A stretch of 64,000 nt of DNA from Terriglobia bacterium. GTDB lineage: Bacteria; Acidobacteriota; Terriglobia; Acidiferrales; UBA7541. The DNA is taken from positions 1 through 64,000 of the forward strand of contig JAIMAG010000004.1 of assembly GCA_023512135.1 (NCBI GenBank), read 5' to 3'. The notes beneath the pieces are model-generated. The model saw only the letters and a list, made by a program, of their open reading frames with translations. It had not been told where the DNA came from and made no database searches. This document shows, piece after piece, positions 1 to 64,000 of the stretch (position 1 is the stretch's first letter; every line of letters begins with the position of its first letter). Position numbers and translations under genes: made by a program.

Positions 1-181
1 CGAAACCGAGCCGCAGCAGGATTTTTTCCATCAGACACCATTTGGTGAAGCCGGACTGGAACAGGTTGGCGCCGACGAATGCGGTAAACCAGAACCAGTT
101 CGGGTTTACCCAGATGCCCAGCGCCAGGGACACCAGAATGAATGTCCCCGCGATGATTCGGATCATGTGTTCGAGAGTCAC
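1..181 (-). CDS. DUF2892 (YgaP-type) membrane protein, 3' part missing
   Basis: The visible 60 codons start with GTG at 181, eight bases after an AAGGAGGT ribosome binding site (190-197). The protein is hydrophobic with two likely membrane segments, beginning TLEHMIRIIAGTFILVSLAL, followed by NPNWFWFTAFVGANLFQSGF and then KWCLMEKILLRLGF. This matches the small inner-membrane DUF2892 domain, often found alone or fused to rhodanese (YgaP). It is the last visible gene of the minus-strand efflux operon, 58 bases after the universal stress protein gene. The C-terminus lies outside the window, so a fused rhodanese cannot be excluded. The family role is unclear. Confidence 0.75.
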   Translation of the reverse strand, partial: MTLEHMIRIIAGTFILVSLALGIWVNPNWFWFTAFVGANLFQSGFTKWCLMEKILLRLGF

Positions 182-239
182 GGTTTCGACCTCCTTCCTG
201 TGAGGATTTTGCTCCGCAAGCGTGTTTCCCCGAGCATGC

Positions 240-1100
240 TTACGCACGCTTGCGGGGCACGACCAGAATCGAAGTCTCGCTGTGCCGCAGCACGCGTTCG
301 GTTGTGGTTCCCCAGGTGAGCGCTTCGAGCAGCGTCCGGTGCTCGGCCCCGAGGACAATCAGGTCTGCCGCTTCTTCGCGCGCCAGTGCCAGGATCTGTT
401 CCGCCGCGTTGCCGCGTCGGACGGCCTCGGCGATTTCGCACTGGCCGCGCACGGAAGCAGGCACCCAGGCACACAGGTCCCGATGCTTTTGCTCGAGACT
501 CTCCCCGGCATCCTCCGCCGCGTGCAGCACGGTGAGCCGGGCGTGCAGCGCTTCCGCAACCGCAGAGGAAACCTCCAGACATTCCCGGGCCAGGAGGGTG
601 AAATTCACCGGACAGAGCAGATGCTTCACTTCCGGCCGGGCCACCGCCCGCTGGAGGCCTTTCACCACCAGCACGGGCTGCGCTGCCTGCCGCACCACAT
701 CCTCCGCCACCGAACCCAGCCGCCAGCGCGCCAGACCCGTTCGCCCATGACTCCCGACCACGATCAAGTCCGCAGGTAGCGCCTGCGCCCGTTGCAGGAT
801 GAGTGCGGCCGGATGGCCGGAATCCACCCGTATTTCGTATTTCTGCTCTGGGCCCAGGACTTCTCGTGCGATTCTCCGAATCTCGGCTTCCGCCTCGTGG
901 CGATGCTGCTGTGCCTGGTTCGCAAGCGCTTCCAGTTGTGCTGCGGTGAAGTAGCGCGGAGGCTCCCACCAGTCCGCGTGAAAAATTTCTAGGTGGGCGC
1001 GAAAGGCTGCTGCAAACAGGGCCGCCCAGCGCAGAATGAGTTCGGCTCCGGAACTGAAATCGATTGCGCAGAGAATGTTTCGGGGCTGGAACAGCTTCAC
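240..1100 (-). CDS. Tandem-domain universal stress protein
   Basis: This 286-residue cytoplasmic protein has two UspA domains. The first begins NILCAIDFSS and carries the nucleotide-binding loop GSHGRTG followed by LGS. The second begins HLLCPVNF and has a degenerate loop (GAEHRTLLEALTWGTT), so it may bind nucleotide poorly. I chose the GTG at 1100 because GGGAGGAGAA lies just upstream and because UspA domains begin near this point. An ATG at 1136 would overlap the DUF302 stop codon and add 12 Arg-rich residues. Co-transcription with an RND pump and DUF302 suggests a role in the same stress response; the ligand is unknown. Confidence 0.85.
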   Translation of the reverse strand: MKLFQPRNILCAIDFSSGAELILRWAALFAAAFRAHLEIFHADWWEPPRYFTAAQLEALANQAQQHRHEAEAEIRRIAREVLGPEQKYEIRVDSGHPAALILQRAQALPADLIVVGSHGRTGLARWRLGSVAEDVVRQAAQPVLVVKGLQRAVARPEVKHLLCPVNFTLLARECLEVSSAVAEALHARLTVLHAAEDAGESLEQKHRDLCAWVPASVRGQCEIAEAVRRGNAAEQILALAREEAADLIVLGAEHRTLLEALTWGTTTERVLRHSETSILVVPRKRA

Positions 1101-1132
1101 CGGTCTTCTCCTCCCGCGGCTCGCCGGGCCGC

Positions 1133-1522
1133 TCATTTTCTGGCTTCCTGGATGATTTCCAGGACCGCCCGCTCGACTTCTTCAGCGATCGGTTCCAGGC
1201 CTTTGTGAGGGAACATCGCGGCCATCGCCGTGGGCCGCATGGTGCTGATCATCGTTTTGCCGGATTCGCGATACACCGCGATCGGGCAGGGCAGCATCAC
1301 GGCGATCCGCGGATCGCGCAGCAGCACTTCGTTGGCCGCCCTGGCGTTGCAAATTTCCACGATTTTGAGCGGCTCGCGCTGGAAGCCTTTTTCGGCCAGC
1401 GTCGCGGCGACGTCGTGCGTGTGCAGCACCCGGAAGCCGTGCTGGGCCGCAGCTCGTTCGACGGCTTGCACTGTGTCGTCCACGGATTTGCCGGTCTCGG
1501 CGGTATAAATCAGATCGCTCAT
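1133..1522 (-). CDS. DUF302 family protein
   Basis: This is a 129-residue soluble protein beginning MSDLIYTAETGKSVDDTV, with the DUF302 core FRVLHTHDVAATL, KIVEICNA and LLRDPRIAVMLPCPIAVYRE. No signal peptide is evident. The start is set by GAGGAG a few bases upstream of the ATG. It follows the RND pump gene by 38 bases on the same strand and precedes the stress protein gene, so it is probably part of the operon. DUF302 proteins are widespread, often beside thiol, sulfur or metal genes, but their biochemical role is not established. Confidence 0.85.
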   Translation of the reverse strand: MSDLIYTAETGKSVDDTVQAVERAAAQHGFRVLHTHDVAATLAEKGFQREPLKIVEICNARAANEVLLRDPRIAVMLPCPIAVYRESGKTMISTMRPTAMAAMFPHKGLEPIAEEVERAVLEIIQEARK

Positions 1523-1560
1523 TTTCTGCTCCTCGTTCGAAGCATGCGACGGATGCCTGC

Positions 1561-4500
1561 TCACCTCCGTTCGCTCATGTAATACAGTACCGGAACGGCC
1601 ATGCGCGAAAGCAGCGTAGAGGCGACCTCGCCCGCCATCAGCGAAATCGCCAGACCCTGGAAGATGGGATCGAACAGAATCACGCCGGCTCCGACGACCA
1701 CGGCCGCTGCCGTCAGCAGCATCGGCCGAAAACGCACCGCGCCAGCGTCCACCACGGCTTCTTCGAGCGGCAGGCCCTGCGCCCGGCGCAGCTGGATGAA
1801 ATCCACCAGGATGATGGAATTCCGGACGATGATGCCCGCGCCGGCGATGAAGCCAATCATCGAAGTGGCCGTGAAAAACGCATCCATCGCCCAGTGCGCC
1901 GGCAGGATGCCCACCAGCGTCAGCGGAATCGGGGCCATGATGACCAGGGGAGTCTTGAACGATTGAAACCAGCCGACCACCAGCACGTAGATGAGAATCA
2001 GCACCGCTGCGAACGCCAGGCCCAGGTCGCGGAACACTTCCACCGTGATGTGCCATTCCCCGTCCCACTTCAGCGCGAGCCGGCTGGTTTGCTGGGGCAG
2101 TGCGGTGGTGAAAGTGAATTGCTCGATTTCGTATCCTTCGGGGAGTTCCAGCGCGCGGATTTTTTCCGAAAGCGCGCGGATGGCATACACCGGACTTTCT
2201 TCTTCTCCCGCCACGTCGCCGATTACGTACACGACGCGCCGCAAATTTTTGCGGTAGATGCTCTTCTCCACCGTCGTGTCGCGCAGGCGCGCCAGCTCGC
2301 CGAGCGGCACCATCGGTCCGTGCGGCGAAGCCAGATACAGCCCGCGCAGCGCTTCAGCACTCGAACGGCTGGCCCGGGAAAGCCGCACGCGGATCGGCAC
2401 GTCTTCGCGCTCACTGGGCCGGTGCAGCAGGCCGGCGTCCGCGCCGCCCAGCGCGACCGCGAGCGATTGCGCAACCTCGGCTGCCGAAATCCCGCGCAGG
2501 GCCGCCTTGTCCTGTTCGACCACGAAGTCCAGCTTGCGCTGGTCGTCCTCCACATACCAGTCCACGTCCACAACGCCCGGGGCCTGCTCGAACAGATCGC
2601 GGACCTGCCGCGCCAGCTCGATCTGCCTGGCGTAGTCCGGTCCGTAGACCTCCGCGACCAGCGTCGAAAGCACGGGAGGGCCGGGCGGGACTTCCGCAAT
2701 TTTCACCCGGGCACCCCAGCGGGCCGCGATTTCCTGAATGGGTCCGCGCATCTGCTTGGCGATCTCGTGGCTTTGCAGATCGCGTTCGTCCACCGGACGC
2801 AGATTCACCTGGATGTCGCCTTCGTGCGGCGCCCGGCGCAGAAAGTAGTGCCGCACCAGACCGTTGAAATTGTGCGGGCCGGCGGTGCCGGCGTAAATCT
2901 GGTAGTGGACGACTTCCGGGTGCGTGCGCAGATACGCCGCGATATCGCGTGCCGCTGCGGCTGTTTTTTCGAGCGGCGTGCCTTCGGGCATGTCGAGAAT
3001 CACCTGAAATTCGCTCTTGTTGTCGAAGGGCAGCATTTTCACGCGCACCGCCTTCAGCGGCACCAGCAGGCAGGCCAGCAGCAACAGCACCACGACGCCG
3101 GCCAGAAAAATCCAGCGGCGTCGCGCGTCCGCAATCAAGGGCGTCATGGCCCGGCGGTACAGCCGCGTCGTCCAGCCTTCGGCTTCCCCGGCGTGTGCGG
3201 CTTCGCCGTGGTTGCCGGCGTGTCTGCCCAGCAGGCGCAGCGCCGCCCACGGTGACACGACGAACGCGATGATCAACGAAAACAGCATGGCCGCCGATGC
3301 GCCCACCGGGATCGGCCGCATGTAGGGACCCATCAGCCCGCTGACGAACGCCATGGGCAAGATCGCGGCGATCACCGTGAAGGTGGCCAGAATCGTGGGA
3401 TTGCCGACCTCGTCCACCGCTTCGATAGCCACTTCCCGCCACGGCCGGCCCCGATTCTGCGGCAGACGGAAGTGGCGCACGACGTTCTCCACCACGACAA
3501 TGGCATCGTCCACCAGGATGCCAATGGAGAAAATCAGAGCGAACAGGGTGACGCGGTTCAGCGTGTACCCGTAGAGGTAGAAAATCACCAGCGTCAGGGC
3601 CAGCGTCACCGGCACCGCGAGCAGCACCACTCCCGATTCCCGCCAGCCCAGCGCCAGCGCAATCAGCAGTGTGACGGAAAACGTGGCGATCAGCAGGTGC
3701 TTGAGCAGCTCGTCGGATTTGTGCTTGGCGGTTTCGCCGTAGTTGCGCGTCACCGTCACCTGCAGGTCCGCGGGCAGGGTATAGCCGCGGAGCGCTTCCA
3801 CTTTGCGCAGTACGCGCTCGGCGACGATCGTGGCGTTGGTGCCCTTGCGTTTGGCCACCGTCAGGGTGACCGCGGGCAGGTCTTCGCCAAGCGGTTCTTG
3901 TGCAGCGCCACCGTGTCCGAACAGAACGTAGTCGCGGGGCTCCTCCGGCCCGTCTTCCACCTGGGCCACGTCGCGCAGGTACACCGGACGGCCTTCGAAC
4001 ACTCCGACCACCAGCCGGCGGGCATCTTCGACATCGCCGAGGAAGCGGCCGGCTTCCACCGCAATCTCCTGGTTGGACTGCGCAAAGGAGCCGACGGCCG
4101 TGCGTTGATTGGAAACCTGGAAGGCGCGCAGGATGGCGCCGGGGCTCAGACGAAATGCTGCCAGTCGCTGCGGATCCAGGGTTATGCGCAGTTGCCGCCG
4201 CAGGCCGCCGATCAGATTGGTTTCGGAGACGTCTTCCACCTGCTTGACATGCTGGTCGAGCTCGGCCGCAATCCGTCGCAACTGGAAGTGATCGTACCCC
4301 TTGCCCCACAGCGTCAGCGCCAGGATCGGAACGTCATCGATCGAGCGCACCTTGATGAGCGGCTGGGACACGCCCGGGGGGATGCGGTCAAAATTCGAAT
4401 ACATCTTGTTGTAGGTGCGGATGATGGCGTCTTCTTCCTTCACCCCCACGTAAAACCGCACGATCACCAGAGCGCCGCCCGGCTGGCTGATCGAGTAGAT

Positions 4501-4752
4501 GTATTCCACGCCGGGAATTTCGCGGAGCAGCTTTTCCATGGGAATCGTGACGCGTTGCTCGACCTCCTGGGGCGAGGCTCCCGGCATGGTGACGAACAGG
4601 TCCAGCACCGGCACGACAATCTGAGGCTCTTCTTCTCGCGGAGTTTGCAGAACAGCGAAAAGCCCGAGGAGAAGCGAAGCGAGAATCAGCAGCGGTGTCA
4701 GCCGCGAGTCGATGAACGCAGCCGCCATTCGGCCCGCAAGCCCGCGGTTCAT
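1561..4752 (-). CDS. RND efflux pump, inner-membrane transporter (AcrB/CusA superfamily)
   Basis: At 1063 residues this is full length for an RND pump. The first membrane helix is followed by a periplasmic porter domain containing [19 protein letters not shown]. Helices 2-6 surround [19 protein letters not shown], the conserved acidic proton-relay motif of helix 4. A second porter half and the remaining helices follow, ending in [17 protein letters not shown]. It uses the proton gradient to expel substrate across the periplasm with the adaptor and TolC encoded just upstream. The start overlaps the adaptor stop by four bases, indicating translational coupling. Substrate class is not readable: the sequence lacks an obvious CusA methionine set, so organic or thiol-reactive compounds are as likely as metals. 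Confidence 0.93.
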
Positions 4753-5936
4753 GGCTCCGCCTCCACCTTGCGGCCCTCCAGTTCCCGTGCGCCCGGGTTC
4801 GTCACGATGCGCTCGCCTTCGCTCAAGCCCGAAAGGATTTCTACGCGTTCCCCGGCGGTTTCCGTGGCAGCCAGGGCGGACCCCAGCGTGACCAGACGCA
4901 AACGAGCGATCTGTTCTGCATCGACCACATACACTCCGTGCAATTGACCGCGGACGACGATCGCTTCGCGCGGCACCGCGAGGGCGCGCCGCATCCCGCG
5001 GGTGAACCAGGCCCGCCCGAACATTCCGGAACGAATCTCTGCATCCCGGGGAAGCTGGAGTTTTGCTTTCACGGTGTGCGAAGCGGGTTCGGCTCCGGCT
5101 TCGAACTCCACCACAGTGCCTTCCAGTCGCCGCCCGGGTAATTCGTCGAGCTGGACGCGGGCTCGCATCCCCCGTTGCAGCACGGCTGCTTCTCGAACGG
5201 GCAGGGTGACTTCCAGTTGGTAGGCTCCCGACTGTTCCAGCAGCAGCAGCGGAACACCCGGAGCCGCCAGCGCACCCGGGTCTGCGTAGCGACGCACGAC
5301 CAGTCCGTCGAACGGCGCCGTGATGCGCGCGTAGCCGGCCACGGTCTCGGCTGCACGCGCTTCGGACTGTGCGCGCTCGAACAGGGCTTCGGTTTGCTGC
5401 TGCTGTGCGCGTGCAGCTTCCAGTTGCGCCTGTGCGGCACGATACCGGGCTTCGACTTCATCGAATTCCTGCAGAGAGACCGACTTCTGCTCGCGGAGAT
5501 ACTGGAAGCGCTGATAGGTTTTCTGCGCGACTTCCGCCTGAGCCTGCGCCGCAGTCAGTCCCTGGGCTGCCTGACTCCGTGCGGCCGCCGCTTCGGCCAG
5601 GGCAGCGCGAGCGGCATCCCGCCGCGACGCCAGCTCGGTATCGTCCAGCCTTACCAGGATCTGGCCCTGGCGAACCGGGTCGCCTTCGCGCACGGCCACC
5701 TCGGTCACCGTAGCCATCACGCGTGCCGAAATGACAGCCGTTTTCGCCGACACGACGGTGCCGGGCACTTCCAGCTCGTCGGGGATTTCGGTCGCTGCGA
5801 CCGTCGTGATGTGCACGTCGTGGAGGGCCGCCGGTGTTTGCGGCCGGGGCGCAGCGGAGTCTCGGCAGGCGAACGAACTCGCTGCGAGAAGGGCCACGGC
5901 TGCCAGGGCGGCCGGACGAGAAAGCTTTTCTCTCAT
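4749..5936 (-). CDS. RND periplasmic adaptor (membrane fusion lipoprotein)
   Basis: The protein has 395 residues. Its signal peptide ends in a lipobox, SSFAC, with Cys24 the predicted lipidated residue, so it should be anchored on the periplasmic face. The HlyD/AcrA pattern follows: a biotinyl-lipoyl half ([30 protein letters not shown]), a long alpha-helical hairpin rich in Ala/Gln/Glu, the second lipoyl half ([15 protein letters not shown]), and beta-barrel and membrane-proximal domains. It bridges the RND pump and TolC. Both ends overlap neighbouring genes by four bases (ATGA), so the three efflux proteins are probably made in a fixed ratio. Confidence 0.93.
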
Positions 5937-7303
5937 GGTGCCTCCGTCGGATGCACGATGCTCGACTCTGCAGTCAGCCGCCCCGCCGCGCGCTCCAGTG
6001 CCGCACGCGCCACATGCCAGTCGTGCAGGGCGGCCAGCCAGGCCGTCTGTGCCTCCAGTTGCGCAGTCTGCGCCCGGAGCAGCTCGGTGATGTCGGCCAG
6101 GCCCGCTTCGTAGCGGTTCTGAATGATGCGCAGGCTCTCGCGGGCTTGCTCGACTGCACCGCTGGCGGCAGCGGCCCGCTTTTCCGCCGCTTTGACCTCG
6201 AGATACGCCTGCCGGAGTTCCAGTCGGACAGCCGACCGGAATGCTTCCAGTTGCCGTTCCGCCTGCCGCTGGCGCGCTTCGGCTTCGGCCAGGCGCGCAC
6301 GGTCCGCACCGCCCGCGAACAGATTGAAATCCAGACGCACGCCGGCCATCCAGTTCGTCCCGGAAGGGCCTCCCAGGGTTTCCGCGTCCCGTTCGATGCT
6401 CGCCGTCAGGTGAAGTTTCGGTCCCAAGTCCGCCCGTGCGACACGAGAGTGGCTCGCTGCGGCCTGATACTGGAGTTCGACAGCGCGCAGGTCCGGTCGC
6501 TCAGCAAGCGCTGCGCGTTCCCACAGTTCTACGTCGCGGTCCAGCGGGGCGAGCTCGTGCAGAGACTCGGACGGTTCCGGCCAGGCGTCCGGAGGAAGTC
6601 CCATTTCGTGTGCCAGGGTCATGCGCGCAAGCTGAAGCTGATTTTCGGCGCGGATGTGGCGTTCTTCCATCTGCGCGCGGAACACTTGCGCACTGAGCAG
6701 GTCCGAGGGAACCGCCAGCCCGGCTTCGACCCGGTCACGCACGCGCTTTTCGTTGGCCTGAGCGGTGCGGAGAGCCTCCTCCGCTGCCGCCAGGTTCTCC
6801 CGGGCGACCACGACGCCGTAGTAGGCACGCACGACACGCAGAATCAGGTTCTGCCGTTCCTGTTCCGTCCGAAACTCCGCCGCCGTCTTCATCCGCTGCG
6901 CGGCCTGCACACGGTATCTGGACTGAAAGGAGTCGAATAGCCGCCACTGTCCGTCCAGTCGTGTTTGCCAGTTGTCCAGCGGCCGGGGAGCGTTCAAGCC
7001 GGGCAAGGCGAAATTCGCCGCAGTGAACTGCCGTTGCGTGAGCAGAGTCCCGAACACGTAGACCGGATTGTTGCCCCGCGTAAAGCTCTGCGAAAAATCC
7101 AGTCGGGGATACCAGACCGCACGGGCCATATCCACATGAGCCGCGGCGATCGTGCGCTGCTGGTCAGCGGCTTGCAGCGCGGGATTATTTCCCAGGGCCG
7201 TCGCGACCGCTTCCCGCAAAGTGATCGGCTGCTGGGCAACGGCCGGGGCTCCGGCATCCAGCAGCACAACCAGAAAGGTGGCGACAGCAAGGCGATGCTT
7301 CAT
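5933..7303 (-). CDS. TolC-family outer-membrane efflux protein
   Basis: This 456-residue protein has a Sec signal peptide (MKHRLAVATFLVVLLDAGAP, cleavage near AVAQQ). Two internally repeated outer-membrane efflux domains follow, rich in Ala/Gln/Arg/Glu helices, with LREAVATALGNNPALQAADQ typical of the N-terminal repeat and QNRYEAGLADITELLRAQ typical of the C-terminal repeat. It should form the trimeric exit duct for the pump. The ATG overlaps the stop of the ArsR gene by four bases, and the TolC stop overlaps the adaptor start, so regulator and efflux parts share one transcript. Confidence 0.93.
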   Translation of the reverse strand: MKHRLAVATFLVVLLDAGAPAVAQQPITLREAVATALGNNPALQAADQQRTIAAAHVDMARAVWYPRLDFSQSFTRGNNPVYVFGTLLTQRQFTAANFALPGLNAPRPLDNWQTRLDGQWRLFDSFQSRYRVQAAQRMKTAAEFRTEQERQNLILRVVRAYYGVVVARENLAAAEEALRTAQANEKRVRDRVEAGLAVPSDLLSAQVFRAQMEERHIRAENQLQLARMTLAHEMGLPPDAWPEPSESLHELAPLDRDVELWERAALAERPDLRAVELQYQAAASHSRVARADLGPKLHLTASIERDAETLGGPSGTNWMAGVRLDFNLFAGGADRARLAEAEARQRQAERQLEAFRSAVRLELRQAYLEVKAAEKRAAAASGAVEQARESLRIIQNRYEAGLADITELLRAQTAQLEAQTAWLAALHDWHVARAALERAAGRLTAESSIVHPTEAP

Positions 7304-7695
7304 GGTTGGTCCACCCTCGTTTTTCCGCGATTTCCCGGATCGTGTCGCAGTGCGCGCGCCAGGCGCGAGTTCTGGCTTAATTGCTGGGCAACTACCTCGC
7401 GAATGACGCGGCAGGCATGCTCCACTTCCTCTATGGCGAGCCGATGAAAAATCTGGCGGCCCTGCTGGCGCGATTCGACCAGGCCAACCCGCCGCAACAG
7501 CGCAAGATGTTGCGAAAGGTTCACCTTGCTCGTGCCCAGGATTTGCAGCAGCTCAGCGTTGGACCGTTCACCCTGTGCGAGCAGGTCGAGAATCTGCAGC
7601 CGTCGTGGATGCCCGAGCACACGACAAATTTGGGCCTGCAACTTAAAAATGGCCTCGACCTCACCAGACCGTCCCTGCAGCGGCCCCGATTCCAT
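7300..7695 (-). CDS. ArsR-family transcriptional regulator, first gene of the efflux operon
   Basis: This 131-residue protein carries an ArsR winged helix: LGHPRRLQILDLLAQGER, then recognition-helix region LLQILGTSKVNLSQHLALLR and wing VESRQQGRQIFHRL. The only cysteines are Cys24 in the first helix and Cys95 in the last helix. A dithiol or metal switch between them is possible but is only an inference; the classic ArsR ELCVC site is absent. As the first gene of the operon it most likely represses its own transcription and that of the pump. A candidate operator lies 19 bases upstream. Confidence 0.9.
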   Translation of the reverse strand: MESGPLQGRSGEVEAIFKLQAQICRVLGHPRRLQILDLLAQGERSNAELLQILGTSKVNLSQHLALLRRVGLVESRQQGRQIFHRLAIEEVEHACRVIREVVAQQLSQNSRLARALRHDPGNRGKTRVDQP

Positions 7696-7713
7696 GTTTG
7701 CCTCGTTCGCGAG

Positions 7714-7729
7714 TTCAGCAATTGTTCAA
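7714..7729. promoter_or_regulatory. Candidate ArsR operator, imperfect palindrome
   Basis: TTCAGCAATTGTTCAA is a 16-base imperfect palindrome, centred on CAATTG, with six of eight positions symmetric. It lies 19-34 bases upstream of the ArsR start. A second CAATTG occurs at 7757-7762, next to TACAAT read on the minus strand, which could be a -10 element. Its position suits autoregulation; no binding evidence is available. Confidence 0.35.
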
Positions 7730-7730
7730 C

Positions 7731-8077
7731 CATGGCTGTTTTGTGCGAACCGTGGGCAATTGTATTGATTTGGAAAGGGATAGAGAGTTGTTCTGAAAGT
7801 TGACTGTTTTCCGGGTTGCTGAGGTGGTGTGTTTTTCAACAGCGGGTGGGTGATTCTCCACAATGTTTCTTAATTTCGAAACTTTTTCAAATCCCTTATG
7901 CGCCCGATCGCGCAGGATGCGTCGGCCTGGCTGGGTTAGTTGGCCCATGCGTGCGGCTCCGGCCTGGGCAATGCAGAGCTGCCACCCGTAACATCATGAA
8001 CTCTGGTGAGTTGTGTGCGCTGCGGAATGTCGCTTCCCTGGCTTGCCGATTGCTGCACTGTGTCGTGCGAGGGCACG
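7731..8077. other. Divergent intergenic region between efflux operon and deacylase gene
   Basis: Divergent promoters must lie here, for the minus-strand ArsR operon and the plus-strand YbaK-like gene. The first 150 bases are relatively AT-rich. I see no convincing complete -35/-10 pair, no tRNA and no coding frame with family support. Confidence 0.5.
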
Positions 8078-8593
8078 ATGTCGTTGAGCCGCACACCGGA
8101 AGAACGTTCCGCAACGAGAAGCTCACTCGTCGCCTTGCGAAGGTATATCGAGCGGGAGCTGCCCCGTGCTGTCCGCACTGAGGTCGAATGCACCTGTGGC
8201 GCACCGTACCATGCGCGACTGATTCCGATTCGGGTGCACGGCCAGCGCGCCGTGGCCGTGATTCCTGAAGGGGCCACCATCGGCGTCGAAGAGTTGCGGG
8301 CTGCTCTGGGCTCGCCACAGGTCGAGCGGTTGCAAACCGAGGAACTGGAACCTCTGTTTGCCGGCTTGGCCAGCGCGGGTACAGCAGCGTCGGAGGCGGT
8401 TGACCTTCCTACGATTTTTTTCGACGAAGCGCTGCTCGCCTGGCCGGAAATTGTGTTTTGTCCGCGCATGTTCTGGGGTCAGCCGGGGGAATGCTTCCGC
8501 ATCCCGACGCGGGCTTTTCTGGAGCTGAGTTGCGCAATTCTCGTGCCGCTGACGCCGGCCCATCTTCCTGCGGGTGAGGAATGGGGCGTGTGA
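8078..8593 (+). CDS. YbaK/EbsC-type aminoacyl-tRNA deacylase domain protein
   Basis: A protein of about 171 residues with the YbaK/ProX-like fold: an N-terminal helix, then ECTCGAPYHARLIPIRVHGQ, AVAVIPEGATIGVEELRAAL and QTEELEPLFAGL. Family members hydrolyse mischarged aminoacyl-tRNA in trans; substrate choice cannot be read here. The C-terminal part (PTIFFDEALLAWPEIVFC) is consistent with the later strands of the domain. I chose ATG 8078, preceded by GAGGGC, over the in-frame ATG at 8006, which would add a Cys-rich leader with no recognised function. The gene is 26 bases upstream of the GTPase-like gene and probably begins that transcript. Confidence 0.7.
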   Translation: MSLSRTPEERSATRSSLVALRRYIERELPRAVRTEVECTCGAPYHARLIPIRVHGQRAVAVIPEGATIGVEELRAALGSPQVERLQTEELEPLFAGLASAGTAASEAVDLPTIFFDEALLAWPEIVFCPRMFWGQPGECFRIPTRAFLELSCAILVPLTPAHLPAGEEWGV

Positions 8594-8619
8594 GCCAGCC
8601 GGAACGTTCGGGGGACTCC

Positions 8620-9954
8620 ATGACGCACCGCGTGGTGATTCTGGGTGCTGCCGGACGCGATTTTCACAATTTCAACGTTTGCTTTCGCGATGACCCGCGC
8701 TACCACGTCGTCGCCTTCACCGCCACGCAGATTCCCGAGATTGCCGGTCGTCGCTACCCGCCCGAGCTGGCTGGACGTCTGTATCCCGACGGCATCCCGA
8801 TTGTTCCCGAAGAGCAGCTCGAAGAGCTGATCGCTGCCCAGCGCGTGGACCTGGTGGTGTTTGCTTACAGCGATGTGTCGAACCACCACGTCATGCAACT
8901 GGCTGCCCGGGCCAATGCCGCAGGTGCCGATTTTCTGCTTTTGAGCCCTGAACGGACGATGTTGCCTTCGCGCCTGCCGGTTATCTCGGTGTGTGCGGTG
9001 CGCACCGGTTGCGGCAAGAGCCCCGTTTCCCGGCGCGTGGTGCAGGCGCTGCGTGATCTGGGCAAGCAGGTCGTTGTGGTGCGACACCCGATGCCCTATG
9101 GCGACCTGACGCAACAGCGGCTGCAGCGGTTCGCCACGATGGCCGATCTCGACCGATATCGCTGCACCATCGAAGAGCGCGAAGAGTACGAACCGCACCT
9201 GCGCAACGGCACCGTCGTCTACGCCGGCGTGGATTACGAAGCCATCCTGGCGGCCGCCGAGCAGGAAGCGGAGATCCTGCTGTGGGACGGAGGCAACAAC
9301 GATACTCCATTTTTCCGCTCGGATCTGGAGATCGTTGTGGCCGACCCGCACCGTCCGGGCCACGAGCTGACCTACTACCCGGGCGCGGTCAACCTGCGGC
9401 GGGCTCACGTCGTGGTCCTGAACAAAGTGGATACAGCACGGCCGGAAGATGTCGAGACCGTGCGCCGCAACATCAGCCGGGTGAACCCCAACGCCACCAT
9501 CCTGGAAACAGCTTCGCGAGTCGAGATGGACCGCCCGGAGCTGGTCCGCGGTGCCCGCGTGCTGGTCATCGAAGATGGTCCTACAGTCACCCACGGCGAA
9601 ATGCCGTACGGAGCCGGTGTGGTTGCCGCGCGTCAGGGGCACGCCGCTCAGTTGGTGGATCCCAGGCCCTATCTCGTCGGCAGTTTGAAAACCACGTTTC
9701 AGGCCTACCCGCACCTGGGTGCGTTGCTGCCGGCCATGGGCTACAGCGCGCAGCAACTGAACGACCTGCAGGCTACGATCCGGCAGACGCCCTGTGATGT
9801 GGTCCTCGTCGCCACGCCGGTGGATCTGTCCCGGTTGATCGAAATCCCGCAGCCGGTGGTGCGGGTGCGCTATGAGGTGGTCGAACGGGGCGAACTGACT
9901 CTGGCCGATGTCGTGCGCCAGTTTGTGGCGTTCCATGAACCCGTGGGCGCCTGA
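8620..9954 (+). CDS. Cyclic 2,3-diphosphoglycerate synthetase-like P-loop protein (COG2403)
   Basis: This 444-residue protein starts MTHRVVILGAAGRDFHNFNV, a Rossmann-like N-terminal segment. A P-loop follows in VISVCAVRTGCGKSPVSRRV, then LLWDGGNNDTPFF as a candidate Walker B-like region and VVLNKVDTARPEDVETV with an NKVD guanine-type motif. The arrangement matches COG2403 proteins, which include archaeal cyclic 2,3-DPG synthetase and many bacterial homologues annotated only as GTPases. The ATG at 8620 has GGGGGA upstream. Its position directly before ornithine carbamoyltransferase and carbamate kinase suggests a role in carbamoyl-phosphate metabolism rather than proven cDPG synthesis. Confidence 0.75.
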   Translation: MTHRVVILGAAGRDFHNFNVCFRDDPRYHVVAFTATQIPEIAGRRYPPELAGRLYPDGIPIVPEEQLEELIAAQRVDLVVFAYSDVSNHHVMQLAARANAAGADFLLLSPERTMLPSRLPVISVCAVRTGCGKSPVSRRVVQALRDLGKQVVVVRHPMPYGDLTQQRLQRFATMADLDRYRCTIEEREEYEPHLRNGTVVYAGVDYEAILAAAEQEAEILLWDGGNNDTPFFRSDLEIVVADPHRPGHELTYYPGAVNLRRAHVVVLNKVDTARPEDVETVRRNISRVNPNATILETASRVEMDRPELVRGARVLVIEDGPTVTHGEMPYGAGVVAARQGHAAQLVDPRPYLVGSLKTTFQAYPHLGALLPAMGYSAQQLNDLQATIRQTPCDVVLVATPVDLSRLIEIPQPVVRVRYEVVERGELTLADVVRQFVAFHEPVGA

Positions 9955-9970
9955 ACTCGTGGAGGGAACG

Positions 9971-10954
9971 ATGCCGGGCACGGTTCCTGCGGTGCGGGAG
10001 CAGTGGCGGCTGCGTCCGCGGCAGGGGGCCAAACGCGACCTGCTCTCGCTGCACGAACTCACCATCGAGGAAATGGAAAACCTCCTCCGCCTGGCCGCTG
10101 CGGTTAAGGCCCAGCCAACGGCATTCAGCCACGCGCTGCAGGGGCAATCGCTGGCCTTGGTGTTCGAGAAGCCTTCTCTGCGAACACGAGTCACGTTCGA
10201 AGTGGCCATGACCCAACTGGGAGGCCATGCGGTCTATTTGGCGCCGGCCGATGTCGGTCTGGGCCGGCGCGAATCGGTGCGCGACGTAGCACGCAATCTG
10301 GGGCGCTGGGTTCAGGGGATCGTCGTGCGCACCTTCGGGCAGAAGATTCTCGAAGAGATGGCTGCCGCAGCTCCGGTTCCGGTGATCAATGCCCTGACGG
10401 ATCTGCTGCATCCCTGTCAGGCGCTCGCGGACCTGCTCACGCTGCAGCAGCACCGGGGACGGCTGCGGGGTTTGCGGCTGGCTTATGTCGGGGACGGCAA
10501 CAACGTCGCTCACTCCCTTTTGCATGCTGCCGCCCGGGCGGGAATGCACCTTACTCTGGCCTGCCCGCCGGGCTACCAGCCAGACTCGGTGATTCTTGCT
10601 CAGGCGCTCGAGGTGGCTCCGGCCACCGGAGCCATTCTCCGCGTGGTTCATGATCCCGCCGAGGCCGTTCGGGATGCCGACGCGGTCTACACAGACGTCT
10701 GGACCAGCATGGGGCAGGAGGCCGAGTCCGAGCTGCGCCGCCGGGTGTTCGCTCCCTATCAGGTGAACGCCGATTTGATGAAACTGGCCAAGCCCGACGC
10801 TTTGTTCCTGCATTGCCTGCCGGCCCACCGCGGCGAGGAAGTCACCGACGATGTTCTCGACGGGCCTCGTTCCGTCGTGCTTGATCAGGCCGAAAATCGG
10901 CTCTATGTCGCCAAAGCAGTTCTGCTGGCTCTGCTCAGTGAGGTATCCCCATGA
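9971..10954 (+). CDS. argF: Ornithine carbamoyltransferase
   Basis: This 327-residue cytoplasmic enzyme transfers the carbamoyl group between carbamoyl phosphate and ornithine/citrulline. The carbamoyl-phosphate loop reads KPSLRTRVTFE instead of the usual STRTR, a substitution I recall from Thermus/Deinococcus-type enzymes. Other signatures are intact: LLHPCQALADLLT, DVWTSMGQE and HCLPAHRGEEV, the last two supporting ornithine over other acceptors. ATG 9971 follows GGAGGGAACG. The stop overlaps the carbamate kinase start (ATGA), so the pair is translationally coupled. That coupling favours catabolic use (citrulline to ATP) over arginine synthesis, although no arginine deiminase is visible. 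Confidence 0.9.
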   Translation: MPGTVPAVREQWRLRPRQGAKRDLLSLHELTIEEMENLLRLAAAVKAQPTAFSHALQGQSLALVFEKPSLRTRVTFEVAMTQLGGHAVYLAPADVGLGRRESVRDVARNLGRWVQGIVVRTFGQKILEEMAAAAPVPVINALTDLLHPCQALADLLTLQQHRGRLRGLRLAYVGDGNNVAHSLLHAAARAGMHLTLACPPGYQPDSVILAQALEVAPATGAILRVVHDPAEAVRDADAVYTDVWTSMGQEAESELRRRVFAPYQVNADLMKLAKPDALFLHCLPAHRGEEVTDDVLDGPRSVVLDQAENRLYVAKAVLLALLSEVSP

Positions 10955-11925
10955 GGCCGATTGCGGTCATCGCCATTGGCGGCAATTCGCTCGAAACGCC
11001 CGGTCGCCCGGCGAGCTTTGCAGAACAGCAGCAGGTTGCGCGGCTGGCCTGCGAGGGCATTGTGGACGTGTTGCGCGCCGGCTACCGCGTGGTGGTGACC
11101 CACGGCAACGGTCCCCAGGTCGGCCAGGCCTTGTTGCGGAGCGAGCTGGCTGCTTCGGCGGTGCCGCCGGTTCCGCTGGATGCCTGCGATGCGGAAACAC
11201 AGGGCTTGATTGGCTACCTGCTTCAGCAGGAGCTGACGAATGTGCTGCGCGAACGCGGCCTGTGGCAGTCGGCCGTCAGCCTGGTCACGCAGGTCGTCGT
11301 GGATGCAAACGACCCGGCCTTCGCCCAGCCGTCGAAGCCTGTCGGGCCGTTTTACTCCTCGGCGGAGGCCGAGCGGCGCCAGCGCGAACTCGGCTGGGTG
11401 ATGGTCGAAGACGCCGGACGCGGCTGGCGCAGGGTCGTGCCTTCACCGCGACCGATCGAATTGGTCGAGATCGGTGCCGTGCGTACCTGCCTGCGCGCGG
11501 GGCACATCGTCATTGCCGGTGGCGGGGGAGGCATCCCGGTGGTGCGTCGGCAGAATCGGCTGCAGGGTGTCGAAGCCGTCGTGGATAAGGATCGCACCTC
11601 TGGCTTGCTCGCGCGACAACTGCACGCGGAGCTGCTGCTGTTTTCCACCGGTGTGGACCGGGTCGCTCTGCACTTCGGCCGGCCCGAGCAGCGTTTCCTG
11701 GACCGATTGACCTGGGAAGAGGCTCAGCAATACCTGCAACAGGGACAATTCCCGCCCGGCAGCATGGGCCCGAAAATCGAGGCGGCATTGGAATTTCTGG
11801 CTGCCGGCGGGCAACGCGTGTTGATTACCTCGCCGGAGAACATCATCCGGGCGGTGCGCGGGCAGGCGGGCACCGAAATCCTCCAGCCGCTTCGTGCGGC
11901 ACAGCCGCGCTGGTCGGCAGCTTGA
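10951..11925 (+). CDS. arcC: Carbamate kinase
   Basis: This 324-residue amino-acid-kinase-fold enzyme begins RPIAVIAIGGNSLETPG. It contains VVVTHGNGPQVGQ, VVPSPRPIELVEIGAVRTCL, VIAGGGGGIPVV, VVDKDRTSGLLARQL and FPPGSMGPKIEAALEFL, a full set of carbamate kinase signatures. It interconverts carbamoyl phosphate + ADP and carbamate + ATP. Four-base overlap with argF indicates one transcript and a linked pathway, most likely ATP generation from citrulline or another carbamoyl donor. Length is normal for the family. Confidence 0.95.
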   Translation: MRPIAVIAIGGNSLETPGRPASFAEQQQVARLACEGIVDVLRAGYRVVVTHGNGPQVGQALLRSELAASAVPPVPLDACDAETQGLIGYLLQQELTNVLRERGLWQSAVSLVTQVVVDANDPAFAQPSKPVGPFYSSAEAERRQRELGWVMVEDAGRGWRRVVPSPRPIELVEIGAVRTCLRAGHIVIAGGGGGIPVVRRQNRLQGVEAVVDKDRTSGLLARQLHAELLLFSTGVDRVALHFGRPEQRFLDRLTWEEAQQYLQQGQFPPGSMGPKIEAALEFLAAGGQRVLITSPENIIRAVRGQAGTEILQPLRAAQPRWSAA

Positions 11926-12154
11926 AACCGGGGATGACGATGCATGCCGCGACTCAAGTGGGGGAACTGCCACAGCGACGGGCGGCGGGCGTGCTTTCTC
12001 GATTCGTTCCTCCAGAAAACGATGGGCCAACCCGTTGTGGCACCGCACCTATCCTGAGCGCGCCTAGGGAGAACTGGCATCCGGCGTGCCCTATGGCTTT
12101 TGGAGTGGATGGCCGGGGTGCGCACAGGGCGGGTCTGCGAAGGAGGACGGAGCC

Positions 12155-12598
12155 ATGATTGCTGCGCGTTTGGTCCGTCTGATCGAGGCCAATTCCGAGG
12201 CGCTGGCAAGCAGTCTCATGCAGCGGTTGAAAACTCACCGCGAACTGGCGGATCTGAGCAAAGTCCCCGCGGAAGAGCTGCGACAGCGCGTGTTCGAAGT
12301 GTACCGGAATCTGAGCGAGTGGATCAGTTCGCGCTCGGTGGCTGACATCGAACGGCGCTATCGCGCCATCGGCGCCCGCCGGGCCATGCAGGGTGTCCCG
12401 CTCAGTCAGGTGGTCTATGCCATCCTGCTCGTCAAGGAGCATCTGTGGGAATTCCTGGAGCAGGAGGGCTTGGTCGATCGCCACGTGGAGCTGTTTCAGG
12501 AAATGGAGTTGCTGCACCTCGTGAATCGGTTTTTCGATCGGGCCGTGTTTTACACCGCGCTCGGTTACGAACAGGCCCGCGCAGCACAGGTCGCCTAG
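12155..12598 (+). CDS. RsbR/RsbRD N-terminal-like helical sensor protein
   Basis: This 147-residue all-helical protein starts at ATG 12155 after AAGGAGGA. The pattern LIEANSEALASSLMQRLKTH, then RVFEVYRNLSEWISSR, then RRAMQGVPLSQVVYAILLVK resembles the globin-like N-terminal domain of RsbR/RsbRD stressosome co-antagonists. No STAS domain follows and no Rsb partner is nearby, so it is a free-standing sensor domain or a related protein. The conserved-looking region QGVPLSQVVYAILLVKEHLW is also seen in N-terminal domains of some histidine kinases. Ligand and partner are unknown. Confidence 0.6.
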   Translation: MIAARLVRLIEANSEALASSLMQRLKTHRELADLSKVPAEELRQRVFEVYRNLSEWISSRSVADIERRYRAIGARRAMQGVPLSQVVYAILLVKEHLWEFLEQEGLVDRHVELFQEMELLHLVNRFFDRAVFYTALGYEQARAAQVA

Positions 12599-12653
12599 GG
12601 CCACCTGGCCGTCCCGAGTGCACTTCGCTCTGCCGCGCCACGGAGAACGGAAC

Positions 12654-13607
12654 ATGGAAACTGAGCTGACGTCGAATCTCACGGTTTATTTTCGTGGTCA
12701 ATTTGTTCCGCTGCAGGAAGCCAGAGTCGGACTGCTCACCCACGCCCTGCACTACGGCACCGGGGTGTTTGAGGGGATTCGCGGCTACTGGTCGGAAGAA
12801 GAAGCGGAGCTGTTTCTGTTCCGTCCACGGGAACATTTCGAGCGGTGGAAGCAGAACGGGCATCTGCTGAAAATGGACATCCCGCACACCCCTGCCGAAC
12901 TGTGCGAACTCGTGTGCGAGCTGATCGTGCGCAACCAGTTCCGCTGTGACCTCTACATTCGCCCGCTGATGTTCAAATCGCGCGAAGGCATCGGCGTGCA
13001 CCTGGGGCCGGAAACGGAGTTCGCCCTCATCGCGCTGCCGTTCGGGAAATACATCGACAGCAGCCGTGGGCTTCGTGTTTGCGTCTCCTCGTGGCGCCGC
13101 GTGCCCGACAATTCCATTCCGGCGCGCGGCAAAATCTGCGGAGCGTACGTGAACAGTGCGCTGGCGGGCGAGGAGGCGCGCAGCCATGGCTTCGACGAGG
13201 CCATCGTGCTCACCGAAGACGGCCACGTCGCCGAAGGCTCGGCCGCGAACATCTTCCTGGTGCGTAACGGCCAGTTGATCACCCCGCCGGTCACCGATGA
13301 CATCCTGGAGGGAATTACGCGCGCCACCGTGATGGAGCTGGCCCGGGAGATGTGGGTGGATACGGTCGAACGGCGCGTCGACCGCACCGAACTGTACGTG
13401 GCCGAAGAAATCTTCTTTACCGGCACCGCTTTTGAAATCGCGCCCGTGGTGGAAGTGGACCGCCGACCAGTGGGAACTGGCGCCGTGGGGCCGCTGACCC
13501 GCCGTCTCCAGCAAGCCTACGCCGATGTGGCGCGGGGTCGTTCGGTGCGCAACGCCCACTGGCGACTGGGTGTCTACCGGGAAGCCAGAACGAATGTGCC
13601 GCGCTGA
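12654..13607 (+). CDS. ilvE: Branched-chain amino acid aminotransferase
   Basis: This 317-residue fold-type IV PLP enzyme has TVYFRGQFVPLQEARVGLLT, HYGTGVFEGIRGY, the PLP-lysine region ARGKICGAYVNSALAGEEAR and VAEGSAANIFLVRNGQLITP. These are diagnostic for IlvE. It converts leucine, isoleucine and valine to their 2-oxoacids reversibly. I chose ATG 12654 (METELTSN) with GGAG upstream over an upstream ATG at 12618. Its closeness to two 2-oxoacid:ferredoxin oxidoreductase clusters makes branched-chain 2-oxoacid oxidation a plausible use, though biosynthesis is equally compatible. Confidence 0.93.
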   Translation: METELTSNLTVYFRGQFVPLQEARVGLLTHALHYGTGVFEGIRGYWSEEEAELFLFRPREHFERWKQNGHLLKMDIPHTPAELCELVCELIVRNQFRCDLYIRPLMFKSREGIGVHLGPETEFALIALPFGKYIDSSRGLRVCVSSWRRVPDNSIPARGKICGAYVNSALAGEEARSHGFDEAIVLTEDGHVAEGSAANIFLVRNGQLITPPVTDDILEGITRATVMELAREMWVDTVERRVDRTELYVAEEIFFTGTAFEIAPVVEVDRRPVGTGAVGPLTRRLQQAYADVARGRSVRNAHWRLGVYREARTNVPR

Positions 13608-13630
13608 GCCGCTGCGCTCAGGAGGGAAAC

Positions 13631-14104
13631 ATGGACCTGCGCGAGCCACTCGAACGTTTTCACCGCGAACACCGGGACATCCTGAGTTTCCTGCAGGAAT
13701 GGGAACAGGTGCTCGCCCGGGCCGCCAGCGAGGATCCCGATGTGCGCTGCCGCGCACTGCAACGGTTGCGGGACCTGCGCGAACGGATTCACCAGATCCA
13801 GCAGCACTGCAGCGAAGAAGAACGAAGCAGCGAATCCGTTTTTCGGCTTTATCTGGATGAAACCCTGTTCGACGAGCTCCGCCGCGAGCACGCTCGACTG
13901 CAGGAGTTTGTCCAGGCCTATCTGGATGCTGTGGCTCAGCTCACCACACCGCCTCCGGCCCAGCAACTGGTGACGCTCGGGCAGAGCTTGATCGAACACT
14001 TGCGCCGGCACATCGCCCTGGAAGAGCGGCTGCTCGAACAGATTCAAAATAGCGCAGAAGCCGAGGAGCGGATTCTGCTCCGGTACACCCAGGCCGCCGA
14101 ATGA
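13631..14104 (+). CDS. Hemerythrin-like HHE domain protein
   Basis: This 157-residue four-helix protein has metal-ligand candidates in FHREHRDILSFL, IHQIQQHCSEEERSSE, RREHARLQEF and HLRRHIALEERLLEQI. These are the His/Glu pattern of a hemerythrin-type di-iron site. Hemerythrins bind O2 or, in bacterial HHE proteins, may respond to NO or iron. It starts 23 bases after ilvE with GGAGG upstream. A second hemerythrin lies at 38330-38950. Confidence 0.8.
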   Translation: MDLREPLERFHREHRDILSFLQEWEQVLARAASEDPDVRCRALQRLRDLRERIHQIQQHCSEEERSSESVFRLYLDETLFDELRREHARLQEFVQAYLDAVAQLTTPPPAQQLVTLGQSLIEHLRRHIALEERLLEQIQNSAEAEERILLRYTQAAE

Positions 14105-14174
14105 GTCCGTTAGCGCAACCTTTTCTGTTCCTGCGCGCTCGGCCCGCCGAAGGCGCTGCCCGCCAGTCCATCGC

Positions 14175-14744
14175 TCAGGGCGACGCGTGTACCGGGCTGC
14201 CCGCCAACTGCTTCAGACCGAAATCGTAGCCCTGTTCGAAAGCTGCCAGGTTCAAAGTTTCCGTGCCTGCCGGCACCGAATCGCGGATGGCGCGGCGAGC
14301 CGAATCCGGATGGGGCAGGCCGACAACGGCGGCGAAGAATCCTACCAGCACCATGTTCATCACCAGGCGACGCCCCAGGGCCTCGGCCAGCCGGGTGGCG
14401 GGCACTCGGTACAGCACAACGGCATCGGGCAGCGGGGACGTGCGCACCAGGTCCTCTTCGACAATCAGTGTGCCGCCCGGACGCAGCGAGGGAACGAATC
14501 GCCGATAGGCTTCTTGCGAGAGCGTCACGAGAATGTGCGGGTTCGTTACATAGGGATAGAGCACCGGCTCGCGCGAGACCACCAGTTGTGCGCTGCAGGC
14601 GCTGCCGCGCGCCTCGGGGCCAAAGCTCTGCGTCAACGAAACATGGTAGCCGTCATAGAGCACCAGGCCCCGGCCGATCACCATGCCGGCCAGGATGACG
14701 CCCTGACCGCCCAACCCACCGATCTGGATTTCAACTGCGGACAT
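14175..14744 (-). CDS. 2-oxoacid:ferredoxin oxidoreductase, gamma subunit (KorC type)
   Basis: This 189-residue subunit starts MSAVEIQIGGLGGQGVILAG, the typical gamma-domain opening, and contains SLTQSFGPEARGSACSAQLV and NMVLVGFFAAVVGLP. It is the last gene of a four-gene minus-strand cluster (ferredoxin, alpha, beta, gamma) and overlaps the beta gene by 14 bases. The gamma domain helps bind CoA and completes the heterotetramer. An in-frame ATG 66 bases upstream lies deep in the beta gene and was not chosen. Confidence 0.9.
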   Translation of the reverse strand: MSAVEIQIGGLGGQGVILAGMVIGRGLVLYDGYHVSLTQSFGPEARGSACSAQLVVSREPVLYPYVTNPHILVTLSQEAYRRFVPSLRPGGTLIVEEDLVRTSPLPDAVVLYRVPATRLAEALGRRLVMNMVLVGFFAAVVGLPHPDSARRAIRDSVPAGTETLNLAAFEQGYDFGLKQLAGSPVHASP

Positions 14745-15606
14745 GGTCTTCGATGCATCCGGTGTATTGCGCTTCCAGAGTGCGGGCGAGCTGCTGGTTG
14801 AGCAGCTCAAGATACGTCGGCCGCTCGATGTCTACGAACTTGCCCACGAGGATAGGCCCTTGGAACGAAATCGCGACCTCTTTGGTCGGGGCACCGTGGC
14901 GCGTGACGCTGGCCTCTTTGTAATACTTCATCGCTTCCAGTCCGTCGCCGAGCCGGTTTCGTCGCTGGTACAGGGTCGGGCAGGGACTCAGGATTTCCAG
15001 AAAGCAGAAGCCGCGCTTGCGGAACATCTCCACCATCGAGTGGGTGATCTGTCGGACGTGATAGGCGGTCCACCGCGCCACATAGACCGCTCCAGCCGAT
15101 TCCGCCAGGTAGGGCAGATTGAACGGTTGTTCCGGGCATCCGTACGGCGTGGTGCTGGTCAGCGCCGTGGCCGGGGTGGTCGGGCCCACCTGCCCGCCGG
15201 TCATGCCATAGATGAAGTTGTTCACGCAGATGACCTTCAGATCTACGTTGCGTCGTGCCGCATGGATGAAGTGGTTCCCGCCGATCGCGATTAGATCGCC
15301 GTCGCCGCTGTAGACCACTACCGTGAGCTCCGGATTGGCCAGCTTCAAACCCGTAGCGAAGGGAATCGCGCGGCCGTGCGTGGTGTGGAACGAATCCAGG
15401 TTTGCGTAGCCGGCGACCCGACCACTGCAGCCAATGCCGGAAACGATGACCACCTTGTCCAGATCGAGCCGCGCCTGCTGCAGAGCCCGCGCGAAGCAGT
15501 TCATGGTGGTGCCGATGCCACAGCCCGGGCACCAGATGTGCGGCATTCGGTCGGTGCGCAGCAGTGCCTCCACCGGATTGGGAGGCAGGTACACTTCCGT
15601 ACTCAT
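14731..15606 (-). CDS. korB: 2-oxoacid:ferredoxin oxidoreductase, beta subunit (KorB type)
   Basis: This 291-residue TPP subunit has HIWCPGCGIGTTM (Cys26, Cys29) and GIGCSGR (Cys60) as cluster ligands. The TPP/Mg motif is GDGD at residues 101-104, followed by VNNFIYGMTGGQVGPTTP. It catalyses CoA-dependent oxidative decarboxylation of a 2-oxoacid with reduction of ferredoxin. The phrase MTGGQVGPTTP and the subunit order resemble 2-oxoglutarate oxidoreductase (Kor), which is my preferred assignment. Substrate remains inferred. It overlaps korA by four bases. Confidence 0.88.
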   Translation of the reverse strand: MSTEVYLPPNPVEALLRTDRMPHIWCPGCGIGTTMNCFARALQQARLDLDKVVIVSGIGCSGRVAGYANLDSFHTTHGRAIPFATGLKLANPELTVVVYSGDGDLIAIGGNHFIHAARRNVDLKVICVNNFIYGMTGGQVGPTTPATALTSTTPYGCPEQPFNLPYLAESAGAVYVARWTAYHVRQITHSMVEMFRKRGFCFLEILSPCPTLYQRRNRLGDGLEAMKYYKEASVTRHGAPTKEVAISFQGPILVGKFVDIERPTYLELLNQQLARTLEAQYTGCIEDHVRS

Positions 15607-16784
15607 CGTTCGATCTCCACCGCTTGGGCCATCTCTACGATGGTTTCGAAAAGTTCCTGCGGATGGTGCACGCTGCCGCCGGCGTGCCCGGCCAACCGCA
15701 CCGGGACTCTCCCGCCGACGCAGCGTTCCACCTCGCGCACAATCTGTCCCAGATTGATTTCGGCCACCAGGATACCGCTCAGCCCCGCTCGGCTGGCGAG
15801 CTGACGCAGACGTGCTTCCGGAAACGGCCAGATCAAAATCGGGCGCAGCAGTCCGGCTGCAATGCCCCTTGCCCGCGCCATCTGTACCGCACGCAGAGCT
15901 ACCCGTGAGGTGATTCCGTAGGCCAGAACAATCACCTCCGCATCTTCCAGGAAATGCTCTTCGACGCGTGTGAGCCGTGTCGCGTCGTTGCGAATCTTCG
16001 CCACCAGCCGTCGGACCAGCCGGTCGTGTGCGGCCACATTCGTTGTCGGATAGCCGCGTTCGTCGTGGGTCAGCCCGGTGATGTGAAACCGGTAGCCCTG
16101 TCCGGCGCGGGCCATGGCCGGCACCAGGTCCGCTTCGGGTGCGAAGGGCCGATAGTCTGCGGGTGGCTTCGTCGTGTAGCGGCGCGGCACAATCTCGATC
16201 TGGTCGGCCGGAGGAATGACCACCCGCTCCGTCATGTGTCCCACAATTTCATCCATCATGACCAGCACGGGTGTGCGGTACTGCTCGGCCAGATTGAAGG
16301 CCTCGATGGTCAGGTCGAAGCACTCCTGCGGGGAGTTCGGAGCCAGGGCAATGATTTCGTAGTCGCCATGGGAACCCCAGCGCGCCTGCTGCATGTCGCC
16401 CTGCGCGGGCAGAGTGGGCAAGCCGGTCGAAGGCCCCCCGCGCTGGACATCCACGATCACACAGGGTGTCTCCGTCATGGCGGCGTAGCCGATATGTTCC
16501 ATCATCAGGGAAAAGCCCGGGCCCGAGGTCACCGTGAACGCCTTCGCGCCGGCCCAGACCGCACCTTGAATGGCGATCGAAGCCGCCAGCTCGTCTTCCA
16601 TTTGCAGGAACATGCCGCCCAGCAGCGGAACGCGTTGCGCAAAACGTTCCACGATTTCTGTCGAAGGTGTGATCGGATAGCCCGCGGCAAAGCGGCAGCC
16701 GGCAGCCAATGCGCCTTCGGCGCAGGCCTGATCCCCGTCGAGAAAATGTACGCCGGCCAGCACGCCGCGGGGATCGGCTTTCAT
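15603..16784 (-). CDS. korA: 2-oxoacid:ferredoxin oxidoreductase, alpha subunit (KorA type)
   Basis: This 393-residue subunit has AAGCRFAAGYPITPSTEIVE near the N-terminus, MEDELAASIAIQGAVWAGAK, TVTSGPGFSLMMEHIGYA, and the C-terminal transketolase-like domain (VIVLAYGITSRVALRAV). Together these mark the alpha subunit that binds the TPP pyrimidine. It overlaps both neighbours by four bases, so the cluster is tightly coupled. In the absence of a gamma-alpha fusion and with a separate ferredoxin subunit, the enzyme fits the KorDABC type. Confidence 0.9.
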   Translation of the reverse strand: MKADPRGVLAGVHFLDGDQACAEGALAAGCRFAAGYPITPSTEIVERFAQRVPLLGGMFLQMEDELAASIAIQGAVWAGAKAFTVTSGPGFSLMMEHIGYAAMTETPCVIVDVQRGGPSTGLPTLPAQGDMQQARWGSHGDYEIIALAPNSPQECFDLTIEAFNLAEQYRTPVLVMMDEIVGHMTERVVIPPADQIEIVPRRYTTKPPADYRPFAPEADLVPAMARAGQGYRFHITGLTHDERGYPTTNVAAHDRLVRRLVAKIRNDATRLTRVEEHFLEDAEVIVLAYGITSRVALRAVQMARARGIAAGLLRPILIWPFPEARLRQLASRAGLSGILVAEINLGQIVREVERCVGGRVPVRLAGHAGGSVHHPQELFETIVEMAQAVEIER

Positions 16785-17113
16785 GTCGTTTCCTCCGCAC
16801 GGGCCGCGTCTGCGGGCGGTGTCGTCGAGTCCTTCAGCATGACCCCGTAGATGGCAAAGTCGGGACAGTACAGTCCACAGAGGTCACACCCGGTGCATCC
16901 CTCTGGACGAATCAGTTCCGGCGGGTGGTAGCCCAACGCATTGAATTCGGCTGAAAACGCCAGCACCTTGGGCGGGCAGAAGGCGATGCAGAAGCCGCAG
17001 CCTTTGCACCGCTCGGGCTTCAGCACAATCGTGCCCCGCGGCCGCCGCGACCGTGTCGAGGTGGTCGCTTCGGCTGCACCCTCGGCCGGTTTTGCCTCAG
17101 AGTGCAAGTTCAC
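16781..17113 (-). CDS. korD: 2-oxoacid:ferredoxin oxidoreductase, delta (ferredoxin) subunit
   Basis: This 110-residue protein has two 4Fe-4S motifs: CKGCGFCIAFCP near residues 38-49 and CTGCDLCGLYCP near residues 73-84. An N-terminal tail of about 30 residues, rich in Ala/Arg/Thr, precedes them. It takes electrons from the catalytic subunits and passes them to soluble ferredoxin. It is the first gene of the cluster, so the promoter should lie in 17114-17274. That stretch contains two short GC hairpins (CCCC-GGGG at about 17112 and CCACG-CGTGG at about 17142) and nothing more definite. Confidence 0.9.
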   Translation of the reverse strand: MNLHSEAKPAEGAAEATTSTRSRRPRGTIVLKPERCKGCGFCIAFCPPKVLAFSAEFNALGYHPPELIRPEGCTGCDLCGLYCPDFAIYGVMLKDSTTPPADAARAEETT

Positions 17114-17274
17114 CCCCTTCGGGGCGAGTGCAATCGGAAAACCACGACGGGCCGTGGCTAATGGCTTGCTTCAGCTAGAGTTAGCAGCACCTGCGGGGTT
17201 CTGCAGCAGGCGGCTGCGCCGTCCGACACACCCCCGGTGGGCCACATTCCGCGACTGTAACACCAGGATTCCGA

Positions 17275-19293
17275 CTAGCGGAGTAAATATTCGAGCAGAA
17301 ACCGTGCTGCGGTAGCCAGCAGGGTGGCCAGCACGAAACTGTAGCCAATTGCCGCAGCGGTCAGCCGGCGGCCGAGCTCCCGACTCATGGCCACGATGGT
17401 CGCCAGGCATGGGATGTAGAACGTTACGAAGATCGTGAAGACCAGGATCTGCGTGGTTGTCATCACGGTGTTCACGGCCGAGGTGCCCAGCGCCTGCATC
17501 AGCATCAACAGCGACAGCTCTTTGCGCAGGATGCCGAAAATCAACGTCGTGCCCACGGCGGCAGGCAGCCCGAGCAAGCCGGTCAACGGGGCGAGCGCTG
17601 CGTTCACTCCGCGATCCAGGTGCCAGAATTCGGCTAGGCCGAGCACGACGCTGCCGGCTACCAGAATCGGCCAGCTGACCATGATGAACTCGCGCAGCCG
17701 CAACCAAACTTTCTTGCTCATCACGCGCAACGACGGCCACTGATAGCGGGGCACTTCCAAGAGCATGCCCGGGCTGACTTCCGGCCACAGCCGCGCCAGC
17801 CACCACCCCGAGAAGAACACTACCAGGCCATTGAAGGCGAAAATCCCGAGCGCCCAGCCGGGACCCAGATAGAAAGCGACCAGAGCAAAGATCACCGTCG
17901 AGCGTGCCGAACACGGCACCAGGGTGGCCAGGACGGTGGCCAGGAAACGGTCGCGGCGCGAGGGCAGCACCCGCGTCGCCAGACAGGCCGGTACGCTGCA
18001 GCCGTAGCCCAGCACAATCGGCACTACGGAGGTGCCATGCAGACCAATGCGATGCAGCAGGCCGTCGAGAAGATAGGCCACCCGGGGCAAGTAGCCGACG
18101 TCCTCGAGCAGTGCCAGCCCGAACAGAAACGGCACCAGATAGGGCAGCAACACGGCCGCACCACCCGCAACGCCGTCCCAGAAGCTTCGCGCCAGTGCGT
18201 AACTCAGCGAGCCCGGAACCAGAGTGCGACCCCATTGCGTGAAAAGGGCTTCCAGCCTGTTCTGTACCATCTGCTCGATGGTCGCTCCCAGGCCGAACAC
18301 GCCCCAGAAGAATCCCGCCAGGACCAGAACCAGCATCGCGTAGCCCCAGACCGGATGGGTGAGCAGGCGGTCGATGGCCATGCGGATGTCTCGCTGCGGG
18401 TGCCCCACGGTGGCCACCTGTTCGAACAACTGCATCGCGCAGTTGTGTCGCTCAGCCATGATGACCTCTTCGGCAGCCCGTCCGTGTGTTTGCTCCAGTT
18501 CCTTCCGCAGCGCATCAGCGACGGCACGAATTTGCGGGTCGATGGCGGGTGAAATTTCTTTGTCGGCTTCGAGAAGTTTGATCGCCAGAAACGACCGTGG
18601 CGGGAAAGGTTCCGGCTGGCCGTTGCCCAGGCAGAGTTCCATTTGCTGGATCACCGTAGCGACGTCCCGGTGCCAGTGCAGCACCGGTGCAGGCGGCGTG
18701 GAGTGCCGGGCCGCCTGGAGCACCTGGCGAAATAGTTCCGGCACGCCGAGACCGCGATACGCGATCGTTTCCACCACGGGCAGCGCGAGCAGCTCGGAGA
18801 GTTTGCTTGCAGCAATGGACATCCCTTTGCGCTGCGCCTCGTCCATCATGTTCAGACAGACCACCATGGGCAGCCCGAGTTCGCACAACTCCAGCGTTAG
18901 CTCTAGGCTGCGGCTGAGCAGGGAAGTATCGAGCACATTGACGATCACATCTACGGTGCCGCTCAGCAAAAATTTTTTAGCCGTTGATTCGGTGGGATTG
19001 TTGGCGGTGAGTGAGTAGACGCCCGGCAAATCCACCAGTTCCAACTGAGTGCCATTGATGCGCACCCGGCTCCACGTCAACCGCACCGTGGTGCCCGAAA
19101 AATTGCCGGTCGTCGAACGGTAACCGGCCACTGCGTTGAACAGCGTGCTTTTTCCGCAATTCGGCTGGCCAATCAACACCACGCGCAACATGCCCGGGAC
19201 ACGGGACTTTGGCGCACAGCGGGCATGGGCGCACGAGCAGCTCGCCGGTGGGTCTTTTTCGCAAAGGACGGAGCTGCTGCGGAGCAGCGTCAC
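17275..19293 (-). CDS. feoB: Ferrous iron transport protein B
   Basis: This 672-residue inner-membrane Fe2+ transporter has an N-terminal G domain with G1 GQPNCGKST (42-50), G3 DLPGVYSLTANNPTE and G4 NMMD. A helical insertion and the membrane permease domain with two gate regions follow. The GTG at 19293 overlaps the feoA stop (GTGA) and keeps a Cys/His-rich leader (Cys11, 19, 21, 26) like those preceding the G domain in many FeoB proteins. The alternative ATG at 19191 would begin right at the G domain and has no clear ribosome binding site. Iron supply fits the heme and Fe-S demand of this region. Confidence 0.92.
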   Translation of the reverse strand: MTLLRSSSVLCEKDPPASCSCAHARCAPKSRVPGMLRVVLIGQPNCGKSTLFNAVAGYRSTTGNFSGTTVRLTWSRVRINGTQLELVDLPGVYSLTANNPTESTAKKFLLSGTVDVIVNVLDTSLLSRSLELTLELCELGLPMVVCLNMMDEAQRKGMSIAASKLSELLALPVVETIAYRGLGVPELFRQVLQAARHSTPPAPVLHWHRDVATVIQQMELCLGNGQPEPFPPRSFLAIKLLEADKEISPAIDPQIRAVADALRKELEQTHGRAAEEVIMAERHNCAMQLFEQVATVGHPQRDIRMAIDRLLTHPVWGYAMLVLVLAGFFWGVFGLGATIEQMVQNRLEALFTQWGRTLVPGSLSYALARSFWDGVAGGAAVLLPYLVPFLFGLALLEDVGYLPRVAYLLDGLLHRIGLHGTSVVPIVLGYGCSVPACLATRVLPSRRDRFLATVLATLVPCSARSTVIFALVAFYLGPGWALGIFAFNGLVVFFSGWWLARLWPEVSPGMLLEVPRYQWPSLRVMSKKVWLRLREFIMVSWPILVAGSVVLGLAEFWHLDRGVNAALAPLTGLLGLPAAVGTTLIFGILRKELSLLMLMQALGTSAVNTVMTTTQILVFTIFVTFYIPCLATIVAMSRELGRRLTAAAIGYSFVLATLLATAARFLLEYLLR

Positions 19294-19586
19294 GGAAGTA
19301 GCCGAACCTGAATTTTGCGCGACAGGGCTCGCCCCAGAGCGAGAACCGCACCCTGGGTTTCGATCAGCAGTGGCCCGCCCAGAGGCGCACTCTGCCGTAC
19401 GCAAAGAACGGTTCCCGGTTGGATCCCCAGTTGGGCAAGCTGACGTCGGGTGTCCCGATTCTCCTCGATCTGCACAACCTCAACCTGTTTTCCCTTCGGA
19501 GCATGATCGAGCGAACGGCTGTCCTCACCGAAGGAATCTTCCGAGGTCACCGAGAAAACACGCCCTTTCAGCCTGTCGAGAAGCAT
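19290..19586 (-). CDS. feoA: Ferrous iron transport protein A
   Basis: This 98-residue SH3-like cytosolic protein starts MLLDRLKGRVFSVTSEDSFG and has the FeoA core NRDTRRQLAQLGIQPGTVLC followed by GGPLLIETQGAVLALGRAL. FeoA is thought to modulate FeoB. ATG 19586 has GGGGGA upstream; an in-frame ATG at 19631 would run through the palindrome described next. The gene overlaps feoB, and feoA is the first gene of the pair. Confidence 0.85.
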   Translation of the reverse strand: MLLDRLKGRVFSVTSEDSFGEDSRSLDHAPKGKQVEVVQIEENRDTRRQLAQLGIQPGTVLCVRQSAPLGGPLLIETQGAVLALGRALSRKIQVRLLP

Positions 19587-19610
19587 CAGGAATTCCCCCG
19601 AAACGTTCTT

Positions 19611-19623
19611 GCAACTAAGTTGC
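19611..19623. promoter_or_regulatory. Candidate operator upstream of feoAB
   Basis: GCAACTAAGTTGC is a perfect inverted repeat (five-base arms, three-base centre), 25 bases upstream of the feoA start. DtxR/MntR/Fur-type regulators bind short AT-centred palindromes at this distance, so metal-dependent repression of feoAB is plausible. The sequence does not match a canonical Fur or IdeR box closely. Confidence 0.35.
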
Positions 19624-19815
19624 CATTGCAAAAAAGACTAAATGCCGCCCCCACAAGCAAGTAGCGTTTCATCCCCGACGCGCAGCCCGCTGGAACAGGT
19701 CATCCGCCGCAGTAGTGCGCCAATCGCCCCAGGCTCAGCCTGCCTGCTCGCCTGGAGAAGCTCCGCTACCGAACACGCACCAGCCAGCTTGTATGCAGGT
19801 TGTCGCTCTGACGGG

Positions 19816-20247
19816 TCACCGGCCCCGGGTGGGCTTGCCCTTCCAATTCGGCTGCCCGCGCTCGTTGCGCACTTTCAGCTCGCGGCCACCCTTGCGCAAA
19901 GTCTGTGTGATCAGCACATCCCGGCCGTTGACGCGAATGCGCGATCCGGTCACGGAAACCCGCTCGCCGATTTCGACAAGAAAGCCCTCGCGGGCCAGAA
20001 ACCAGGTTGGGCCTACGTGTACCTCGATGGTCTCCGCATCGGTTTTGACGATCAGGTGTTCTCCGCCCCAGCAGTCGGAACTCCCCCAGGGAACAGAAAT
20101 TTTTTCCGTCACGACTCCTTCGATGGTTGTTTCCGTGCTGGGGTCGTATTTAGGTCTGTCGCGCTGTGGGACACCATATGCCCCCTGGGCGCAAGGAATC
20201 AGGGCCAGCAAGGTTACGACAAAGATGATTTTCCCAGTGCGATGCAT
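19816..20247 (-). CDS. Secreted OB-fold-like protein of unknown function
   Basis: This 143-residue protein has a Sec signal peptide (MHRTGKIIFVVTLLALIPCA, cleavage near AQGAYG) and a short beta-rich domain: TTIEGVVTEKISVPWGSS, HLIVKTDAETIEVHVGPTWF, ERVSVTGSRIRVNGRDVL. The layout resembles periplasmic OB-fold proteins of the YgiW/DUF5666 sort that bind small ligands or metals. AAGGAGGA precedes the ATG. It lies 105 bases downstream of the MerR-type regulator on the same strand and may be its target or operon partner. No specific function can be assigned. Confidence 0.6.
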   Translation of the reverse strand: MHRTGKIIFVVTLLALIPCAQGAYGVPQRDRPKYDPSTETTIEGVVTEKISVPWGSSDCWGGEHLIVKTDAETIEVHVGPTWFLAREGFLVEIGERVSVTGSRIRVNGRDVLITQTLRKGGRELKVRNERGQPNWKGKPTRGR

Positions 20248-20352
20248 GAGTCGGTTTCCTCCTTCTTACCGACGACGTAGTCCGGGCTGCGGCAAAGGCA
20301 ATCTCTTCTGCTTTTTCAGCATGGTGGTCCGGGCCGGCGACTCCGGGGCGGG

Positions 20353-20841
20353 CTATGAGTCAGTCGCTTCTCGTTCGCGACGACAAAACTCGTTGGGCGT
20401 GGCCAGCAGAGCCTTCACGCTCGGCGCATTCGGCGCTGCGCGATAAACGGCACAGAAGTAGCAATCGCGCGCATCCATTCCCGGGCATCGAGCACGGTTT
20501 CGCCAGCACGGTTGCCACGCATCGACCAGCAATGGACAATCGCTCCGGCGGTCGTACGGACAGTTGCGCAACTGCCAGCAGGGCAACAGAGTCAGCAGGT
20601 GACGAATGCTCGCCAGATTCAGGTGAGCTTCGCGAACGAGCCGGAGTATGGTTGCGATCCAGGGATAGTCGAGCTCGGTGAAGTAGCGCGTCCCCCGCGG
20701 TGATTTCAGCGGGATTAACAACCCTTCCCGCTCGTACAGCCGCAGCAGATCCACAGAGACCCCGAAGTGTTTGGCCACCGTCCCGATCTTGATCGCCCCG
20801 TTCGGGAGCCGATTGTCTTTTCGTTTCACAGCTACGCGCAT
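20353..20841 (-). CDS. MerR-family regulator with Cys/Trp-rich C-terminal domain
   Basis: This 162-residue protein opens with a MerR helix-turn-helix (IKIGTVAKHFGVSVDLLRLY, then EREGLLIPLKSPRGTRYFTE) and the following helices. Instead of a usual ligand domain, residues from about 90 to 140 hold seven cysteines arranged as LPCWQLRNC, SDCPLL, QPCWRNRARC, and RDCYFCAVYR. This repeats the CW...C...C...CW...C...CxxC-VY pattern of the two-CW domain known from some bacterial signalling proteins, which suggests metal or Fe-S binding. The likely output is regulation of itself and the adjacent secreted protein. Ligand is unknown. Confidence 0.72.
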   Translation of the reverse strand: MRVAVKRKDNRLPNGAIKIGTVAKHFGVSVDLLRLYEREGLLIPLKSPRGTRYFTELDYPWIATILRLVREAHLNLASIRHLLTLLPCWQLRNCPYDRRSDCPLLVDAWQPCWRNRARCPGMDARDCYFCAVYRAAPNAPSVKALLATPNEFCRREREATDS

Positions 20842-21073
20842 GGTGCCCGTCCGTCTTTGGCAGGAAATTCTGAGAGTCTGCCAAGCTCCGAACGTAGAAA
20901 TCGCAGTTCTGATGCCAGCTCCGATTTTCTTCTAACTCTTTCATTCAGAGGCATTTGTTGCGCTGGCCGGCGGGATTGTGTACAAGGGCTCGCTGTGGCA
21001 GAGCAAATTCCCGCATCGGTTGGGTCGCGGTGCGCGATTTTGCCCGGCTGCTGCCACGCCATGGCATTTTCGG
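20842..21073. other. Intergenic between maeB and MerR-type gene
   Basis: About 230 bases with no supported gene. It is the upstream region of the MerR-type gene and the downstream region of maeB, both minus strand. I see no clear hairpin terminator and no convincing promoter pair. Confidence 0.4.
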
Positions 21074-23386
21074 TCAATCCGCCGCAGTCGGTTGGCTCAC
21101 TTGCCGGTGGGCCACCGGGCGGCGGGTAGGAGCAACCAGCTCTTGCGCATCCACCACGGCCAGTGCCGCAATATTGACAATTTCTTCGACCTCGGCACCG
21201 CGCTGCAAGACATGCACGGGTTTCGACATACCCATCAGAATGGGCCCGATGGCTTCCGCTCCCCCGAGTCGAATCAGTAACTTGTAGGCAATGTTCGCGG
21301 AAGTCAGGTCGGGAAAGATCAGCACGTTGGCCCCGCCGCGGAGTCGGCTGAAGGGATAGGTCTGCTCGATAATTTCGGGCACCACGGCGGTATCGGCCTG
21401 CATTTCGCCGTCCACCATCAAATTCGGATCCGCCTGCTGCACGAGTTCCGCGGCCCGCCGCATCTTTTCCGCCAGCGGATGCTTCACGCTGCCGAAGTTG
21501 GAAAAGGAAAGCATGGCCACGCGCGGCGTGATGTCGAACCGGCGGGCGGTTTCCGCCACACACAGTGCGATTTCCGCCAGCTCTTCCGCGGTCGAGTCGA
21601 TGTTGACTGCGCAATCCGCCAGAAAGTAGACCTCGCCCTGGCGGGTGATCAGCGCGTAGCAGGCCGAAACCTTGTGCAGGTCTTCCCGCATTTTGATGAC
21701 CTGCAGCGCGGGGCGAATGGTGTCCGGGTAATGTTGCGTGACGCCGCTGACCAGCGCATCGGCGTCTCCCAGATGCACCATCATGGAGGCGAACAGATTG
21801 CGGTTCAGAATGAGTTCGTTGGCCTCGGAAAGGGTCACGCCGCGGCGCTGGCGCAGCCGGTAGAGCTCTTCCGCGTAGCTCTGTCGTTTCGGCGAACGGG
21901 CCGGATCCACGATTTCCATGCCCGCCAGAGAAATCCCGAGCTCGGCAGCGCGAGCCTGGATTTTCTCGGCGTGGCCGAGCAGGACCGGTCGAGCAATGTT
22001 CTCCTCCACGAGGATGTGGCAGGCGCGCAGGATTTTGTCGTTTTCGCCCTCGGGGAAGACGACACGTTTGGGCTGCGCTTGCGCCTTGTGGATCAGCATG
22101 CGACTGATCTCGCGCGTCTTGCCCAGACGACGTTCCAGCCGCTCGCGGTATTCTTCCAGGTCCACGGGCTCTTGGGCGACGCCGCTTTCCATGGCCGCGC
22201 GGGCAACGGCGGTCGCTTCCCAGACCAGCACGCGCGGGTCGAAGGGCTTCGGGATAATGTATTCCGGACCAAAACGGATGTGCTCGAGTCCGTAGGCGCG
22301 GCAGACCGAATCCGGCACATCTTCTTTTGCCAGAGCCGCCAGGGCACGCGTCGCGGCCAGCTTCATTTCTTCGTTGATGGCCGTAGCGCGCACGTCCAGC
22401 GCACCGCGGAAGATAAACGGGAAACCGAGCACATTGTTGACTTGGTTGGGATAATCGGAGCGCCCGGTGGCCATCAGAACGTCGCTGCGCGTGGCCAGAG
22501 CGTCTTCGTAGGTGATTTCCGGGTCCGGGTTGGCCATGGCGAAGACAATCGGTCGGTCGGCCATCGTGCGCAGCATCTGGGGCGTGAGTGCGCCTTTGAC
22601 CGACAGGCCAACGAACACATCGGCGCCTTCGATAGCTTCGGCCAGCGTCCGCAGTTTCGTCTCCGCGGCGAACCGTTCCTTATAGGGATTCATGCCCTCC
22701 TTCCGGCCTTTGTAGATCACCCCCTGGGTGTCCACCATCAGAATGTTTTCCCGTTTCACTCCCAGCCGAACGTAGTGCTCGGCGCAGGCGATGCCGGAAG
22801 CGCCCGCCCCGTTGAATACGACGCGAACGCGGTCGATCTCCTTGCCCACGATTTCCAGTGCGTTCAGCAGCGCTGCGCCGGAGATGATCGCCGTGCCGTG
22901 CTGATCGTCGTGGAAGACGGGTATCTTCATGGTTCGGCGCAACGTCTCCTCGATCAGAAAGCATTCCGGCGCTTTGATGTCTTCGAGATTGATCCCGCCG
23001 AAGGTAGGCTCGAGCAGTTGGCAGACGCGAATCACATCCTGCGGATCCGTGGAGTCAATTTCGATGTCGAACACGTCGATATCGGCAAAGCGCTTGAACA
23101 GTACCCCCTTGCCTTCCATGACCGGCTTGCCCGCCAGCGCGCCTATATTCCCAAGTCCCAGAACCGCTGTGCCATTCGTCACCACTGCAACCAGATTCCC
23201 CCGCGCGGTGTACTTGAACGCTTCCCGCGGGTTCTTGCGGATTTCTAGGCAGGGTTCAGCCACTCCAGGGGTATAGGCCAGACTGAGATCGCGTTGTGTG
23301 CGACAGGGTTTGGTCGGAACGACTTCGATTTTTCCCGGACGCTTGCCAAAATGGTAATCTAGCGCATCCTGTCTGTTGATGGCCAT
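21074..23386 (-). CDS. maeB: NADP-type malic enzyme with phosphotransacetylase-like C-terminus
   Basis: This 770-residue cytosolic protein, the usual MaeB length, decarboxylates malate to pyruvate with NAD(P)H formation. The malic enzyme part has [37 protein letters not shown] and the nucleotide fold [17 protein letters not shown]. From about residue 430 a Pta-like domain follows ([19 protein letters not shown]), which in this family usually acts as a regulatory acetyl-CoA sensor rather than an enzyme. ATG 23386 has GAGGAGGC upstream. It could feed pyruvate to the oxidoreductases encoded nearby. Confidence 0.95.
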
Positions 23387-23883
23387 ACTGCCTCCTCGAG
23401 TTGACACCCGCGCAGCCCAACTGGCTGCAATTGTCCCCACATAAAAAGCAGTGCAGATTGCTAACCGTGAGAAATCTTGAGCGGAGCTGTCGCAATCCAT
23501 TTATAAAAAAGGACTTAGCGAGTATGCCCCGGCAGTAGACTAGGCTGGGACTGCATCTTGGTGCGAAATGCCGCAACGTTCCTTCTGCATGTTGTTTCTA
23601 TGCAGTCCGTCGAGCGGTGCTAGGCAGCAGAGGCAATGATTACAGAGAGTTGCTGGCAGGGGCTGTTCGACCAACGGGGATCAGGGCTAGCTCGTTGACG
23701 AAAAGCAAAAAAGAGTGTGGCAGGTTCCGCAGCGAAGCAGAGCGGATGTGTGAACCGGCGCATCTGGGGCAACTCGGAAAACTTCGACTGCCGATAACCG
23801 CTGAAAATTGAAATGGTTAGAGCAACAACAGACTCCTGGCCGATGGCCCTGCTATTGCCCGGTTCAAGGTGGAGGAATCAGCC
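23387..23883. other. Divergent intergenic region, maeB / tonB
   Basis: About 500 bases between divergently transcribed maeB and tonB, holding their promoters. A perfect hairpin, GCAGCC-GGCTGC with a five-base loop (23412-23428), lies 26 bases upstream of maeB. A second short inverted repeat, TGCAT-ATGCA, lies near 23588-23606. There is a TTGACG at 23695-23700, but no matching -10 at the right spacing. No coding frame here has family support. Confidence 0.45.
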
Positions 23884-24783
23884 ATGCCAAGGCACGCTAC
23901 TCTGGAAGCTCCGCCGCCCAAGCTGGAGACACCTTCGAGTCCTTCCAAGAATGGGCAGCGCGAGCGGGACGAGGCACGCACTGGCCCGGTTCGTGAGCAC
24001 GCGCCAACGCACAACCGGGAGCTTTTCCGTCAGACTCTGCTCGAGGTGAGCGAAATTTACACTAAGAGTCGAACGGCAGATTTCCTGTTTTCGCTCATGA
24101 TGCACACCCTCGTCGTGGTTCTGCTGGTGCTGATTCCTCTGATGTACACCGAAACGATTGACTTGCGCGCCTTCACGAAGACGTTTCTGGTAGCCCCGCC
24201 GCCCCCGCCACCTCCGCCGCCCCCGCCGGCTGTTGCCGCAGTCGCACGAGCGGCCCGGGTTCCGCAGAGAATTTTCACTGCAGGCGGGAAGCTCATTGCA
24301 CCAGCGGCGATTCCCAAAGAAGTCAAGATACTCAAAGAAGAAGCGCTGCCTCCGGACATCGGATTGGGGATTGGGGTCGAAGGTGGCGTGCCGGGAGGGG
24401 TTCCGGGCGGTCAACTGGGCGGGGTCATCGGGGGCATTGTGAGCAGCGCCCCTCGTGTGCAGGTGCCCCTGCCACCGCCGCCTCCCCAGCGGCGCGAACC
24501 CGTGCGGGTGGGCGGCCGGGTGCAAGCGCCGAGGCTCATCTACGGGCCACAGCCGGACTACCCAATGCTGGCCCGGCAATCGCGTGTGGAAGGCGACGTG
24601 GTCCTGGAAGCTGTCATCGATACCGACGGCAGCGTCGTCGAATTGCGTGTGCTCAGCGGCCATCCGTTGCTGGTCCCAGCCGCGCTGTCGGCAGTTGCCA
24701 AATGGAAGTATCAGCCGACCATTCTGAACGATGAGCCGGTGCCGGTGCGGCTGGAAGTCGTGGTGAAATTCCGGCTGCAGTAA
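23884..24783 (+). CDS. TonB-family energy transducer
   Basis: This 299-residue protein has a charged cytoplasmic N-terminus of about 70 residues and one membrane helix (FLFSLMMHTLVVVLLVLIPL). A run of eleven prolines follows (APPPPPPPPPPPAV), then a Gly-rich linker (GGVPGGVPGGQLGGVIGGI). The C-terminal TonB domain contains PDYPMLARQSRVEGDVVLEA and ends KWKYQPTILNDEPVPVRLEV. It should transmit proton-motive force to outer-membrane receptors; no ExbBD or receptor gene is adjacent. GGAGGA precedes ATG 23884. The linker style is the best taxonomic clue in the window. Confidence 0.9.
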   Translation: MPRHATLEAPPPKLETPSSPSKNGQRERDEARTGPVREHAPTHNRELFRQTLLEVSEIYTKSRTADFLFSLMMHTLVVVLLVLIPLMYTETIDLRAFTKTFLVAPPPPPPPPPPPAVAAVARAARVPQRIFTAGGKLIAPAAIPKEVKILKEEALPPDIGLGIGVEGGVPGGVPGGQLGGVIGGIVSSAPRVQVPLPPPPPQRREPVRVGGRVQAPRLIYGPQPDYPMLARQSRVEGDVVLEAVIDTDGSVVELRVLSGHPLLVPAALSAVAKWKYQPTILNDEPVPVRLEVVVKFRLQ

Positions 24784-24802
24784 TGCAGGAGCGCGTCTCG
24801 TC

Positions 24803-26188
24803 ATGTCCTGGAGAGAACGCTACGCCAGCAAGCGCATGACGGCAGCGCAGGCGCTGCGCTGCGTCGAATCCGGCAGCCGTGTGTACATCCATCCGGGTTG
24901 CGCGGAACCGGAAGTGTTGGCGGAAGCCTTGATCGAGCGAGCCCCGTTTGTCCGGGATGTCGAAATCGTTCACTTGCTCACGCTGGGCAAGGCTCCTTAT
25001 GTTCAGCCCGAGATGGCCGGGCACTTCCGCCACAACGCCATGTTCATCGGTGCCAACGTGCGCGAAGCCGTCAACAGCGGCCGCGCGGACTACACGCCGA
25101 TCTATTTGAGCGAGGTCGAAGGTCTGTTCGAAAGCGGACAGATGCCCCTGGATGTGGCCCTGATCCAGGTTTCCCCGCCGGATGCACACGGCTTCTGCAG
25201 CTTCGGCGTGGGGGTGGATACGACGATGACCGCAGCTCGCTGTGCGCGGTATGTGATCGCGCAGGTGAACGATCAGATGCCCCGAACCTACGGAGACAGC
25301 TTCCTGCACGTGGATCAACTGGATGCGGTGGTCGAAGTCTCGCGACCGCTGTGCGAGCTGCCCCGCGAGCCGGTCACGGAACTGCACCGGGCGATTGCCC
25401 GCAACGTGGCCAGTTTGATCGAAGACGGCGCCACACTTCAGCTCGGCATCGGCGGGATCCCCGACGCCGTTCTGCTGGAGCTGGAAGATCGAAAAGACCT
25501 GGGCATCCACACCGAGATGCTTTCTGACAACGTGATCCCGCTGATTGAATCCGGGGTCATCAATGGGCATCGCAAAACCCTGCATCCCCGCAAAGCGGTG
25601 CTGAGCTTCGTTCTGGGCACCAAGCGGCTGTTTGATTTCGTCCACCACAATCCGATCTTCGAGTTTCATCCGGTGGCGTACACCAACAACCCGTTCGTGA
25701 TTGCGCAAAACGAGCGGATGGTTGCCGTGAACTCCACCCTCCAGGTGGATCTCACCGGACAGGTCTGCTCGGATTCGATTGGCACGTATCTCTACAGTGG
25801 TTTTGGCGGGCAGGTGGACTTTATCCGCGGTGCCCGCCACTCGAAAGGCGGAAAACCGATCATCGCGATGCCCTCGACCGCAAAGAACGGTACGATTTCG
25901 CGCATCGTGCCCATCCTCAGCCCGGGCTCGGGGGTGGTGGCTTCGCGTGGCTCGATCCACTATGTAGTGACCGAATTCGGCATCGCTTATCTGCACGGCA
26001 AATCGATTCGCGAACGCGCGGAAGCCCTGATCCAGATCGCCCATCCGAAATTCCGCGACGAGCTGTACGACTACTGCGAAAAAACGAACTGGCTCCGCCG
26101 GCCGGCTCGCACGGACTTTTCCGTGGCGCACCAGGAAGCCGGACCGCAGCCGCTCGATGCCGTGCCGGCGAGCCCCCAACCGGAGTGA
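24803..26188 (+). CDS. Acetyl-CoA hydrolase/transferase family CoA-transferase
   Basis: This 461-residue class I CoA-transferase-like protein contains ISPxD-like VSPPDAHGFCSFGVGVDTTM, LQLGIGGIPDAVLLELEDRK and the catalytic-glutamate region GIHTEMLSDNVIPLIESG. GSGVVASRGSIHYVVTEFGI lies near the end. Close relatives include 4-hydroxybutyrate CoA-transferase and acetyl-CoA:carboxylate CoA-transferases. Placed just ahead of a 2-oxoacid oxidoreductase operon, it may move CoA from the acyl-CoA product to acetate or another acid. The exact substrate is not readable. Confidence 0.85.
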   Translation: MSWRERYASKRMTAAQALRCVESGSRVYIHPGCAEPEVLAEALIERAPFVRDVEIVHLLTLGKAPYVQPEMAGHFRHNAMFIGANVREAVNSGRADYTPIYLSEVEGLFESGQMPLDVALIQVSPPDAHGFCSFGVGVDTTMTAARCARYVIAQVNDQMPRTYGDSFLHVDQLDAVVEVSRPLCELPREPVTELHRAIARNVASLIEDGATLQLGIGGIPDAVLLELEDRKDLGIHTEMLSDNVIPLIESGVINGHRKTLHPRKAVLSFVLGTKRLFDFVHHNPIFEFHPVAYTNNPFVIAQNERMVAVNSTLQVDLTGQVCSDSIGTYLYSGFGGQVDFIRGARHSKGGKPIIAMPSTAKNGTISRIVPILSPGSGVVASRGSIHYVVTEFGIAYLHGKSIRERAEALIQIAHPKFRDELYDYCEKTNWLRRPARTDFSVAHQEAGPQPLDAVPASPQPE

Positions 26189-26191
26189 GTC

Positions 26192-26467
26192 ATGGCCATA
26201 GAACCTCGCGGCCGAGTCCAGATTGACCCGAACGAATGCAAGGGTTGCGGCCTGTGCATCGACGCCTGCCCGCCGCGTTGCCTGGTGTTCGAAGCTGAGC
26301 TGAGCCCCTACGGGGTGCATCCGGCGCGCTACGTCGGCAGCGGGTGCACCGGCTGCGGGATCTGCTTCTACGTCTGTCCCGAGCCCGGTGCGATTACCGT
26401 CTACCGGGTTTCTCCACCCCCGAAAGTCATCTCGGCTACGGAGGCAGGCCGTGCGGCAACTTTGTAA
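26192..26467 (+). CDS. Ferredoxin (delta) subunit of second 2-oxoacid oxidoreductase
   Basis: This 91-residue protein has two 4Fe-4S motifs: [12 protein letters not shown] (from about residue 16) and [12 protein letters not shown] (from about residue 51). It begins three bases after the CoA-transferase stop. Its last 17 bases overlap the GTG start of the alpha subunit. It should carry electrons from the alpha and beta-gamma subunits to ferredoxin. Confidence 0.9.
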
Positions 26468-27506
26468 AGGCAATGTCGCAGTCATTCAGGGAGCTTTGCT
26501 GGCGGGCTGTCAGGCCTACTATGGCTATCCCATCACGCCGGCCAGTGAAATTGCCGAGGCGGCAGCCTTCTATCTTCCCCAGGTCGGCGGAGTGTTTCTC
26601 CAGGCGGAGAGCGAAGTGGCCGCCATCAACATGGTGTACGGTGCAGCGTCGGCCGGACAGCGCGTCATGACCGCGTCTTCCGGGCCGGGCATCAGCCTGA
26701 TGCAGGAAGGGTTGTCCTACCTGGCCGGCGCAGAGTTGCCCTGCGTCGTCGTGGACGTTGTGCGGGGCGGACCGGGTCTGGGCAACATCGCTCCGGAACA
26801 GAGTGACTACTTCGCGCTGGTCAAAGGCGGCGGCCACGGCAACTATCGCAACCTCGTGCTCGCACCCGCTTCGGTTCAGGAAATGGCCGATTTGACCATG
26901 CTGGCCTTCGAGCTGGCCGACCGATACCGCAACCCGGCCGTCTTGCTCACCGACGGTTTCATCGGCCAGATGATGGAGCCGCTGGAACTACGTGCCCGCA
27001 TCACTCCGCCTCCGGAAAAGCCCTGGGCGGTGCGGGGCACCGCAGCCACCCGGAAGAATTTGATCACTTCCATTCACCTCGAGCCCGATGCGCTGGAAGC
27101 CCACATCCGCAAGCTGGAAGCAAAATACCGTGAGGCGCAGCAGCGCGAGCCCCGGCACGAGCTCTATCTGGCCGAGGATGCCGAGGTCTTGCTCGTCGGA
27201 TATGGCATCGTTTCCCGGGTGCTGCGGTCGGCCGCCGAGCAGGCCCGGGAGCAGGGGCTGCGGGTGGGCCTGTTCCGGCCGATTACGCTGTGGCCGTTCC
27301 CGGCACAGGCCCTGCGCGAAGCCGCCCGAGACGTCCGCGCGGTGCTGGTCGTTGAGATGAGCACCGGCCAGATGGTCGAGGATGTTCGGCTGGCGTTGCG
27401 CGAACAAGTCCCGGTGCACTTCTACAGCCGCGTCGGCGGCAACGTGCCGCTGGTCGAAGAAGTGAATGCCAAAATGTTCGAGCTGGTGGAAACCGCGGTG
27501 CACTGA
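26451..27506 (+). CDS. 2-oxoacid:ferredoxin oxidoreductase, alpha subunit (second set)
   Basis: This 351-residue subunit starts at GTG 26451, seven bases after GGAGG. That makes the N-terminus [20 protein letters not shown], followed by [17 protein letters not shown]. Core signatures are [38 protein letters not shown] and the C-terminal [20 protein letters not shown]. It is shorter than the KorA at 15.6 kb and resembles VorB/KorA-type subunits. With the ferredoxin before it and a fused beta-gamma after it, the complex has three polypeptides. Confidence 0.88.
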
Positions 27507-27527
27507 ACAGGAATTCTGGAGGACACA

Positions 27528-28961
27528 GTGGCGGAATACGAGGTTGTGCACAGCAAATCGCCGGTCTTCTATCCGGTCTATGAGCGCAAGGCAGACCTGC
27601 AGCACCAGACGCACTACTGCCCGGGCTGCGGACACGGCGTCGTGCACAAACTGATTGCCGAAACGATCGCCGATCTCGACCTGCAGGACCGCACGATCTT
27701 TGTCAGCCCGGTTGGGTGTTCGGTGTTCGCCTACTACTACTTCGACGTCGGCAATGTGCAGGCCGCGCACGGTCGCGCCTCGGCGGTGGCGACGGCATTG
27801 AAACGCGCCTGCCCGGAGAGCATCGTCATTGCCTACCAGGGAGATGGAGACCTGGCCGCCATCGGCACGGCGGAGATCGTTCACGCCGCCAACCGCGGGG
27901 AACCTATCACCGTTTTTTTCATCAACAATGCAATTTACGGTATGACGGGCGGTCAGATGGCACCGACCACGCTGGTGGGGCAAACGACCACGACCACGCC
28001 GTGGGGACGCCGACCGGAAAACGAAGGTTTCCCGCTGCGGGTCTGTGAGCTGCTGGCTACGCTCGAAGCGCCGGTCTATATCGAGCGCGTGGCGCTTTCC
28101 GACAACAAAAACATCATGAAAGCGCGCAAGGCGATCCGCAAAGCACTCGAACTGCAGCGCGATGGTGCCGGCTTTTCTCTGGTTGAAATTCTCTCTCCCT
28201 GCCCGACCATCTGGAAAATGACTCCCACGGAAGCCCGCGACTGGGTGGCGGAGCACATGATCCGGAACTTCCCGCTCGGTGTCTTCCGCGATCGCAAAGT
28301 GAAAATGCCGGAAAGCAGCCGACCGCCCCGGCGCACCGTGGCCGAAGTGCTGGGCCTGGCCGATGCGCCGGCAGAAGCCGAAACGCCCGCCACTCGATCC
28401 GCCGATGCCCGCGAATGGAAAATCAAAATTGCCGGCTTCGGCGGTCAGGGTGTTCTGCTCCTGGGCCAGATTCTGGCCGAAATGGGCATGCGCGAAGGAA
28501 AGGAAGTGAGCTGGCTGCCCTCCTACGGTCCGGAGATGCGCAGCGGCAGCGCTCACTGCCACGTCTGCCTGTCGAGCAAGCGCATCGGCTCGCCCCTGAT
28601 CGAGCATCCCAACGTGCTCGTGGCGATGAACGAAATTTCGCTGCGCAAGTTCGCTCCGAGTGTCGTCCCCGGGGGCATGATTCTGTACAACCGGCGCACG
28701 GTGCCTGCTGACGTCGAGATCCCGAATGTGCGTGTGTTTGCGATTCCTGCCTCGGAACTGGCCGATCAGCTCGGTGCAGCAAAAGTCGGCAACATTGTCA
28801 TGCTGGGTGCCCTGCTGGAATTGACCGGTGCCCTCAGTTCGGCAACTGCAGAGACTGTCCTGCAGGGCACGGTCAAAAATTCCGACCTGCTGGCTCTCGA
28901 TCTGCAGGCGCTCCACGCCGGCCGCGACTATGTGCGGCAACTTCCTCTCGAGGCGCGCTGA
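27528..28961 (+). CDS. 2-oxoacid:ferredoxin oxidoreductase, fused beta-gamma subunit
   Basis: This 477-residue fusion starts at GTG 27528 after GGAGG. The beta half (about 1-250) has THYCPGCGHGVVHKL, SPVGCSVFAYYYFD, the TPP motif GDGDLAAIGTAEIVHAANRG and NNAIYGMTGGQMAPTTLVG. A linker of about 40 residues rich in Pro/Ala/Glu leads to a gamma domain from about residue 295 (KIKIAGFGGQGVLLLGQILA, SGSAHCHVCLS). In most systems these are separate proteins. The overall style resembles 2-oxoisovalerate (Vor) enzymes, consistent with the aminotransferase and CoA-transferase nearby, but the substrate is inferred. Confidence 0.88.
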   Translation: MAEYEVVHSKSPVFYPVYERKADLQHQTHYCPGCGHGVVHKLIAETIADLDLQDRTIFVSPVGCSVFAYYYFDVGNVQAAHGRASAVATALKRACPESIVIAYQGDGDLAAIGTAEIVHAANRGEPITVFFINNAIYGMTGGQMAPTTLVGQTTTTTPWGRRPENEGFPLRVCELLATLEAPVYIERVALSDNKNIMKARKAIRKALELQRDGAGFSLVEILSPCPTIWKMTPTEARDWVAEHMIRNFPLGVFRDRKVKMPESSRPPRRTVAEVLGLADAPAEAETPATRSADAREWKIKIAGFGGQGVLLLGQILAEMGMREGKEVSWLPSYGPEMRSGSAHCHVCLSSKRIGSPLIEHPNVLVAMNEISLRKFAPSVVPGGMILYNRRTVPADVEIPNVRVFAIPASELADQLGAAKVGNIVMLGALLELTGALSSATAETVLQGTVKNSDLLALDLQALHAGRDYVRQLPLEAR

Positions 28962-29083
28962 GCGCTCTTCCGGAGTTTTGCTTGTTGCAGATTTTTTCCT
29001 GCTCGAGACGTTTTGCCTCCCCGGGCAGGCAGATGTCCGCGGGTGATTCTTGCCTGCGCTGCAGTTCTTAGCCGGGGCGGCGT

Positions 29084-29977
29084 TCAGGCTTGTGTTTCTT
29101 CCGTGCGCACAGTGAACACCGGGCAGGGCGCTTCGCAAACCACCTGGTAGGTCGTCGCCGGAGGCAGGTGCCCGGGAAAACTTGCCGTCCTTCTAACCCC
29201 CATAACAATCAGGTCGGCACCCAGCGCTCGTGCGCGGTCCAGGATAACAGTTGGCGCTGGGCCGAACGCGGCGAGCAACTGGGTAGAGTATTCCGCCCGC
29301 GGTTCAGCTGGCAGCAACGCCTGCAGTTGCGCCACTACGTTGCGACGCATGGCTTCGCGCCGCCCGGAGCGGGTCGTTTCGGTGTCGCTGATGGCGTGCA
29401 GAATTGTCAATTGTGCTCGGAACTCCCGTGCCAGCGACAGAGCATAGGCCGTAGCTCGTTCGGCTGCTGGCGTGAGGTCGCAGGCGTAGAGAATCTGCTG
29501 GAACCGGATGCTGGACGGGGCCTCGTGGTGCACCTGCGGCCCGACGGTCAGGACGGGACAGGGCGACTTGCGGAAGATTTCCTCGGCCGCGGAGCCCAGC
29601 ATCAGCTTGCGCACGCCCGTCCGCCCGTGCGTGCCCACGACAACCAAGTCGACGCTGTTTTCCGTGATAATCTTCTGCAGGCAATCCCACAGCACACCCG
29701 TGCTGAGCAGCACTTGATGGGGCACGCCGCGCAGCACGCCGGAGGTCAGCAGATTGGCCATCTCCTGTTCGGCGCGACGCAGCGCCGGCCGGCTCGCAGT
29801 TGTCGGCGCAGCCGTCGGCGTTTCTGCGGACACGACGTGGGCCAGATACAACGTCGCGTCGTAGTGCCGGGCGACCGACACCGCATACTGCAGCGCGCGT
29901 TCCGAGCACGAGGAAAAGTCGGTCGCGAGCAGAATGCGGCGCAGCGCAACGTCCGATTTCGGTTCGGTTACCGTCAT
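29084..29977 (-). CDS. Tandem-domain universal stress protein
   Basis: This roughly 297-residue protein has two UspA domains. Domain 1 begins RRILLATDFSSCSERALQYA and keeps the nucleotide loop VGTHGRTGVRKLMLGSAAEE. Domain 2 begins QQILYACDLTPAAERATAYA, but its loop is degenerate (MGVRRTASFPG). I chose ATG 29977 (MTVTEPKSD); an ATG at 29989 is also possible and neither has a strong ribosome binding site. It begins 16 bases after the pyruvate oxidoreductase-like gene on the same strand, so the two are probably co-transcribed. It is a paralogue of the protein at 240-1100 in architecture. Confidence 0.82.
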   Translation of the reverse strand: MTVTEPKSDVALRRILLATDFSSCSERALQYAVSVARHYDATLYLAHVVSAETPTAAPTTASRPALRRAEQEMANLLTSGVLRGVPHQVLLSTGVLWDCLQKIITENSVDLVVVGTHGRTGVRKLMLGSAAEEIFRKSPCPVLTVGPQVHHEAPSSIRFQQILYACDLTPAAERATAYALSLAREFRAQLTILHAISDTETTRSGRREAMRRNVVAQLQALLPAEPRAEYSTQLLAAFGPAPTVILDRARALGADLIVMGVRRTASFPGHLPPATTYQVVCEAPCPVFTVRTEETQA

Positions 29978-29993
29978 CGCCTGATGCATGTGA

Positions 29994-32900
29994 CTAGCGC
30001 AGTCCAGCCAGCTCCTGCAGTGTGCGCCAGTTCTGCAGTCGGTCGGCTTGTGCCTGCTGGAGAAATTCGTCTGGATTGCCCTGTTCATCGAAGTGGTGCG
30101 CAAACCGGCCTTCTGTGCGGGCAAACTCGATGAAGTCAAAGGGCTTCCCGGTCTTCGGCGAAATGTACCAGTCTTCTTTCATCGCCGGGTTGCCCTGCAG
30201 GCTGAGTCGTTCGCGAATCCGTTCACCCCGGCGCGGGTCGTAGATCAGCAGCGGGAAGGCCCGGGATTCCACGGCCAGTCGCGCCTGCAGCGCGGCGCGG
30301 TCATCGCCGATGCCGTGCTCGGGCATGCAGGCGGCATAGGCAATCACCACGGCTGGCCCCGGATATTCATTCGCCGCGAGAACGGACTTGTAGAAGTGGT
30401 TCAGGTGCGCCGGGGTTGTCTGCGCCACGAAGACTCCCGGGTGCATCATGGCGATTTCTGCCAGTTCCTTGCGCCGTTCCCGCTTTCCGGGCTGTGCTTT
30501 GCCATAGGCAGCCATCTTGGCTTCCTGGGCGGTGAACGTGGCCGTGGAGCTCTGGCCGCCGGTATTGGAGTAGACCTGCGTGTCCAGCACGAGCACCTTG
30601 ATGTCCATCCCGGACATCAGCATGCGGGAAAGCGACTGGAAGCCGATGTCGTACAGGGCACCGTCCCCGCCGAGCACCCACAGCCGTCGCCGGGAATGAC
30701 CTGCTTGGTCCCACCGCAACCGGATGCCCATGGCGTCGGCCGGAGCATTTTCGAACAGCGAGTTGGTCCACGGCACATGGAACGGGTTGAAGGGATATGT
30801 CGAGCCGAACACCGTGTTGCACCCCGTCGCCGCCACGAGGCCGATGTTTTCTGCGCCATAGACAAATCCGGTCGCGGCCAGCATCAGGCGCACGGCCGTG
30901 GCTTCGCCACAGCCCATGCACGAGCCTGCGCCGCCGGCGTAGAGCAGGGCGCGGTCGCTCAGCATCATGTCGCCGAGTGAGCGCTCGTTGAGGAATTTCT
31001 CCGGTGTCGGCGGCAGATGGTGGAAGAGGTCCATGGCCAGGTCGTATTCGCCGAGGTCGAGGTTCGTCTTCGGCACCATCCGGAGCGCCGCGTGCGTGCC
31101 GCACACGGTCACACATTCGCCGCAGCCCTTGCACTTGTCCGGGTCGATGAAAATGCCGAACAGGCCGCCGGCTTCGCCCTTTTTTTCGAACAGGTCGTAG
31201 TACTTCTGTGTCTTTGTGAACTGACGGCGCAGCGCCTCGCGCCGGTCGGCGCGCTCGATGCGGCCCAGGTACGCTTCCAGCGTTGCCGGCTCCACGACTT
31301 TTGCCAGGATGGCCGTGTCCGGACATTCGTTGACGCACTCCATGCAGCCGACGCAGCGCTCGGCGAGGAAGCTCGGAATCTCCGGCGCCAGATGGCGAAA
31401 ACTGCGCCGCATCGCGCTGGCCGGGGGCATCAGGCTGCGCGCCAGGAACACGTCGGCTTCCAGTTCCGGCTCGGCTCCGCGTGCGTAGCTGCCGATGATG
31501 CGCTCGCAGAAATCTGCGGGCACCAGGTCGTCCGAAGAGCGGCAGGGGAGCTGAAAGGGGCGGCTCTCCAGTTTTGTTTCTGCCGGTGCGGCTTCCTCCT
31601 GCGGCAGGACCTCGGTGACCTCATGAAAGCCCCGCAGCGCAGCGGTCATGTTATCGGCCACCACCTGTTCGCCGCGCTTGCCGAAGTACTTGCGCAGCGT
31701 TTGCTCCAGGGCTTCGAACAGTTGGGATTCGCTGAGCCCGGCGCGTTCGCGGAACGGCGTCAGCCGCAAAAACGCACCCAGCAGTACGATGCCCTGCATG
31801 CGAATCTGCAGGTCGGCGCGGCTGGCCGATTCGCGTGCAATCCGCAGGGCATCGAGCGCATAGAGCCGGTAGCGTTTTTCTCGGATCAGCCGGCGGGCTT
31901 GCGGGGGCAGGCTGGCCCACACCTGCTCGGGGGGCAGCGGGGATTGCAGGTAGATGATTCCGCCGGGTAGCAGACCTTCCAGCGGATTGCCGGTGAGGAA
32001 TGCGTTTTGATCCTGAATGGCCACGAAATCCACCACCGCCAGCTCCGCATGCAGCCGCACCGGCTCCGGAGCCAAAGTCAGGTAGTAATTTGTAGGCAGG
32101 CCTTTTTTCTCAGAGCCGTACTTCGGGAAGGCCTGCGCGTAGAGTCCGAACAGATCGGAGGCGATCGAAGCAATCACCTTGTTCGTCGTGACCGAACCGA
32201 AGCCGCCGACGGAATGACCGCGCAAGGAGAACGCGTTTGCCGGGCGGACGTCCGGGTCGGTGGTGGGTTCCAATGCGTCCGGATGCTTGACCCCGAGCAC
32301 AAAATACTGCTTCCCGTCGAGACGTTGCAGATGCTCCACGGCTGCAACAAAATGGCCGGGTCGAACGTCGCGTCCGCCGAGCCCGGCAACTCCGGAATAG
32401 ATCCGCGGTAGATGCTGGCGCGCGAGTTCGCCGCTCGTCCAGGCATCGGCGAGCGCGGCTTTGACCTCCAGCGCAAGCGGGTTCGACTGCGCCAGCGGCA
32501 CGTCGGCCCGCTCGATCACGGCTACCGCACGGCAATCCCGCAGCACTCGGGCCAGTTGCCGGCCCGGAAATGGCCGGAAGCTCGTCAGGTGGACGACGCC
32601 GACCTTCACGCCCTGTTCTCGGAGCCAGTCCGCCACCGCTTCGGCGGTTTCCATCATCGAGCCGAGGCCCACCAGGGCGTATTCGGCGTCCTCCATCCGG
32701 TAGGCGCGGACGAAATCGTAACGGCGCCCCGTCAGCTCGCCGTATTCGCGCATGGCGCGGTCCAGTGCGGGTGCCACCCGCTCGTAGAAGTACCGCTGGG
32801 CGATCTTGCCCTTCATGTAGCTGTCCTGGTTTTGCACCGGACCACTGAGCAGCGGTCGCTGGGGGTCGAACAACCGCCGGATGCGTTCCGCGGGCGGGCC

Positions 32901-33545
32901 GACGAATTGCTTCATCAGCTCCGGTTCCGGCAGGTGCACGGTTTCCAGCGTGTGCGTGGTAAGAAAGCCGTCCTGCACATTCATGAAAGGTGTTTCGGAT
33001 TCTTCCGCTGCCCGCCGGGCAATCAACGCCAGGTCCGCCGCTTCCTGAGCATTGCGCGCAAACAGGATTCCCCAGCCGGTGTCTGCGACACCCATCACGT
33101 CGTCGTGACCGCAGTGCACATTCAGCGCCTGTGAAGTGAGCGCCCGGGCGCCAATGTGAAATACGACGGGCAGACGCTTGCCGGCTATCACGTACAACAC
33201 TTCCTTCATCAGGATGAGACCTTGCCCGGAAGTGAAATTCGTCACACGACCGCCGGCGAGCGCGAAACCTTCACAGGCAGACGCCGAGCTGTGCTCGGAT
33301 TCCGGTTCGAGGAACTGCAGTGGTTCGCCCCACAGGTTGCGCTTGCCGTTGGCGTACTCGGTGGCGAAATCGTCTCCCATCGGCGTGGACGGAGTAATCG
33401 GATAGGCGCACGCACCTTGCGAGATATGCGATTCCACCCAGACAACCGCCCCCGAACCATCCACCGTGGCGCGCAGTCCCGGGTATGGCGGGCTTGCAGG
33501 TTCGTTTGCTTGAGTGAATTGTCGAACTTCGGGTTGTACGGGCAC
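29994..33545 (-). CDS. Single-chain pyruvate:ferredoxin/flavodoxin oxidoreductase homologue, divergent
   Basis: At 1183 residues it has the NifJ domain order. The alpha part has GACAYPITPSTPMGDDFATE and NFTSGQGLILMKEVLYVIAG. A gamma domain (GHSVGGFGSVTTNK) follows, then a two-cluster ferredoxin insert (CVGCMECVNECP and CKGCGECVTVCG). The TPP beta part has SCMGCGEATAVRL, GGDGALYDIGFQSLSRML and DTQVYSNTGGQSS, and AACMPEHGI carries a late cluster cysteine. It should cleave a 2-oxoacid with CoA and reduce ferredoxin. It is divergent: the segment usually reading GDHSDVMATR is NVHCGHDDVMGVADTGW here. GTG 33545 follows GGGAGGGGGA. Confidence 0.88.
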   Translation of the reverse strand: MPVQPEVRQFTQANEPASPPYPGLRATVDGSGAVVWVESHISQGACAYPITPSTPMGDDFATEYANGKRNLWGEPLQFLEPESEHSSASACEGFALAGGRVTNFTSGQGLILMKEVLYVIAGKRLPVVFHIGARALTSQALNVHCGHDDVMGVADTGWGILFARNAQEAADLALIARRAAEESETPFMNVQDGFLTTHTLETVHLPEPELMKQFVGPPAERIRRLFDPQRPLLSGPVQNQDSYMKGKIAQRYFYERVAPALDRAMREYGELTGRRYDFVRAYRMEDAEYALVGLGSMMETAEAVADWLREQGVKVGVVHLTSFRPFPGRQLARVLRDCRAVAVIERADVPLAQSNPLALEVKAALADAWTSGELARQHLPRIYSGVAGLGGRDVRPGHFVAAVEHLQRLDGKQYFVLGVKHPDALEPTTDPDVRPANAFSLRGHSVGGFGSVTTNKVIASIASDLFGLYAQAFPKYGSEKKGLPTNYYLTLAPEPVRLHAELAVVDFVAIQDQNAFLTGNPLEGLLPGGIIYLQSPLPPEQVWASLPPQARRLIREKRYRLYALDALRIARESASRADLQIRMQGIVLLGAFLRLTPFRERAGLSESQLFEALEQTLRKYFGKRGEQVVADNMTAALRGFHEVTEVLPQEEAAPAETKLESRPFQLPCRSSDDLVPADFCERIIGSYARGAEPELEADVFLARSLMPPASAMRRSFRHLAPEIPSFLAERCVGCMECVNECPDTAILAKVVEPATLEAYLGRIERADRREALRRQFTKTQKYYDLFEKKGEAGGLFGIFIDPDKCKGCGECVTVCGTHAALRMVPKTNLDLGEYDLAMDLFHHLPPTPEKFLNERSLGDMMLSDRALLYAGGAGSCMGCGEATAVRLMLAATGFVYGAENIGLVAATGCNTVFGSTYPFNPFHVPWTNSLFENAPADAMGIRLRWDQAGHSRRRLWVLGGDGALYDIGFQSLSRMLMSGMDIKVLVLDTQVYSNTGGQSSTATFTAQEAKMAAYGKAQPGKRERRKELAEIAMMHPGVFVAQTTPAHLNHFYKSVLAANEYPGPAVVIAYAACMPEHGIGDDRAALQARLAVESRAFPLLIYDPRRGERIRERLSLQGNPAMKEDWYISPKTGKPFDFIEFARTEGRFAHHFDEQGNPDEFLQQAQADRLQNWRTLQELAGLR

Positions 33546-33606
33546 GATCCCCCTCCCGCAAGGAAAACAGCACAAGTGGTACCAACAGCCTTTGCACTAA
33601 CTAAAA

Positions 33607-33630
33607 CAATCGAAAAGAGTTATTCGATTG
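33607..33630. promoter_or_regulatory. Perfect 8+8 inverted repeat upstream of the pyruvate oxidoreductase gene
   Basis: CAATCGAA at 33607-33614 and TTCGATTG at 33623-33630 are perfect inverted repeats separated by eight bases. The element sits 62-85 bases upstream of the GTG start, where an operator or activator site would be expected. It is not a Rex (TTGTGAA-type) or FNR box. It could also form an RNA hairpin if the transcript begins upstream of it. Confidence 0.4.
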
Positions 33631-33631
33631 C

Positions 33632-33649
33632 CCCGCAGGCGGCTGCGGG
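33632..33649. repeat. GC-rich hairpin next to the inverted repeat
   Basis: CCCGCAG and CTGCGGG form a perfect seven-base stem with a four-base loop, one base from the previous element. No T-tract follows on either strand at a distance suited to intrinsic termination. The remainder of the 310-base gap (33546-33855) between divergent genes shows nothing else I can support. Confidence 0.4.
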
Positions 33650-33855
33650 CCGTGTGCGCCAGTTTCCACACTGTCTGCGCCAGTGGTCTCATGCACTCCG
33701 CTGCCAGCCTGTCCGAAGCCTTTCAGGGTCGCACAGCTCATACACCACAAAAGATTTACCGCTGCCGTGCTGGCAGTCTGGATGGAATTCGAGCTGCTGT
33801 ATTCAGGTAGAGAGGGGCCGAATCGCGGCAACTGCAGCGAGGCCGAAAAACCAGT

Positions 33856-34365
33856 ATGCTGAGCGTGAAGACAACCGAATCCGCTCCCGTGGCGCGAGCT
33901 GAGATATTCGAGCTTCGCGCCGCGACGCCAGCCGACCGGCCCGCGCTTCTGGCAATGTACGCGACGTTTGAGCCGCGGCCCGGCAGCCTGGGGCTCCCTC
34001 CACGCTACGGACTCGAGCAGTGGCTCGACCGCATCCAGTCATTCCCGAATCTGTTGCTTTGGGACAGAGAACGGGTTGTTGGCCACGGCATTCTCTGTCC
34101 GCAGGACGATTCTGCCGAAGTCGCAGTGTTCATCCACCAGGAATACCGCGGCCGTGGGCTGGGCACGCTGCTGCTGAGCGAGCTGGTGCAGCAGGCGCGG
34201 CGGATGGGTCTGCGCCGACTCTGGGGGATGACCGAACTGGACAACGTGCCGATGCTGCGCCTGGCGCGTTCGCTTGGATTCGTCTCCGCTGATGACCCGC
34301 GTCAGTTCTACCTGGACCTGGACGATGCGCAAGGCAATGAGAGCGGCGAGCGGCCTGCCGCCTAG
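33856..34365 (+). CDS. GNAT-family N-acetyltransferase
   Basis: This 169-residue protein has the GNAT fold: ELRAATPADRPALLAMYATF at the start, VVGHGILCPQDDSAEVAVFI, the acetyl-CoA loop QEYRGRGLGTLLLSELVQQA, and MTELDNVPMLRLARSLGFVS at the C-terminus. The substrate is not predictable. It is a single gene, transcribed divergently from the pyruvate oxidoreductase homologue. Confidence 0.88.
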   Translation: MLSVKTTESAPVARAEIFELRAATPADRPALLAMYATFEPRPGSLGLPPRYGLEQWLDRIQSFPNLLLWDRERVVGHGILCPQDDSAEVAVFIHQEYRGRGLGTLLLSELVQQARRMGLRRLWGMTELDNVPMLRLARSLGFVSADDPRQFYLDLDDAQGNESGERPAA

Positions 34366-34462
34366 CGTTTTTCCTTCCTGTTCCGAACACTCATCGGCTC
34401 TGTCTGGCAGACATCTGGAGCACACGCCTGCACGGGGCGAAATTTCGAAGGGAAGTCTTGGG

Positions 34463-35266
34463 CTACGGAGTAAACTTCAAACTCAGCACCAGCAGCGCTG
34501 CGAACACGATCGCTTGCGCGACTTCGCTCCAACCCAGCCGGCGGATGGGGAAGCGCTTGCCCAGTTGCCAGACGAGCCCGAATGCACGCAGCATCCCCGG
34601 TGTGAACGCAAGCACGGTCAGGGTGGGCAATGCCTCGCGGGCGATGGCAGCAACCAGGAAGGCGACCAGCAGCAGGTGATATGCGATCACCGGCCAGGCG
34701 AACCGCATCCGCTCGAACCAGCTCGGGAAAGGACGATGCGCCAGCAGCCCGCGCACGCGGTACTTCACGTAAATCACTCCGCCGGCGAAAAACAGCAGAT
34801 TCAACAGCCACAGTTGCAGACCCAGCCGGTCCAGGTTCCCGCGTGCGGCAATCCAGGTGGCCGGCACCACCAGCGTGAGCAGGACCACTCCAACGAGCTC
34901 GGCCGCCAGACTCCGTTTTTCATGTATTTCCCGGTTCGGGTGCCTGGCCAGCGTCTTCTGCAGCACATAAAGCACACAAACTGCCGCGAGCAGAACCAGC
35001 AAAGTATGGCGTCGCTCGACGAAAATCAGCCAGCCGCCGGTCAGTATTCCAATGCCGAACAGCAGCAGGTGCCGTGGGTCCGCCAGCACGCGCCAGGTGC
35101 CGTGGGCATCGGCGGAGCCCCGCACCAGAAAAAGCGACACCGCAGCCAACAGTACGAGCAGTATGGAAAGATTCGTCGTGCCGACCATGAACACCGCCGT
35201 CAGATACGGCACCAGTAGAATCCCCCACGCTCCGTGTTCTGCAGGCATGCGCAACGGGTATCTCAT
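34463..35266 (-). CDS. YwiC-like multi-span membrane protein
   Basis: This roughly 267-residue protein has about eight hydrophobic segments and begins MRYPLRMPAEHGAWGILLVP, the HGAWG opening of the YwiC-like family. A cytoplasmic loop ARHPNREIHEKRSLAAELVG falls mid-protein. The family is common near anaerobic respiration genes but has no assigned function. ATG 35266 has GGAAGCGG 11 bases upstream; a GTG at 35287 is possible but lacks a site. Confidence 0.8.
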   Translation of the reverse strand: MRYPLRMPAEHGAWGILLVPYLTAVFMVGTTNLSILLVLLAAVSLFLVRGSADAHGTWRVLADPRHLLLFGIGILTGGWLIFVERRHTLLVLLAAVCVLYVLQKTLARHPNREIHEKRSLAAELVGVVLLTLVVPATWIAARGNLDRLGLQLWLLNLLFFAGGVIYVKYRVRGLLAHRPFPSWFERMRFAWPVIAYHLLLVAFLVAAIAREALPTLTVLAFTPGMLRAFGLVWQLGKRFPIRRLGWSEVAQAIVFAALLVLSLKFTP

Positions 35267-35320
35267 TGGTTCAAATACCGCTTCCACGATTGGGAGTGGG
35301 TTTGGAGCCCGCTTTCAACC

Positions 35321-35988
35321 CTCCGGGGACAGCCGACAATTGGATCGCCGCGCCCGACTTTCATTTATCCAAGTCGACTGTCCCCCGGAGAGTGAATGCG
35401 CTGCTGCGGAGCACATCTGGTTGCCCAGGTGAGGGGGTAGTATCCGCAGCCAGCGCAAGCCTGAAGAAAATCCGTGAGGAGCGGCCGCCGCTCAGGGGCA
35501 GACATGGTTGGTCTTGCCTGTGGCGTTTGCTCATCGCGCTCAGGTTTTTGGGCGTTTTAACGAAGGTGGGATTTATCGAGGGCCCCTGAGCGGCGGCGGT
35601 GTGGACCGAGCTCGCAACGGACATCGGTCGCTGCGCTCCTATCCAGGTGCTAGTTGGGTTTGGCCCCATGCAAACAGCAGTTTTCAGGAGCCGGGCAGGG
35701 GCGCCTGCCGCGATCGTTCGCGGTCCGATGAGCGGGGTCCAACGGGCCGGTTCACCATTGCCCATCGTTTGCGGGTCAACTTCGCTCATCCATCGGGTTG
35801 GGGTTACTGGCGTCACGGCTGCCCGGCTCCTAAACCATTCCTCCACGCTTATCTCGTCTCTGTTGACTGCATCATTTGCATGGGCAAGCGCCATGCCAAT
35901 CAACAAGAACCAGCCGTATGCAAAACATGCTCATTTTGTGTGGTTTGCATTTCCCCTCGAGATCGTTGCCAGTCGAGGGGAGTTTTTG
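35321..35988 (+). ncRNA. Candidate large structured RNA (novel or unrecognised)
   Basis: This stretch has no supported protein gene but many complementary segments. In order: H1 35321-35345 with 35367-35390 (about 23 pairs, one mismatch, small bulges). H2 35398-35410 with 35443-35456 (13 pairs, one bulge), enclosing an inner hairpin near 35414-35429. H3 35484-35499 with 35582-35597 (16 perfect pairs). H4 35604-35609 with 35624-35629. H5 35665-35674 with 35875-35884 (10 perfect). Nested inside H5 are H6 35686-35698 with 35819-35831 (13 perfect), H7 35708-35713 with 35718-35723, and H8 35727-35734 with 35783-35790 (8 perfect). A terminator-like hairpin follows at 35952. Nesting favours RNA over a transposon. 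It matches no RNA family I recognise; strand is set by the terminator and could be wrong. Confidence 0.5.
35952..35987 (+). terminator. Intrinsic terminator-like hairpin
   Basis: TCCCCTCGA (35952-35960) and TCGAGGGGA (35973-35981) form a perfect nine-pair stem with a 12-base loop, followed by G and TTTTT (35983-35987) on the plus strand. No plus-strand gene ends nearby, so it would terminate the candidate RNA. The loop is larger than typical. Confidence 0.5.
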
Positions 35989-36336
35989 CTGGGCGAATTG
36001 CCACAGAAGGTGGGAAATGGGTCTCACATCGCCTGAAACTGACCGAATCGAGACATGAAGGCTCAGTTTTTCCACCGCCTTCCGTAACAAAACATACCCT
36101 AGTTCGAAGCGTTCACTTTGCTCTGGAAGTAGAAAGCCTTCCGACGGGGTAAATGCCCCACACCGACCGTCATTTCTCGCAAGCCCGTTCGAAGCGGAGC
36201 ACCATTTGGACGGGAACTCATGATAACTCATTTAAAATCAATATATTAAAAGCATGCTGTAGCCTTCTCTTTCTGTTGGGATTTGGCATCAGGCATGCCC
36301 AATTCACTGTGAACTTCATGCGGTGGGACTGAAAAA
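35989..36336 (+). promoter_or_regulatory. hemA upstream region with AT-rich promoter candidate
   Basis: About 350 bases without a supported gene. A weaker hairpin (AAACTGA-TCAGTTT followed by TTT) lies near 36037-36072. The segment 36225-36255 is strongly AT-rich (TTTAAAATCAATATATTAAA) and is the best candidate promoter for hemA, giving a leader of roughly 70-90 bases. GCATGC occurs twice downstream of it, near 36253 and 36293. No riboswitch consensus was recognised. Confidence 0.4.
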
Positions 36337-37659
36337 TTGACTCGGACTCTGGCAGTCATAGGCACGAATCACCGTCACGCGTCGGTCAGCTTTCGCGAAC
36401 GCTTCAGCATGCCAGACAGTCGCCTCTTCCCGGCCTTGCAGCATCTGGTGCAGGCGGCTGGCATCGCAGAAATCGTCATTCTGAGCACCTGCAATCGAAC
36501 GGAATTCATCGTCTGGGCGGAAGATTTGGAACTTGCGAGTACTTCAGTGTTCGACTACCTGAGCCAGCAGTTCGGCTTGCAGGAAAAAGAGCGGGCATTT
36601 TTCTACAGCCTGGTCGCTGCCGATGCCGTCCGGCACATCTTCCGCGTTGCTTCCGGACTGGATTCCATGGTGGTGGGCGAGCCGGAGATTACCGGCCAAG
36701 TCAAAGCGGCCTGGACGAAGGCCCGCCAGGCGGGCACGAGTCGGAATTTTTTGGATGCAGTGTTTCAGAAAGCGCTGAGTGTGGCCAAGCGGGTGCGGTC
36801 GGAAACCGCCATCGGTCAGGCCGCGGTCTCGGTTCCGTATGCTGCGGTGCAACTGGCCCGACAGATCTTTGGCGACCTGACGGCACGCACGGTGCTCATT
36901 CTGGGAGCCGGCAAGATGAGCGAGCTGGCCGTGCGCTATTTGGTTGCCAGCGGGGCGCGGGCTGTCCGCGTGACGAACCGCACCTACGAGCACGCTGTAG
37001 CCCTCGCCACCGATCTGGGCGGAACCGCGGTGCCCTTCGAGCAGCGCTGGGCGCACCTGGCCGAAGCCGACATTGTCATCAGCTCGACCGGATGCCCCCA
37101 CTTTGTGCTCGGCGTCGAAGATTTGCAGCGCGTTCAACAGATGCGCCGCGGTCGCCCGATCTTTCTGATCGACATCGCGGTGCCACGCGATATTCACCCG
37201 GACGTGCGCCGGCTGCCCGGAGTCTTTCTCTACGATATGGATGATCTCGAGCAGGTCGTCGCACGCAACCGGTCGGAGCGACTGGCTGCGGCGGCCCAGG
37301 CGGAAACGTTCATCGCCAGGGAAGTGGAACGTTTCATGGAAAAACTCCGCGCCGTACACGTGGTGCCCACGATTGTCGCCGTGCGTCAGCGTCTGGATGA
37401 AATCAAAGCGGCGGAGCTGCACCGCTACCGCACCGAGAACGGGCCGTTAGCGATCGAGCACGAGCAGGCGATCGAAGCATTCGCCGAGCAGTTGGTCGAG
37501 CGCATTGCCAACCAGCTTGCGCGCGAGCTGAAGGTGGCAGCGCAGCAGCGTCGTGCCGATGTGCTGGCCGAAGCCGTGCGCCACCTGTTCCGGTTGCCCC
37601 GGTCCACCGCCCTGGCGGCTCAGCCAGCCGGGCACGCCCCGTTGGAGGGAAGCCGGTGA
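36337..37659 (+). CDS. hemA: Glutamyl-tRNA reductase
   Basis: This 440-residue enzyme reduces Glu-tRNA to glutamate-1-semialdehyde, the first committed step of C5-pathway heme synthesis. It starts at TTG 36337, giving MTRTLAVIGTNHRHASVSFR. The nucleophile lies in ILSTCNRTEFIVW (Cys52). Other motifs are GLDSMVVGEPEITGQVKAAW, the NADPH fold LILGAGKMSELAVRYLVASG, and FLIDIAVPRDIHPDVR. The last 100 residues form the dimerisation helix. The TTG start and weak ribosome site suggest limited expression or control. It overlaps the TPR gene by four bases. The heme demand of the downstream cytochrome island gives obvious context. Confidence 0.95.
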   Translation: MTRTLAVIGTNHRHASVSFRERFSMPDSRLFPALQHLVQAAGIAEIVILSTCNRTEFIVWAEDLELASTSVFDYLSQQFGLQEKERAFFYSLVAADAVRHIFRVASGLDSMVVGEPEITGQVKAAWTKARQAGTSRNFLDAVFQKALSVAKRVRSETAIGQAAVSVPYAAVQLARQIFGDLTARTVLILGAGKMSELAVRYLVASGARAVRVTNRTYEHAVALATDLGGTAVPFEQRWAHLAEADIVISSTGCPHFVLGVEDLQRVQQMRRGRPIFLIDIAVPRDIHPDVRRLPGVFLYDMDDLEQVVARNRSERLAAAAQAETFIAREVERFMEKLRAVHVVPTIVAVRQRLDEIKAAELHRYRTENGPLAIEHEQAIEAFAEQLVERIANQLARELKVAAQQRRADVLAEAVRHLFRLPRSTALAAQPAGHAPLEGSR

Positions 37660-38303
37660 ACCGCAAGGACAGCCAAACCGTGCGACCCGGCCAACCCGCT
37701 CCGGTTGGCCCCGCGCCGAGCTGGACCAGCCGGGAAGCGTATCTGCTGGCGCTGGTCTGCCTGGCTGTGGGACTGATCGTCGGTTACATCTTTCGCGGCT
37801 CCACGCCAGCAGCGTCGGTGACCTCGGCTGCCGCACCCTCCAGTGCGCCAGCGGGCAAACCGGCACCGGCCTCCCCACAGGCCCTGGCGCAACTGGCCGC
37901 GCCGTTGCATGCCGCGGTTCAGGCCAACCCCAGAAATGTGGAAGCACTCATCCGACTGGGGAACTTCTACTTCGACAATCAGGCCTGGGCGGAGGCCATC
38001 GAGTATTACAGCCGTGCGCTGGAGTTGCGCCCGGAAGACGTCAACGTGCGCACTGACCGCGGCACCGCCTATTGGTATTCCGGATTTCCGGACAAGGCGG
38101 TGGAGGACTACGAGCGTTCCCTGAGCTTCCAACCCGACCATGCCAATACCTTGTTCAATTTGGGAGTCGTCCGCTTGCACGGCTTCGGGGATGCCGCGGG
38201 TGCCGTCGCCGCCTGGAACAAACTGCTGCAGTTGCATCCTCAGCATCCTGATCGCGCGCGCATCGAAACGCTGATTGCCCAGGCGCGCAGCGGTGAGCGT
38301 TGA
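37656..38303 (+). CDS. Membrane-anchored TPR protein
   Basis: This 215-residue protein has a cytoplasmic N-terminus and one membrane helix (AYLLALVCLAVGLIVGYIFR). A low-complexity Ala/Pro/Ser linker leads to about three tetratricopeptide repeats (PRNVEALIRLGNFYFDNQAW, PEDVNVRTDRGTAYWYSGFP, PDHANTLFNLGVVRLHG). The topology resembles CcmH/CycH- or NrfG-type TPR proteins of cytochrome assembly, but anchoring TPR proteins serve many roles. The GTG overlaps the hemA stop (GTGA), so it is translationally coupled to heme synthesis. Confidence 0.78.
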   Translation: MNRKDSQTVRPGQPAPVGPAPSWTSREAYLLALVCLAVGLIVGYIFRGSTPAASVTSAAAPSSAPAGKPAPASPQALAQLAAPLHAAVQANPRNVEALIRLGNFYFDNQAWAEAIEYYSRALELRPEDVNVRTDRGTAYWYSGFPDKAVEDYERSLSFQPDHANTLFNLGVVRLHGFGDAAGAVAAWNKLLQLHPQHPDRARIETLIAQARSGER

Positions 38304-38329
38304 GGGAAGGTACGAACTGAGGCCACCGA

Positions 38330-38950
38330 ATGAGCCGAGCGTGCGTTGCCCATCTGCAGGAAGATCACACTCGGTTTGCGCAGATGCTCGCAACGCTGGA
38401 AGGTTGGGTGCAGAAGGCAGAGTCGGCTATGCCGGCCGAAGCAGCGCAGTGGCAGCAGGCCCGGACAATGCTGGAGTCGTTTATCCGGGACGTGACCTTG
38501 CACATCAGCAAGGAAGAACAGGTACTTTTCCCTGTTCTGGAAGCCTATTTGCCCCGCGACATCGGCCCGCTGGCCGTGCTCCGCGGTGAACACAGCGACA
38601 TCCGCGCTCAATTCCGCCGGCTGCAGGAAGCGATTGTCGTTCTGTGCCGCGAGCCGGAAAGCCGCCACGCTGCAGCCAGCTTTGCCCGGGCCGGACACGC
38701 CCTCCGGCAACTCGTCTACGATCATCTTTACAAAGAGGACCGCGTGTTGTATCCGATGATTGCGCGTTTCCTGGAACCCGAGCGGGATGCGCACCTGCTG
38801 CAGCAGATGCAGGCCCTGCACGCCTCCGCCGAATCCGTTGCCCCCGAAACGCTCAAAGACCACACCATGGGCAGCGCCCGCAGCTCCACGGAGCCAACGC
38901 CGCGCTGTCCGGAAGGAGCTCGCCCATGCCCTTCGATCGACAAGAACTGA
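38330..38950 (+). CDS. Hemerythrin-like HHE domain protein
   Basis: This 206-residue protein has iron-ligand candidates in HLQEDHTRFAQML, VTLHISKEEQVLFPVLE, RGEHSDIRAQFRRL and VYDHLYKEDRVLYPMIARF. These are the HHE cation-binding pattern of a di-iron four-helix bundle. The C-terminal 40 residues are low-complexity and extend over the start of the next gene. A role in O2, NO or iron handling is the family expectation. It begins 26 bases after the TPR gene. Confidence 0.83.
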   Translation: MSRACVAHLQEDHTRFAQMLATLEGWVQKAESAMPAEAAQWQQARTMLESFIRDVTLHISKEEQVLFPVLEAYLPRDIGPLAVLRGEHSDIRAQFRRLQEAIVVLCREPESRHAAASFARAGHALRQLVYDHLYKEDRVLYPMIARFLEPERDAHLLQQMQALHASAESVAPETLKDHTMGSARSSTEPTPRCPEGARPCPSIDKN

Positions 38951-39297
38951 TCGACAAACTGAAACTGGAAATCGAAGTCATCGAAAAAGGCGGTTACTAT
39001 CCGTCGGTGCGCCAGCCGCGTCAGCTCCCGCGCATCTTTCGCGATTCGGTCAGTTGCCTGAACGTCGGTCTGGAAGTGAAGCGGGAACCCTGCCTGCACT
39101 GTTTCCTGATGGAATTCGTGCCCCCGGAGCACCGCGACAAAGAAGAGCCCTGCCATTACATCCCGCTGAACGAGCAGGGCGACACGGTAGCTTCCCTCAG
39201 CGCTGCGGGAGATCGCGACCGTTTGCAGGATGCAGTGCTGCAGTGGTTGAAGACCACGGTGGCGCGGCTGGAAGCTGAAGCGGCTGCCGGCGGCTAG
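38926..39297 (+). CDS. Conserved-looking small protein with Cys motif, unknown function
   Basis: This 123-residue protein begins at ATG 38926 after GGAAGGAGCT, overlapping the hemerythrin gene by 25 bases. It has a charged helical start (ELIDKLKLEIEVIEKGGYYP), then a Cys-rich middle with DSVSCLNVGLEVKREPCLHC and EEPCHYIPLNEQGD, and a helical C-terminus. The four cysteines (one C-x2-C pair plus two flanking) and a His could bind a metal. I cannot name a characterised family. Coupling to a hemerythrin suggests a linked redox or metal role. Confidence 0.65.
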   Translation: MPFDRQELIDKLKLEIEVIEKGGYYPSVRQPRQLPRIFRDSVSCLNVGLEVKREPCLHCFLMEFVPPEHRDKEEPCHYIPLNEQGDTVASLSAAGDRDRLQDAVLQWLKTTVARLEAEAAAGG

Positions 39298-39299
39298 TG

Positions 39300-39314
39300 G
39301 CTCGGTCGCCGAGC
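39300..39314. terminator. Short hairpin after the hemerythrin/Cys-protein pair
   Basis: GCTCGG-TCG-CCGAGC is a perfect six-pair stem beginning three bases after the stop codon at 39297. The downstream sequence AGTTCTTCGC is only weakly T-rich, so termination would be inefficient or Rho-assisted. It lies between convergent transcripts. Confidence 0.3.
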
Positions 39315-39442
39315 AGTTCTTCGCAGCCCGCGGCGGTTTCGCATCTCCGGTCCGGCACGGGTTGCCGCGATTCCAGGGTGCTGGAAAACGCCGTGGCACT
39401 TTCCGCAATCGCCCATTGCCTTCTGGTTGGCTCGGCGCCCGG

Positions 39443-40915
39443 CTAAGGGCCGGGTTGCGGAGATGGCTGTTCTTCTTTTTCCTCTTCGCTGTGCATCAGC
39501 CCGAATTTTTTCATCTTGTAGCGCAGGGCGTCCCGGCTGATGTCGAGCAGTCGTGCTGCATGGGTCTGGTTGCCGCCGGACTGGCGCAAGGCCAGCTCGA
39601 CCATGGCCCGTTCGATTTCTTCGAGGGAAGTACCGCCCTCGGGAATCGAAAGCGGCGGCAGCCAGCGACCGTTCGGCAGTGGCTGGCCGCCGGAGGGCGG
39701 GGAGGCGGTGTGTTCGAATGCCGTGACACCGGTATGCGGTTGCCGGACGGAAAAGGGCAGGTAGTCGGGACGCAGTACCGGCTCGTCTTCCAGAATCATG
39801 GCGCGTTCGATGGCATTCTTCAGTTCGCGCACATTCCCGGGCCAGTCGTAGTTCAGCAGCAGTCGTCGCGTCTCCGCCGTGATCCCGCGCACCGATTTCC
39901 GGAATTTGCGGTTGTAGTGTTCGATGAAAAAGTCCACCAGCGGGAGGATGTCTTCCCGGCGTTCCCGCAGCGGGGGAATGAAGATGGAGATGATGGCCAG
40001 GCGGTAGTAGAGGTCCTGCCGAAAATGGCCTTCGCGGACAGCGCGTTCCAGGTCGCGGTTCGATGCGGCAATCACGCGGACATCCACCTGAATATCGCGC
40101 ACCCCGCCGACCCGGCGGATGACCTGATCCTCGAGTACGCGCAGCAGTTTCGCCTGGAGGAACGGCGTCAGCTCGCCGATTTCGTCCAGAAACAGCGTGC
40201 CGCCATCGGCAATTTCAAACAGCCCTTTCTTCATCGCCTTGGCGTCGGTGAAGGCGCCACGTTCGTGGCCGAACAGTTCGGATTCGAGCAGCGTTTCCGG
40301 AATCGCGGAGACATTGATGGGCACGAACGGACGATCCTGCCGCGCGCTCTGGTAGTGGATGGCTTTGGCGATCAGGTCTTTTCCGGTGCCGCTTTCGCCC
40401 TGGATCAGGATGGTCGTGGCTTCGCTGGCCGCGACCTTGCGGACGAAGTGCATCAGCTCCGTCATCTTCCGGGAGACGCCGATGATGTCGTGATAGCCGG
40501 CGCGCTTGCGCACTTCGCCGCGCAGCGATTCCACTTCGCTCCGCAGCCGCGTCGCTTCGATCGCGTTCTGCAGCGTGACCTGCAGCTCGTCGAAATCGAG
40601 CGGCTTGCCGATGAAGTCGTAGGCGCCCATCTTGATGGCGGCTTTGACGTCGTCGAGCTGCGGATCGGCCGTGATCATGATCACGGCGCGGGCGTCGCCG
40701 GTTTGCTTCAGTTTTTCCAGCACGTCCAGGCCGCTCTGGTCGGGCAGGCGCACATCGAGCAGCACCACGTCCGGCTGCTCGTCGCGCACCAGACTGAGCG
40801 CCGTGCTGGCGTCCGGAGCTTCCAGAGCCTGGTAGCCCCACTCTTCGCACTTCTGCCGGAGCGACCAGCGCACCAGCTTTTCGTCATCGACAATCAGAAC
40901 TTTCGGCTGTGGCAT
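39443..40915 (-). CDS. NtrC-family sigma-54 response regulator
   Basis: This 490-residue three-domain activator has a receiver with phospho-acceptor Asp54 (VVLLDVRLPD) and an AAA+ domain with Walker A GESGTGKD (173-180) and the sigma-54 contact motif GAFTDA (220-225). A Fis-type helix-turn-helix lies at the end (NQTHAARLLDISRDALRYKM). It should activate sigma-54 promoters when phosphorylated by the kinase encoded just upstream. The 15-base spacing to that kinase indicates an operon. Target genes are not identified; I found no clear GG-N10-GC promoter that I would report. Confidence 0.93.
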   Translation of the reverse strand: MPQPKVLIVDDEKLVRWSLRQKCEEWGYQALEAPDASTALSLVRDEQPDVVLLDVRLPDQSGLDVLEKLKQTGDARAVIMITADPQLDDVKAAIKMGAYDFIGKPLDFDELQVTLQNAIEATRLRSEVESLRGEVRKRAGYHDIIGVSRKMTELMHFVRKVAASEATTILIQGESGTGKDLIAKAIHYQSARQDRPFVPINVSAIPETLLESELFGHERGAFTDAKAMKKGLFEIADGGTLFLDEIGELTPFLQAKLLRVLEDQVIRRVGGVRDIQVDVRVIAASNRDLERAVREGHFRQDLYYRLAIISIFIPPLRERREDILPLVDFFIEHYNRKFRKSVRGITAETRRLLLNYDWPGNVRELKNAIERAMILEDEPVLRPDYLPFSVRQPHTGVTAFEHTASPPSGGQPLPNGRWLPPLSIPEGGTSLEEIERAMVELALRQSGGNQTHAARLLDISRDALRYKMKKFGLMHSEEEKEEQPSPQPGP

Positions 40916-40930
40916 GCTATCCCTACTTTA

Positions 40931-42013
40931 CTATGATTGGGCGGCAGAGGCGATCTTTCGCTTGGGCAGCCAGACGCGAAATGTGCTCCCCCGGCCCACT
41001 TCGGTTTCCACCTGGATGCGGCCCCCGTGGAACTCCACGATCCGCCGCGCCAGGGAAAGTCCCAGGCCTGTCCCCTTGCCTTTCGTCGTGTAGAAAGGCT
41101 TGAAGATGTTGGGCAGGTGCTCGGGAGCGATCCCGCAACCCGAATCGGTCACGGCCACGGTGGCGTAGCGGTCTTCGTTGTGCACCTCGACGACAATGCG
41201 TCCCTCGCGGGGAATGGCCTGCAGGGCGTTCAGCAGCAAATTGAGCAGAACCTGCTGGATCCCGTCCGGGTCGTGTTCGACCATGCCGACTTCCGCCGCC
41301 GGACGAAATTCGATTTCGATCGGGCGGGAAGCGATCTGCTGCCGGGCCAGGGAAACGGCGCGTTCCGCGGTCGCGTTCAGGTCCGCCGGGCGCAACTGCA
41401 GCGGCTTCGGCCGGGCATAGTCGAGCAGTTCGTTCAGAATTTTCTGGATATGGTGGACTTCCTGTTCGACCTCTTTCAGGATTTCCCGCGTCGGGCTTCC
41501 CGGGGGCAGGTCGCGCCCGATGATCTGGATCACACCGGCGATGCCCGCCAGCGGGTTGCGAATTTCGTGCGCCAGGCCGGCGGCCAGTTCGCCGAGTGTG
41601 GCCAGGTGTTCGGCGCGGCTCATCTGCGTGCGATGCAACTGCTGGATCTGCTCGTGCGATTCGCGCAACTGACGCACCATCGCGTTGAAGCTGCGACCCA
41701 GCTCGCCGATTTCATCCCGTCGCCCGGCAAAGCCCACCGTGACGTTCAGGTCGCCTTGCTCCAGCCGGGCGATTTTCTCGCGCAGCTCGAGCAGCGGCCG
41801 ATGGACCAGCACCGCCAGCACCACCAGCAATACGGCACAGATGGCCACGGCGCCGCCCGCAGCCACGAGCAGGACCGTGCGCCGGTCCGAAGGCGGAATC
41901 GAAAGCGTCACCCAGAAAAACAGGGCGATGCCCGCCAGCAACGTTGCCGCGACCGGAAGAATCGCTTTGAATCTCCAGTTGATGTGCACGTCGAGCCCGG
42001 GTGCGGTTCTCAC
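40931..42013 (-). CDS. Membrane histidine kinase with HAMP domain (NtrB/ZraS-like)
   Basis: This 360-residue kinase has two N-terminal membrane helices (about 17-36 and 46-70) with almost no periplasmic loop, so the signal may be sensed in the membrane or cytoplasm. A HAMP domain (about 70-120) precedes the H-box LAAGLAHEIRNPLAGI (His149), N-box LLNLLLNALQAIP, and G boxes TDSGCGIAPEHL and GKGTGLGLSLARRI. It starts at GTG 42013 and pairs with the NtrC-type regulator downstream. Its start is 62 bases from that of the divergent globin-coupled kinase. Confidence 0.9.
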   Translation of the reverse strand: MRTAPGLDVHINWRFKAILPVAATLLAGIALFFWVTLSIPPSDRRTVLLVAAGGAVAICAVLLVVLAVLVHRPLLELREKIARLEQGDLNVTVGFAGRRDEIGELGRSFNAMVRQLRESHEQIQQLHRTQMSRAEHLATLGELAAGLAHEIRNPLAGIAGVIQIIGRDLPPGSPTREILKEVEQEVHHIQKILNELLDYARPKPLQLRPADLNATAERAVSLARQQIASRPIEIEFRPAAEVGMVEHDPDGIQQVLLNLLLNALQAIPREGRIVVEVHNEDRYATVAVTDSGCGIAPEHLPNIFKPFYTTKGKGTGLGLSLARRIVEFHGGRIQVETEVGRGSTFRVWLPKRKIASAAQS

Positions 42014-42075
42014 CTCGTGCTACTATTACTCTTGATTATGCCTGCCCGGCGATGGGCCGGCAAGGAGTTTCCCGA

Positions 42076-43365
42076 ATGGAAAGCTTCATCGAGGAGATGA
42101 AGCGCTACCTGGGGTTCGGGCCCGAGGATGTGGCCCTGCTGCGGCAACTGGGCCCGCGGATGGAGAAATATCTGCCCGAACTGGCGGAACGCTTTTATTC
42201 CCAGATTCCGCACCACCCGAATGCCTATCGCGTCTTCACCGGAGGCGAAGCACAGATCGCGCGGTTGAAGCAGACCCTGCAGCACTGGGCCCGCGGATTG
42301 TTCACCGGCACCTACGACGAAGCCTACGCCGAAGACCGCTACCAGATCGGCTACCGGCATGTGCTCGTCGGACTGGAACAGAAGTATGTGATCAGTGCGA
42401 TGGGCATTGTGCGCACGTTCCTTTCCGAATGTCTCCTGCTGGAGTTTCCGGCCAGCGACGAACGGCTGCGTTATAGCCGATCGCTCAGCAAAATTCTCGA
42501 TCTCGACTTGAACCTGATGTGCGAATCCTACATGCACGCGACCATGCAGGGCCTGCGTGCGTTGAATTTGCAACTCGAACGCGCCAATCAGGACCTGGCC
42601 GAAGCCAGTCGCACGAAAGACGAGTTCCTGGCGCACATCTCCCACGAACTGCGTACGCCGCTGAACTCCATTCTCGGATTTACGAAACTGATTCTCGACG
42701 GCCTGTGCCAGACCCCCGAAGAAGAGCGCGAGCTGCTGCGCGATGTCTTCGCCAGCGCTCAGCACCTGCTCAGCCTGGTCAACGATATCCTGGACATCGG
42801 CCGCATCGAGGCGGGCCGCATGTCGCTGCATCTGGAAGAAATTCAGCCGCGGGCCCTGTTCGATTCCACGCTCCCCCTGGTGGCGATTCAGGCCGTCGAG
42901 AAGGGATTGACGCTGCGCGATGAAACCGTGCAGGTGGCTCTGCCGCTGATTCGGGCCGACGAGGTCCGCCTGCGCCAGGTCCTGCTGAATCTGCTGACCA
43001 ACGCCATCAAGTACACCCCGGCCGGCCACGTCGTGCTGCGCGCCCGCATCGAGGAGCCCGCCGGCATGCTCCGCATCGAGGTCGAAGACACCGGGATCGG
43101 CATTCCGCCCGAGCTGCGCGAAGTGGTGTTCCACAAATACATCCAGCTTTCCGGAAGCCAGTCCCGGCGCAGCGGGGGCACGGGCCTGGGTCTGGCGATC
43201 TCCCGCCGGCTGGTGGAGTTGATGGGCGGCCGGATCGGTATCGAAGATGGCAGCGAGGGTCGCGGAACCCGCGTGTGGCTTACCGTGCCGCTGGCGGGCA
43301 CTGCCGGCGCGCGGACGAAACCTGCCGACCACGAACCGCCCGGCCGCGCTTCGATCGAAGAATGA
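42076..43365 (+). CDS. Globin-coupled soluble histidine kinase
   Basis: This 429-residue cytosolic kinase has no membrane segment. Residues 1-150 form a sensor globin (protoglobin-type): LGPRMEKYLPELAERFYSQI, LKQTLQHWARGLFTGTYDEA and YQIGYRHVLVGLEQKYV, where His95 is the candidate proximal heme ligand. The kinase core follows, with H-box FLAHISHELRTPLNSI (His190), N-box LLNLLTNAIKYTP, and G boxes VEDTGIGIPPEL and GGTGLGLAISRRL. Such proteins sense O2, NO or CO through heme. ATG 42076 follows AAGGAG. The stop overlaps the response regulator start, so they form a pair. Confidence 0.9.
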   Translation: MESFIEEMKRYLGFGPEDVALLRQLGPRMEKYLPELAERFYSQIPHHPNAYRVFTGGEAQIARLKQTLQHWARGLFTGTYDEAYAEDRYQIGYRHVLVGLEQKYVISAMGIVRTFLSECLLLEFPASDERLRYSRSLSKILDLDLNLMCESYMHATMQGLRALNLQLERANQDLAEASRTKDEFLAHISHELRTPLNSILGFTKLILDGLCQTPEEERELLRDVFASAQHLLSLVNDILDIGRIEAGRMSLHLEEIQPRALFDSTLPLVAIQAVEKGLTLRDETVQVALPLIRADEVRLRQVLLNLLTNAIKYTPAGHVVLRARIEEPAGMLRIEVEDTGIGIPPELREVVFHKYIQLSGSQSRRSGGTGLGLAISRRLVELMGGRIGIEDGSEGRGTRVWLTVPLAGTAGARTKPADHEPPGRASIEE

Positions 43366-43784
43366 GCGATCTCAAGCGTATCCTGATCGTCGAAGATCAC
43401 GCGCTGGTGGCAAAGTTTTACTGCATGGCCCTCGAGCGCGCCGGCGGCTTCACCTGCTGGGTCTGCGAGGATGTCGAGGCGATCCTCGCTGCTGTGGCCG
43501 AAGGTCGTGTGGACCTGGTTCTGCTGGACGTGTCGCTCAGCGGAACCCACCGCCAGGGCCGCCCCGTGGATGGAATCGAACTGGCGCGCCTGATCCAGCA
43601 GGCGGCCAAAGCGAACGGTCGAACCTTACCCATCCTGCTTGCGACCGCACACGCCATGGCGGGAGACCGTGAGCGGCTGCTCGCAGCCTCCGGCGCCGAC
43701 GATTATCTGGAGAAACCCGTCTACGACGCCGAGCTGCTGGTGCGCAAGATTCGCCGGCTGCTGGGTGCCGGCGAAACCGCTTGA
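43362..43784 (+). CDS. Single-domain response regulator
   Basis: This 140-residue receiver has acidic residues in ILIVEDHALVAKF, phospho-acceptor Asp56 in DLVLLDVSLSG, a Thr in ILLATAHAMAG and Lys in DYLEKPVYDAE. A short insertion (GTHRQGRPVDG) follows the acceptor. There is no output domain, so it acts by protein contact or phosphorelay. The ATGA overlap with the globin-coupled kinase makes that kinase its likely partner. Confidence 0.9.
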   Translation: MSDLKRILIVEDHALVAKFYCMALERAGGFTCWVCEDVEAILAAVAEGRVDLVLLDVSLSGTHRQGRPVDGIELARLIQQAAKANGRTLPILLATAHAMAGDRERLLAASGADDYLEKPVYDAELLVRKIRRLLGAGETA

Positions 43785-43796
43785 ACCAGCCGCTTG

Positions 43797-44132
43797 CTAG
43801 GGTTTCTGCAACGAGCGCAGATAAGCGATCAGGTTCTGCAGCTCGGCATCGCTCAGCCCTTTCACCGGCACCATTTTGCCGGTGCCCTGCGTGATGATCC
43901 GGGCCAGCTCGTCGTCGCTTTTCGCTTGCACTTCTTTGCTGCTCAAGTCGCGCATCTCGACCTTCAGCATCTTGGCAATCGCTGCTTTCGGCGCCCCGGA
44001 CAATTCGTGGCAGGTGGCGCACTTTTTCTGGTACACCGCTTTGCCCGCAGCGGCATCTCCCTTTTGGGCCGCAGCGAGCGGCACCGCGATCGCGATGGCG
44101 ATTCCCAGGAACAAGGTGAACCAGCGTTTCAT
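43797..44132 (-). CDS. Monoheme class I cytochrome c
   Basis: This 111-residue periplasmic electron carrier has a signal peptide (MKRWFTLFLGIAIAIAVPLA, cleavage near AAAQKG) and one heme site, KCATCHELSG. Its axial Met candidates are in GKMVPVKGLSDAELQ. It is 40 bases downstream of the nine-heme cytochrome gene on the same strand and may be the soluble electron acceptor of the Rieske/b complex. It closely resembles the protein at 58460-58804, including the phrase SKEVQAKSD, so the two are paralogues bracketing the island. Confidence 0.9.
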   Translation of the reverse strand: MKRWFTLFLGIAIAIAVPLAAAQKGDAAAGKAVYQKKCATCHELSGAPKAAIAKMLKVEMRDLSSKEVQAKSDDELARIITQGTGKMVPVKGLSDAELQNLIAYLRSLQKP

Positions 44133-44172
44133 CTATTTCCTCCTTTTTGATGAGAATAATACGTTCTGCCTG

Positions 44173-45495
44173 CTACGACGCATTCGACCTTTTCTGGCTG
44201 TTGGCCTCCAGTTGCTTCAGATACAGACGCAACCCGATCACCACGCTCAGGATCAGGACCAGCGAAATGGCCAGGCCCAGGCGCCGGAAGTCGTATTCTT
44301 CGAGTGCTTTTGTGCCGGCCTGCTGCGCCGCGCGGGCCACCTCCAGGCCAGTCTGCACTTCCGCCAGGACCCGGTCGGGCTGGAATCCGTGGATGGCCAC
44401 GCGGGCCTTGGTGAGCGCATCCCGCGCTTGTCCCAGCTCCAGCTTGGGTTGGCCGACTTCCATCCCGGTCTGTTCGGCGCGGTCGAGCACCTGCTGCGCC
44501 TGTTCGATGGCGCGCGCCAGGCCGAGCAACTGTTCCTGCATCTGTTCGGCGGCCTGGTAGCCCCCGTCGCCCTCGGTGTGGCAGCGGAGGCAGAGCGACT
44601 CCGGCCCGGTGCCGAGCATGGTGTCGTTCGGCTCGGTGATGCGGTGGTTTCCATGACAGGTCACGCACGCCGGCAGGCCCATCACGGCAAACGCTGCTTT
44701 GTGCGGACTGCCGTCGAACAGTTGCGCCTGGAACACATGGCAGGTAGCGCAGACGAATTCCACCGCCGCCACCCCCGGCGGAGCTGCGCCGTGATTGCCG
44801 TGGCAGGTCGAGCAGGTCGGCGCGCTCAGGTCTCCGCGTTCGGCGAGCGCGCGGTGGTGAACGCTGTTGCGGTAGTCGTCGAACTGGCTGGTCGGCAGAC
44901 CGTAGGCCTTCATGTACTCCGGGTCCGCATGGCAGCGCGCACAGGTTTCCGCCACATGCAGCGGATGCACCGTGGAGCGCGTGTCGGTGGCCGGCCGGAT
45001 GCCGTGCACTCCATGGCAGTCGGTGCACACGGCAACTCTGGTGTCGCCCTGGGAAAGCCGCTGGCCGTGCCGGCTGGTCAGATACTGGCTGTACTGGTCG
45101 GTCCGCAACGAGGGATTGAACCCGCGGATGTACGCAGCATCGGAGTGGCACTGGGCACAGAGTTTTGGAATCTGTTGCCGCGTGATTTTCCCGCGGAAAC
45201 CTTTCGCCGGGTCCATGGCGCGCAGCGGGTCGTCCTGCGAGGGGTCGCCCCCGTGGCAACTCGAGCAGCTCAACCCTTTCTGCGTGTGAATGTCCTGGTT
45301 CGCTTGCTCCGGGTCTACGTTCATCGGCGGGGGCAGCAGGGTGTGGCATTCCAGGCAACTGTTTTTCATCTGCGCCTGAGCCGGTGCAGGCCCGGCGGAC
45401 CCGACAACAATCAGCCAGAGAACGAGTGTTCCCGTTGTGCTCATCCAAATGGGTCGTGTCCGGCCTGCTAACGGCCCGCGCTGCGCTGTTCCCAT
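44173..45495 (-). CDS. Nine-heme periplasmic cytochrome c with C-terminal membrane anchor
   Basis: This 440-residue protein has nine CXXCH sites: CLECH, CSSCH, CAQCH, CTDCH, CARCH, CSTCH, CATCH, CVTCH and CLRCH, between about residues 47 and 310. A helical, Gln/Ala-rich segment follows, then one C-terminal membrane helix (LGLAISLVLILSVVIGLRLY). The start at 45495 gives Arg residues before the signal core. A later ATG at 45444 would leave no positive charge there. Located four bases after cytochrome b, it probably replaces cytochrome c1 in a quinol-oxidising Rieske/b complex. Confidence 0.88.
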   Translation of the reverse strand: MGTAQRGPLAGRTRPIWMSTTGTLVLWLIVVGSAGPAPAQAQMKNSCLECHTLLPPPMNVDPEQANQDIHTQKGLSCSSCHGGDPSQDDPLRAMDPAKGFRGKITRQQIPKLCAQCHSDAAYIRGFNPSLRTDQYSQYLTSRHGQRLSQGDTRVAVCTDCHGVHGIRPATDTRSTVHPLHVAETCARCHADPEYMKAYGLPTSQFDDYRNSVHHRALAERGDLSAPTCSTCHGNHGAAPPGVAAVEFVCATCHVFQAQLFDGSPHKAAFAVMGLPACVTCHGNHRITEPNDTMLGTGPESLCLRCHTEGDGGYQAAEQMQEQLLGLARAIEQAQQVLDRAEQTGMEVGQPKLELGQARDALTKARVAIHGFQPDRVLAEVQTGLEVARAAQQAGTKALEEYDFRRLGLAISLVLILSVVIGLRLYLKQLEANSQKRSNAS

Positions 45496-45499
45496 CCCT

Positions 45500-46585
45500 T
45501 CATCCCATCAGAAACGCATAGAGTGTCATGCCCGCCATGTACGCCAGGGCAAAAAAGCCCAGGCCGGTGATCCAGCGCGCACGCCGTCCGGCGGCGTTTC
45601 CGTCCAGGAAGGGCAGCAACAGCCAGACGACTGCGGCCAAACCAAAAGCCACCACGCCCACCTGCTCCCCTTCGAAGATCCAGATGCGCGCCGGCAGCAA
45701 CTTCAGTGTCTCGAACATGAACAGGAAGTACCACTCCGGACGAATCCCGGCCGGTGCAGGAGCAAAGGGATCGGCTTCGGTGCCCAGTTTCCAGGGCGCC
45801 AGTGCGGCCAGCGCGCCCAGTATGCCCAGGGCCACGTACCAGGCCATCAGTTCGCGGAGCAGAAAATTGGGGAAGAATTTCATTTCGCGTTGCTCGGGCG
45901 GCAGCGCCTGCCATTCGGCTTCCAGCGACGGAGGCACACTGATCCCGAATCGCTGCACGAGCAGCAGATGCACGATCAGCAGCAGGGTGGTCAATCCGGG
46001 CAGCACCGCGACGTGAAAGCCGAAGAAGCGCGTCAGGGTGGCCCCGGTGACCTCCTCGCCCCCGCGCAGAAACACCTTCAACCAATCCCCGACCAGCGGC
46101 ACCTGCGCCACGATGTCGGTGCCGACCTTGGTGGCAAAAAATGCCAGCGTGTTCCACGGCAGCAGATAGCCGCTGAAGCCGAACGCGAGCACCAGCAGGA
46201 GCAGAAGCATCCCGCTGACCCAGGTCAGTTCGCGCGGCTTGCGGTAGGCCTTCAGGAAGAGCACGCTGAACATGTGAGCGAAGGCCGCGAAGATCATCAG
46301 GTTCGCGCCCCAGGAGTGAATCGAACGCACCAGCCAGCCGAACTCGACCTCGGTCATGATGTACTGCACGCTGCGGAACGCTTCACTGCTCGACGGTCGG
46401 TAGTAGAGCAACAGCAGGGTACCGGTGCACACCTGGACGACAAACAAAAACAGCGTGATCCCACCCAGGTAGTACCAGACCGAATACCGATGCCGGGGGA
46501 CGGTTTTTTTGCGCAGAAATGCCGTCAGCTCAGCCCACCCGAAGCGTTCATCCAGCCAGTCACGCAGCAGGCGCCACAGACGCAC
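45500..46585 (-). CDS. Cytochrome b of a Rieske/b-type quinol oxidoreductase
   Basis: This 361-residue integral membrane protein binds two b hemes through two His pairs: [19 protein letters not shown] (13 between) and [20 protein letters not shown] (14 between). The quinol-site motif [16 protein letters not shown] is present. About eight membrane segments cover the b6-like half and a subunit IV-like half in one chain, shorter than mitochondrial-type cytochrome b. It starts at GTG 46585, one base after the Rieske stop. Together with Rieske and the nine-heme protein it should oxidise quinol and pump charge through a Q cycle. Confidence 0.93.
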
Positions 46586-46586
46586 G

Positions 46587-47063
46587 TCAGACCTCGCGGT
46601 GGCGGGTGACGACGATTTCCTCGCCGCGGACCTGGACCCGGTAGCTGTCCAGCGGCCGTGGCGGCGGGCCGGCGATGTTGCGTCCGTTCAGGTCGTAGAA
46701 CCCGTTGTGGCAGGCGCACCAGACCTGATGGAGGTCGCTCCGGTATTGCACGGTGCAGTCCAGGTGGGTGCAGGTGGCCGACATCGCGCGGTACTCCCCA
46801 TCGGCAGTCCGAATCAGCAGTCCCGGGCGATTGCCGAACCGAAAAATCTTGCCGCTGTTCGGTTTCAGCTCGCCGACTTTCGCCGCGACCACGGTGTCGC
46901 TGCCCAGGTCCGCCCGCTCGGGTGGAATCAGGTAGCGCAACACGGGATAGAAAAACGAGGCCAGCGAAGCCAGCAAGCTGCCCCCCAGCAGCCATTCCAC
47001 AAATCGGCGTCGGCCCTGACGTGTTTCATTCCCTTGGGGAGGCATGGATGCGGTCTTGGCCAT
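46587..47063 (-). CDS. Rieske iron-sulfur protein
   Basis: This 158-residue protein has one N-terminal anchor ([20 protein letters not shown]) preceded by Arg-rich RQGRRR, consistent with Tat export. The 2Fe-2S ligands are CTHLDC (Cys98, His100, with Cys103) and CACHNG (Cys116, Cys118, His119). It transfers one electron from quinol to the cytochrome c subunit. I chose ATG 47063 (GGAGG upstream) over 47078. It is the first gene of the Rieske, b, nine-heme, cytochrome c set. Confidence 0.93.
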
Positions 47064-47142
47064 TTTCCGGGCCTCCATCCACTGGGCGTTCCGGCACGAT
47101 TCCTCCGGGCCGGCCGAGTGTCAGCCCGGCTGGCCCGGGCCT

Positions 47143-49563
47143 TCAGAAAGCGAAGCGCACAGCTCCCAGCACCAGGTTACCGCGGAAGTCGCGGGGAGAA
47201 CTGAACACATCCGGCAGTTGCTTTTCGTTGTAGCCGTAGTAGCCCCACTGCACCTTCCAGGTCACATTGCGGTTCATCTCCAGCGACAGCCCGGCGGTCG
47301 GCTTGTGATAGTTGTAGCTGAGCGGGCCCGGCGGAGTGTTGGGCGCCAGAATCAGCGTGCTGCCGGTGGTGCTCGTCACCGCATAGCCCAGGTGGGTGGT
47401 CAGGCGCCGGATCGGCTTCCACATCAGTTGGAAATGTCCGTAGTGGACGTCATGGTTGTAGAAGGAAAGCCCCTGCAGCGGCAGCCCGCCCACGAACGGG
47501 CAGGGCACCGAGCCCGGCGGCGGAGGTGCTGAACCCACCGTGAAGCAGATGTTCGTCTGGCTGAACACGTCGTTGAAGTCGTAACCGAAGTCGAGCATGA
47601 ACGTTTCGTTCGGCTGGAGCAGAGCATTGAAGCTGTAGCTGCGGTCGTGCTGCAGGTGCTCGATCTGGGCGACGTTGTTCCGTCGCTCCAGAATCATGAT
47701 CGAGCCGTTCAAGCTCGCCCAGTCCCGGACACGATAGCTGGTGCGCAGCCGGTAGATTTGAAACTGGCGCGGACTGATCCGCGTGAAGGCCCGGTCGGCC
47801 GAAGCTGCCTCCAGGTCAAAAGCTACGCGCCACTGGTCCACCGGCCGTGCCCAGAAGCCGAACAGCAGCACGTGTTCGTTGATTTCGAACAGCTCTCCGT
47901 GGCTGTCGGCGGTGGTGACGCGGCAGGAACCGTCCGGCTCCAGCGGCCGGCCCGCGCAGGCGCCGCGATTCGGGCGATCGGGGAAGAAATGCTGGTCGGC
48001 GAGCTCGGCCAGCCTCTGAGTGATTTCGCGGTGCGTGTACCGATAGCCCAGCCGCACACCCGTGCGACGCGTGAAGTCGTACAACAGCTCGAAGGTGTTC
48101 GTCCGCGTGTCCTGGCCGAGGAAGTGGCTGATGTCCTCGATCAGGATATCGGCCGGGGAGCTGTTCGTGTGCACCGGAGTGCCCAGCGTGTTTGTCCGCG
48201 GGCAGTCGAGCAGGGGATTGATCGCCGGGAACGTGTTCGCCGTGATCAACATGGACGTGCTGAACTGCGAACACTCCTGAATCAGGACCTGCCCCGGGAT
48301 GCGGAAGTGTTGCCAGTGGAAGGTGTCCACGACCTTGAATTTGTCGGTGGCGTAGAAGGTCGCGGCGAGGTCTCCGGTCACCGAAACGCGGCGGCCCTGC
48401 GCAGGTGCTTGGACGGTGAACTGGCTCTGGTTCGTACGTGTAACCCGGCCCTGGAACAGCTCATCGTATCCAACCAGCTCGTTATCGGCGGAGCTATACG
48501 CAATCCTCCCCGAGAAGTCTACGTTCTTGAAGTAACTGGATTGGAAGCTGAGCTGTTCGGTCGGAAACAGTGTCCGCACGCGGCCCTGCCGCGAATAGGC
48601 CAGAAAAGCGTTGCAGGTTGGGTTGACGGTGCCATCCGGCAACAGGGGCGTCGCACAGGGCTGCCCGGCACCCGTGTTGAAAATCAATCCCAGGTCTACG
48701 GGTCGGCCATCGGAAAGCCGGAAATTCAAGGAACGGTCTTCCCAGGTCGTGTCCCCTTTGTACTTGGTGAAGAACTGGTCGTAGCTGATGTTCGTCCGGG
48801 GGAAGACGCGCAGGTCAATGCCCGCAGAGTAGTTGTCCAGGGTTGTTTTCCAGCCTTGAAAGACCAGAATGTCGGTGCCCTCGTGGAAGCTGCTGAATGA
48901 AGGCCCTTCCATCACATTGCGGCCGTAGCCGAAGCGGAGGCGAACAACGCTCTGCGGGAGCAGGGTCAGGTTCACGTCGGACCGTCGCCGCACCAGAAAC
49001 ATCCGGTGCGGCGAGTCTGTGATCGCGACCGCCGGGTTTGACGTCGGCGGATTCAGCGGGTTCGCCAGCAGGTTGAAGTCCCAGTAGTTCCGGTTGCGGT
49101 GGAAGGTCGCGCTGAAGTTGTACCACCGATTCTTGTACGCCCGCAGCCGCGTGACGTTTTCCGGATCACCCCCGTAGCCGAAGCTGTGCAGGAAGAAATC
49201 GTCGAACAACAGGCCCTTGTGGTCGAGCGAGCGCATCTCCAGGGTGTGCTCGAGCAGACGCGGCCCTGCTTCCAGGTCCACGAAGGTGCGGTAGACATCC
49301 AGGTTGCCCGTAAAGTCGGTCCACCGGCCCCCGAATTCGAATGTCTGCTTGATGTTGTAATTGCCGCGGTTGATGCCCTCCAACGGTTTTTCTTCCTGCT
49401 GGGCAGCAGCCGGCGGGGTCAGCGCCAGCAGCAGTACGGCGAGCCCGCAGACCCACACCCGCGCGAGGCTGCGCGGAGGCAGCGACAGAAAACCGGCAAC
49501 GGGGAACGGGGCAGAAGCGCTCGCCTGACGGTCTGGATGAGTCAGAATTTTCGCTCGGCGCAT
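47143..49563 (-). CDS. MtrB/PioB-like outer-membrane beta-barrel
   Basis: This 806-residue protein has a long N-region before the signal core (VWVCGLAVLLLALTPPAAAQ). Alternating aromatic/polar strands run through the whole length and it ends in aromatic GAVRFAF, as outer-membrane barrels do. Motifs such as GGRWTDFTGNLDVYRTFVDL, GFWARPVDQW and DFGYDFNDVFSQ fit large MtrB/PioB-type porins that sheath a decaheme cytochrome. I see no N-terminal CXXC of the Shewanella type. AGGAGG precedes the ATG. It starts 10 bases after the decaheme gene, which is the main support for the assignment. Confidence 0.8.
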   Translation of the reverse strand: MRRAKILTHPDRQASASAPFPVAGFLSLPPRSLARVWVCGLAVLLLALTPPAAAQQEEKPLEGINRGNYNIKQTFEFGGRWTDFTGNLDVYRTFVDLEAGPRLLEHTLEMRSLDHKGLLFDDFFLHSFGYGGDPENVTRLRAYKNRWYNFSATFHRNRNYWDFNLLANPLNPPTSNPAVAITDSPHRMFLVRRRSDVNLTLLPQSVVRLRFGYGRNVMEGPSFSSFHEGTDILVFQGWKTTLDNYSAGIDLRVFPRTNISYDQFFTKYKGDTTWEDRSLNFRLSDGRPVDLGLIFNTGAGQPCATPLLPDGTVNPTCNAFLAYSRQGRVRTLFPTEQLSFQSSYFKNVDFSGRIAYSSADNELVGYDELFQGRVTRTNQSQFTVQAPAQGRRVSVTGDLAATFYATDKFKVVDTFHWQHFRIPGQVLIQECSQFSTSMLITANTFPAINPLLDCPRTNTLGTPVHTNSSPADILIEDISHFLGQDTRTNTFELLYDFTRRTGVRLGYRYTHREITQRLAELADQHFFPDRPNRGACAGRPLEPDGSCRVTTADSHGELFEINEHVLLFGFWARPVDQWRVAFDLEAASADRAFTRISPRQFQIYRLRTSYRVRDWASLNGSIMILERRNNVAQIEHLQHDRSYSFNALLQPNETFMLDFGYDFNDVFSQTNICFTVGSAPPPPGSVPCPFVGGLPLQGLSFYNHDVHYGHFQLMWKPIRRLTTHLGYAVTSTTGSTLILAPNTPPGPLSYNYHKPTAGLSLEMNRNVTWKVQWGYYGYNEKQLPDVFSSPRDFRGNLVLGAVRFAF

Positions 49564-49573
49564 CGGAAGCCTC

Positions 49574-50527
49574 CTACTTGAAGAACACGCTGCTGACGTT
49601 GGAGCCGTGCACGGTCACGTGGCATACCGTGCAGGCCTGGTATTTCTGGCTCTGGTTGTGGAACGCCGGAATGCCCGGCACATCGGAGTCCACCGTGAGC
49701 GTGTGGCACTCCAGACACAGCAGGTTGATCTGGCTGCGCCGCAACAGCCGCGGGTTCGATGAACCGTGCGGCACATGGCACGCCATGCAGCCCTCGGTCT
49801 TTACCGGCGCGTGTTCGAACACGAACGGCCCGGCTTTGTCCGTGTGGCAGGTGAAGCAGACGGCATCCTGCGCGGCGGTCGAGCGCAACTGGCGCGTGAC
49901 GAACCCGCCGTGCTGATTGTGGCAATCCGTGCAGTCCACCAGTCCTTGATTGACGCGGTGGCGGAAGGGTCGGTCAAATTGCGGCTTCACTTCCAGGTGG
50001 CAGGTGTAGCACAGCTCCGGCTGCGACCGGACCAGCAGAAACTGCTTTTCCTTGGCTGCGTGCACGGAGTGGCAATCCACGCAGCTGACGTCGTTCACAT
50101 TGTGCGCGGACCGGGCGAAATTGCTGTGTTCTTCGCCGTAGAGGTGGCACTGCAGGCAGCGTTCGCTGATCGTTTTCGTCGAAACGCCTTTGAAGTTGAA
50201 AATTTTGGTTTTGTCGCCGCCCGCTTCGATGTGGTCCGCGCCCGGACCGTGGCAGGCCTCGCAGCCTTGCCATTCGGGCCCGCGCCGGGTTTCGAGCATG
50301 GTTTTCCAGTGCGGCGTGGCCTCGAACTTTTCGTACACCTCGGCATGGCAGGCCTGGCAGGCTTCGGCACCGGCGTACTTGGTCGCCTCCGCCTGCTGCG
50401 TGCGCGGCCCGGCTACCGGCGATTTCTTGCCACCGGCGCCGCCGAACAGTTGTCCGGCTCCGAACAGCACAGCGCACAGTGCGACTCCAGCCAGCAGAAT
50501 CCGCTTTCGTATGGGATGAGCAGTCAT
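49574..50527 (-). CDS. Decaheme cytochrome c, DmsE/MtrA-like
   Basis: This 317-residue periplasmic protein starts at ATG 50527 (GAGGAG upstream) with a signal helix (RILLAGVALCAVLFGAGQLF). It has ten CXXCH sites: CQACH, CEACH, CLQCH, CVDCH, CYTCH, CTDCH, CFTCH, CMACH, CLECH and CTVCH. Length, heme number and the opening AGAEACQACHAEVYEKF fit the MtrA/DmsE/PioA group. These sit inside an outer-membrane porin and conduct electrons across that membrane. The barrel gene follows directly. No outer-surface decaheme lipoprotein (MtrC type) is visible in the window. Confidence 0.9.
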   Translation of the reverse strand: MTAHPIRKRILLAGVALCAVLFGAGQLFGGAGGKKSPVAGPRTQQAEATKYAGAEACQACHAEVYEKFEATPHWKTMLETRRGPEWQGCEACHGPGADHIEAGGDKTKIFNFKGVSTKTISERCLQCHLYGEEHSNFARSAHNVNDVSCVDCHSVHAAKEKQFLLVRSQPELCYTCHLEVKPQFDRPFRHRVNQGLVDCTDCHNQHGGFVTRQLRSTAAQDAVCFTCHTDKAGPFVFEHAPVKTEGCMACHVPHGSSNPRLLRRSQINLLCLECHTLTVDSDVPGIPAFHNQSQKYQACTVCHVTVHGSNVSSVFFK

Positions 50528-50558
50528 GGCATGCTCCTCGAGCCAGAGCTTTTGGGGA

Positions 50559-50573
50559 TCCCGAACTTCGGGA
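50559..50573. promoter_or_regulatory. Perfect palindrome upstream of the decaheme gene
   Basis: TCCCGAACTTCGGGA has seven-base arms around one central base and lies 32-46 bases upstream of the decaheme start. It may be an operator, or an RNA hairpin in the leader. The rest of the gap (50528-50709) shows AT-richer sequence near 50620-50690 that could hold the promoter. Confidence 0.35.
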
Positions 50574-50709
50574 CGGGGTAGCAATGGCAGTCCGTTCGTT
50601 GCAGCGCGGCGTGGGCGATTCTAACACAATGTCTGGACCCGCATCTCATTCTACATTTCCCCGTGTGCATAATTCCTACCTGATCCATCGTGCGGCTCCC
50701 TTCGTGCCG

Positions 50710-52110
50710 TCAGGCATATGCGTGCAATCCGGGTAGCAAATAAGTTACGCCCAAAAATGTGAACAGCACCACGGCAAAACCGACGATGGCGAACAGCGCG
50801 GCGCGGCGACCCCGCCAGCCGCGCGTAATCCGCATGTGGAGATAGCCGGCATACACCAGCCAGGTAATCAGCGCCCAGGTCTCTTTCGGATCCCAGCTCC
50901 AGTAGCTGCCCCAGGTGCGGTTCGCCCAGTAAGCCCCCGCTGCGATCATCAGCGTCAGCAGCGGGAAGGCGATGCCGATCGACCGATAGATCAGCCGGTC
51001 GAGGGTTTCGGTGTCGGGTAGCATGCGCTCCAATCCTTCGCGCCGCCACCACAGCAGCAGGTACAGCAGCGACGCCGCTATGCCGCTGACCATGCCAGTC
51101 AACAGGAAGGGGCTGGCCGACAGGCTCGTGGGAAACAGGCCTTCGGCCTGCGGCGAGGCGTACATCCCGCCGCGGGCGCGCAGCACAAACGCCACCAGCC
51201 CGAGCCCCTGCACCAGCAGCCCGACGACGAACGCCCGGTTCGCCCAGCGCAGAAAGCTCTCTTCCCGGTTCCACACGGCCCACAGGTAAAGCCCCAGCGG
51301 CACCAGCACCGCCGCCAGCACGAGGAAAAACATCCAGCCGAGACCGGGTAGGATTACCATCAGCGGCTCGCCACGGGCAATGAAAATTTCGCGGGCGGCC
51401 TGAGCATCCCACGCGGCCACTTGCAGTCCGCCGCTGGCGTCGAACCGGCTGGCGATGCCCAGATAAATGGCGGCCAGCAGTACACTCGTGCCGGCCAGGA
51501 ACGTTTCCGTGCGCACTCGATCCTGAATCAGGAACATCAGGGCCAGCGCAAAGCTGACGGCACACGCCGCGTAGCCGAGCATGGCGAGCGTCACGTGAAT
51601 GTGCAGCCAGGTGGACTGCAGCGCCGGCACCAGCGGGCGGACTTCGGAAGGCATCAGTTGCATCAGCAGCACACCGATCACTGCCAGCGGCATCGTCACC
51701 GTGCCGATCACGCGCACTCCGTAGCGCCGCTCGACGAAAAGCGTCAGCAGGGCCAGGGTCCACACGACACTCAACAGCATCTCGTACAGATTCGAGAACG
51801 GGGGTCGGCCGGCAATGTACCAGCGGTGTCCGGCGGCCAGCGTGTTCAGGATGAAGCCCGTCCAGGTTGCGCCCGAGGCGAACCGCACGTATCGTTCGTT
51901 CCCGCTCAACGCAAAGCCCAGATAGAGCACCATCGCCGCGCCAAAAAAGACCAGCGCTCCGTAGAGCAGGTTCGCTTCGGTAAACACCTCCCCGCTCCGC
52001 AGCACGCCGAACATCGGGGTCAGCAGCAGCAGAAGAACGGCCAGGCTCACCAGCACCAGCAAGCTGTTGCTGGTCGGTGTGGTTGCAGTTGCGGTGGTGG
52101 TGCGTCCCAT
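50710..52110 (-). CDS. ccsA: System II cytochrome c maturation protein (heme handling)
   Basis: This 466-residue membrane protein of the CcsA/CcsB/ResC family has many hydrophobic segments. The Trp-rich heme-binding motif is WGSYWSWDPKETWALITWLV near residues 400-420, and conserved His candidates are AAGHRWYIAG, STWLHIHVTLAML and GYLHMRITR. It delivers heme to apocytochromes outside the membrane together with ResB. At 466 residues it is longer than CcsA of about 320, with extra N-terminal segments. It lies 18 bases after resB. It would supply all the c-type cytochromes in this region. Confidence 0.9.
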   Translation of the reverse strand: MGRTTTATATTPTSNSLLVLVSLAVLLLLLTPMFGVLRSGEVFTEANLLYGALVFFGAAMVLYLGFALSGNERYVRFASGATWTGFILNTLAAGHRWYIAGRPPFSNLYEMLLSVVWTLALLTLFVERRYGVRVIGTVTMPLAVIGVLLMQLMPSEVRPLVPALQSTWLHIHVTLAMLGYAACAVSFALALMFLIQDRVRTETFLAGTSVLLAAIYLGIASRFDASGGLQVAAWDAQAAREIFIARGEPLMVILPGLGWMFFLVLAAVLVPLGLYLWAVWNREESFLRWANRAFVVGLLVQGLGLVAFVLRARGGMYASPQAEGLFPTSLSASPFLLTGMVSGIAASLLYLLLWWRREGLERMLPDTETLDRLIYRSIGIAFPLLTLMIAAGAYWANRTWGSYWSWDPKETWALITWLVYAGYLHMRITRGWRGRRAALFAIVGFAVVLFTFLGVTYLLPGLHAYA

Positions 52111-52128
52111 GGTCCCCCCTTGTGCGGC

Positions 52129-53580
52129 TCAGCTCCGCGCGGCAACGGTTGCGTTGGTCACGACGGCCGGCGGTTGCTGCTCGGCCAGCTCGGCGCGAAT
52201 CGTTTCCATGATCCGGCGGAAGCGTTCCAGGAATTCGTCGCGATTCTTGCTTGCCGAAGCCCCTACCCACAGTGCCTGACGGCCGAGGCGATCGCTCACC
52301 GGTACAACCCAGAAGCGGGTATGCACCATGTAGAAAGTCATGAACAATCCGATGCCCATCAAAATGCAGCCGGCCCACACGGCCCATTGCCCGGGTTCGT
52401 AGGCCACCTGGAGGCCGGTGTAGTAACCCATCTGCAGATCGCGGACCCGGAAGGTGTACGGCGCATCGCCCGGATGAGAAAAATCCGGGAAGCGCGGGAA
52501 CAGCCAAACCTTCCAGGAGCCGCCCGCTTTGGATTCCACCAGCAATTGAATGGCAGGATTGTTCGGCTCCGGCGAACGGGTGCGGATCTGATTCCCCACA
52601 ACCATGAAGTCCGGCACGAATGCGGCCAGGCGCACCGTCGTGTTCTCATCGAGGGCTACAGTTTGGTTCGGAGAAAGCTCAACGGTCCGTGTCTGCTGGG
52701 GCGTCTGCACGGCGGTGGCGAGCACAGTGAGTTTGGCCAGTGTGCCCGTCGAACCGTAGCTCGATTGGAAGAAACGCAGGCCGCGGTAGACCAGCGGGTC
52801 GTTGACCTCGATCTCTTTGCGCAGCACTTCCCGGCCGTCTTCCAGTACCGTCAGGTTCGTCCACCAGCGGCGCGGAGTTCCGTCCGGATAGTTTTCCTGG
52901 CCGGCATCCTCACAACGGATCGTGAAAGGCAGCCGTTGCTCGGTGCCATCGCGCCGTTCGATTCGATCGGTCTGCTCGTTTTGCGTCAGCGCGACAAACC
53001 CGCGCCAACCCCACACCCCGTCCACAATGCCGCCTGCCAGAATCAACAGCAGGCTCGCGTGCACCACATACGGCGCCAGCCGGGCCACGCGATGCCGCTC
53101 AATGTACAGCGAGCAGTCCCCATTCTTGCCAACCCGTTGGGGCTTCCAGCCGAGTTTCCGAAATGCACGCTCGGCGGCTTGGAGTCCCATTTCGACATTG
53201 CGAATGGAAACTTCCTCTTGCAACGGCAGGGTGGCCTGAAAATGCGGACCCGGACGCAGATAGGGTCGCGCAAAAAACCGCCAGGCCGTCGGGAAACGCT
53301 CCAGCGAAGCCAGAATGATGTTCAGGGCCAGCAGGGTCATCAGCGCGACAAACCACCAGGAATGGAACACGTCGGTCAGACCCCACCGGTCCAACCAGGC
53401 CAATGTTTCGGGATCGTAGGCGCGCTCGAGTTGCTCCGGGTCGGTCAGTGGGCGCTGCAAAACGAACGTGCCCGCCGCCGAGGCCAGCCCCAGCAGGATC
53501 AGCAGAACGATGCCCGTACGGACCGAACTCAACGTTCGGTAGATTGCTTGCAACATTCGGCGGTTTTCTTCGAGGGTCAT
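52129..53580 (-). CDS. resB: System II cytochrome c maturation protein ResB
   Basis: This 483-residue protein has the ResB/Ccs1 layout. N-terminal helices (SVRTGIVLLILLGLASAAGT, then HSWWFVALMTLLALNIILAS) come first, a third helix at YVVHASLLLILAGGIVDGVW, a large soluble domain, and a last helix near the C-terminus (WAVWAGCILMGIGLFMTFYM). ResB and CcsA together form the System II cytochrome c synthase. I chose ATG 53580 (MTLEENRRML); an in-frame ATG at 53757 would add 59 residues with no family support. The CcsA gene follows within 18 bases. Confidence 0.9.
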   Translation of the reverse strand: MTLEENRRMLQAIYRTLSSVRTGIVLLILLGLASAAGTFVLQRPLTDPEQLERAYDPETLAWLDRWGLTDVFHSWWFVALMTLLALNIILASLERFPTAWRFFARPYLRPGPHFQATLPLQEEVSIRNVEMGLQAAERAFRKLGWKPQRVGKNGDCSLYIERHRVARLAPYVVHASLLLILAGGIVDGVWGWRGFVALTQNEQTDRIERRDGTEQRLPFTIRCEDAGQENYPDGTPRRWWTNLTVLEDGREVLRKEIEVNDPLVYRGLRFFQSSYGSTGTLAKLTVLATAVQTPQQTRTVELSPNQTVALDENTTVRLAAFVPDFMVVGNQIRTRSPEPNNPAIQLLVESKAGGSWKVWLFPRFPDFSHPGDAPYTFRVRDLQMGYYTGLQVAYEPGQWAVWAGCILMGIGLFMTFYMVHTRFWVVPVSDRLGRQALWVGASASKNRDEFLERFRRIMETIRAELAEQQPPAVVTNATVAARS

Positions 53581-54042
53581 CTGTGTACCCCGGTTCTCGC
53601 TCGACGCTGAAAATCGCAACTCGTGTTCCACAGTGCAGGAAACGGGAAAGTCCTTTGTTTGCTTTTGATTGTCAGACGATTGCTGGTTGGGGGGATATCC
53701 CTGTGTGGGATATGACGCAACGGAGAATTTTTTAGGGTTGAATTCTCCGCATTTCATGGTCGCTCTCGGCTCCTCGGTTGTGCCGATGAGGCAGGAAATG
53801 CCCTGACCACAAAACAGTTATGGCGCCCGCGGGGAACATGCCGGCTTGGTGTTGTGCCTGCATAGTCAGAATGGGAGCCGGCCGCTGGCGAGCTGCACTT
53901 TCGTCGGCGGATTTCGGGTCGCAAAACGGGCCCGCTTCTGAAGGGCGGGTTCGAAAAAAAACTGCTGCGCGCTGGTGCACCGACTCGCGGAGAGGTCACC
54001 GTGAGTTGTGCTCGCGCTCCGCAGCATGCAAGTGAGGTTTCT
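53581..54042. other. Divergent intergenic region between resB and the zinc-ribbon gene
   Basis: About 460 bases without a supported gene. It must hold promoters for the minus-strand resB/cytochrome operon and the plus-strand zinc-ribbon/OsmC/NapC/CbcL operon. A CCCGC-GCGGG hairpin lies near 53929-53948. No clear FNR box (TTGAT-N4-ATCAA) or sigma-54 promoter was found by eye. Confidence 0.4.
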
Positions 54043-54246
54043 ATGGATCAGCGGAGAGCCTACTGTTACTACTGTGGAGTTCCGCTCACCGAGGTGGAAC
54101 AGGTCATGGCCAGCTTCACGCCCGGCTATCAGTGCCGTCACTGCTGGAACCGCATGCGCGTTACGGCGGACCCGGGTTGGCCTCCACCGAAAACCGTTCC
54201 GAAAATCGCCCAGCAACCCCATCGTTCCAAGAGGAGCGCAGCATGA
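54043..54246 (+). CDS. Small zinc-ribbon-like protein
   Basis: This 67-residue protein starts at ATG 54043 (MDQRRAYCYYCGVPLTEVEQ). Two C-x2-C knuckles (CYYC and CRHC) are about 26 residues apart, a zinc-ribbon arrangement, followed by a basic Pro-rich tail. A GTG at 54001 would add 14 residues. It overlaps the OsmC gene by four bases (ATGA), so the two are coupled. Function is unknown. Confidence 0.6.
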   Translation: MDQRRAYCYYCGVPLTEVEQVMASFTPGYQCRHCWNRMRVTADPGWPPPKTVPKIAQQPHRSKRSAA

Positions 54247-54698
54247 GTCTGTTGAATGCCTATTCCTATGAGGTCGCCCTGCAGTGGACGGGCCGCCGGG
54301 CCGGCCGGGCCACGGCGGCTGATTTTCCGGCTTTGGAAATTTCCGCGCCGCCGGAATTTTCTGGCGAGCCGGGGAAGTGGACCCCGGAGCACCTGCTCGT
54401 GGCCTCGGTAGCCAGTTGCCTGATGACTACGTTTCTCGCGATCGCTTCGCTTTCTCGATTCGACGTGGTAGCCTACCGCGCGAACGCCGTCGCGCGGTTG
54501 GAAAAGGTGCCGGGCGAGGGATACCGGTTCACGGAGATTGTGCTGACGCCCGTGATTACGGTGCACAGTGCCGACCGCGAGAAAGCGGAAAAGGCATTGC
54601 GACAGGCGGAAAAGCACTGCTTCGTCAGCAATTCGCTGCGCGCCACGGTGCAGGTCGAGCCGCAGTTCCTCGCGGCTGCGCTCGAACCAGCACGCTGA
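54243..54698 (+). CDS. OsmC-family protein
   Basis: This 151-residue protein has the OsmC/Ohr fold with WTPEHLLVASVASCLMTTFL around the first conserved Cys and KALRQAEKHCFVSNSLRATV around the second. Family members reduce organic hydroperoxides through this Cys pair, or act as thiol-dependent detoxifiers. AAGAGGAGCG precedes the ATG, which overlaps the upstream stop. It lies directly ahead of the cytochrome genes, where peroxide protection would be useful. Confidence 0.88.
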   Translation: MSLLNAYSYEVALQWTGRRAGRATAADFPALEISAPPEFSGEPGKWTPEHLLVASVASCLMTTFLAIASLSRFDVVAYRANAVARLEKVPGEGYRFTEIVLTPVITVHSADREKAEKALRQAEKHCFVSNSLRATVQVEPQFLAAALEPAR

Positions 54699-54722
54699 CG
54701 CGAACATGGGATCGCTGCCACG

Positions 54723-56177
54723 ATGGGTCTAACCGAGCGGTTCATCTCCTGGTTGCGCCCAGCCGTCTATCTGGGCAACAACGCGCTCAGTCTGCTCGGC
54801 GCTGTCCTCACCACCAGCGCGGCAGTGACCATGCTCGGCTTCTGGGCCTTCGAGCTGTTCGGTCACGGCCACGTCCATCCCTATCTGGGCATCATCGTCT
54901 TTCTGATTTTGCCGGCGATTTTTGTTCTCGGCCTGGTTCTGATTCCCGTGGGCGCATTCTGGCGACGCTACAAACTGCGCGCGGCCGGCCTGCTGCCTGA
55001 TGTGTATCCCAGAGTGGATTTCCGCGAGCCGATGTTGCGCCGGGCCGCCGGCCTGGTGGCCACGGCCACCGTGTTGAACATCGCCATCCTGGGTACGGCC
55101 AGCTACCGCGGGGTCACCTACATGGACTCGGTGCAGTTTTGCGGGCAGACCTGCCACAGCGTCATGGAACCGGAGTTCACCGCATACCGCAACTCGCCCC
55201 ATGCGCGGGTAGCCTGCGTGGATTGCCACATCGGCCCGGGCGCGCCCTGGTTTGTGCGTTCCAAGCTTTCCGGCGTGCGCCAGGTGTTCGCGGTCGCCTT
55301 CGATACTTACAACCGGCCGATTCCCACCCCGGTGCGAGAACTGCGGCCGGCGCGGGAAACCTGCGAGCAGTGCCACTGGCCGACGAAATTCCACGGCGAC
55401 AAATTTCTGGTTCGCACGAAATATTCCGAGGATGAACAGAACACCCCGCTGACGACCGTACTCGTGCTGAAAATCGGCGGTCGCACCTGGCAGGGCTCGG
55501 TGGGCATCCATGGACGCCATTTCGACGAGCAAGAGCGCGTCACCTACATCGCCACCGACGACCGCCGCCAGGTGATTCCCTGGGTGAGTTATGTGGACGA
55601 CCAGGGCAAAATCGTCGAATACACGGCGCAGGATGTGACGGTGACTGCGCAGGAGCTGGCCCGAGGCGAACGCCGCACGATGGACTGCATGGATTGTCAC
55701 AACCGGCCCACCCACATCTTCCAGCTGCCCGACCGTGCCGTCGACGAGGCCATCACCGAAGGCCGCATCAGCCGCCAGTTACCCTTTGTGAAGAAAAAAG
55801 CGGTGGAGCTGCTCACCGCGGAATACCCGGACAAGCCCACCGCGCTCGAGCAAATCTATGCCGGCCTGACTGCGTTCTACCGCGAAAACTACCCGGAGGT
55901 GTACAGCCAGCACCGCGCCTGGGTCGAGATGGCCGCACAGCAGGTGCGCGCGATCTACGACCGGAACGTCTTCCCGCACATGAAGGTCACCTGGGGCACC
56001 TATCCGAACAATCTGGGCCATATCGATTTTCTCGGCTGTTTCCGCTGCCATGGGGGCAGTCATCGCAGCGCCGATGGGCGGGTCATCAATCCCGACTGCA
56101 CTGCCTGTCACAGCATCCTGGCGATGGACGATCCAAACCCGGAAATTCTGCAGCAGCTTGGAATCGGTGCGCCCTGA
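54723..56177 (+). CDS. NapC/NirT-like membrane multiheme cytochrome c
   Basis: This 484-residue protein has three N-terminal membrane segments and a periplasmic heme domain. It has five CXXCH sites (CVDCH, CEQCH, CMDCH, CFRCH, CTACH). The first site is CGQTCHSVMEPE, a CX3CH spacing, at the position where NapC/NrfH proteins have their first heme and Met ligand. NapC-type proteins oxidise menaquinol and pass electrons to periplasmic reductases. It is longer than NapC and carries a non-heme insert (about 245-330) before the last hemes. It is followed after 15 bases by the CbcL-like gene. Confidence 0.88.
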   Translation: MGLTERFISWLRPAVYLGNNALSLLGAVLTTSAAVTMLGFWAFELFGHGHVHPYLGIIVFLILPAIFVLGLVLIPVGAFWRRYKLRAAGLLPDVYPRVDFREPMLRRAAGLVATATVLNIAILGTASYRGVTYMDSVQFCGQTCHSVMEPEFTAYRNSPHARVACVDCHIGPGAPWFVRSKLSGVRQVFAVAFDTYNRPIPTPVRELRPARETCEQCHWPTKFHGDKFLVRTKYSEDEQNTPLTTVLVLKIGGRTWQGSVGIHGRHFDEQERVTYIATDDRRQVIPWVSYVDDQGKIVEYTAQDVTVTAQELARGERRTMDCMDCHNRPTHIFQLPDRAVDEAITEGRISRQLPFVKKKAVELLTAEYPDKPTALEQIYAGLTAFYRENYPEVYSQHRAWVEMAAQQVRAIYDRNVFPHMKVTWGTYPNNLGHIDFLGCFRCHGGSHRSADGRVINPDCTACHSILAMDDPNPEILQQLGIGAP

Positions 56178-56192
56178 GGCACGCGGTACGAC

Positions 56193-58355
56193 ATGCACGC
56201 GAGGAGCAATTCGACGCCACGCTGGTTCTTCGGCTGGCTCGTGTTCGCCACCATAGCCTGGCCGGCGCTCGCGCAGGATGATGCCTGTCTGGCCTGCCAC
56301 GGGGATCGCAGCCTGCAGTCCGCATCCGGCCGGAGCATGTTCGTCGACCCGGCCCGGCATGCGAGCAGCGTTCATGGCGCGCTCGGGTGCACGTCCTGCC
56401 ACATGACCATTCGCGACTTCCCGCATCCGAAACGGATCCCCCGTGTGGATTGCTCGACCTGCCATGCCGAAGCGTCTGCCGATGTGCCGCACAGCGCCCA
56501 TGGGGTTCTGGGGGCGGCCGCCTGCCTGAGCTGCCACGGGCCGCCGCATGAAATCGGTCGCGCAGCAGAAACCTCACCGCAATCCTGCGCCACCTGTCAT
56601 GCCGATGCCGTGCAACAGTATCAGTCCAGCATTCATGCTCAGTTCCTGGCTGCCGGTGACGCCCAGAGCCCGACCTGCCAGACCTGCCATGGCCCGTCGC
56701 ACCGGATTCTGCCCGCGCGAGACCCTGCGTCACCGGTCGCGCGACGCAATCTGCCCGACACCTGCGGGGCCTGTCATGCGAATCCGAACTTCTTGGCGCA
56801 GCACCCGATTCCGTTTGCGCGGCCGATCGAATCGTACCGGCTGAGTGTGCACGGTCGTGCCGTCGCTGCCGGGAACGAACAGGCGCCTTCCTGCTCGGAC
56901 TGCCATTCGAGCCATGCCATTTTGCCCGCCCGCGATCCGCGCTCGACCATCAATCACTGGAACGTGCCGCAGACCTGTGGCGTCTGCCACACGGAGATTG
57001 CGAACACCTACAAGGAAAGCATTCACGGGCAGGCCGTCGCGCGTGGGGTGCGCGGTGCGCCGGTCTGCACCGATTGCCACGGCGAGCACACCATCCTGGC
57101 GCCGGCCGAGCCGGAGTCGCTGGTCAACCCCGCGCGCGTCTCCCGCGCCACCTGCGGCCGCTGCCACGCCGATGAGCGGCTCGCCGAACGCTACAACCTG
57201 CCGCTCGACAAAGTGCCCGCGTTCGAAGACAGCTACCACGGCCTGGCCCTGCGTGCCGGCTCGCAAACGGTCGCCAACTGTGCCTCCTGCCACGGCGTGC
57301 ACAACATCCTGCCGTCCTCCGACCCGCGTTCCACCGTCCATCCGTCCAATCTCGCCAGCACCTGCGGGAAATGCCATCCCGGTGCCGGCACGCGCTTTGC
57401 GCTCGGGCCGGTGCACGTCCGCCCCGCTTCGGCGACCGAGCATCCCGTGGTTGCCTTTATCCGCGTCACCTACTGGATTCTGATCCCGCTTGTGGTCGGC
57501 TTCATGCTCGTCCACAACCTGCTGGATTTCCTGGCCAAGCTGATACGCGGCCGGTTCTTGCCGCGCACCGGTGAGACGTTGCCGCGGATGAATCTGCATT
57601 TCCGCATCGCGCACTGGCTCACGGCAGTGAGTTTTCCGGTTCTGGTCGTTACGGGATTTGCGTTGAAATTCCCCGAGCAGTGGTGGGCGCGGCCGTTGCT
57701 CCGCTGGGAGAGCGAGTTTGCGTTGCGCGGCACCTTGCATCGCATTGCGGGTGTTGTGCTGCTGGTGTCGTTCTTCTATCACATCGCCCATCTGGTCTTC
57801 TCGCGCCGCGACCGGATCATCTTGCGGTTCCTTCGTCCTGGTCTTGAAGACCTTCGTGATCTGTGGGGCGTGATCCGCTACAACCTCGGCCGGACGCCGG
57901 AACGGCCGCGCTTCGGCAAATTCAGCTACGCCGAAAAAATCGAATACTGGGCCTTTGTGTGGGGCACGGTGGTGATGGCCGTTTCCGGGTTGCTGCTCTG
58001 GTTCAACAATTTCACGCTTCGGTATTTCCCGAAGTGGGTCAGCGATGCGGCGACCGCCATTCATTACTACGAAGCCATCCTGGCCACCCTGGCGATTCTC
58101 ATCTGGCACTTCTACATGACGATTTTCGACCCGGATGTCTATCCCATGGACATGGCCTGGCTGACCGGGCGCACCGCTGCAGAGCATATCCGGCACACGC
58201 GCCGCTTCGAGTACATTGTGGCGCTGGAACAGCAGGCGAAGCCCGAGCCGGTGGAAAAGTCGGCCGCAGAGCCGGCCGACACTACACCACCAAAGGCTGC
58301 AGAAGCACCGACTGCGGAAGCACCGGCTGCAGAGGACAACCCGCAAGGTTCGTAG
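56193..58355 (+). CDS. CbcL-like fusion: 13 c-type hemes plus b-type membrane domain
   Basis: This 720-residue protein has a signal peptide (WFFGWLVFATIAWPALAQ), then a periplasmic part with 13 CXXCH sites in order: CLACH, CTSCH, CSTCH, CLSCH, CATCH, CQTCH, CGACH, CSDCH, CGVCH, CTDCH, CGRCH, CASCH, CGKCH. From about residue 425 a five-helix membrane domain of the cytochrome b561/FdnI type follows, with His candidates in FMLVHNLLDF, FRIAHWLTAV, LHRIAGVVLL and IHYYEA. A low-complexity Ala/Pro/Glu tail ends it. The layout matches CbcL-type quinone oxidoreductases of metal-reducing bacteria, with more hemes than I recall for CbcL. Confidence 0.88.
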   Translation: MHARSNSTPRWFFGWLVFATIAWPALAQDDACLACHGDRSLQSASGRSMFVDPARHASSVHGALGCTSCHMTIRDFPHPKRIPRVDCSTCHAEASADVPHSAHGVLGAAACLSCHGPPHEIGRAAETSPQSCATCHADAVQQYQSSIHAQFLAAGDAQSPTCQTCHGPSHRILPARDPASPVARRNLPDTCGACHANPNFLAQHPIPFARPIESYRLSVHGRAVAAGNEQAPSCSDCHSSHAILPARDPRSTINHWNVPQTCGVCHTEIANTYKESIHGQAVARGVRGAPVCTDCHGEHTILAPAEPESLVNPARVSRATCGRCHADERLAERYNLPLDKVPAFEDSYHGLALRAGSQTVANCASCHGVHNILPSSDPRSTVHPSNLASTCGKCHPGAGTRFALGPVHVRPASATEHPVVAFIRVTYWILIPLVVGFMLVHNLLDFLAKLIRGRFLPRTGETLPRMNLHFRIAHWLTAVSFPVLVVTGFALKFPEQWWARPLLRWESEFALRGTLHRIAGVVLLVSFFYHIAHLVFSRRDRIILRFLRPGLEDLRDLWGVIRYNLGRTPERPRFGKFSYAEKIEYWAFVWGTVVMAVSGLLLWFNNFTLRYFPKWVSDAATAIHYYEAILATLAILIWHFYMTIFDPDVYPMDMAWLTGRTAAEHIRHTRRFEYIVALEQQAKPEPVEKSAAEPADTTPPKAAEAPTAEAPAAEDNPQGS

Positions 58356-58459
58356 TCGTCCGCCGAGGCTTTGTTTGCCGAGCTGGCCGGGTTGGCAGAG
58401 AAATTGCTACACCTTCGATGCTGAACGAATGCCGCACCGCATTGTCTGAGGAGGGAGAT

Positions 58460-58804
58460 ATGAAGCGCATAGCGACCGTCACCGCCCTGCTCGCCTTTCT
58501 TTTGATTCCCGTGCTTTTGGTGGCTGGCCCGCAGAGCAAAGGAGATGCGAAGGCTGGCAAAGAGGTCTACGACAAGAAATGTGCCACCTGCCACGGCCCC
58601 AATGGCGAGGGCAAACCGGCGCTGGCAAAAGCTTTAAAAGTGGAAATCCGCCACCTGGGCTCGAAAGAGGTGCAGGCCAAAAGTGACGAAGTGCTGGCCA
58701 AAGAAAGCAGCGAGGGCGTCGGCAAAATGGGGCCCGTCAAGGGTCTGACCGAAAAAGACATTGCAGATGTCGTGGCGTATATTCGCTCCTTGAAGAAAGA
58801 ATAA
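58460..58804 (+). CDS. Monoheme class I cytochrome c
   Basis: This 114-residue periplasmic protein has a signal peptide (MKRIATVTALLAFLLIPVLL) and one heme motif, KCATCHGPNGEGK. GKMGPVKGLTEKDIADVVAY holds the Met ligand. GGAGGGAG precedes the ATG. It is paralogous to the cytochrome at 43797-44132, sharing SKEVQAKSD and GPVKGL-type segments. It likely shuttles electrons between the CbcL-like complex and a terminal acceptor. Confidence 0.92.
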   Translation: MKRIATVTALLAFLLIPVLLVAGPQSKGDAKAGKEVYDKKCATCHGPNGEGKPALAKALKVEIRHLGSKEVQAKSDEVLAKESSEGVGKMGPVKGLTEKDIADVVAYIRSLKKE

Positions 58805-58945
58805 GCCGGGCCACCGGTCGAATCGGTTGCGGTTGGGCTGCGCCAGAGCTCGCAGTGTGCGCGCCGTTTGCCCCACGCGGCTTTGCCCGCGAAAGTCAGC
58901 GGAACCCGCTCGGCCTGTAGTGAATGTTGCTGAGGATTCATTCGT

Positions 58946-60283
58946 ATGGGCGTGGGCAGATTCCAGTGTGCAATCGAGAAGGTGCTCGGGGCGGCTGTCT
59001 CTTGCCTGATGGGGTTTCCCTCGGCAGCGGCTCCATGGCCGCCGGTACCCCAGCAGCCGAAGGAATCTTCGGTCGCCGCTTCGCCGCGCATCACGGTTGG
59101 TGTGGAACTGCGCCTGCGCGATGAGCTCCGCGACAACGCCGACCTGCAACCTGCAGAGGACTTCGAGCATTTTCTCGGCTATCGCCTGCGTCTGGATCTG
59201 AAATTCCGTCTGCTCGAGCAGCTCGAGTTGTTTGTTCAGCCGCAGGACGTCTGGCTCGCCGATGCCGATCGAGACAAAGTCGTCCACGACCTGAACACCA
59301 ACCTGCACCAGGCCTGGCTCGCATGGCGACCGACGGGCAGCGCGCGTTGGGAGCTCCAGATCGGTCGGCAGGAATTCATCTACGGCGAGGAGCGATTGAT
59401 CGGTGCTTTCGGCTGGGACAACGTCGGCCGTGCCTTTGACGGGGCACGGCTGCGCGGGCGTGCGCATGCCTGGAGCAGCGATCTGTTCTGGGCACGCCAG
59501 GTGAGTGTGCGCCGCGGCGGCGCGCGCAGTCGCGACGGGCATCTGGACCTTTCCGGAGCCTACCTGACGCGGGCCCCAGCCGACTCCCCGCGGCGCCTGG
59601 AACTCTACGGCCTGTTTCTTCGCGACGGAATGCGCACGCGCGGCGAACTGTTGCGGCAACCCGGCAGCACGCGCATCTTCACTGCCGGCTTTCGGTTCGT
59701 GCATCGCCCGGCGCGGGGCTGGCGGTACTCGATAGAGAATGCCTGGCAATTCGGCGAGCGCGGCCCCGATGCGCACCGCGCGGCCATGCTCATCCTGACC
59801 ACAGGGCACGCGTGGGAAGCTCGCGGGAAGCCGCGCTGGCAGTTGGAATACGCCTTCGCCAGTGGCGATGATCAGCCCGCCGATGGACGGGCACACGAAT
59901 TCCACAATCTCTTCCCGACCAATCATCTCTGGTACGGCTATGCGGACCTGGTCGGGCTGCGCAATCTGCACGCACTGCGCGGTACTTTCGCCGTGACACC
60001 GCATGCGAAGTTCACTGCCGAACTTGACCTGCACGCGTTCTGGCTCGCTGCTGCTCGCGGTCCGTGGAAAGATGCTGCGGGCCGGGTGCTCGGTTTTGAT
60101 CCCACCGGGCGCTCCGGCCGCGAAATCGGTCAAGAACTGGACCTGACGCTGCGACTGCCGCTCACCCGGCATCTGCATCTGCTCGGTGGTTACTCGGTGT
60201 TTTTCCCCGGAACGTTTGCCCGGAGCACGCGCGGCTCCGAACTCCATCACTTCGGCTATCTACAGACCACGCTGCGCTTCTAA
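58946..60283 (+). CDS. Alginate-export (AlgE-type) family outer-membrane barrel
   Basis: This 445-residue protein has a signal-like N-terminus, then ITVGVELRLRDELRDN and alternating strands. The family signature GRQEFIYGEERLIGAFGWDN followed by VGRAFDGARLRG is present, and it ends in aromatic LQTTLRF. AlgE-type proteins form 18-strand barrels that pass anionic polymers or small solutes. There are no polysaccharide genes beside it. Placed between cytochrome c and nrfHA it may instead be a nitrite/nitrate or redox-solute porin, which is an inference. Confidence 0.82.
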   Translation: MGVGRFQCAIEKVLGAAVSCLMGFPSAAAPWPPVPQQPKESSVAASPRITVGVELRLRDELRDNADLQPAEDFEHFLGYRLRLDLKFRLLEQLELFVQPQDVWLADADRDKVVHDLNTNLHQAWLAWRPTGSARWELQIGRQEFIYGEERLIGAFGWDNVGRAFDGARLRGRAHAWSSDLFWARQVSVRRGGARSRDGHLDLSGAYLTRAPADSPRRLELYGLFLRDGMRTRGELLRQPGSTRIFTAGFRFVHRPARGWRYSIENAWQFGERGPDAHRAAMLILTTGHAWEARGKPRWQLEYAFASGDDQPADGRAHEFHNLFPTNHLWYGYADLVGLRNLHALRGTFAVTPHAKFTAELDLHAFWLAAARGPWKDAAGRVLGFDPTGRSGREIGQELDLTLRLPLTRHLHLLGGYSVFFPGTFARSTRGSELHHFGYLQTTLRF

Positions 60284-60344
60284 CCGCTCCCGCTTCTTCA
60301 GGGATTGCTTTTTTGCAGACGGGCGTGTTAGCTAGAACGGCGCC

Positions 60345-60803
60345 ATGACCCTGCGTTCGCCCATCGTGCCGGTGGTTCTGCTGGGAGTTTCGGTGGGGCT
60401 GGCCGTAGGTGTCGGCGGGTATACGTTTGTGTACGCGCGCGGCGCCTCGTACCTGACCGACGACGCGGCTGCCTGCGCCAACTGTCACGTGATGCGCGAA
60501 TATTACGACGGCTGGCTGAAATCGAGCCATCGCGCCGTGGCCGTCTGCAACGATTGCCACACGCCGGCGGCATGGCTCTCGAAGTATTCGACGAAGGCGT
60601 ACAACGGTTTCTGGCACTCGCTGGCGTTTACCACCGGCCGGTTCCCCGATGTGCTCCGGATCAAACCGCACAACCGGCAGATCACCCAGCAGGCCTGCGA
60701 GAAATGTCATGCCAGCGTGGTGGAAGCCATGAACGGGCCGCACGCGGTGCAGGGTTCATTGCTCTGTGTTCCCTGCCACGCGTCGGTGGGACACCCGAGG
60801 TGA
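60345..60803 (+). CDS. nrfH: Cytochrome c nitrite reductase small subunit
   Basis: This 152-residue membrane-anchored tetraheme protein has one helix (IVPVVLLGVSVGLAVGVGGY) and four CXXCH sites: CANCHVM, CNDCH, CEKCH and CVPCH. The CANCHVM motif, with Met just after the His, is typical of heme 1 in NrfH. It takes electrons from menaquinol and docks to NrfA. The nrfA ATG follows after three bases. Confidence 0.95.
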   Translation: MTLRSPIVPVVLLGVSVGLAVGVGGYTFVYARGASYLTDDAAACANCHVMREYYDGWLKSSHRAVAVCNDCHTPAAWLSKYSTKAYNGFWHSLAFTTGRFPDVLRIKPHNRQITQQACEKCHASVVEAMNGPHAVQGSLLCVPCHASVGHPR

Positions 60804-60806
60804 ACT

Positions 60807-62189
60807 ATGGCTGAAGCGGAACGCATCTTCACCGGACGATCGCTGCGCTGGATGGTGGTCACCGCGCTGCTCGCCGCCCTGGTGGCGGTGGGCGGACTGG
60901 CGCTGCTCGTCAACATCATCGAGCGCAAGCAGGAAGCCCAGAACCCGTTCTTCCGCGTTGTTGCGCTCGACGACAACACCACCGACCCGGCCCTCTGGGG
61001 CAAGAATTTTCCGCTGCAGTATGACCTCTACCGGCGCACCGTGGATCAGGTGCGCACGCGCTTCGGTGGCAGCGAAGCGCTGCCCCGTACGCCCACCTCC
61101 GCCGATCCCCGTTCAATTGTTTCGCAATCGCGACTGGAAGAAGACCCGCGCCTGAAACGCATGTGGGCCGGCTACCCGTTCGCAGTGGATTTCCGCGAAG
61201 AGCGCGGCCACGCCTACATGCTCGAAGATCAAACCTTCACCCGGCGCGTGCTGGAATTTCCGCAGCCGGGCACCTGCCTGCACTGCCATGCCTCGGTCTA
61301 TGTGGCCTACAAGACGGTGGGCGCCGGGGACCTGATTCGCGGCTTTGAAAAAGTCAACGCCATGCCGTATCCGGAAGCGCGCAAACTGGTCGAGCATCCG
61401 GTGGCCTGCATCGACTGTCACGACCCGCAGACGATGGCGCTGCGTATCACTCGCCCCGGCTTTCTGGAAGGCATCCGCGCCTTCAAGGCCGCGCAGGGCG
61501 TACCCGACTACGACCCGAATCGCATGGCCAGCCGGCAGGAGATGCGTGCCTTTGTCTGCGCGCAGTGCCATGTGGAGTACTACTTCCGCGGAGCCGAAAA
61601 ACGCCTGACCTACCCGTGGAGCAAAGGTTTCAAGGCAGATCAGATTCTCGCGTATTACGATGAGATCGGTTTCCGCGACTGGGTCCACGCCGAAACCGGC
61701 GCGCCTGTCTTGAAAGCTCAGCACCCGGAGTTCGAGATGTGGAATCAGGGCGTCCATGCACGCTCCAACGTCACCTGCGCTGATTGCCACATGCCGTATC
61801 TCCGCGTGGGCGGCTTCAAGATCAGCGATCACCATGTGCGCAGTCCGCTGCTGAACATCAACCGGGCGTGCCAGAGCTGTCATCACTGGTCGGAAGAGGA
61901 CCTGCGCGAGCGCGCCTACACCATCCAGGAACGCACCTTCGAGATGCGCAATGTGGCCATGGATGCCCTGATGGCTCTGCTCGATGATTTGCAGCGGGCC
62001 CGCACCGCCGGCATCGCCCCGCAGCGACTCGATGCCGCGCGCAACTATCAGCGTCGCGCACAATTCCTGCTCGACTTCGTCGAAGCGGAAAATTCCATGG
62101 GCTTCCATGCCCCGCAGGAAGCCATGCGCATCCTAGCCCTGTCGATCGAAAATGCGCGCCGCGGCCAGGTCGCACTCCGCCGCGAATGA
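60807..62189 (+). CDS. nrfA: Ammonia-forming cytochrome c nitrite reductase, catalytic subunit
   Basis: This 460-residue pentaheme enzyme reduces nitrite to ammonium in the periplasm. Its hemes are C157-H161 (CLHCH), C201-H205, C251-H255, C324-H328 and C356-H360. Active-site features are present: Tyr258 in HVEYYF, His306 in LKAQHPEFE, and Arg146/147 before the first heme. Calcium ligands Glu257, Tyr258, Lys303 and Gln305 are also in place. The first (catalytic) heme has CXXCH, where Escherichia coli has CXXCK, so a His rather than Lys ligand is expected. The N-terminal helix appears to be an uncleaved anchor or signal. Confidence 0.95.
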   Translation: MAEAERIFTGRSLRWMVVTALLAALVAVGGLALLVNIIERKQEAQNPFFRVVALDDNTTDPALWGKNFPLQYDLYRRTVDQVRTRFGGSEALPRTPTSADPRSIVSQSRLEEDPRLKRMWAGYPFAVDFREERGHAYMLEDQTFTRRVLEFPQPGTCLHCHASVYVAYKTVGAGDLIRGFEKVNAMPYPEARKLVEHPVACIDCHDPQTMALRITRPGFLEGIRAFKAAQGVPDYDPNRMASRQEMRAFVCAQCHVEYYFRGAEKRLTYPWSKGFKADQILAYYDEIGFRDWVHAETGAPVLKAQHPEFEMWNQGVHARSNVTCADCHMPYLRVGGFKISDHHVRSPLLNINRACQSCHHWSEEDLRERAYTIQERTFEMRNVAMDALMALLDDLQRARTAGIAPQRLDAARNYQRRAQFLLDFVEAENSMGFHAPQEAMRILALSIENARRGQVALRRE

Positions 62190-62202
62190 GGCCTGCCGGC
62201 CC

Positions 62203-63276
62203 GTGCTTCCCCGAAACTGTTTGAGCGGGCACCCGCAACAGCGGCTGGCTGGCGCAGCCGTGCTGCTCGTCGCGCTGGCTGCCTGCTCGCGTCCCGCACC
62301 GGTCGAACCCGTTCCGGCGGCTTCGGCACCGCAACCCGCGGAAGTCACAGTTGTAGCGGTGGGTGACATTCTGCTGGGACGTCGGTTGGGCCGGGCCATG
62401 GCCGAAGCGAACGATTTCACGCTGCCGTTTCGAGCACTCGGCACCGAACTGGCCGCGGCGGGGATTACCTTCGGCAATCTGGAAGGCCCGTTTTGTGCTG
62501 CGCCACCGTATCCGGAGGCCGGCATGGTGTTTCGCGTGCATCCGGAGGCCATTGCCGGGCTGCAGAGGGCCGGCTTCGATGTGCTCTCGCTGGCGAACAA
62601 TCACGCGCTCGATGGTGGCTATTCCTGTCTGCGCTTCACACTCCGGCATCTGCGCCAGGCGGGCATCCTGGCGGTCGGCGCCGGCGAAACTTTTGACGAA
62701 GCCCATGCGCCCGCCGTGGTCGAGCGACACGGCATCCGTTTTGCTTTCCTGGCTTACACCTATGCCGGTCACCGCGACGTGCCCGGGACGAAGGGCCCGG
62801 TCATCGCCGGCCGCAATCTGGAGCACGTGCGTCGCGACGTGACGGTTGCACTCGAGCAGGCGGATGTCGTGCTGGTTTCGCTGCACGACGGGGCCGAATA
62901 CACACGCCGTGTGGCCAGCGAAACCGAACAGTTTGCCCGCGCCACCATCGAAGCGGGCGCCACGGCCGTCTTCGGCCACCATCCCCACGTACCGCAGCGC
63001 ATCGAGGCCTACCGCGGAGGCTGGATCTTTTATTCGCTCGGCAATTTCGTCTTCGAGCAGCGCGCACCCGGAACCCGCACCGGTCTGATGGCGCGGCTGA
63101 CTTTCGTCGGTCGCGCTCTCGAGCGAGTCGAAGCGATTCCCGTTTTTATCGAACCGCTCTCGCAACCACGGCGCGCCACCGCAGCGGAAGCTCGCGACAT
63201 TCTGCAAAGTATCGGCTGGAACGATTCGACGCTCTGGGTTCGCGCGAAACCTTCTCCGGCGGCTGCGGCACGCTGA
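62203..63276 (+). CDS. CapA/PgsA-family lipoprotein
   Basis: This roughly 357-residue protein has a signal peptide with lipobox (LLVALAAC) and a metallophosphatase-like CapA domain: TVVAVGDILLGRRLGRAM, GITFGNLEGPFCA, LSLANNHALDGGYSCLRFT, VLVSLHDGAEYT, FGHHPHVPQRIEAYRGGWIF and YSLGNFVFEQ. These motifs are diagnostic for the family of poly-gamma-glutamate/capsule-associated proteins, whose reaction is often unproven. The start is uncertain: GTG 62203 is preferred, TTG 62221 is possible. It begins 13 bases after nrfA. Linkage to NrfHA is probably positional only. Confidence 0.82.
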   Translation: MLPRNCLSGHPQQRLAGAAVLLVALAACSRPAPVEPVPAASAPQPAEVTVVAVGDILLGRRLGRAMAEANDFTLPFRALGTELAAAGITFGNLEGPFCAAPPYPEAGMVFRVHPEAIAGLQRAGFDVLSLANNHALDGGYSCLRFTLRHLRQAGILAVGAGETFDEAHAPAVVERHGIRFAFLAYTYAGHRDVPGTKGPVIAGRNLEHVRRDVTVALEQADVVLVSLHDGAEYTRRVASETEQFARATIEAGATAVFGHHPHVPQRIEAYRGGWIFYSLGNFVFEQRAPGTRTGLMARLTFVGRALERVEAIPVFIEPLSQPRRATAAEARDILQSIGWNDSTLWVRAKPSPAAAAR

Positions 63277-63328
63277 AGGCTGCGGCGCTGCGCCGACCAC
63301 TCCGGGACGCAGACCCGCAGAACCGAGC

Positions 63329-63889
63329 TCAGCCGGATGTTTCCCTCGGCAGCTCGACCAGTTCGATCAGCACTTTCTGGCCTGCCGGCGTCGTGGTCAG
63401 GAAAAAGTTCACGCGGGTCTGGTTGGCTCCGGCGCGCGGTTCCGGGTAGACCGCACGGACGCCCAGATGGTCGAGCAAACGGGTGGCCCGGTCCACATCC
63501 GTGACCGGGTATTCCACCTGCTGAATGCCTTCACCGAATTTTTCCAGAAAACGGGCGATGGCGCCCTGGCCGGTGCGCGTGGTCAGGATGTCGAGCTGAG
63601 CTGCTTCCGTGTGCAGTTCGAACTCTTCCGCGTCCTGTTCCGGTGGCACCTGAGCCAGCGGCGGATGGCCCCAGGCTGCGCGGATGCGCTGGAAAGTCTC
63701 GCGCTGCACCGCCACGCCTACGGTGGGCGGGCGGGTCAGCAAGACCGCGAGTTCCGGGTCTTTGCGCCAGCCCTCCACCACCGAGTCGCCCAGTGCACGC
63801 CCGCATCGGTAGAGTTTCCCTGCGGCCTGCTCGCGCGTGGAAGCATCGGCTGCGCTCAGCTCCGCGATCCACTGCTGCAGCTCACTCAC
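63329..63889 (-). CDS. VOC (glyoxalase-like) domain protein with helical N-terminus
   Basis: This 186-residue protein has an Ala/Glu-rich helical N-terminus (about 1-105) and one VOC module: QGAIARFLEKFGEGIQQVEY, VTDVDRATRLLDHLGVRAVY and a final strand KVLIELVELP. The arrangement suggests a methylmalonyl-CoA epimerase or lactoylglutathione lyase-like fold, but metal-ligand positions are incomplete in the short domain. GTG 63889 has GAGGG upstream. It overlaps the preceding partial gene by eight bases. Confidence 0.65.
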   Translation of the reverse strand: MSELQQWIAELSAADASTREQAAGKLYRCGRALGDSVVEGWRKDPELAVLLTRPPTVGVAVQRETFQRIRAAWGHPPLAQVPPEQDAEEFELHTEAAQLDILTTRTGQGAIARFLEKFGEGIQQVEYPVTDVDRATRLLDHLGVRAVYPEPRAGANQTRVNFFLTTTPAGQKVLIELVELPRETSG

Positions 63890-64000
63890 CGGAACCCTCG
63901 GGGAACTCCTGCGTCGGGGGCGGAACGGTCTGCTGCATCTTGCGGGACCGCTCCAGGGCTCGCTGCTCGGCTTTGGACGCGGCCACAGATGCCAGCACGG
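63882..64000 (-). CDS. 3' end of an upstream gene, product unknown
   Basis: The last 38 codons of a minus-strand gene continue beyond the window. The visible part is charged and Gln/Pro-rich (AASKAEQRALERSRKMQQ, then TVPPPTQEFPEGSGE) and looks like a flexible tail. The frame is chosen because the other two read as unlikely proteins. It overlaps the VOC-like gene by eight bases, suggesting one operon. No family can be assigned. Confidence 0.5.
   Translation of the reverse strand, partial: VLASVAASKAEQRALERSRKMQQTVPPPTQEFPEGSGE

Follow-up and report, generated by a model that had tools for sequence, protein, structure and literature searches.

A structured RNA can persist from the transcript of a protein gene whose first use has faded, as in the IS200 5'tnpA RNA of Salmonella (PMC12594629). 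Long structured 5' leaders and riboswitch-type regulators are folded too; they lie on the same strand as one gene family, directly upstream of it. A protein gene forms the third point of reference here: ahbD, which encodes the radical-SAM heme b synthase AhbD (TIGR04545; PMC10452713). The locus described below shares features with all three. It lies in a 64-kb stretch of DNA that we analysed as a whole (the window), in the gap between two divergent genes that start at 35287 and 36337:

34463..35287, minus strand: ywiC, YwiC-like membrane protein (PF14256, Pfam E 2.4e-10), the gene downstream of the putative leader
36337..37659, plus strand: hemA, glutamyl-tRNA reductase, the divergent neighbour (TIGR01035, E 1.4e-124)

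The gap holds a conserved folded RNA of ~555 nt on the minus strand, upstream of ywiC. No Rfam 15 covariance model matched the window at its gathering score (the best sub-threshold match, hya, reached 24.7 bits vs 56.8 needed) and none matched the homologous loci, so that a known Rfam family was set aside, in agreement with the initial annotation, which had recognised no family. It is a previously unlisted structured RNA of unusual origin. Our literature search found no paper on YwiC-like proteins and none on an RNA of the ywiC–hemA gap. We also considered a replication origin or terminus and rejected it, seeing no skew switch at 4-kb resolution. The window's own genome contains a second hemA-like stretch (G000:C13:29248-30555, L040) with 35% identity to hemA and one in-frame TGA.

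Homologues of the element were found in three genera. Five loci are complete, namely the window, three from one genus (G002, G014 and G024, genus g2) and G023 (genus g13); a sixth, from the genus of the window (G001), is cut by a contig end. The related DNA in g2 and g13, which belong to the same family, is 65–68% identical. A search with R1, a covariance model of two domains, recovered the element in 6 of the 89 genomes of the family, at one copy per genome. Under strict filters, model searches of ~390 genomes of the class yielded no further match besides a sister-family genome, G025, and ~395 genomes of the phylum yielded no match. Among 84,980 named genomes, a pattern search gave 27 matches; the hairpin was present only in four known acidobacterial contigs, and the others were chance matches. 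A dispersed repeat was rejected, as the HF motif (see below) is single-copy per genome and other matches of its 14-mer lack the hairpin.

The RNA is a chain of helical domains, whose order was taken from alignments of low quality across genera in the 5' half:

35680..35841, minus strand: HA, a long-range helix around ~120 nt (arms 35819-35834 and 35683-35698; 95% of cells paired)
35604..35629, minus strand: HC, a predicted hairpin (GACCGA...UCGGUC) taken from single-sequence folds and the sequences
35478..35604, minus strand: HD, a helix of 16–18 bp (arms 35582-35597 and 35484-35499), homologous to ahbD codons CRATAQ...LSGGE
35394..35464, minus strand: HE, an interrupted helix ending GCG/CGC (7/15 pairs with two-sided changes in seven genomes including G025)
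35314..35393, minus strand: HF, a helix of about 27–30 bp (8/22 main-stem pairs with two-sided changes)

In the place of HC, the g2 genomes have a CCCGGAGUC...GGCUUCGGGG hairpin instead (single-sequence folds), and a large helix next to HC, HB, is present in g2 and G023 and missing in the window. The HD helix encloses a near-invariant ACGCCCAAAA(U)CCUGAGCGCGAU. Its 5' arm sequence GCUCAGG can pair with either the HD 3' arm or an invariant internal CCUGAGC, and because each of the five genomes allows the two alternatives, HD may be bistable. HF has a conserved apical part, GGAU...ACGGGCGCGGCGAUCC, and the same motif lies inside ahbD of G025. Between 35314 and 35604, an invariant CGCCC in the apical part of HD is complementary to an invariant GGGCG in that of HF. 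This complementarity makes a loop–loop contact between HD and HF a possible candidate.

The initial annotation had rested on complementary helices in the gap, and sequence comparison bore out the inverted repeats at all four sites listed: 35310-35337/35373-35400 (75% of 28 paired), 35484-35499/35582-35597 (16/16), 35683-35698/35819-35834 (15/16) and 35665-35674/35875-35884 (10/10). The last is the helix described as enclosing others; its repeat is real, and because it overlaps a promoter-like motif at 35882-35899 it probably does not belong to the RNA. Only two places in the window have a perfect helix of 13 or more pairs whose arms are 60–130 bases apart, and both are in the gap. Another such helix was seen in genome G039 (L127:2414-2505).

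Several observations place the RNA on the minus strand. On either strand the predicted fold outscored dinucleotide shuffles, and the minus strand was the stronger (z −5.8 vs −4.2 on the plus strand). For one alignment of the 300-nt core, the consensus energy was −114.4 kcal/mol on the minus strand vs −96.6 on the plus; among the 60 pairs that the two structures share, the minus reading has 14 G-U cells vs 4 A-C. Finally, hemA adjoins the far side of the element in the window, G014 and G024, and a TPR gene takes that side in G002 and G023, with no adjacent hemA detected (2/5 complete loci). On wobble asymmetry, consensus energy and these loci we rejected a plus-strand RNA or hemA leader; the plus-strand reading first proposed, an RNA upstream of hemA that ends near 35987, is not supported, and the element tracks ywiC, not hemA. 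The hairpin followed by T5 that was to have ended such an RNA does exist at about 35952-35987 (CCCCTCGA...TCGAGGGG). It belongs to the plus-strand reading and lies upstream of the minus-strand promoter, and with a loop of >10 nt it was not counted by our terminator scan. We saw no such hairpin in the homologous gaps of other genera; it is possibly a plus-strand terminator or an activator site.

Covariation from few sequences needs care (PMC11234323), and the following pair counts ignore relatedness: the five complete sequences represent three genera, and a single genus contributes three of them. Changes on both sides were found in 5/12 pairs of HA (0–1 with slid partners) and in 19/81 pairs of HD to HF (2–6 with slid partners), together 24/93 compensatory pairs and far above the slid-partner controls. 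When the more distant G025 was included, 17/47 pairs of HE-HF had changed on both sides, against 3–6 with slid partners. Pairs were thus kept through two-sided changes beyond the controls, if in few sequences, and a structured RNA on the minus strand is very probable.

Upstream of the RNA and of hemA we found two sequences that resemble sigma-54 promoters:

35882..35899, minus strand: sigma-54-like −24/−12 motif TTGGCATGGCGCTTGCCC (GG-N10-GC), TTGGCAY-N6-TGCCC in all five complete loci
36283..36298, plus strand: second sigma-54-like motif TTGGCATCAGGCATGC, facing hemA (pattern match)

The first motif, scored against the consensus, stands 615–676 nt before the ywiC start region in five of the five complete loci. 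Over ~103 kb of loci, the motif's regular expression matched 10 times, as one divergent pair per locus that flanks the RNA, in which one member points to the RNA and the other to hemA or the TPR gene; in the window, 2 matches were observed vs 0.58 expected. An NtrC-type activator with a sigma-54 interaction domain, and a kinase, are encoded at 39443-42013 of the window. GG-N10-GC at a constant place and an activator in the genome argue for sigma-54-type transcription, which we consider probable. The motif at 35882..35899 is likely to be the promoter of the RNA, with a predicted start near 35870, and hemA may also be under sigma-54 control.

In all homologous loci, ywiC lies directly downstream of the element on the same strand, which is the position of a cis-regulatory leader of a constant gene. 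HF ends ~27 nt before the ywiC start in the window and about 27–77 nt before it across the complete loci, and because the terminator scan found none between the RNA and ywiC, we infer a leader of ~555 nt. Within the family, the six RNA-carrying genomes and no others have a close ywiC; one more genome has a remote match only. From this position and co-occurrence, cis control of ywiC is plausible at slightly less than even odds, and we advance it tentatively. The same observations weigh against a separate regulatory small RNA, in which the minus-strand RNA would act in trans or be cut from the ywiC message. The size, which is large for a leader, would suit such an RNA, its conserved apical sequences in HD and HF (CGCCC and GGGCG) could bind a partner, and 5'tnpA offers a precedent; still, with no terminator found before ywiC, a short distance to it in every complete locus and the same six genomes for both, we judge this reading unlikely.

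The RNA is under selection as a nucleic acid, because identity in HC-HD and HE-HF (64–77% between genera, 87–93% within g2) exceeds that at the four-fold sites of ywiC (43–55% and 59–66%); HD to HF have kept more of their sequence than synonymous sites in the adjacent gene have. The stretch had been called gene-free, which holds only in part, as an open minus-strand frame of 181 aa runs from 35906 to 35361 and is open in all homologues as well. Counted from a start codon, the feature is as follows:

35361..35816, minus strand: stop-free frame of 151 aa in the ahbD frame, with a GTG start and its stop in the HF apical part

The ahbD frame is stop-free for 172–196 codons from the promoter to HF in 5/5 genomes, and all five have an in-frame ATG or GTG at a shared place after the HA 5' arm. 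In shuffles, an open frame of this kind had a probability of 0.0067 for the window, 0.0097 for G024 and 0.054 for G023, and every indel that separates G024 from G023 ahead of HE has a length divisible by three. These features would suit a small, fast-evolving protein gene derived from ahbD, with the RNA structure secondary. The peptide nevertheless appears free of constraint: dN/dS in the open frame is 0.8–1.3, where coding predicts a value clearly below 1, BLOSUM scores are no higher in the ahbD frame than in the others, substitutions in the part from HA to HD are spread evenly across codon positions, and an NCBIfam search with the ORF gave no match. From HE on the frame differs between lineages, and because of this some excess of substitutions at one codon position of HE-HF within g2 is not readily explained by coding. 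A protein gene is therefore quite improbable on these counts. An open frame with dN/dS near 1 would fit a leader that ribosomes can pass and whose peptide is free, and the frame at 35361..35816 is a possible candidate for such a translated leader.

The origin of the RNA was revealed by the match of R1 in G025, which lies inside ahbD on the sense strand. Built without G025, R1 matched HE-HF in the linker of that gene at 54.8 bits (E 8e-8); R3, a model that includes G025, scored 102.8 bits against the same linker. R2, a model of HD built without any ahbD sequence, matched the radical-SAM core codons of ahbD in five genomes with an intact gene (E 1.2e-7 to 2.6e-5). HD is homologous to the ahbD codons around CRATAQ...LSGGEP with only 3-base indels (two 3-base gaps over 123 nt), and in frame, AAVQEPAVFPTLPTPKILSAIKQIRSMDPPETFLGGG of G024 takes the position of ATAQELSSPDDLPTPNVLDLIQQICRYSHPILILSGG in G025. 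Translated searches (tblastn) of the gaps against ahbD loci returned mostly low-complexity noise, and we used only the match of G023 to G025 over HD (E 0.007). Within the one ahbD gene of G025, HD is followed by HE-HF in the order of the relic; HD and HE are ~590 nt apart there and ~20 nt apart in the relic. The interdomain linker of AhbD in G025 (L049:6700-7010) has ~85 aa vs about 30–45 in relatives, and the HE-HF hairpins lie in frame within the added segment (KIGVNLNTGAAIPPS).

The HD helix also exists in genes that still encode the enzyme. A 15-pair helix between the RATAQE and ILSGGE codons occurs in five of five intact genes from two sister families (G025-G028 and G030, the last with one compensated change; G029, which has a distant paralogue only, was left out). 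It is absent from the more distant ahbD of G031, G035 and G039, which have at most 8 pairs. Across ten sequences, 14/15 pairs are standard throughout and the remaining pair is broken in a single sequence; the helix has 13 G-U cells and zero A-C. The arm codons of ahbD are 92.5% identical at same-residue positions vs 57% for the gene, a level reached by 87/7949 other block pairs. AhbD itself has been lost in the window lineage: translations of the relic lack the CxxxCxxC motif, the relic falls short of a functional ahbD as judged by CxxxCxxC, the SPASM cysteines and full length, and a TIGR04545 search of 25 genomes from the family of the window found nothing at 1e-60. We thus hold with high confidence that the RNA is partly ahbD-derived.

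Descent alone would also be expected of a plain ahbD pseudogene in which the hairpins are remnants of the former mRNA, and the 3-base indels of HD, the loss of CxxxCxxC and most of ahbD, and the helix already in the intact gene are all compatible with it. Compensatory changes that arose among the relic copies, conservation of HD-HF above the four-fold sites of ywiC and the lack of any build-up of stops make it very improbable. We also gave up, as the sole explanation, an element that had inserted into the ahbD gene of G025, because HD proved to be ahbD itself. A palindromic mobile element (MITE- or REP-like) inserted beside ywiC and, in G025, into ahbD would place HE-HF at two kinds of locus, but one copy per genome, phage and plasmid searches without a match and the order of HD and HE-HF in one gene, as ahbD descent predicts, leave it barely credible, and with the covariation they uphold the earlier preference for a folded RNA over a transposon.

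We therefore favour, with a probability of roughly 0.55, a structured 5' leader of ywiC that is of sigma-54 type, possibly translated and partly exapted from ahbD mRNA. Transcription would begin from the motif at 35882-35899 on the minus strand and read through the leader into ywiC. HD stems from the mRNA of ahbD and HE-HF from an ahbD linker; after the enzyme was lost, the hairpins remained selected and, on this reading, were taken into the ywiC leader. In the most likely mode of action, ribosomes would enter at the NTG in HA, and their passage up to the stop in the HF apical part would melt or free helices and so set ywiC output. A wider scenario is that the ahbD message of the order carries a functional RNA element that outlived the enzyme and was rebuilt, beside the heme gene hemA, into a sigma-54-driven translated leader with an open frame, a free peptide and ribosome passage coupled to ywiC expression; we regard it as conceivable but rather doubtful.

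The locus bears on the origin of new structured RNAs in bacteria, as the path from coding mRNA to structured RNA is traceable: the same helix is found in intact sister-family genes and, compensated, in an enzyme-less descendant. It suggests that ahbD messages may hold RNA structure of their own, and that ywiC, from a little-studied family, gains a regulatory context of sigma-54 and heme genes.

Large ornate RNAs (OLE, GOLLD, ROOL and HEARO) resemble the ywiC RNA in size range and in their many helices. The size class proposed at the outset thus holds, and a simple new origin does not, because one domain descends from ahbD; the ywiC RNA further differs from them in matching no covariance model and in its association with ywiC. 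With long structured 5' leaders it shares its place directly upstream of one gene family on the same strand, several helices with conserved apical sequence and no terminator found before the gene, a likeness to riboswitch-type regulators in position and structure; it differs in having no Rfam match, in its restriction to few acidobacterial genera and in coming partly from a protein gene. From the AhbD heme b synthase gene it retains HD, as codons CRATAQ to LSGGEP with the shared 15-pair helix, and HE-HF, as the interdomain linker of one ahbD, and it is without CxxxCxxC, the SPASM part, ~570 nt between HD and HE, and amino-acid constraint. IS200 5'tnpA is likewise a structured RNA that outlasted the first use of its gene; it derives from a transposase and works in trans, whereas the ywiC RNA comes from a heme-biosynthesis gene and may act in cis.
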